23,859 nt of DNA from a virus: IMG/VR virus record IMGVR_UViG_3300042887_000888, positions 1-23,859 of that record; one strand, 5' to 3'. The notes beneath the pieces were generated by a model that worked only from the letters and a program-made list of their open reading frames with translations, did no database searches and was not told where the DNA came from. Shown here in pieces: positions 1 through 23,859 of this stretch. The first letter of the stretch is position 1; every line of letters starts with the position of its first letter. Made by a program: the position numbers and the translations under genes.

Positions 1-2
1 TT

Positions 3-1379
3 GATCCGTCAGTAGGTACCGGTACCTCTTCATCAACAACTGATGTTCGTTTTAAAAATATCTTATCAACCACAGCACGTACTGTTGGTGCAATGGCCGT
101 TGGTTCGACCCCAGGTTCAGTTGTTTATGGTATTAAAGGTGCTGTAAAAAAAGCTACGCTACCTACAGTTGCTGGTACAGTTGTTACTCCTCCGGTATTT
201 GCAACAGGTCTTAATCCAGCTACTTTTGAAATCCTAGTTGCTGAAGAAGTTAAAGCATATGGTAATACAAGCCCAAGCTTAACAGCTAACGAAGGTGGTA
301 GTTTCTACTACGCAACTGCAATTGCTCAAGCACAAACAGGCTTTACAGTACTAGGTAATACTGCAGGCGCTGATGCGCTACGTCGTGAAGAAGTTGTTCG
401 TAAATTATCTGAAGTTATTAGTGATAACAACAGCGTTAACTTAGACGTTGATACAATCTTTGATACCAGTGATATCACCTCTGAAGGTTACGAATTTAAC
501 CTTATCTTATGCCCAGGTTATCCTGAAACGGTCGATGAGATGTTAGTTCTTTCAAGCCGCGTAAAACAAGAAGCAATGGTTATTGCTGATACACCAATGG
601 ATAAATCACCACGTGATGCGATTCGTTGGGGTCAACAATCTGATGAAGGGGCTGGTGTTGTTACTGGTGGTAATATCCGCTCTAGCAATTCAGGTAACGT
701 AGCTTATTACTATCCACATGGTATCGTTTCTAACCTAGATGGTTATGATGTGCTTTGCCCATCATCTGCATTAGCGTTAGCAGCAATGACTAATAGCGAC
801 AGCAAAAGCAATGTTTGGTTTGCACCTGCAGGTCCAACAAGAGGTTTAGTTGGTGATTTAATTGGTGTTACTGCAGTTGGTTACGTATCAGGTACTCTAG
901 GTACAGCAAACGTTGAATTTAAACGTGTTCGTTTAAGTGATGGTATGCGTGATAGCTTATACAACTTGTGTAACATTAACCCAATTCACGATTCAGTTCA
1001 ATACGGTATTGCTGTATGGGGACAAAAAACTCGTGTAAATGTTGGATTTAACTCATCACTTGATCGCATCAACGTAGCACGTATGGTAATGTATATCCGT
1101 CGTGGTATTAGAAAAGCATTAGTTCGCTTCTTAATGGAACAAAATGATGAAGTTACACGTAAAAATGTATCATCGTTAGTTACTTCTTACTTGTATGATA
1201 TCCAAATCAAACGTGGTTTGTATGATTTCGCGGTATTGTGCGATAGCAGTAACAACACAGGTACAACAATCGATCGTAACGAGTTGTATGTTAACATCGC
1301 GTTGAAACCAACTAAAACAGTTGAGTTTATCTACGTACCAATCACTTTGGTTAACACCGGTGATCCAATGACTCAATAA
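3..1379 (+). CDS. Tail sheath protein (T4 gp18-like), 5' end missing
   Basis: The reading frame is open from the left edge of the window, so the start lies outside it; the ATG at 93 is internal because in-frame coding sequence precedes it. The visible 458 residues are the middle and C-terminal part of a contractile tail sheath subunit, which polymerises around the tail tube and shortens during DNA injection. The best evidence is the last ~110 residues: a basic helix (VMYIRRGIRKAL), then LVTSYLYDIQIKRGLYDF, a Cys-Asp-x-x-x-Asn-x-x segment, IDRNELYVNIALKP and VEFIYVPI. This matches the conserved sheath C-terminal domain in which neighbouring subunits are strand-linked (family knowledge). It is the only visible + strand structural gene of the tail and faces the gp13-14-15-like operon. 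It ends 15 bp before a strong terminator. Assignment is confident; host and closest phage are not determinable. Confidence 0.93.
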   Translation, partial: DPSVGTGTSSSTTDVRFKNILSTTARTVGAMAVGSTPGSVVYGIKGAVKKATLPTVAGTVVTPPVFATGLNPATFEILVAEEVKAYGNTSPSLTANEGGSFYYATAIAQAQTGFTVLGNTAGADALRREEVVRKLSEVISDNNSVNLDVDTIFDTSDITSEGYEFNLILCPGYPETVDEMLVLSSRVKQEAMVIADTPMDKSPRDAIRWGQQSDEGAGVVTGGNIRSSNSGNVAYYYPHGIVSNLDGYDVLCPSSALALAAMTNSDSKSNVWFAPAGPTRGLVGDLIGVTAVGYVSGTLGTANVEFKRVRLSDGMRDSLYNLCNINPIHDSVQYGIAVWGQKTRVNVGFNSSLDRINVARMVMYIRRGIRKALVRFLMEQNDEVTRKNVSSLVTSYLYDIQIKRGLYDFAVLCDSSNNTGTTIDRNELYVNIALKPTKTVEFIYVPITLVNTGDPMTQ

Positions 1380-1393
1380 GAGTCATTCATAAG

Positions 1394-1421
1394 AAAGCCC
1401 ACTTCGGTGGGCTTTTTTTTT
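1394..1421 (+). terminator. Intrinsic terminator after the tail sheath gene
   Basis: An 8-bp stem (AAGCCCAC at 1395-1402 with GTGGGCTT at 1407-1414) closes a stable TTCG tetraloop and runs into nine Ts (1413-1421). It sits directly after the sheath stop codon. The T run overlaps the stop codon of the opposing gp15-like gene. On the - strand the stem is followed only by TTTCTT, so it may also stop transcripts of that operon, but more weakly. Confidence 0.93.
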
Positions 1422-2142
1422 ATTTAACGTCGTATTCTGCTATTATCGCTTCTATCGTATTATCTATGTTTAGATCTGATGAAGTTGTTACATCCGCGAT
1501 CCTCACCTTAATTCCAGCAATCCTATTGTCTTTAATGTCTGCCGGTGCAGATAAGTATACTATCATATCAAATGATAATGTATGCATTACTGTTCTACGA
1601 TCATTACTACTAATTGGGTAATTTTCAGCGTTACTAATACCTGTTAACTCAACAGATGTAATCTTACCACCATCATATAACGCATCAGATGTCTGTATCT
1701 GCAATTGCGGGTTAAACAGTATAAGTGTCTGCTCCAATATCTGCATTTGCTGATCCATATTACTACTATAGATGTGTAAATCCATCGATATTCGATATGG
1801 TGTTGGCATTAACTGAGTAATATAACGCGTATCTTCAGGAAAAACACCACCAGGTGGAGTATACATTGAACTTTTTACAGTATCAGTTCCTTTGTATCGA
1901 TCAGCTGCCATTGCAATATTTGTCATATATGCAGCCATTACCGGTAATCTTAATGGTAAATTCTGCGTATTATTCCCTGCGATTGATGCTGTAACTCTAT
2001 CCATACTGCCGTAGACCACAGGTACTTCTATTGTTTTTACGGTACCGTCCTTAGATACTCCAGTGCGCACCTCTGTTCCACGGAATATTTCCATGAACTG
2101 GACAATATGCTTTTTAAATTGTTGATGGTAAAAATAACTCAT
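1420..2142 (-). CDS. Tail completion / sheath stabiliser protein (T4 gp15-like)
   Basis: This 240-residue protein resembles T4 gp15, the hexameric protein that caps the finished tail and forms the surface that docks to the neck. Shared features, compared with gp15 from memory: the N-terminus YFYHQQFKKHIVQFMEIFRG (gp15 has YFYNSSFRRYATLMGDLFSN), a VPVVYGSMDR segment (gp15 VPITYASKEH), an LPVMAAYMTNIAM segment, PTPYRISMDLHIYSSNMDQQ (gp15 PSPIKMIYELSIFTRYEDD) and QILEQTLILFNPQLQ (gp15 QIVEQILPYFQPHF). It is slightly shorter than T4 gp15 (272 residues) and lacks its Pro-rich tail. It is the last gene of its operon. Its ATG overlaps the stop codon of the preceding gp14-like gene by one base (TAATG), which suggests translational coupling. 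The gp13-14-15 order supports the call. Confidence 0.87.
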   Translation of the reverse strand: MSYFYHQQFKKHIVQFMEIFRGTEVRTGVSKDGTVKTIEVPVVYGSMDRVTASIAGNNTQNLPLRLPVMAAYMTNIAMAADRYKGTDTVKSSMYTPPGGVFPEDTRYITQLMPTPYRISMDLHIYSSNMDQQMQILEQTLILFNPQLQIQTSDALYDGGKITSVELTGISNAENYPISSNDRRTVMHTLSFDMIVYLSAPADIKDNRIAGIKVRIADVTTSSDLNIDNTIEAIIAEYDVK

Positions 2143-3647
2143 TATTTTTTTCCTAATTTTGTGATATCAACACCATCCAAGAACTTATCAACAGTAGGTT
2201 TCTTACTATTAGATCTCATACGCTTGTCTTCTTCCATGAATATCCATCTTTGTTTTGCAGCAGAATATTGATACAGTCTTGTTGGAATTGGATCATTAAC
2301 ACTACTATATGTTAAACGATGATAATCTCTATTACTTGGATTTGTAGGATATGTATCACCTTCCGTGTATGGTAGTCCATTTGGTGGCATTGCATCTTCT
2401 AATAGATATTCTTTTGGATTTGGATTTAATGGTTTTAAATTGTATCCAGCTGCTAGTCCACGTTCAATAATTTCATCTGGAATAATAACCGTATCATTAT
2501 AACTACCACCAACCTCAGGCACTTCAGTATTAGCTTCAGCTCTAATTTTCTTACTAGCCTTCATCGGCGTAGTATTAAATTCATCTAAACTATCAAAGAA
2601 ATCATTGTTTAAATCACCAACAATATCCATAGTTTCTTGCGAAGCAATCATTGGCTGTGCAACAACTGAATAAACTGTTGGTTGCCAACCTGGAGTAAAT
2701 GATCCTGAGTCCCAGCCAACATCAGTTACTTCTAGGTATTTTTTTACAGGATTCATCTGAGTATCATACTGTACTTCACATAATACATCTAAGATATCAC
2801 CAATAACAATAGGTCTATTTAACTGCTGTACGGTCATATCAAAACCAAATCTAAATTGATATTGGTTTTTTAGATCTATACCCATGTATCCAAGATCTGT
2901 TGTGACGTCTATTAAACTATAATACGCTTTCATGTTAATTGGATCAGTTGAATAGCTTCTATCTCTATTCTCCATAAATCCCATTTCATCTTGAATATTC
3001 GTAATGTTGGTTTTAGTGTATTCAGAAAATGATAATTTTTTAACAATCCACAATTCATCGCTGTTGTATTGTGTTGGTACGATTCTCCAATATCTCGATG
3101 GTGCACTCTGCTTAATATCGATCCAATGCGGTTGATCATCATCAATAATGTTTAATATCGCAACACCAAACCAATTCGTACCGTCGTCTGAGCGTTCAAT
3201 ACGAGCCTTAGTGATACGATTCTTAGCTAATACACCTTGCTGTAGGTAAACTGAGGTAACATGATACTTAGTTTCAGAATGAATCGCGTACTTATCAATA
3301 TCTGTATTTGGAAGTTTAATTGGACCAAAATCATATCCAATATACGTGTTTGGATCTCGCACACACATACGCTTTACCGAATGCCACTCTGTTTCATCGT
3401 CTTGAAACACGTTTTCTACTGGAAATTCAGGATATTCACCGTGTGCTATTGGTGTTCCATGTAGTGGTAACAACTCTTTTTGCTCATGTATCCCAAGCAA
3501 TTTATACACAAGTACCGGTGTTCCACCTATCATAAGACCTTCGGTTACATAATCATTCATCAAACGATTACTACCGTTATCGTTTGATAATTGAAATGGA
3601 CCGTTTTGTAACCTAATTGATGGGACCACTCGATTTTGCTGCGCCAT
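2142..3647 (-). CDS. Neck protein (T4 gp14-like) with discoidin-like insert
   Basis: This 501-residue protein lies between the gp13-like and gp15-like genes, where T4 has neck gene 14. Weak similarity to gp14 is visible in the N-terminal segment (LMNDYVTEGLMIGGTPVLVY) and in a later GDILDVL...YLEVTDVGWDSGSFTPGW...VVAQPMI segment, which resembles the GDLIYFP...FEINWVEPYDPFYQLG region of gp14. Between them, at about residues 75-205, is a stretch typical of F5/8 type C (discoidin) sugar-binding domains: YIGYDFG, VTSVYLQQG, KARIERSDDGTNWFGVAIL and YWRIVP. The C-terminal ~120 residues contain a GDTY...RLYQYSAAKQRWIFME motif like the Trp repeats of the neighbouring neck gene. T4 gp14 is 256 residues, so this version is about twice as long. 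The starting ATG lies 2 bp after the previous stop. The gp14 role rests mainly on gene order; the discoidin-like fold is the clearer call. Confidence 0.68.
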   Translation of the reverse strand: MAQQNRVVPSIRLQNGPFQLSNDNGSNRLMNDYVTEGLMIGGTPVLVYKLLGIHEQKELLPLHGTPIAHGEYPEFPVENVFQDDETEWHSVKRMCVRDPNTYIGYDFGPIKLPNTDIDKYAIHSETKYHVTSVYLQQGVLAKNRITKARIERSDDGTNWFGVAILNIIDDDQPHWIDIKQSAPSRYWRIVPTQYNSDELWIVKKLSFSEYTKTNITNIQDEMGFMENRDRSYSTDPINMKAYYSLIDVTTDLGYMGIDLKNQYQFRFGFDMTVQQLNRPIVIGDILDVLCEVQYDTQMNPVKKYLEVTDVGWDSGSFTPGWQPTVYSVVAQPMIASQETMDIVGDLNNDFFDSLDEFNTTPMKASKKIRAEANTEVPEVGGSYNDTVIIPDEIIERGLAAGYNLKPLNPNPKEYLLEDAMPPNGLPYTEGDTYPTNPSNRDYHRLTYSSVNDPIPTRLYQYSAAKQRWIFMEEDKRMRSNSKKPTVDKFLDGVDITKLGKK

Positions 3648-3649
3648 AA

Positions 3650-6439
3650 TTAACCCCAGATTAATGTGCTTTCAAGCCCGATGTTCTCTGCTTCGTTTGC
3701 AATGTAGTTATCAATCTCATCTCTACATTTTTCAAAACAGTTGTCAGCGTGTGTTTGCATATCACTTGCATTTAAGCTAACTGAACCGCCAGCGCCAGGT
3801 AATGAACTATATTTACCACGGATATTAGCTAACATCATATACGCTTCACCTAATGCCCAAGTAAGAATCCATTTACCGCAAACCCGGTCTAGTATAAGCT
3901 CTTGCTCCGTACGTTCAATAGTACAGTCAACTAAAACTCTTTCCGCTAACCCGATATTTTGATATATGTCTAATCTGCGAGTGCGTTCATTAAATCTATG
4001 CACTATTCGTGTTGCAAATAATATTTCCATTAACTCAGTGTATTCAGCAATAATATGATATGAAATTAAATCCATACCCATTGATGGGTTATACATCCAT
4101 TGCAAAAATTGTTGTGCGTAAATTCCGTTACCGCTTGTACTACCCATAAATGAACTGTTACGTCTATAAACACCCTGAACATCTACAATGCGATTTAAAC
4201 CAACTTTCTTATCTGATAAAAAATAATGTTGTTTATTTGGTTCAAAATCTAAGAAGAATACTGATCTTTCGTATGCGCTAACAGATAATTTACGGAACAT
4301 CTTTAATGCTAAATCAATACATAGATCAAGTTGCGCTTTATCTAATTCAACTTGAATCGATGGGTAGCCTAAACACATAAGCATTTGATTTATAAGATCA
4401 CGGCGTTCAGCTACTGATCCATCAGTACCTACACCTAATTGCTTATACATAGGTTGCTGTGGAACTTCATCGACGCCAATTACCGCTGGTTGAATTTCAC
4501 CGCGGGGGCTAGTGTAATAGAATAAGTTATGGTCTGTATCATTACTTAATTCTGGTATTGCGATATTAGATGAACTTCCTACCGTGTTGCTGGTGATCTT
4601 AATATCACCATCAACTAATTCACAAACAGCTCTAGCATCAGTAGGATCCCACTGCTTGTTAAATTTGTATAGTATATTATCTAATGTATTAAACCATAAG
4701 TCGTTGACTTTTGGTTTTAAACTTGAAGTGTTGTACATTACAGATTGCCAGTAGCCACCATTCCATTGTAATAGTGTTCTAGTAATTGTATTGTACCAGT
4801 AGTGACCAACTTGTACATTAGCTGGATCGTATGATAGGGAACATCCTTGTACAATTGTCCATAAACCGTCGTAACGGTTAAAGTTATTATTTATAGTATC
4901 GTACCAGACTAGTCCATTAGCTGGTTTTGGATCTATTGTAGAATTAATATAATTAACGTCTACCCATTGGGAACCATCCCACTGCTTTAGAGTATTACTA
5001 TACCAGCAGTCCCCAGTTTTAACCGTGTTTACTACCGGATTTGTACCTGTTATAACAGGTACTTCTAGCCATGTGTTTGCTAGCTCATCCCAACACAGTA
5101 AAATATCATTATCCACATCTTTCCAATACCAGTCACCTGGTATCATAACATCAAATGCAGTATTAATGATCTCGATTGGCAATAAATCCCATGCTTTCGA
5201 TGCTGAGTTGTATCTATAAACTTTATTATCAGTAGCATTATACCAATCAGTAGCAACCGTTACCGTAGGTTGAGTACCTACTATAATGCTAGTTAACTCC
5301 CAAGCCTGGCTATTTAATTGATATACGTTACCTTTATTAAGCCAATAATATCCGTTATAATAAGTTAATGGATCTTCAATACTTGTGTATGTTGGTAATT
5401 TAGCCCATTTTAATGAACCACCAATGTATTTAAAGTAATCAGTTCCGTCAAACCATATGCTGTTACAGTTTAGTACCGGGCATATTGCTGGATCAGTTGC
5501 ATTGACATATGTTTTCTTTTTCTTCCAGCTATTATTATATTGATATGCAACCGTACCATTAAACCAAAAATCAGAACAGTCTAGTTCCGTTAACGGTTTA
5601 TGATAACTAACCGTGTTTTGATTAACCCATTCGTTATTCCATTGATATAATTCAGTACCGTTATATCTATATGTACCTGTAGGTATATTTTCAGGTGATG
5701 TGGTGCCTGGATAATACTCAATCTGATTCTCATTCAATCCATCAAATTGGTATAATATGTTATTTCGTAGCGATAACCCATTTGTATTCAGTGGATCTGA
5801 ACCAAAATATACGTTATCTATCTGCACAATACCTCTATTAATTTCATTAACTAACTCTTCATATGTAGAAGCAGTTACGTTGAAATTATATACTGCGCTG
5901 TCAATATACAGCCTAAAATCTTGATCGATACTTAGCTCATCAGTAGGTAAGACGCCTAATTTAACGAACTGGTACCCTTTTGTGCTTTTAGTATCGTTTT
6001 TTAATGTTAATGGTAGTTCATAAGTGAAGATACCATCATGATAAACCCGTACGTTATCTACCGCAAATGCTGCAACATAATAGTTGGTTTGTGGTAATAT
6101 ATCCGTAAGTGTTAAACTAGTGGTGGTTTTATCATTGTAAAACGAACCAACAACTAAACAATCATCTATTCTATCACCAACGTGCTTTAATGGATCTGCG
6201 GTGTTATCTGATGTATAGAATTGACCATTTTTTGGTTTAACTTCGATAGGCTTAGTGTCTATCAAGACAACTAAGCCATCGTAAGTATTTGGTGGTAAGT
6301 TAGGGTTGTCAATATTTGCCGGTATTCCCCACGTAATAGTCGCTGTTGAATTAGCACCTGGTTTAAATTCAATCGATATTCTATTACCTTCATCATTAAT
6401 CGTGTATGGAGAATCTTTAAATGGGGAATACATGCTCAT
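3650..6439 (-). CDS. Neck protein (T4 gp13-like) fused to Fn3-like and Trp-rich repeat region
   Basis: 929 residues in three parts. Residues ~20-125 look like a single fibronectin type III-like domain (TATITWGI near the start, TSLTLTDILPQTNYYVAAFAV near the end). Residues ~255-605 hold about ten repeats of 30-45 residues of the form G-D-x-W-Y-N-(x)n-L-Y-x-W-N-G-x-x-W, for example GHYWYNTITRTLLQWNGGYW. Residues ~672-929 match the gp13/neck family: RRDLINQMLMCLGYPSIQVE, then a conserved acidic and aromatic helix (LDLCIDLALKMFRKL). This end of cyanophage and T4-like neck proteins reads similarly (family knowledge, from memory). Neck proteins join the filled head to the tail. T4 gp13 is only 309 residues, so the N-terminal ~660 residues are an addition and probably project from the neck as a built-in appendage (inference). 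An AAGG ribosome binding site precedes the ATG. Confidence 0.78.
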   Translation of the reverse strand: MSMYSPFKDSPYTINDEGNRISIEFKPGANSTATITWGIPANIDNPNLPPNTYDGLVVLIDTKPIEVKPKNGQFYTSDNTADPLKHVGDRIDDCLVVGSFYNDKTTTSLTLTDILPQTNYYVAAFAVDNVRVYHDGIFTYELPLTLKNDTKSTKGYQFVKLGVLPTDELSIDQDFRLYIDSAVYNFNVTASTYEELVNEINRGIVQIDNVYFGSDPLNTNGLSLRNNILYQFDGLNENQIEYYPGTTSPENIPTGTYRYNGTELYQWNNEWVNQNTVSYHKPLTELDCSDFWFNGTVAYQYNNSWKKKKTYVNATDPAICPVLNCNSIWFDGTDYFKYIGGSLKWAKLPTYTSIEDPLTYYNGYYWLNKGNVYQLNSQAWELTSIIVGTQPTVTVATDWYNATDNKVYRYNSASKAWDLLPIEIINTAFDVMIPGDWYWKDVDNDILLCWDELANTWLEVPVITGTNPVVNTVKTGDCWYSNTLKQWDGSQWVDVNYINSTIDPKPANGLVWYDTINNNFNRYDGLWTIVQGCSLSYDPANVQVGHYWYNTITRTLLQWNGGYWQSVMYNTSSLKPKVNDLWFNTLDNILYKFNKQWDPTDARAVCELVDGDIKITSNTVGSSSNIAIPELSNDTDHNLFYYTSPRGEIQPAVIGVDEVPQQPMYKQLGVGTDGSVAERRDLINQMLMCLGYPSIQVELDKAQLDLCIDLALKMFRKLSVSAYERSVFFLDFEPNKQHYFLSDKKVGLNRIVDVQGVYRRNSSFMGSTSGNGIYAQQFLQWMYNPSMGMDLISYHIIAEYTELMEILFATRIVHRFNERTRRLDIYQNIGLAERVLVDCTIERTEQELILDRVCGKWILTWALGEAYMMLANIRGKYSSLPGAGGSVSLNASDMQTHADNCFEKCRDEIDNYIANEAENIGLESTLIWG

Positions 6440-6457
6440 ATATTATACCTTAAATTA

Positions 6458-8542
6458 TTAAAGAGCTGTTACTGGAGTACTTGCAGCACTTGCAGCACCA
6501 TCACCGATAGTATTTGTAGCAAATGCAGTAAATGTATAAGCCGTACCGGCAGTTAACCCTGTCACTGTAAGCGGTGAACCTTGACCAACTACAGTAATAT
6601 TACCTGGATTAGACACAACGGTGTAGTTAATAATTGCATCACCACCATCACTAAGTGGGATATCAAATGTTACATCAGCTTCTCCAGCATTAGCACCCAC
6701 CGCAGCTACTACATTAAGTGGAGCTGTAGGTACTGTTACTGGTGGCAATGTTGTTGTAGGAGCTACAGTTGTTGTAGGAGCTACGGTTGTTGTAGGAGCT
6801 ACGGTTGTTGTAGGAGCTACTTGTGGAGTTGCTGTTACACTAGCAGTACTGTATACACTATTACCTTGCGCGTTAGTTGCATACACTTGGAACGTATAAG
6901 CAGTACCGTTTGTTAATCCTGGAACAGTGATTGGTGATGCTACATCCGTAACTACTATATTGTCTGGATCTGAAATAACTGTGTACGCAGTAATTGGTGA
7001 TCCACCAGTATTAACCGGTGCAGTAAACACAACTTCAACTTCACCATCACCTGCTGTAACGCCAGTGATTGTAGGTACCCCTGGTAAGCCAACTGGAGTT
7101 ACTGGAGTACTTGCAGCACTTTCAGCACTATCGCCAACAGCATTTGTTGAGTGCATTGTAAATGTATATGCAGTACCATTAGTTAATGTAGAGAATAACA
7201 ATGGTGAACTAAACCCACTTGCAACAATATTACCAGGTGTTGAAGTAGCGGTGTATAATGTGATTGGGCTACCACTAGTATTTGCTGGAGTAGTAAATGT
7301 AATTGTCGCATCTGTATCACCAGCAACAACACTAGAAATAACCGGCACTGGTGGTAAAGATACAGGAGTTCTACTTGAACTTGCTGCGCTCACTACACTA
7401 CTACCAACAGCATTCACAGCACGCACAGTAAATGTATATGCTGTTCCGTTGGTTAAACCGTTTACAGTAATAGGTCCAACAGTGTCAGATGCTGTAAAGT
7501 TACCTGGTGATGCGGTAACAACATAAGATGTAATTGGACTACCACCATCTGATGTTGGAATTGAGAAGTCAATAGTTACCGCTCTGCTACCAGCAGTCGC
7601 GGTTGTAATAGTAGGTACACCTGGTACTGTCGCAGGAGTAACTGGGGTACTTGCAGCACTTGGTAGACTGAAGCCAACAACGTTCGCAGCTGACGCTGTA
7701 AATGTATACGGTGTACCGTTTGTTAAACCAGTAACAGTGATTGGTGATGTAGCACCGCCAGCCCAATGACCGTCATTTGATAGGATAGAATAAACCGATA
7801 CTGGTCTACGACCTGTATTAACTGGTGCGTGGAAATGAACAACCACTTCTCCATCACCTGGTATGGTTGAGTAAATAGCTGGCGCATCTGGTACTGTTGG
7901 AGCCAATGGTGTCGCACTTACACTAGCAGCACTAGCTGCACCGGTTCCAATAGCATTAATAGCACGTACAGTAAATGTATATGCAGTACCGTTTGTTAAA
8001 CCGCTTAATGTAATTGGTGAGGTTTTATCTGTCTGAGTTACGTTTCCAGGTTGTGAAGTTACTGTGTATCCAGTAATAGGGCTACGACCATTACTTGTCG
8101 GTGCAGTAAACCCAACTATCGCTACAGTATCATCAGCAGTCACAGTAGTAATAGACGGCGCACCAGGCGGTGTTTGAACAATTATTGGAATTTCTGATAC
8201 ACTTAACGCATATTCAACTGTAACTGGTGTTGCTGATGTAGTTGATATAGTGATTGGCACAACCGGTCCATCATATGCAAAGAATTTAGTTGATATTGTA
8301 TCAGTGTTATTAATCTTATACTCAACAAGTTGATCACTTGTAAATATACCTGTGGTTATACGACCTAATAGAATTGGATCTGTATGAACGTTAATGTCAA
8401 CCGATCCAACATTATAACTGCTGAACGGTATTTGAAAGTTGTTTGAAATTATTCGTGCGATAGTGCTTCGACCGGTTGATAATTCGGTCTTAATATCAGC
8501 ATTGAAGTCAATCACCAACGTAGTCGGATTATTAATTGCCAT
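6458..8542 (-). CDS. Virion surface protein with six fibronectin type III domains
   Basis: 694 residues. Residues 1-~120 form a unique N-terminal domain that I do not recognise, a candidate virion anchor. Six Fn3 domains follow at ~125-212, 217-303, 307-393, 397-483, 487-573 and 605-694. Each has the features P-x-x-P-x-I near its start, GGSPIT-x-Y in the middle, and SPITV-x-GLTNGTAYTFTV-x-A-x-N-x-x-G near its end. Domains 5 and 6 are separated by a Thr/Pro linker of repeated TTTVAP (575-603). Fn3 and Ig-like domains are common on phage tails and capsids, where they are thought to bind weakly to carbohydrate. This is the first gene of the operon, 18 bp upstream of the neck gene, so a neck or collar location is plausible but unproven. 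The start is supported by AGGA about 12 bases before the ATG. Confidence 0.88.
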   Translation of the reverse strand: MAINNPTTLVIDFNADIKTELSTGRSTIARIISNNFQIPFSSYNVGSVDINVHTDPILLGRITTGIFTSDQLVEYKINNTDTISTKFFAYDGPVVPITISTTSATPVTVEYALSVSEIPIIVQTPPGAPSITTVTADDTVAIVGFTAPTSNGRSPITGYTVTSQPGNVTQTDKTSPITLSGLTNGTAYTFTVRAINAIGTGAASAASVSATPLAPTVPDAPAIYSTIPGDGEVVVHFHAPVNTGRRPVSVYSILSNDGHWAGGATSPITVTGLTNGTPYTFTASAANVVGFSLPSAASTPVTPATVPGVPTITTATAGSRAVTIDFSIPTSDGGSPITSYVVTASPGNFTASDTVGPITVNGLTNGTAYTFTVRAVNAVGSSVVSAASSSRTPVSLPPVPVISSVVAGDTDATITFTTPANTSGSPITLYTATSTPGNIVASGFSSPLLFSTLTNGTAYTFTMHSTNAVGDSAESAASTPVTPVGLPGVPTITGVTAGDGEVEVVFTAPVNTGGSPITAYTVISDPDNIVVTDVASPITVPGLTNGTAYTFQVYATNAQGNSVYSTASVTATPQVAPTTTVAPTTTVAPTTTVAPTTTLPPVTVPTAPLNVVAAVGANAGEADVTFDIPLSDGGDAIINYTVVSNPGNITVVGQGSPLTVTGLTAGTAYTFTAFATNTIGDGAASAASTPVTAL
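6750..6821 (-). repeat. Four tandem 18-bp repeats encoding a TTTVAP linker
   Basis: Four consecutive copies of GTTGTTGTAGGAGCTACG (plus-strand reading) at 6750-6767, 6768-6785, 6786-6803 and 6804-6821 differ only in their last base. On the - strand each unit encodes six residues of a TTTVAP linker between Fn3 domains 5 and 6. The 18-bp period keeps the frame, so gain or loss of units would change only the linker length. Confidence 0.95.
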
Positions 8543-8571
8543 GGCTATAGGGTTCCTGCTGTAAATAATAA

Positions 8572-8579
8572 TATTTATC
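8572..8579 (-). promoter_or_regulatory. Candidate late promoter for the Fn3-neck-gp15 operon
   Basis: On the - strand this reads GATAAATA, one mismatch from the T4 late promoter core TATAAATA. It lies 30 bases upstream of the ATG at 8542, which would give a leader of roughly 25 nucleotides containing an AGGA ribosome binding site. It is the only gene-free stretch upstream of the four-gene operon. The AT-rich background makes such matches common, so position is the main support. Confidence 0.45.
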
Positions 8580-8608
8580 GATAACTAATAAATCACACGG
8601 TTATCCCC

Positions 8609-8616
8609 CTAAATAA
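8609..8616 (+). promoter_or_regulatory. Candidate late promoter for the + strand RCC1 gene
   Basis: CTAAATAA resembles the T4-type late core (TATAAATA) and sits 33 bases upstream of the ATG at 8650, leaving a leader of about 28 nucleotides. It follows a run of five Cs. The same gap also contains a short inverted repeat, GATAAC at 8580-8585 and GTTATC at 8600-8605. No convincing host sigma-70 promoter was seen. Support is weak beyond position. Confidence 0.33.
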
Positions 8617-8649
8617 TTCATCATTTTAACATTATGTTATGGACGTATA

Positions 8650-9771
8650 ATGGCGCTTTATCAGGTAACAAATTCAATAGTTTCTAATGTATTAGATTCA
8701 TTGGTTCCACTTTCTATGTTTACCACCAACTCTGTATCAGTGGTTGGGGACAATACCCATGGGCAATTAGGTGTAACTAATGGGAACTCTCTATCATCTG
8801 TACCTGATATCATTGATGCTGCACAAGTATCATGCGGCTCAACTCATACAGCAATTTTAAAAACTAATGGTACTGTGTTGGTTTCGGGTAGCAATCAATC
8901 CGGTGGATTAGGATTAGGGCCGAATGCTATTGCAACAACATTTCAACCGGTACTTAACGTTGCAAATATTAAAAATATTACTTGCGGGTATGCACAAACG
9001 TTTGCGGTAACGACCGATGGTGATTTATTAGCATGTGGTAGTAATGCAAACCGCACACTAGGATTTAGTGATTCTGCCAACTATAATTACTTCCAACCAG
9101 TTCCGAGTATATCTAATGTATCACAAATATCTGCTAATTCTACTCATGCAATCGCATTATTAGCTGATGGCACTATTATGGCTTGCGGTAGTAATGAGTT
9201 ACATCAATTAGGTCTAACTACAAGCGCAACCAGTTTTACTGCGGTTCCAGGTGTTACAGGCATCAAACAAGTTGTTTGTGGTGAATCACATACCGTGTTG
9301 TTGACAACAGCAGGTACTATTCTGGTAGCTGGGGATAACACATATGGACAACTAGGAATTACCGGAGCAAATGCTCAAGTATTTCAACAAGTTCCAGGTA
9401 TATCAAATATTAAGCAAATTGCATGTGGGGATAGACACACTGTATTATTATCAAACAGTGGTATGATTCATGTGTGTGGAAGTAATAATCAAGGTCAATT
9501 GGGATTGCGTGCACCGTTTACATCTACATTTAATACCTTTCAAACAAACACACTCGTAGCTAATATTAAGCAGATTGCGTGCGGTGCAAACTTTACCTCG
9601 GTGGTACTCGCTAATGGTACTGCGCTTGCATGTGGTGATACACGTTGGAAGCAATTAGGTACTGATCCAACTACCACTCGATCAGTGTTTAATATTATAT
9701 TAAATGCTACAAATGTAAAGAAAATAAGCTGTGGATTTAATTTTCAAGCGATACTAATACAAACGGTGTAG
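8650..9771 (+). CDS. RCC1-type seven-bladed beta-propeller protein (putative virion adhesin)
   Basis: 373 residues. After a ~28-residue N-terminal segment come seven copies of the RCC1 blade signature (small-C/S-G-x-N-x-x-G-Q-L-G): VVGDNTHGQLG, VSGSNQSGGLG, ACGSNANRTLG, ACGSNELHQLG, VAGDNTYGQLG, VCGSNNQGQLG and ACGDTRWKQLG. Each is followed about 30 residues later by I-K-Q-I-A-C-G-x-x-H-T-x-x-L. Seven blades is the number in eukaryotic RCC1, but the chromatin role is not implied. The start MALYQVTN resembles MAFYINNE of the paralogue at 11665-12780. No signal peptide or membrane segment is seen. The fibre-gene setting suggests a receptor-binding or virion-surface role (inference). It is the only fibre-region gene on the + strand, alone between a divergent promoter region and a convergent hairpin, so it is a single-gene transcription unit. 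Confidence 0.9.
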   Translation: MALYQVTNSIVSNVLDSLVPLSMFTTNSVSVVGDNTHGQLGVTNGNSLSSVPDIIDAAQVSCGSTHTAILKTNGTVLVSGSNQSGGLGLGPNAIATTFQPVLNVANIKNITCGYAQTFAVTTDGDLLACGSNANRTLGFSDSANYNYFQPVPSISNVSQISANSTHAIALLADGTIMACGSNELHQLGLTTSATSFTAVPGVTGIKQVVCGESHTVLLTTAGTILVAGDNTYGQLGITGANAQVFQQVPGISNIKQIACGDRHTVLLSNSGMIHVCGSNNQGQLGLRAPFTSTFNTFQTNTLVANIKQIACGANFTSVVLANGTALACGDTRWKQLGTDPTTTRSVFNIILNATNVKKISCGFNFQAILIQTV

Positions 9772-9778
9772 ACGCGTT

Positions 9779-9850
9779 TTCTCCATGGGATTTCAATGTA
9801 CCACTGTAGTTGTATTACTATAACTACAAACATTGGAGAGACATGGAGAA
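9779..9850. repeat. Nested inverted repeat (long hairpin) between convergent RCC1 genes
   Basis: Three nested stems fit one extended hairpin: TTCTCCATG (9779-9787) with CATGGAGAA (9842-9850); CAATG (9794-9798) with CATTG (9831-9835), extended by wobble pairs; and TGTAGTTGTA (9805-9814) with TATAACTACA (9819-9828), with one G·T pair and a TTAC loop. It fills most of the 97-bp gap between the stop codons of two convergent genes. Neither side has a T run, so it is not a typical intrinsic terminator. It could still stop or protect the 3' ends of both transcripts. Confidence 0.8.
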
Positions 9851-9868
9851 TTAACGGATTTTGATATG

Positions 9869-11029
9869 TTACACCCAACTAACTGGAGTTGTTAGACAGA
9901 CTATATTAAATGGTCCGCAAATTAATTGCTTAACATTCTTAAAGTTAGGGCTTTGTTTGAATGTGAATGTTTCAGTAACACCACTTATACCTAATTGACC
10001 ATTAGCGTTACTACCGCTTACTAATATTGTACCATCAGTATTCAATAACGCTATATGATTGGTACCTACTGCAACAGATTTAGGGTTAATTATAGTGTAT
10101 AGTCGGGTAAATGAACTTACATTCGTTGGATTTAACCCTAATCCTAATACCCCTCTAGTGCTCGTACCACTAACTAAAAATGCACCATCGTTTTTAATAA
10201 TGGCTGTCATTTTATCATTACACGCAACTTGTTTTACATTACTTATAGCGCCATAAGTAAATGTAGTGGTATTAGAACCATCACCAAATCCAAAAGCACC
10301 GGTATCATTATATCCACTTGCAAGCAGCCAACCAGTTGATGTAATTAGCATAGTGTGTCTTGCACTAGTCGCTATCTTTGATATTGGAAATTGAATATCA
10401 ACAGATTTAAATACAGATACTTTATTTGTATCACCTGTACCTAATTGACCATACTCGTTATTACCACATACCCACATTGCATTAGTGTCATCTAGTGCAA
10501 ATACATGATTTGGTCCACATGCTATCTGTGTGATATTAGATATAGGTACGTTATTGAACGTGTTAAATGAACCACCGCCGGCGACACCTAGTTGATCGTA
10601 GTAGTTATCACCACATGCCACTACAGTACCATCAAATTTTAATGCATATGTAAATCTTGCACCACATACTAGCTGCTTTACATTAGATAATAATGGAACT
10701 TGTTGGAATATTGAGAAATTCTGAACATTAGTACCTAACCCTAACTGACCATACTCGTTACTACCAACACCCCAAACTGTTCCATCGGATTTGACTACCA
10801 TTGTATGTCTTTCACCAACAGATACTTGTGAAACACTGGCGATATTTAACCGTTTAATTGCAGTAGTAGCAGAAAACTCACCTAGTTGCCCAAACTCACT
10901 ATTACCACATGCTTGCAACCCGGTATACAATCTATCAAGCTTATTACCCGGAAATGCATTTAACATATACTCTTGTGTTACATACCTAGATAATATATCA
11001 GCATTATTGTCGTAAAAACCTGAGGTCAT
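9869..11029 (-). CDS. RCC1-type seven-bladed beta-propeller protein, second paralogue
   Basis: 386 residues. An N-terminal segment of ~40 residues (NADILSRYVTQEYMLNAF) precedes seven RCC1 blades marked by QACGNSEFGQLG, GVGSNEYGQLG, ACGDNYYDQLG, VCGNNEYGQLG, ASGYNDTGAFG, VSGTSTRGVLG and VSGSNANGQLG; blades 5 and 6 have degenerate signatures. The I-T-Q-I-A-C-G-P-N-H type strands between the signatures are well kept. The ATG shares one base with the stop of the upstream DUF4376-like gene (TAATG), so translation is probably coupled. As last gene of the fibre operon it converges on the + strand RCC1 gene. Role by context: virion adhesin or fibre tip (inference). Confidence 0.9.
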   Translation of the reverse strand: MTSGFYDNNADILSRYVTQEYMLNAFPGNKLDRLYTGLQACGNSEFGQLGEFSATTAIKRLNIASVSQVSVGERHTMVVKSDGTVWGVGSNEYGQLGLGTNVQNFSIFQQVPLLSNVKQLVCGARFTYALKFDGTVVACGDNYYDQLGVAGGGSFNTFNNVPISNITQIACGPNHVFALDDTNAMWVCGNNEYGQLGTGDTNKVSVFKSVDIQFPISKIATSARHTMLITSTGWLLASGYNDTGAFGFGDGSNTTTFTYGAISNVKQVACNDKMTAIIKNDGAFLVSGTSTRGVLGLGLNPTNVSSFTRLYTIINPKSVAVGTNHIALLNTDGTILVSGSNANGQLGISGVTETFTFKQSPNFKNVKQLICGPFNIVCLTTPVSWV

Positions 11030-11652
11030 TATTGCACCGTAATGTCTAATAATGCTAATTCATCTAACTCATCAATTGAATTTATAGTTTCAATTAACGA
11101 TTGTTCTCGGTCAAACGCCGCTTGCACGTGGTTTAAAATAGAATCAACCACTAATCTTAAGTTGTCGCTATCTAAAACTACCCATTGCTCACCAAATTTC
11201 CATGATTTATCAGCAACACCTAAAGCTAATGATTGTAAAATTACGTTGCGTGACTCTCTATCAGTTGGTACAGTGTATTCTACATCATTAATATTGACAT
11301 TTACACCACTAACCTCATGGTTATATCTGTTTGTTGCAACATTATGCTTTAATTCTAATTTTACAGCATCAATATCACGATCAATTACAGTGTATGTTAG
11401 TGATAATCCTAATTCATCGATGATTGGATACGGCCCAATTAGTTGTTGAGTTTTAATGTTATATTCATCGTGTACTATTGCAACTACTGGCAGTATTTGC
11501 AATGTTTCATTAATGATGAATGGCTCATTGTTGGGTATCACAGGTAAATTATGACTAATCCCGTATTCTTCCAATAATTCAACCGAAAATCTACGAGCAT
11601 TCCATTCATATGGACCAGCTACGATATAGTTGTTGTCTAATAAGCAATACAT
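11029..11652 (-). CDS. DUF4376-like tail-fibre-associated protein
   Basis: 207 residues. The C-terminal half matches the pattern of the DUF4376 domain often found in phage tail fibre or fibre-associated proteins: NRYNHEVSGVNVNINDVEY, then VPTDRESRNVILQSLALGV, then KFGEQWVVLDSDNLRLVVDS, then HVQAAFDREQSLIETI. The Thr/Asp-Arg-Glu-Ser centre and the HVQAAFDxE helix are the clearest marks (family knowledge, from memory). The N-terminal ~100 residues are not recognised. It sits between two RCC1 genes in the same operon, 12 bp after one and overlapping the next by one base. A GAGGG ribosome binding site precedes the ATG. It could be a structural fibre component or an assembly helper for the propeller proteins; the sequence does not decide. 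Confidence 0.75.
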   Translation of the reverse strand: MYCLLDNNYIVAGPYEWNARRFSVELLEEYGISHNLPVIPNNEPFIINETLQILPVVAIVHDEYNIKTQQLIGPYPIIDELGLSLTYTVIDRDIDAVKLELKHNVATNRYNHEVSGVNVNINDVEYTVPTDRESRNVILQSLALGVADKSWKFGEQWVVLDSDNLRLVVDSILNHVQAAFDREQSLIETINSIDELDELALLDITVQ

Positions 11653-11664
11653 TTACTACCCTCT

Positions 11665-12780
11665 TTAATATTGTAATAACACGGTGTGCGATTGTCCTAC
11701 AGCCGCTTGTTTTATATTAGCGGTACCTGTAACTAACTGAAATGTTTTATATGTGCCGGTAGGTAAACTCTGCTGCCCACTATTAACACCAGTGAACCAG
11801 ACAGTTCCGTCAGCTTTAACTAATGTGGTTGATTTAGGTACACAGTACGCATATTTTACATTTGAACTAGTATTCAATGCGGTAAATACAGTATACGCTG
11901 ATGCCGTATCACCCATGCCTAGCTCACCATCGTAGTTTAGCCCACTAACTAATATCGATCCATCAGTTTTAACTATAACTGTATGTGTTTCACACGTGCT
12001 GACGTATTTTACATCTGCAATATCTGGCACCTGTGCAAAGCTACCTAATTGATCTATATTTACACCTAGTTGCCGATACCCGTTTAGTCCAGTTACATAT
12101 ACTAACCCGTCATGACTTAGTGCTATTGTATGGTTTTTACCACATGCAATACTTCTTATATTTGATATTCCAGCTATTGCTGTAAACGTTGTTGCTACTA
12201 CCGCACTACATTGACCAAATGCATTCGATCCACTTGCAAACAAAGTACCATCTTGTTTTAATACAATCGTGTGAGAAGCTCCGCATGCAACTTGTTGCAC
12301 ATCGTGCATTCCATCAACTAAGGTGAATGATGTAATGTTGTCACCCTCAACCCCAAGTTGTCCAAAGTTGTTACGACCACACACTAACAAACGATTGTCA
12401 TTAGTAATAGCAAACGTACTGCTATTACTACAAGTAACACGCTTAATATTAAACCCAACCCCTGAAATTTGCGGAGATACAAATTGCGCAGCAGGTGAAC
12501 CTACACCTAATTGACCGTTACTGTTGTCACCGTATGCAAGCACACTACCCGTAGCTTTAACTACTAATGTATAATTAGGTCCAGCAGCAACCTGCTGGAC
12601 GTTATTAATATCGGGTACAATCCGATATTGTGACTGTGGGTCAGTGTTACTTAGCCCCAATTGACCAAAAGTATTTAACCCACAGGTTAGTAAGGTGTTG
12701 CAGCTAACCCATTTATCAACTAATTCATACTCAGTGATAAATTGATTAGCTAATGTTTCATTGTTTATATAAAACGCCAT
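11665..12780 (-). CDS. RCC1-type seven-bladed beta-propeller protein, third paralogue
   Basis: 371 residues with seven RCC1 blade signatures: TCGLNTFGQLG, AYGDNSNGQLG, VCGRNNFGQLG, ASGSNAFGQCS, VTGLNGYRQLG, VSGLNYDGELG and FTGVNSGQQSL; the last has lost the Gln-Leu-Gly end. Between them run V-Q-Q-V-A-C-G-A-S-H-T-I-V-L type strands. The N-terminal ~30 residues (MAFYINNETLANQFITEYEL) resemble those of the other two paralogues and may form a common attachment segment (inference). It begins one base after the stop of the 2234-residue fibre gene (TAACATG), so the two are probably co-translated and may act together at the fibre end. Confidence 0.9.
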   Translation of the reverse strand: MAFYINNETLANQFITEYELVDKWVSCNTLLTCGLNTFGQLGLSNTDPQSQYRIVPDINNVQQVAAGPNYTLVVKATGSVLAYGDNSNGQLGVGSPAAQFVSPQISGVGFNIKRVTCSNSSTFAITNDNRLLVCGRNNFGQLGVEGDNITSFTLVDGMHDVQQVACGASHTIVLKQDGTLFASGSNAFGQCSAVVATTFTAIAGISNIRSIACGKNHTIALSHDGLVYVTGLNGYRQLGVNIDQLGSFAQVPDIADVKYVSTCETHTVIVKTDGSILVSGLNYDGELGMGDTASAYTVFTALNTSSNVKYAYCVPKSTTLVKADGTVWFTGVNSGQQSLPTGTYKTFQLVTGTANIKQAAVGQSHTVLLQY

Positions 12781-12781
12781 G

Positions 12782-15700
12782 TTATTTTCCTTCTAACATT
12801 GCAACACGTTCGTTTAATTGCTGAATATTAGCTAATAAGATCGATATAATCTCAACATAGTTAACAGATTTAAATCCATCTACTGTAGATACTAACGATG
12901 GTAATATTTTTTCTACATCTTGAGCTATTAACCCATAATGAGTGTTATTACCCTCATCTGCAGTAAATGTAAATGTTTTTGGTGCCAAGCTATTAACTAA
13001 ACTTGGAACATCAAATGATTTAGTTAAATCTGCAATATTACGTTTTAGTTGTTCATCAGATGTTGAGTAGAAATTAGTTGCATATAAACTACCATCTGTT
13101 GTACGTTTTGCTGTTGTGTTAGGATCAGCTGCTACTGAACTTGAGCCTGCACCACTCTCTTGCCAACTCGCTGTTGTTGGAGTATCTAACGTTAATACTT
13201 GACCAATGGTACCAACACCTTCAACTTTAACATTATTGATGTAATTAACGTTAAGGTTACTTACTAGTGTAGTTGATGTTACCTGTAATGGTGCTGTACC
13301 TTGAGCTACATTGGATATAAATGCAGGTGCTGTTTGATTACCAGTGTATGTGTTTGCAGTAGTACCTGCAACAGCTGCACTTGATGCCGAAATAACCCGA
13401 CCTTTAGTGTCTACCGTTACTGATGTATAAGTACCTGCTTCAATACCGGTTGGTGCTAATGTTAGGTTAGCTGTACCACCGACTGATAATACATCACCAC
13501 CAGTGAAGATTGGAATTTGTGCAACAGTTAAGTGTTTATCAGCATCTAACCCAGCAGTTCCGCTTGCAGCACCAATAGAGCTCAATAATAGTATTTCTGG
13601 ATTAGTACCAGCAGATACTCTACCTTTATTATCTACAGTTACTGATGTATACGTACCTGCAGTAACTCCAGTTAACGGTAAGTAATCAGATGAGATCTTA
13701 CGCTCTGCACTTAATGCGGCTACACCACTCACCGCATCAATTTTAGATACATTAATTGAGTCTGTTATACCATATCCAGCTAATGTAGTAGGATTGTTTG
13801 CAGCTATTACACGACCTTTAGCATCTACTGTGACTGATTTATATGTACCAGCAGCAACACCAGTTGCAGATAGCACCATATTAAGTGATCCAGGCACATT
13901 AGTTACATCACCTAAGAACCCTGGTACTTGGTTTGTAGTTAATGATCCACCACTAGTTAATGTTGCAACACCGCCAACAGCACCTAGTCTGCTAGTATTA
14001 ACAACGTCGGTAATACCATATCCTGCCATAGTGGTTGGATTAGTTGCATTAATAACTCGACCTTTTGCGTCTACTGTAACAGATCGATACGTACCTGCTA
14101 CAACACCACTGTTAGCTAATGATATAGATCCAGATCCAGCTGTTGAGCGTAAATCACCTGATAGTGCAGGTAATATGCTAGTTGTTAAATACCCGTTGTT
14201 TAGTGTAACGTATTGTGTATTTTGTGCAGCAGTAACTCGACCTGCTTCATTTACTGTAACTGTATTGTATGTACCTGCTGTTACAATAGATGGAGATACT
14301 AGATCAATATCTGCATAAGTTATGGTTAATACATTACCAGTTTGACCATTAACAGAGATAACTGAACCACCGCCACCACCTGGTGCTTGCATTTGAACCC
14401 AATCTTCTAATACGGTTGGGTCACTTGATGCTAAAATGTAGGTTGCTCCAGCAGTGCCACCAACAATCGCCATTGCACCTTGAGTAGCTGTTAACGCAGG
14501 ACTACCTTCAGCGATAATGCTGTCTTTTGATGCATCAGTCTCAAAGAATGTAAAGATTTGTGATACAGATATTGCTGGAATTAAGCTAGTATTGATCTTT
14601 CCATCCATACCAACGGTTACTAATTTTGAGGTACCGTCGTCGTTATCAGGTAATCTCGATGTTGATAAGATGTCTAATATACCTAATTCAGCAGCTGTTG
14701 TTGGTTTTGATCCTTGTATTACTAGACCTTTACTGTTAACTGTAACTAATGTATAATCATCAATTTCACCAACGGTTAAGCTATTTACACCAGTATCCTG
14801 CAATGCAAATTGGTTCTCAACATTTGGATCCAAAATAACATCACCAGTAGTTAAATTTGGTAGCTGTGTTACATCTAGTCTACCGGTTATGTCTGCCATC
14901 GTTAATGTAACTGATCCAGTTTTACCGTTAATTTGTGATACAGTAGCAGATGCTGATAATTCTACCCAGTTATTATCATCAGATGGACCAGGTTGTGCTA
15001 AGATGTATGATTTATTAATAGTACCTAATACGATTGCAATATCACCTACAGTAGCCGATAATTCATTACGTGCTTGTAATGTGGTTACAACATTCTGTCT
15101 ATTAATCACTAATTGTGGTAAATATGCTGCATCAATTTTACTGTTTGCGTTTAATCCAGCGTAACCATTTGGTGCATTTTTAATACCACTATCAGCTTTT
15201 GCTAAGAATGTGCTATCAATCTGCTCCTTAGTGTATCCAGCTGATGATGTTCCGGATACCACTATACCTTTACTGTTTACTTTAATAGCTGTATACGTTG
15301 CAGATGTATCAAGACCCGGTACTGTTTTAAGTACAATAGAATTTGATCCATTTATAGATGTTACATCACCGGTGAATGCAGGTAATTGCGCAGCTGCTAA
15401 TACTGAATCAACTGTTAATCCAGCGTAACCGTTTGCAGCATTTTTATGACCACTTTCGGTTAGGTTTGTAAATCTTTCATCAGACTCAACTTTATTATAT
15501 ACCGGATTTGTGGTTCCTGATATTACACGACCTTTAATATCAACATTAACCGATGTGAACGGTAATGATGTGTCTAAACCAACTATAGTTTTTAATGTAA
15601 TTGAATTAGAACCATTTGCAGATGTAACATCACCGGTCATAAACGGTAATTGCGCTGCATCGATATATCCGTTAGTGTTTAATCCAACATACCCGTTTGC

Positions 15701-18700
15701 AGCATTTTTGGCTCCAAGATCGACCTGCTTAACGTACCGTTGGTCAGCATCAACCTGTGTCATTCCACCTGCTGTTGAACCTGAAACAACAATACCTTTT
15801 TCATTTACTTGAATAGCTGTATATGTAGCTGCTGGATCTAATCCAGTGATGGTGTTTAATGATAATGTATTAGTACCTTCAACCGAAGTAATATCACCAG
15901 CAAACGCAGGTAATCTAGCAGCTAACAATGGTTTAGCTGGTTTAGTATTATCAAACATATCATTGGTGTCTTCTGGTATGATTTTACCAATAACCCCAGT
16001 TTTTCCATTGATAGTAATAACGTGGTCTGTTGGAACGTTTAATAACGTCCAACCAGCTTGAGACATTACATACGTTTCGTTTGTTGCTGCAATAACCGCC
16101 ACTGTACCAATTTGAGCATCTGTTATTGCTTGCATATCTAAAACAGTTGCAGGTGTTAATGTACCTGTTAATGATATAGCAGGGATTAAACCAGCAGGTA
16201 ACATGCCATTCGAGTCGGTACGCACCACTGATGCAGGTAATCGATCTAAACTCAAAGTACCAGTTGTTATCTTACTTGCACTAATTTCTGTAATATCGTC
16301 TGCAGTTAATGCTGATGTGCCAGTGATCAAACCTTCAGTATTATACGTAACTTTTACTGCAGTACCTGCAGTAACACCAGGACCTTTAGGTACTTTTGCA
16401 TCTAATGCATCTGATAGCCCGTCTATATCACTTACTAAATGAGTATGCGCTAATGGTGGTCTGTTATCTGTTAAACGCTCATCATTAGACAATACCAAGA
16501 AATTAGTTAATATGTCAGCATTTGGTGGTAATGCTGATACATGAATAACATCGGTTAATGTATCGGAAATTGTAGATAACCTATTATCGACATATGTTTT
16601 TACAGCTAATTGTGTCGGATATTTCGTGTTGTTTGCTTCAACACCATCTAATAAAATATTAGATGATTTATTAATTATACTTTCAGGTGCATTACCATCT
16701 TCAACCAATACCATCAAATCTCTATCTGAGATTTTTATAAATTTATCATCAATGGTTGCGGTGTGTACTAATTGATAGTTTTCAAATTGCACATCTGTAA
16801 ATAGTGCGCGATATAGTGCCCACTTATCGTCTCCGTCGTTAATTACATAGATGTTAGTTGGTAGTGTTTCAACAACATACTCATTACGTGCAGTAATATC
16901 TGTTACTGTTACCTCGTGCTGACTAGCACGAATTAAATCATATAATGCGTTTAAGTTGTTACCCTCGGTTGGCACATTATTTTTAATTGCTGTTACAGCT
17001 AAATCAACAGCTGATTGGACCATAGGTACAGTTACTTTAGTAGCTAAGATATCAGATAATCCTGTGATATCTGTTAAATCTAGTGTATCTTCACCTGCCG
17101 TTACACGTCCATATCTATCTACGGTTACTTTTTTATATCTACCTGCCGTTACACCTGATAGTGGTAGCATAGTAGTTTCTAATACACCAGATGTAATTTT
17201 ACTTAATGGTAAATTAGGAATATCAGATAATGCCAGGCTATTTTCAGAACTAACTACTAGTCCGCGGTTGTCATATGTAATTTTAATACCGGTTGCAGGA
17301 ACTATCGAAGGTGGTTCACGCATAGCATCAGTAATACCATATCCTTCTAATGTAGTGGGATTAGAACCAGTTACAATTCGGCCAGATCCATCAACTTCTA
17401 CTTTAGTATATGTGTGCTCACTAGCACCTACCGCTGGCAACATGCTTGCTGTAAAACGACCGGTTGTAATTTTACTTGCATCCAAGCTTGGAATATCAGT
17501 TGCATCAAGCGCAGTAACACCTGCCGTGACCCGACCGTATTCATCTGCTTTAACTTTAACATATGTGCTAGTTGTGTTAACACTGACAGTAGGTAATAAT
17601 TCTTGGGCAAAAACCCCAGACGTGATTTTACTTGCGTCAAATTCCGGAAAATCAGATGCAACTAATGAAGAGCTGCCAGTTACTAACCCATGTTGGTTGT
17701 ATGTAATCTTAACACCCGTACCTGGGGTTACTGCAACCGGTATAGCTAATTTTGTATCTGCATATGCTTTAACCGCTTTTTGTGATGGATACTTAATATC
17801 ACTATTAGCAAATAAGGTTGGATCTGTATCTTTATTATTAGTACCTTCTGGTGTATAACCTAATGCAGTGTTTAATAAATCTGGATCAGAAAGTTTAACG
17901 ACGTTAGCATCAATTGCTAATCCAAGTGATAGCGCTTTATATAACGCCCAATTACCATCACCATCATCAATTACAAATATATTGGTTGGTAATGATGATA
18001 CATTTAAGGTTTGACGTGCCGCAGTATTAGCAACCGTAATCTCATGATTACTCGATAATATTAAATTGTATAATTTATTAAATGTATCTGCACTTGAATC
18101 GACACCATCTTTAATTACATCAATAGCGTCGGTAATATCTGATAATATAGCTTTTCCAGATAATTCACCAATTAATCCAGGAATATCAGTCATAGCTAAT
18201 GCATCTACACCAGCTGTTATTCTACCTTTATTATCAGTGGTTACCTTATAATAGCTACCCGGTGTTACACCAGTGGTTGGTAACATATCTGCGTTTAGTA
18301 TACCTGTTTTAATTTTACTTATATCTAAATCTGGGATATCTGATGCAGTTAGATCGTATGATGCAATAATTAACCCTTTATTATCCCATTCTACTTTAGA
18401 GCTAGTACCTGGCGATACCGGTACATTGGCTTGCATAGCATCAGTAATGCCATAGCCCGCTAAAGTAGTAGGATTTTCACCAGCAATTACACGACCAGTC
18501 TTATCTACTAATACTTTGGTGTAGTTCCCAACAGCTAATGTTTCAATAAACGGTAAGAAGTTAGCTGAGAACCGACCGCTAGTGATAATACCTGCATCTA
18601 ATTGAGGAATATCAGCTGCAACTAATGCACTAGACGATAACACCAACCCGTTAGCATCATATGATACTTTAATCCCGGTACCAGCGGTAATTGGAGTATT

Positions 18701-19486
18701 TGGACGCATAGCATCCGTAATACCATATCCTGTTAGTGTAGTAGGATTTTCTCCTGATGTTACCCGGCCAGTGCCATCTACATTTACTTTAAAGTATGAT
18801 GTTACAGTGTCACCTAATAACGGTAACTGTGTATCTGTTATTTTGCCGATTAGTTTAGTGGTGTGTATATCCGGAATATCTGATTCCAGCAATGTATTTG
18901 ATGAGGATAGCACTAGGCCTTTGGCATCGTATGTAACCTTAATGCCTGTACCTGCAGTAATGCTTGTATTTTTTTGAATTGCGTCGGTTATGCCAAATCC
19001 TGCTAACGTGGTAGCTGTTTCACCACTTACAATGCGTCCATTAGCGTCAACATATACTTTATTATATGTATATGCGGTCGCACCAATAGTAGGCAATTGA
19101 GCAGCTGTTATCTGACCGGTTAATTTAGTAGTTGGTATGGCAGGAATATCATCTAATGATAGCGCAGTAGAACTTAGCACTAATCCTTTACTATCATATG
19201 TAATCTTGGTACCAGTACCAGCTACAATTGCAGTATTTTTAACTAATCCATCAGTAATACCGTACCCGGCTAATGTTGTTGGGGGTGGACTATACGGCTC
19301 AGTATCTAAACCGTATTGCCAAACGGTGCCATCGTATACGTATACACCTTTTTGACCGGTAGTCTGCCAAACAATCTCACCGACATCTAAATTTGTTAAA
19401 GCTGCTTTACCGCTTTCAGTAACAACCGGTAGAACAAGATTAGTAGTGACTGAACCTTCTAGGAACTGTAAACCATCTGTTAACAT
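12782..19486 (-). CDS. Giant long tail fibre with C-terminal S74 intramolecular chaperone
   Basis: 2234 residues, the largest complete gene here. Residues ~30-58 carry a GEIVWQTTGQKGVYVYDGTVW motif. The body is built from fibre repeats: seven TLAGYGITDA-type units (lambda Stf-like phage fibre repeat), many GTGIKVTYDAKGLVLSS, SKITSG...MLP and KVTVDKTGRVTAGEN-type units, three INGKTG segments, two KYPTQLAVKTYVDNRL segments and one AHTHLVSDIDGLSDALDAK segment. Such repeats form trimeric beta-rich shafts. The last 92 residues are a peptidase S74 chaperone: SDEQLKRNI, then HYGLIAQDVEKILPSLV and a coiled-coil-like end. Ser2143 and Lys2148 have the +5 spacing of the Ser-Lys dyad in endosialidase-type chaperones, so self-cleavage just before Ser2143 after trimer folding is expected. 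A GAGGAT ribosome binding site lies 7 bases before the ATG. It is the first gene of the fibre operon. It should recognise the host surface, but the receptor is unknown. Confidence 0.92.
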   Translation of the reverse strand: MLTDGLQFLEGSVTTNLVLPVVTESGKAALTNLDVGEIVWQTTGQKGVYVYDGTVWQYGLDTEPYSPPPTTLAGYGITDGLVKNTAIVAGTGTKITYDSKGLVLSSTALSLDDIPAIPTTKLTGQITAAQLPTIGATAYTYNKVYVDANGRIVSGETATTLAGFGITDAIQKNTSITAGTGIKVTYDAKGLVLSSSNTLLESDIPDIHTTKLIGKITDTQLPLLGDTVTSYFKVNVDGTGRVTSGENPTTLTGYGITDAMRPNTPITAGTGIKVSYDANGLVLSSSALVAADIPQLDAGIITSGRFSANFLPFIETLAVGNYTKVLVDKTGRVIAGENPTTLAGYGITDAMQANVPVSPGTSSKVEWDNKGLIIASYDLTASDIPDLDISKIKTGILNADMLPTTGVTPGSYYKVTTDNKGRITAGVDALAMTDIPGLIGELSGKAILSDITDAIDVIKDGVDSSADTFNKLYNLILSSNHEITVANTAARQTLNVSSLPTNIFVIDDGDGNWALYKALSLGLAIDANVVKLSDPDLLNTALGYTPEGTNNKDTDPTLFANSDIKYPSQKAVKAYADTKLAIPVAVTPGTGVKITYNQHGLVTGSSSLVASDFPEFDASKITSGVFAQELLPTVSVNTTSTYVKVKADEYGRVTAGVTALDATDIPSLDASKITTGRFTASMLPAVGASEHTYTKVEVDGSGRIVTGSNPTTLEGYGITDAMREPPSIVPATGIKITYDNRGLVVSSENSLALSDIPNLPLSKITSGVLETTMLPLSGVTAGRYKKVTVDRYGRVTAGEDTLDLTDITGLSDILATKVTVPMVQSAVDLAVTAIKNNVPTEGNNLNALYDLIRASQHEVTVTDITARNEYVVETLPTNIYVINDGDDKWALYRALFTDVQFENYQLVHTATIDDKFIKISDRDLMVLVEDGNAPESIINKSSNILLDGVEANNTKYPTQLAVKTYVDNRLSTISDTLTDVIHVSALPPNADILTNFLVLSNDERLTDNRPPLAHTHLVSDIDGLSDALDAKVPKGPGVTAGTAVKVTYNTEGLITGTSALTADDITEISASKITTGTLSLDRLPASVVRTDSNGMLPAGLIPAISLTGTLTPATVLDMQAITDAQIGTVAVIAATNETYVMSQAGWTLLNVPTDHVITINGKTGVIGKIIPEDTNDMFDNTKPAKPLLAARLPAFAGDITSVEGTNTLSLNTITGLDPAATYTAIQVNEKGIVVSGSTAGGMTQVDADQRYVKQVDLGAKNAANGYVGLNTNGYIDAAQLPFMTGDVTSANGSNSITLKTIVGLDTSLPFTSVNVDIKGRVISGTTNPVYNKVESDERFTNLTESGHKNAANGYAGLTVDSVLAAAQLPAFTGDVTSINGSNSIVLKTVPGLDTSATYTAIKVNSKGIVVSGTSSAGYTKEQIDSTFLAKADSGIKNAPNGYAGLNANSKIDAAYLPQLVINRQNVVTTLQARNELSATVGDIAIVLGTINKSYILAQPGPSDDNNWVELSASATVSQINGKTGSVTLTMADITGRLDVTQLPNLTTGDVILDPNVENQFALQDTGVNSLTVGEIDDYTLVTVNSKGLVIQGSKPTTAAELGILDILSTSRLPDNDDGTSKLVTVGMDGKINTSLIPAISVSQIFTFFETDASKDSIIAEGSPALTATQGAMAIVGGTAGATYILASSDPTVLEDWVQMQAPGGGGGSVISVNGQTGNVLTITYADIDLVSPSIVTAGTYNTVTVNEAGRVTAAQNTQYVTLNNGYLTTSILPALSGDLRSTAGSGSISLANSGVVAGTYRSVTVDAKGRVINATNPTTMAGYGITDVVNTSRLGAVGGVATLTSGGSLTTNQVPGFLGDVTNVPGSLNMVLSATGVAAGTYKSVTVDAKGRVIAANNPTTLAGYGITDSINVSKIDAVSGVAALSAERKISSDYLPLTGVTAGTYTSVTVDNKGRVSAGTNPEILLLSSIGAASGTAGLDADKHLTVAQIPIFTGGDVLSVGGTANLTLAPTGIEAGTYTSVTVDTKGRVISASSAAVAGTTANTYTGNQTAPAFISNVAQGTAPLQVTSTTLVSNLNVNYINNVKVEGVGTIGQVLTLDTPTTASWQESGAGSSSVAADPNTTAKRTTDGSLYATNFYSTSDEQLKRNIADLTKSFDVPSLVNSLAPKTFTFTADEGNNTHYGLIAQDVEKILPSLVSTVDGFKSVNYVEIISILLANIQQLNERVAMLEGK

Positions 19487-19493
19487 TTATTAT

Positions 19494-19570
19494 ATCCTCT
19501 ATACATTTTAATCCGGGCATTAACATAAGTTATGTTTAATTAACCAGTATTTATAAAATGTGTAGAGGAT
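19494..19570 (-). promoter_or_regulatory. Inverted repeat enclosing a late promoter and the fibre gene's ribosome binding site
   Basis: ATCCTCTATACATTTTA (19494-19510) and TAAAATGTGTAGAGGAT (19554-19570) are inverted copies pairing at 16 of 17 positions (one A·C mismatch in - strand RNA). The left arm contains the Shine-Dalgarno (AGAGGAT in RNA sense) of the 2234-residue fibre gene. The right arm ends at the late promoter core. A smaller palindrome, AACATAA-G-TTATGTT (19522-19536), lies in the loop. RNA reading through from the upstream gene would hold both arms and could fold over the ribosome binding site. RNA started at the late promoter would lack the upstream arm. No T run follows, so an intrinsic terminator is unlikely. 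Confidence 0.7.
19548..19555 (-). promoter_or_regulatory. T4-type late promoter of the fibre operon
   Basis: On the - strand the sequence is TATAAATA, the exact core of T4 late promoters, which are read by host RNA polymerase carrying the phage late sigma gp55 and coactivator gp33. It lies 62 bases before the fibre ATG in the only gap in this region; transcription would start near 19542. Several exact 8-mers are expected by chance in 24 kb of such AT-rich DNA, so the intergenic position is the main support. Confidence 0.65.
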
Positions 19571-19579
19571 TGATATAGC

Positions 19580-22500
19580 TTATGTCCCTTCGGCTACAAC
19601 ACCAGTATTATCATATAAGTAAAACTTATCATTTGCTGTTACTAGTCCAGTCCAGTTTTTAGATACCGGTAATGCTGATGCAGTCCAGGTAATACCGTCT
19701 GCGGAATATAACGAAACTGTGCTACCTGATACGGATGCAACAAATAAGTTTTTACCAAATATTAATTTGTTCCACGCTTGAGATTGCGGCAATGTTGCGG
19801 TTAACCAAGTAATACCATCAGTTGAGTAGTTTACTGCTGTGCTACCTGATGTAATAGTAACAAATCTACCATTACCAAACGCAATGTACGATGGTGCAGC
19901 CGCTAATGTACGTGTTGTCCATGTTGGTGCTGTAATCGTTCCACGTGAATATGCACAGTTCGTTGAATTAGTAATTATTACCCATGTACTATTACCGTAT
20001 GCGATACCTATCCAAGTACCACCTGGTAAACTAGTGCTAGCCCATGTTATAGCATCAGCTGAAGTATACATTAAAGTATTTGCAAAGTTAAATGTTGCAA
20101 AGTATCCACCACCGTATATCATATTAGTGTTAATACCGGTACCTCCAGCAACATTTGATGTTGCCCATGCCGCTCCACCGGTTGTACTATAACATAACAC
20201 TGTACCAGATACAATGACAAATCGATTATTACCATATACGATTTTTTGCCATGATTGTGTAGATGGTAGTGTACTTGCTACCCAGTTGTATCCGTCTGTT
20301 GAACTAACTACCGTGGAATTTGATGTGCCGATATATGGTGAGATGTATACCCCGTTCCCATACACTGGTGCAATATTGTTTGTTGCATTAACGATACCTT
20401 TAGTTACACGTTGCGCTGCAATGCGTGGACCATCACTTACGGTATAATAAACCCCATTATCTCGGAAATATCCAAACATTACAAATCCTGGCGGACCGTA
20501 TGCCATAGCATTCGTATACCATGTGGGGTTATTACGGCTTAAACTCACCCACGATACAAGATCAGTAGAGTATGCTGTATACGTGCTATTTCCACGATAT
20601 AATACTCTAAACTGACCACCACCGTATGCAATCACGTTAACAGTGTTAGGTGGCCCAGCTATTGTACTCCAGGTAACACCATCACGTGAAACATATAATT
20701 TATTATTATATGAACACGGCACGACAAATAAACCATTGCCAAATGCAATTGATATACATGTACTGTTTGTTGTAGGTGTTATAGCGGATGTGTTCCATGT
20801 GATACCATCAGCTGAATACGCAAACGTATCAGAGTTACCAACAGCAACAAACACTCCATTACCAAACGCAATACTTTGCCAGTATTGTGTAGTACTTGGC
20901 ATAGTAACTTCAGTCCAGGTAGTTCCATTCGTTGAATATGCAGTTTTTGATGTACCTACCGCAACGAATGTGTTGTTACCGTATGCAACACCAACCCAAT
21001 TTGCATTACTTGGCATAGTTGTACTAGTCCACGATAATCCATCCGTTGAATAACCTGCTGTTGCTGTGCCAGTGCCAACCGCAACACCATATGTATTACC
21101 GTAAACTGTGTACCAAGTAGACGCTGTAGGCATTGCGTAATTTGATATAACAGTCCAGCTGGTAAGGTTTGTTGATTTTGCAACTGCACCGGCTGCTCCG
21201 GTAATAATGTAGGTAGCATTAGCAGTATCGTATGCGATTCCACTCCATGTACCGGCAGGTAGTGTAAATTGAGTCCAGTCTGACATATTTCTACGAATAA
21301 GGTAGTTAGTAGAAGATACTGTACCAAACCCAAAGAATCCACCATTTGCAGATCGAATCGTCCATGTACCTGCTGGTAGCGACGCAGACCATGCCCAGTT
21401 TGTACCGTCAGTTGATGTAACCGACGCCTGTGCTGATGCAAAATACATCATTAATACAGTGTTCGTGTTATTTGAATGGAATGTTACTGTGCCGGTCATC
21501 GGTAAAGTTCTAGCAGTCCATGACGCGCCATAATTTGTAGATGTGTAATATTGTGTAGTCGATGTGGTGGCCGCTACCAGTCCCATACTACCACCAGCCT
21601 GTGAGTTAAACGTGTATCCACCTGACATAGTAGTGTTTAGTGAATCTGCTTGACCAGTAAAATTATAACTAACACCATATCCTGCAGATCCAATACATAC
21701 TACTGAGTTTACTATTGAAACCCAGTTAAATGAGCCACCTGAATATGAGTTATCTATATATTTCCAGGTAATACCATCTCTAGATATATTAGCAAATTGA
21801 TGCGAATTGTAATATGATGCGGTGGCTACAAAGTACCCGTATGTTGCATCATATTTTAAATCTGTAAACCCGTACGAAGATGTTCCTACACCAATACACG
21901 GACTCCACGCAACACCGTCGTAGCTATAGTATAAGTTAGCCATGTATGATGATGTATCTGCAGCAACAAACACCCCAGCACCGTATATGCATCGTGCATA
22001 TGTATTTGCAGTTGGTAATCCAGCGTTAAACCATTGGTATCCGTTTGTTGAGAATATCAACTTAGAAGAAGCATTTTCAACCGCAAGATACTTATCATTA
22101 AAATAGGAAACCCATGGTATTGTACTAGATCCAGTACCTGGTAGTAAAGTGTCCCGCCAGTAATTATTAGTCATCGCATTTGATGTGTCTGGCACAATCA
22201 TATCAACGTACCCATTACCAGCGGCATGTATTATTTTTGTGTTATCTGTAGTATTCCAAAGAGATGTTGTAGTGATAATATACGCATTGCGGTCGTAATT
22301 ATACAAGGATAATGGTAGTGAGCTCTGACCTGGATTATTTGCACGCCATATCCATCTAGAACCATCGGTTGAAATATAATAACCTGATATATCGGAGCGT
22401 GGTATTAGAATATACCATGAGTTAACATAGTGTAAAAACCAACCATTGGCTGAGTTTGTAAGCCCGGTGCTTACAGAGAAAGTATTATTGATTTTAACCC

Positions 22501-23859
22501 CAGCGTTGCTTAACGTGTAGCCATAACCGTTACTGATCTGTGAGTTATCAATCGCTGGATCAGGTACTGGTGAAATACCTGCGGTCCAACCTGTGCTATA
22601 TGGCGATGTCGGTCCACTACGTGCACCATCACTAGTGTAAAAATATCCACCGTAGTACCACGTAGACTTTGCACCATTCCCTGTATTATACTTACTAAAT
22701 GACGTCCATGACGCACCACCGTTTGTAGAATATGCACCGTTTGGTCCACTGTAATCATCAAACGACATCCATACACCGTTACCGTACGCTGGTGTACACC
22801 AGAATCCGACAGATGGCATGTTCATTGCTGACCATGTGATACCGTTTGATGAATATGCACCTAACTGATACCTGTTGTTGTGTGCCGAGTCTTTAGGTAC
22901 CAATATGTATTGCGATCCGTTGTATGCAATTTCACCCGCCCAGTAGCTGTTGGGTAGGGTCATTACGTTCCATGTAATCCCATCATTAGAATAACCACCT
23001 ACCGTACCACTGTAAGGTAGTACTCGATACACCCCACCAATATATGATATTTTAGTACCAACCACTGTACCAACATTCGTACATGCAGTCCATATTAAAC
23101 CATCGGTAGAATACCAATAACTACCACTGCTTTGTACCACAACATACTTATCACTACCTCGTACAATTGATGTAAATCCATTAAGCCCATATGGTGTATT
23201 TGCAATCCAGCTAATACCAGTACCTGCAGTAGACTTAGTTCCAACCCGACCTGGTACAGTGAATGTCGATGAATATCGTGATACACCTAGTGTTATTCTA
23301 AAATCATCGAGGTACCCGGTACCTGTATAATTTGCGGTACCTGGCATATTACTAAAGATACTCATCATTGTAGCTAACGAATAATCAGTTGAATCAGTTA
23401 CACTACCTTGCGTAGCGCCATCCACAAACGCTTGAACTGTTCCGTTATTTCGAGCTACAGCAATATGAGTCCATGTATTTAAATTAACGGTAGATGTACC
23501 TGTTAAATATGGTGCAGATCCCATCTTTCCAACTACTAACTTGTTACCTACGATACCAATATATGGATAACCTGTAACCATATTTGATAGTATATACGTA
23601 CCTGAGGTGCCGTGCGCAGTAATATACACCCAACAATCTACAGTAAAGTTAGTAGATGAGAAGCGTAATGTGTCGCTAGCTGGTATGTTAATATACGAAC
23701 TACCGTTAAAGTAAGTACTACCTGTGCCCCACTTATTTGCACCAATAGATGCAACAGCACCAGTTGATAATAGCAATCTTTTGTAATTACTTAAATCTGT
23801 TGGCTGTGTAGCATTTGGCACAATATCACTATTCAGCAATAGCGCTACATACGACCAGA
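19580..23859 (-). CDS. Giant adhesin, LamG-like domain plus Asp-box-like beta-propeller repeats; N-terminus missing
   Basis: The frame is open to the right edge (reading WSYVALLLNSD into the window), so the start lies outside; the TTG at 23839 is internal. About 1425 residues are visible. The first ~200 form a concanavalin/laminin G-like domain: YFNGSSYINIPASDTLRFSS, FTVDCWVYI, NTWTHIAVARNNGTVQAFVD and YLDDFRI. The rest holds about 23 repeats of ~45 residues with an Asp-box-like loop (YSTDGITW, YSADGITW, STNGGASW) followed by a W-x-x-I-A-Y-G-N-G-x-F-V-A-V strand. This is the pattern of BNR/sialidase-like propellers, enough for about three seven-bladed rings. No catalytic sialidase residues were identified, so binding rather than cleavage is likelier. 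It lies directly upstream of the long fibre gene on the same strand and is probably a virion adhesin (inference). Confidence 0.85.
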   Translation of the reverse strand, partial: WSYVALLLNSDIVPNATQPTDLSNYKRLLLSTGAVASIGANKWGTGSTYFNGSSYINIPASDTLRFSSTNFTVDCWVYITAHGTSGTYILSNMVTGYPYIGIVGNKLVVGKMGSAPYLTGTSTVNLNTWTHIAVARNNGTVQAFVDGATQGSVTDSTDYSLATMMSIFSNMPGTANYTGTGYLDDFRITLGVSRYSSTFTVPGRVGTKSTAGTGISWIANTPYGLNGFTSIVRGSDKYVVVQSSGSYWYSTDGLIWTACTNVGTVVGTKISYIGGVYRVLPYSGTVGGYSNDGITWNVMTLPNSYWAGEIAYNGSQYILVPKDSAHNNRYQLGAYSSNGITWSAMNMPSVGFWCTPAYGNGVWMSFDDYSGPNGAYSTNGGASWTSFSKYNTGNGAKSTWYYGGYFYTSDGARSGPTSPYSTGWTAGISPVPDPAIDNSQISNGYGYTLSNAGVKINNTFSVSTGLTNSANGWFLHYVNSWYILIPRSDISGYYISTDGSRWIWRANNPGQSSLPLSLYNYDRNAYIITTTSLWNTTDNTKIIHAAGNGYVDMIVPDTSNAMTNNYWRDTLLPGTGSSTIPWVSYFNDKYLAVENASSKLIFSTNGYQWFNAGLPTANTYARCIYGAGVFVAADTSSYMANLYYSYDGVAWSPCIGVGTSSYGFTDLKYDATYGYFVATASYYNSHQFANISRDGITWKYIDNSYSGGSFNWVSIVNSVVCIGSAGYGVSYNFTGQADSLNTTMSGGYTFNSQAGGSMGLVAATTSTTQYYTSTNYGASWTARTLPMTGTVTFHSNNTNTVLMMYFASAQASVTSTDGTNWAWSASLPAGTWTIRSANGGFFGFGTVSSTNYLIRRNMSDWTQFTLPAGTWSGIAYDTANATYIITGAAGAVAKSTNLTSWTVISNYAMPTASTWYTVYGNTYGVAVGTGTATAGYSTDGLSWTSTTMPSNANWVGVAYGNNTFVAVGTSKTAYSTNGTTWTEVTMPSTTQYWQSIAFGNGVFVAVGNSDTFAYSADGITWNTSAITPTTNSTCISIAFGNGLFVVPCSYNNKLYVSRDGVTWSTIAGPPNTVNVIAYGGGQFRVLYRGNSTYTAYSTDLVSWVSLSRNNPTWYTNAMAYGPPGFVMFGYFRDNGVYYTVSDGPRIAAQRVTKGIVNATNNIAPVYGNGVYISPYIGTSNSTVVSSTDGYNWVASTLPSTQSWQKIVYGNNRFVIVSGTVLCYSTTGGAAWATSNVAGGTGINTNMIYGGGYFATFNFANTLMYTSADAITWASTSLPGGTWIGIAYGNSTWVIITNSTNCAYSRGTITAPTWTTRTLAAAPSYIAFGNGRFVTITSGSTAVNYSTDGITWLTATLPQSQAWNKLIFGKNLFVASVSGSTVSLYSADGITWTASALPVSKNWTGLVTANDKFYLYDNTGVVAEGT

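Follow-up and report, generated by a model that had tools for sequence, protein, structure and literature searches.

A hairpin predicted to tie translation of a giant phage tail-fibre gene to its own late-type promoter

A giant tail-fibre gene in the genome of a large uncultivated bacterial virus has its Shine-Dalgarno (SD) sequence in one arm of a 17-bp inverted repeat, the other arm of which meets a late-type promoter core. We consider it probable, with somewhat better than even confidence, that this stem restricts fibre translation to RNA begun at the gene's own NATAAATA promoter. Polymerase entering from the upstream gene would produce RNA with both arms, in which the 17-bp stem would bury the SD, whereas RNA initiated at the promoter would start in the loop, lack the 5' arm and leave the SD free. 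The main consequence would be that fibre output no longer follows transcription from upstream, and an effect on timing would follow only if part of the read-through RNA is early. All positions refer to the window, that is, the whole stretch of 23,859 nucleotides that was analysed.

The fibre gene leader and its inverted repeat

The fibre gene (12782-19486, minus strand) encodes 2234 amino acids with a C-terminal Peptidase_S74 chaperone. The gene upstream of it (19580-23857, minus strand) is adhesin-like, with a Laminin_G_3 domain and repeats, and is open at the window end; it is probably structural, and it is a possible source of read-through RNA into the fibre leader. A gap of 93 nt on the minus strand separates its stop codon (19580) from the fibre ATG (19486-19484), and no intrinsic terminator was found in 19300-20000 by the criterion of a GC-rich, short-loop hairpin with a U-run. 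Read-through, which we infer, is thus supported by a same-strand upstream gene and by a gap in which no terminator was found.

The 3' arm, TAAAATGTATAGAGGAT (19494-19510, minus strand), is followed by ATAATAAATG and contains the SD-like AGAGGA (19495-19500, minus strand) 8 nt ahead of the ATG. Its partner, the 5' or anti-SD arm ATCCTCTACACATTTTA (19554-19570, minus strand), is predicted to be present in read-through RNA only. The arms pair at 16 of 17 positions, leave one C.A mismatch and enclose a 43-nt loop, which confirms at 19570-19554/19510-19494 the original prediction of a 17-bp repeat with one mismatch and the fibre SD in one arm. An exact match to the late-type promoter core, TATAAATA, lies at 19548-19555 (minus strand) and shares two bases with the 3'-terminal end of the 5' arm, so that the claim that this arm ends where the promoter begins is true to within 2 nt. 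The spacing typical of T4 late promoters would place the transcription start at about 19542 (minus strand), within the loop.

This arm pair is the window's sole repeat of 17 nt with at most one mismatch and a loop of 20-60 nt, and repeats of that quality occurred in none of 100 dinucleotide-shuffled whole windows. When the 55 nt 5' of the predicted start were shuffled 4000 times, 3 of the shuffles reached SD occlusion as strong as the native. Folded alone, the element has an energy of -23 to -24 kcal/mol, compared with about -9 to -12 kcal/mol for shuffles (folding z -4.2 to -6.1). Both the inverted repeat and the SD occlusion exceed chance. For read-through RNA the computed cost of opening the SD is 12.8 kcal/mol, and for promoter-started RNA it is 1.7 kcal/mol; removal of the 5' arm leaves the SD region essentially open; folding with and without the upstream arm therefore agrees with the earlier proposal that RNA carrying both arms could hide the SD and that RNA from the promoter would not. 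Since an adhesin ribosome at termination would touch only the outermost part of the 5' arm, the stem should survive upstream translation.

Other features of the window were recorded around the fibre module, which is flanked by three related RCC1-repeat (beta-propeller) genes at 8650-9771 (plus strand), 9869-11029 (minus strand) and 11665-12780 (minus strand). The two that converge have between them a long imperfect palindrome, TCTCCATG...TTGTAGTTatagtaatacAACTACA...CATGGAGA (9775-9865), which is probably a two-way terminator. A second promoter-like core, GATAAATA (8572-8579, minus strand), occurs 37 nt 5' of a gene for a 694-aa minor tail protein (8542), and is without an SD-hiding stem.

Promoter motif, relatives and upstream context

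The octamer TATAAATA shows no enrichment in the window, where it occurs 2 times against 4.8 expected from shuffles, and it is its placement there, not its frequency, that carries weight. A 65-kb relative (G005) has 28 NATAAATA sites, of which 18 fall between genes, each of the 18 at most 110 nt 5' of the start of a gene on the same strand. In a de novo count of 8-mers, the top motif was ATAAATAT in that relative, AATAAATA in RAS14 and TATAAATA in T4. Genes for gp55-family late sigma factors are present in XacN1 and RAS14, distant relatives that are ~40% identical in a neighbouring structural protein; any corresponding gene of the window lineage is out of view because the window is a 23.9-kb virus record and the close contigs are fragments. 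Judged by the directional and intergenic distribution of its sites in relatives, and by gp55 in XacN1 and RAS14, NATAAATA is a genuine promoter motif in the window lineage.

A megablast search of a phage collection returned no near relative of the window. The same fibre start was found in two IMG/VR contigs, L015/G001 and L016/G005, and when viral sequences were scanned twice more for motifs of the leader and SD, these two and no others were recovered. Most of 80 fibre N-terminal matches were rejected as relatives since they align to repeats, and two of the 80 that were read (L025 and L056) were rejected because they have a different gene start. In L015 and L016 the 3' arm departs from that of the window at only one or two of its 17 positions. 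L015 keeps the stem, as ATTCTCTATACATTTATAAATA ... TTTAAATGTATAGAGGAT: relative to the window, one C has become a U facing G (a wobble), the C.A mismatch has become a U-A pair, and where the 5' arm has lost one U, the 3' arm shows a matching A-to-U change. In native form the stems of the window and L015 have energies of -18.6 and -19.7 kcal/mol, against -16.2 and -18.0 kcal/mol when the arms are swapped, and the probability that the stem would survive an equal number of random changes is 0.003-0.023. L016 has a promoter-like core, the SD and nearly the same leader, but its upstream sequence differs and has no 5' arm; its stem is unstable (-6.9 kcal/mol), and opening the SD costs 2.7 kcal/mol in the long RNA and 2.1 kcal/mol in the short. 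The search for compensatory change in relatives thus gave a divided answer, with a stem kept by two-sided change in L015 and a 5' arm absent from L016, and the latter implies that the switch is optional.

Conservation of the stem is weak evidence, since there are two stem-bearing sequences only, which share 83% identity over the whole gap. These data bear on a neutral explanation, by which the SD arm is conserved as an SD, with an accidental complement in the 5' arm that L015 has passively inherited. The missing arm in L016 suits this account, as do the frequency of hairpins before genes in these genomes and the gap identity, at which some retention is expected anyway; against it stand the shuffles reported above (0/100 windows and 3/4000 upstream segments) and the differences between the window and L015 arms, which keep or restore pairing. 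We regard chance as unlikely.

The fibre genes of the window, of L015 and of L016 have three different upstream contexts. The window has the adhesin-like gene; L015 has small ORFs, in a gene run whose first gene is tail-fibre-like and has its own NATAAATA upstream; and the L016 fibre gene follows genes located after the major capsid gene, which also has its own NATAAATA. The readable upstream genes look late too. This context does not favour the original prediction of a late-only switch, in which early or middle read-through RNA hides the fibre SD and late transcription frees it. Such a switch has a geometry equal to that of T4 e, 49 and I-TevI, all recovered by the survey described below, but those upstream genes that can be read are structural and, in two relatives, have NATAAATA promoters of their own, and the adhesin gene extends past the window end, so that any early promoter it possesses is out of view. 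We therefore consider a strictly late-only switch unlikely. Because the upstream genes look late, what governs fibre output is most likely the gene's own promoter and not the time of infection, and translation from own-promoter RNA only is most likely the better description.

Promoter segments matched to their own leaders

When NATAAATA starts were compared with motif-free starts by shuffling, the difference was not significant. Several of the motif-free 'control' starts carry other promoter-like sequences in the same geometry, and a swap test was adopted for this reason. The 50 nt 5' of each predicted start were joined to the gene's own leader and to the leaders of other genes, the comparison leaders being drawn from the same class and genome; same-strand genes with a promoter were considered, and z >= 2.5 was scored as a match. 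Strong matches at divergent gene pairs (G002/G007, and T4 76885 and 77385) were set aside, since the SDs of two divergent genes are by construction complementary. U-run hairpins before starts (for example RAS14 208261 and XacN1 152082), which are terminator-like and overlap the promoter, were excluded from the final test. Hairpins of this kind at RAS14 208261-208665 and XacN1 118033-118455 have ATAAATA or TATAAATA in the loop or arm just before the start codon, and possibly represent a terminator and a promoter overlapped in one element.

Among 60 late promoters from T4, XacN1, RAS14 and the window lineage, 10 matched their own leader, compared with 2.1 expected (p 2.5e-4), and a far-upstream control segment (-110 to -61) gave 0 against 1.2 expected. 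T4 contributed three late matches, namely e, I-TevI and 46382-46855, the last of which we take by position and length to be gene 49; since all three are known cases, the test can be considered calibrated. The original prediction had cited e, soc and I-TevI as sharing this logic, and the swap test bears this out for e and I-TevI but does not reach soc. The window fibre gene scored z 3.9, and the window lineage alone gave p 0.06. Further late matches, in XacN1 and RAS14, are new cases. The highest-scoring among these that we describe is XacN1 ORF384 (2823 codons, annotated GDPD; z 11.6), a few genes past the ribonucleotide reductase genes. There, a 12-bp perfect stem surrounds a late-type promoter at AP018399 272140-272205 (L166 6141-6206), TTGAGAAGTTCA...AATAAATA...TGAACTTCTCAATG, and is computed to hide the ORF384 start region (20.9 vs 3.5 kcal/mol). 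The giant-gene site in RAS14 retains the promoter and synteny of XacN1 but not the stem. Matches at XacN1 131899 and RAS14 194369 have PHROG 15511 in common, with different stems.

Early-type promoters also exceeded expectation, with matches at 13 of 115 against 3.4 expected (p 2.5e-4), a count to be taken with caution as this class was defined by a loose motif. T4 accounted for 7 matches among its 35 early promoters, with 0 in the far-upstream control, and RAS14 showed little excess (1/40). The T4 (AF158101) matches, in which the 5' arm lies within or beside the promoter, include regB (62279-62740), gene 55 (39600-40157), 7661-8161, 12507-13130 and 122742-123032. Separately, the start of RAS14 OP752703 191919-192863 carries an 18-nt stem over SD and AUG, ATTTGGCCGTTGTGTATC...TATAAT...GATACACAATGGCCAAAT, with a sigma70-like -10 in the loop.

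The repeat could act in some other way, as a DNA site for a repressor at the promoter, as a site where RNase III processing of read-through RNA would free the SD, or as a 5' stem that stabilises the RNA. A 17-bp stem across a promoter is compatible with any of these roles, yet the SD falls within the 3' arm, and promoter segments in T4-type phages are matched to the ribosome binding site (RBS) of their own gene, which neither an operator nor a stabilising stem would need; we judge these roles improbable. As for the wider pattern, we tentatively suggest, while thinking it less probable than our reading of the fibre gene itself, that own-promoter-only translation is a general control layer in large T4-type phages. 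Anti-SD sequences just upstream of many early and late promoters, each matched to its own leader, would then let genes ignore read-through RNA, with the fibre gene as one case and the 2823-codon XacN1 gene as the strongest.

Relation to known hairpin controls

In T4, genes e, soc, 49 and I-TevI have an RBS-hiding hairpin in the longer RNA, with a late promoter within it (PMC3014915, PMC2988022). The window resembles them in having the SD in the 3' arm, the 5' arm ahead of the late start, NATAAATA at or beside the 5' arm, and, according to computed folds, late-promoter RNA that is free. It differs in that its gene encodes a giant fibre, whereas the T4 genes are lysis, small capsid, nuclease or homing genes; in that upstream genes of the window lineage look late rather than early; in a loop which, at 43 nt, is longer than in the T4 late matches; and in a longer leader, the promoter standing 69 nt before the ATG compared with about 27-50 nt for most others. 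RBS-hiding hairpins also guard homing endonucleases in early or middle units, as in Aeh1 mobE, T4 segB and I-TevII/III (PMC2988022). There too the RBS is hidden in upstream-initiated RNA and a promoter is nearby, although the gene guarded in the window is a fibre gene. Comparable logic is found in the fold-back inhibition of IS10, where the transposase RBS is hidden in RNA entering from outside but not in RNA that the element's own promoter produces; IS10 is a transposon that employs its end sequence, unlike the window case, a phage gene with a gp55-type promoter. The fibre element probably works like, and belongs to, the T4-type control by late promoter and RBS hairpin. The suggestion that it extends this control to a major structural protein holds for the giant fibre gene itself, but was somewhat overstated, since soc, a capsid protein, is already listed under it (PMC3014915).

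Sequence alone thus predicts, for a major structural gene of a large uncultivated bacterial virus, a hairpin device known from a few T4 genes. The survey rule, an anti-SD in the promoter segment, blindly finds known T4 cases and predicts new ones that are testable in laboratory strains, among them the regB promoter and other early promoters of T4. If the inferred effect on translation is true, a control so far seen at a few T4 genes would also guard one of a jumbo phage's largest structural genes, for which wasted synthesis would be costly.
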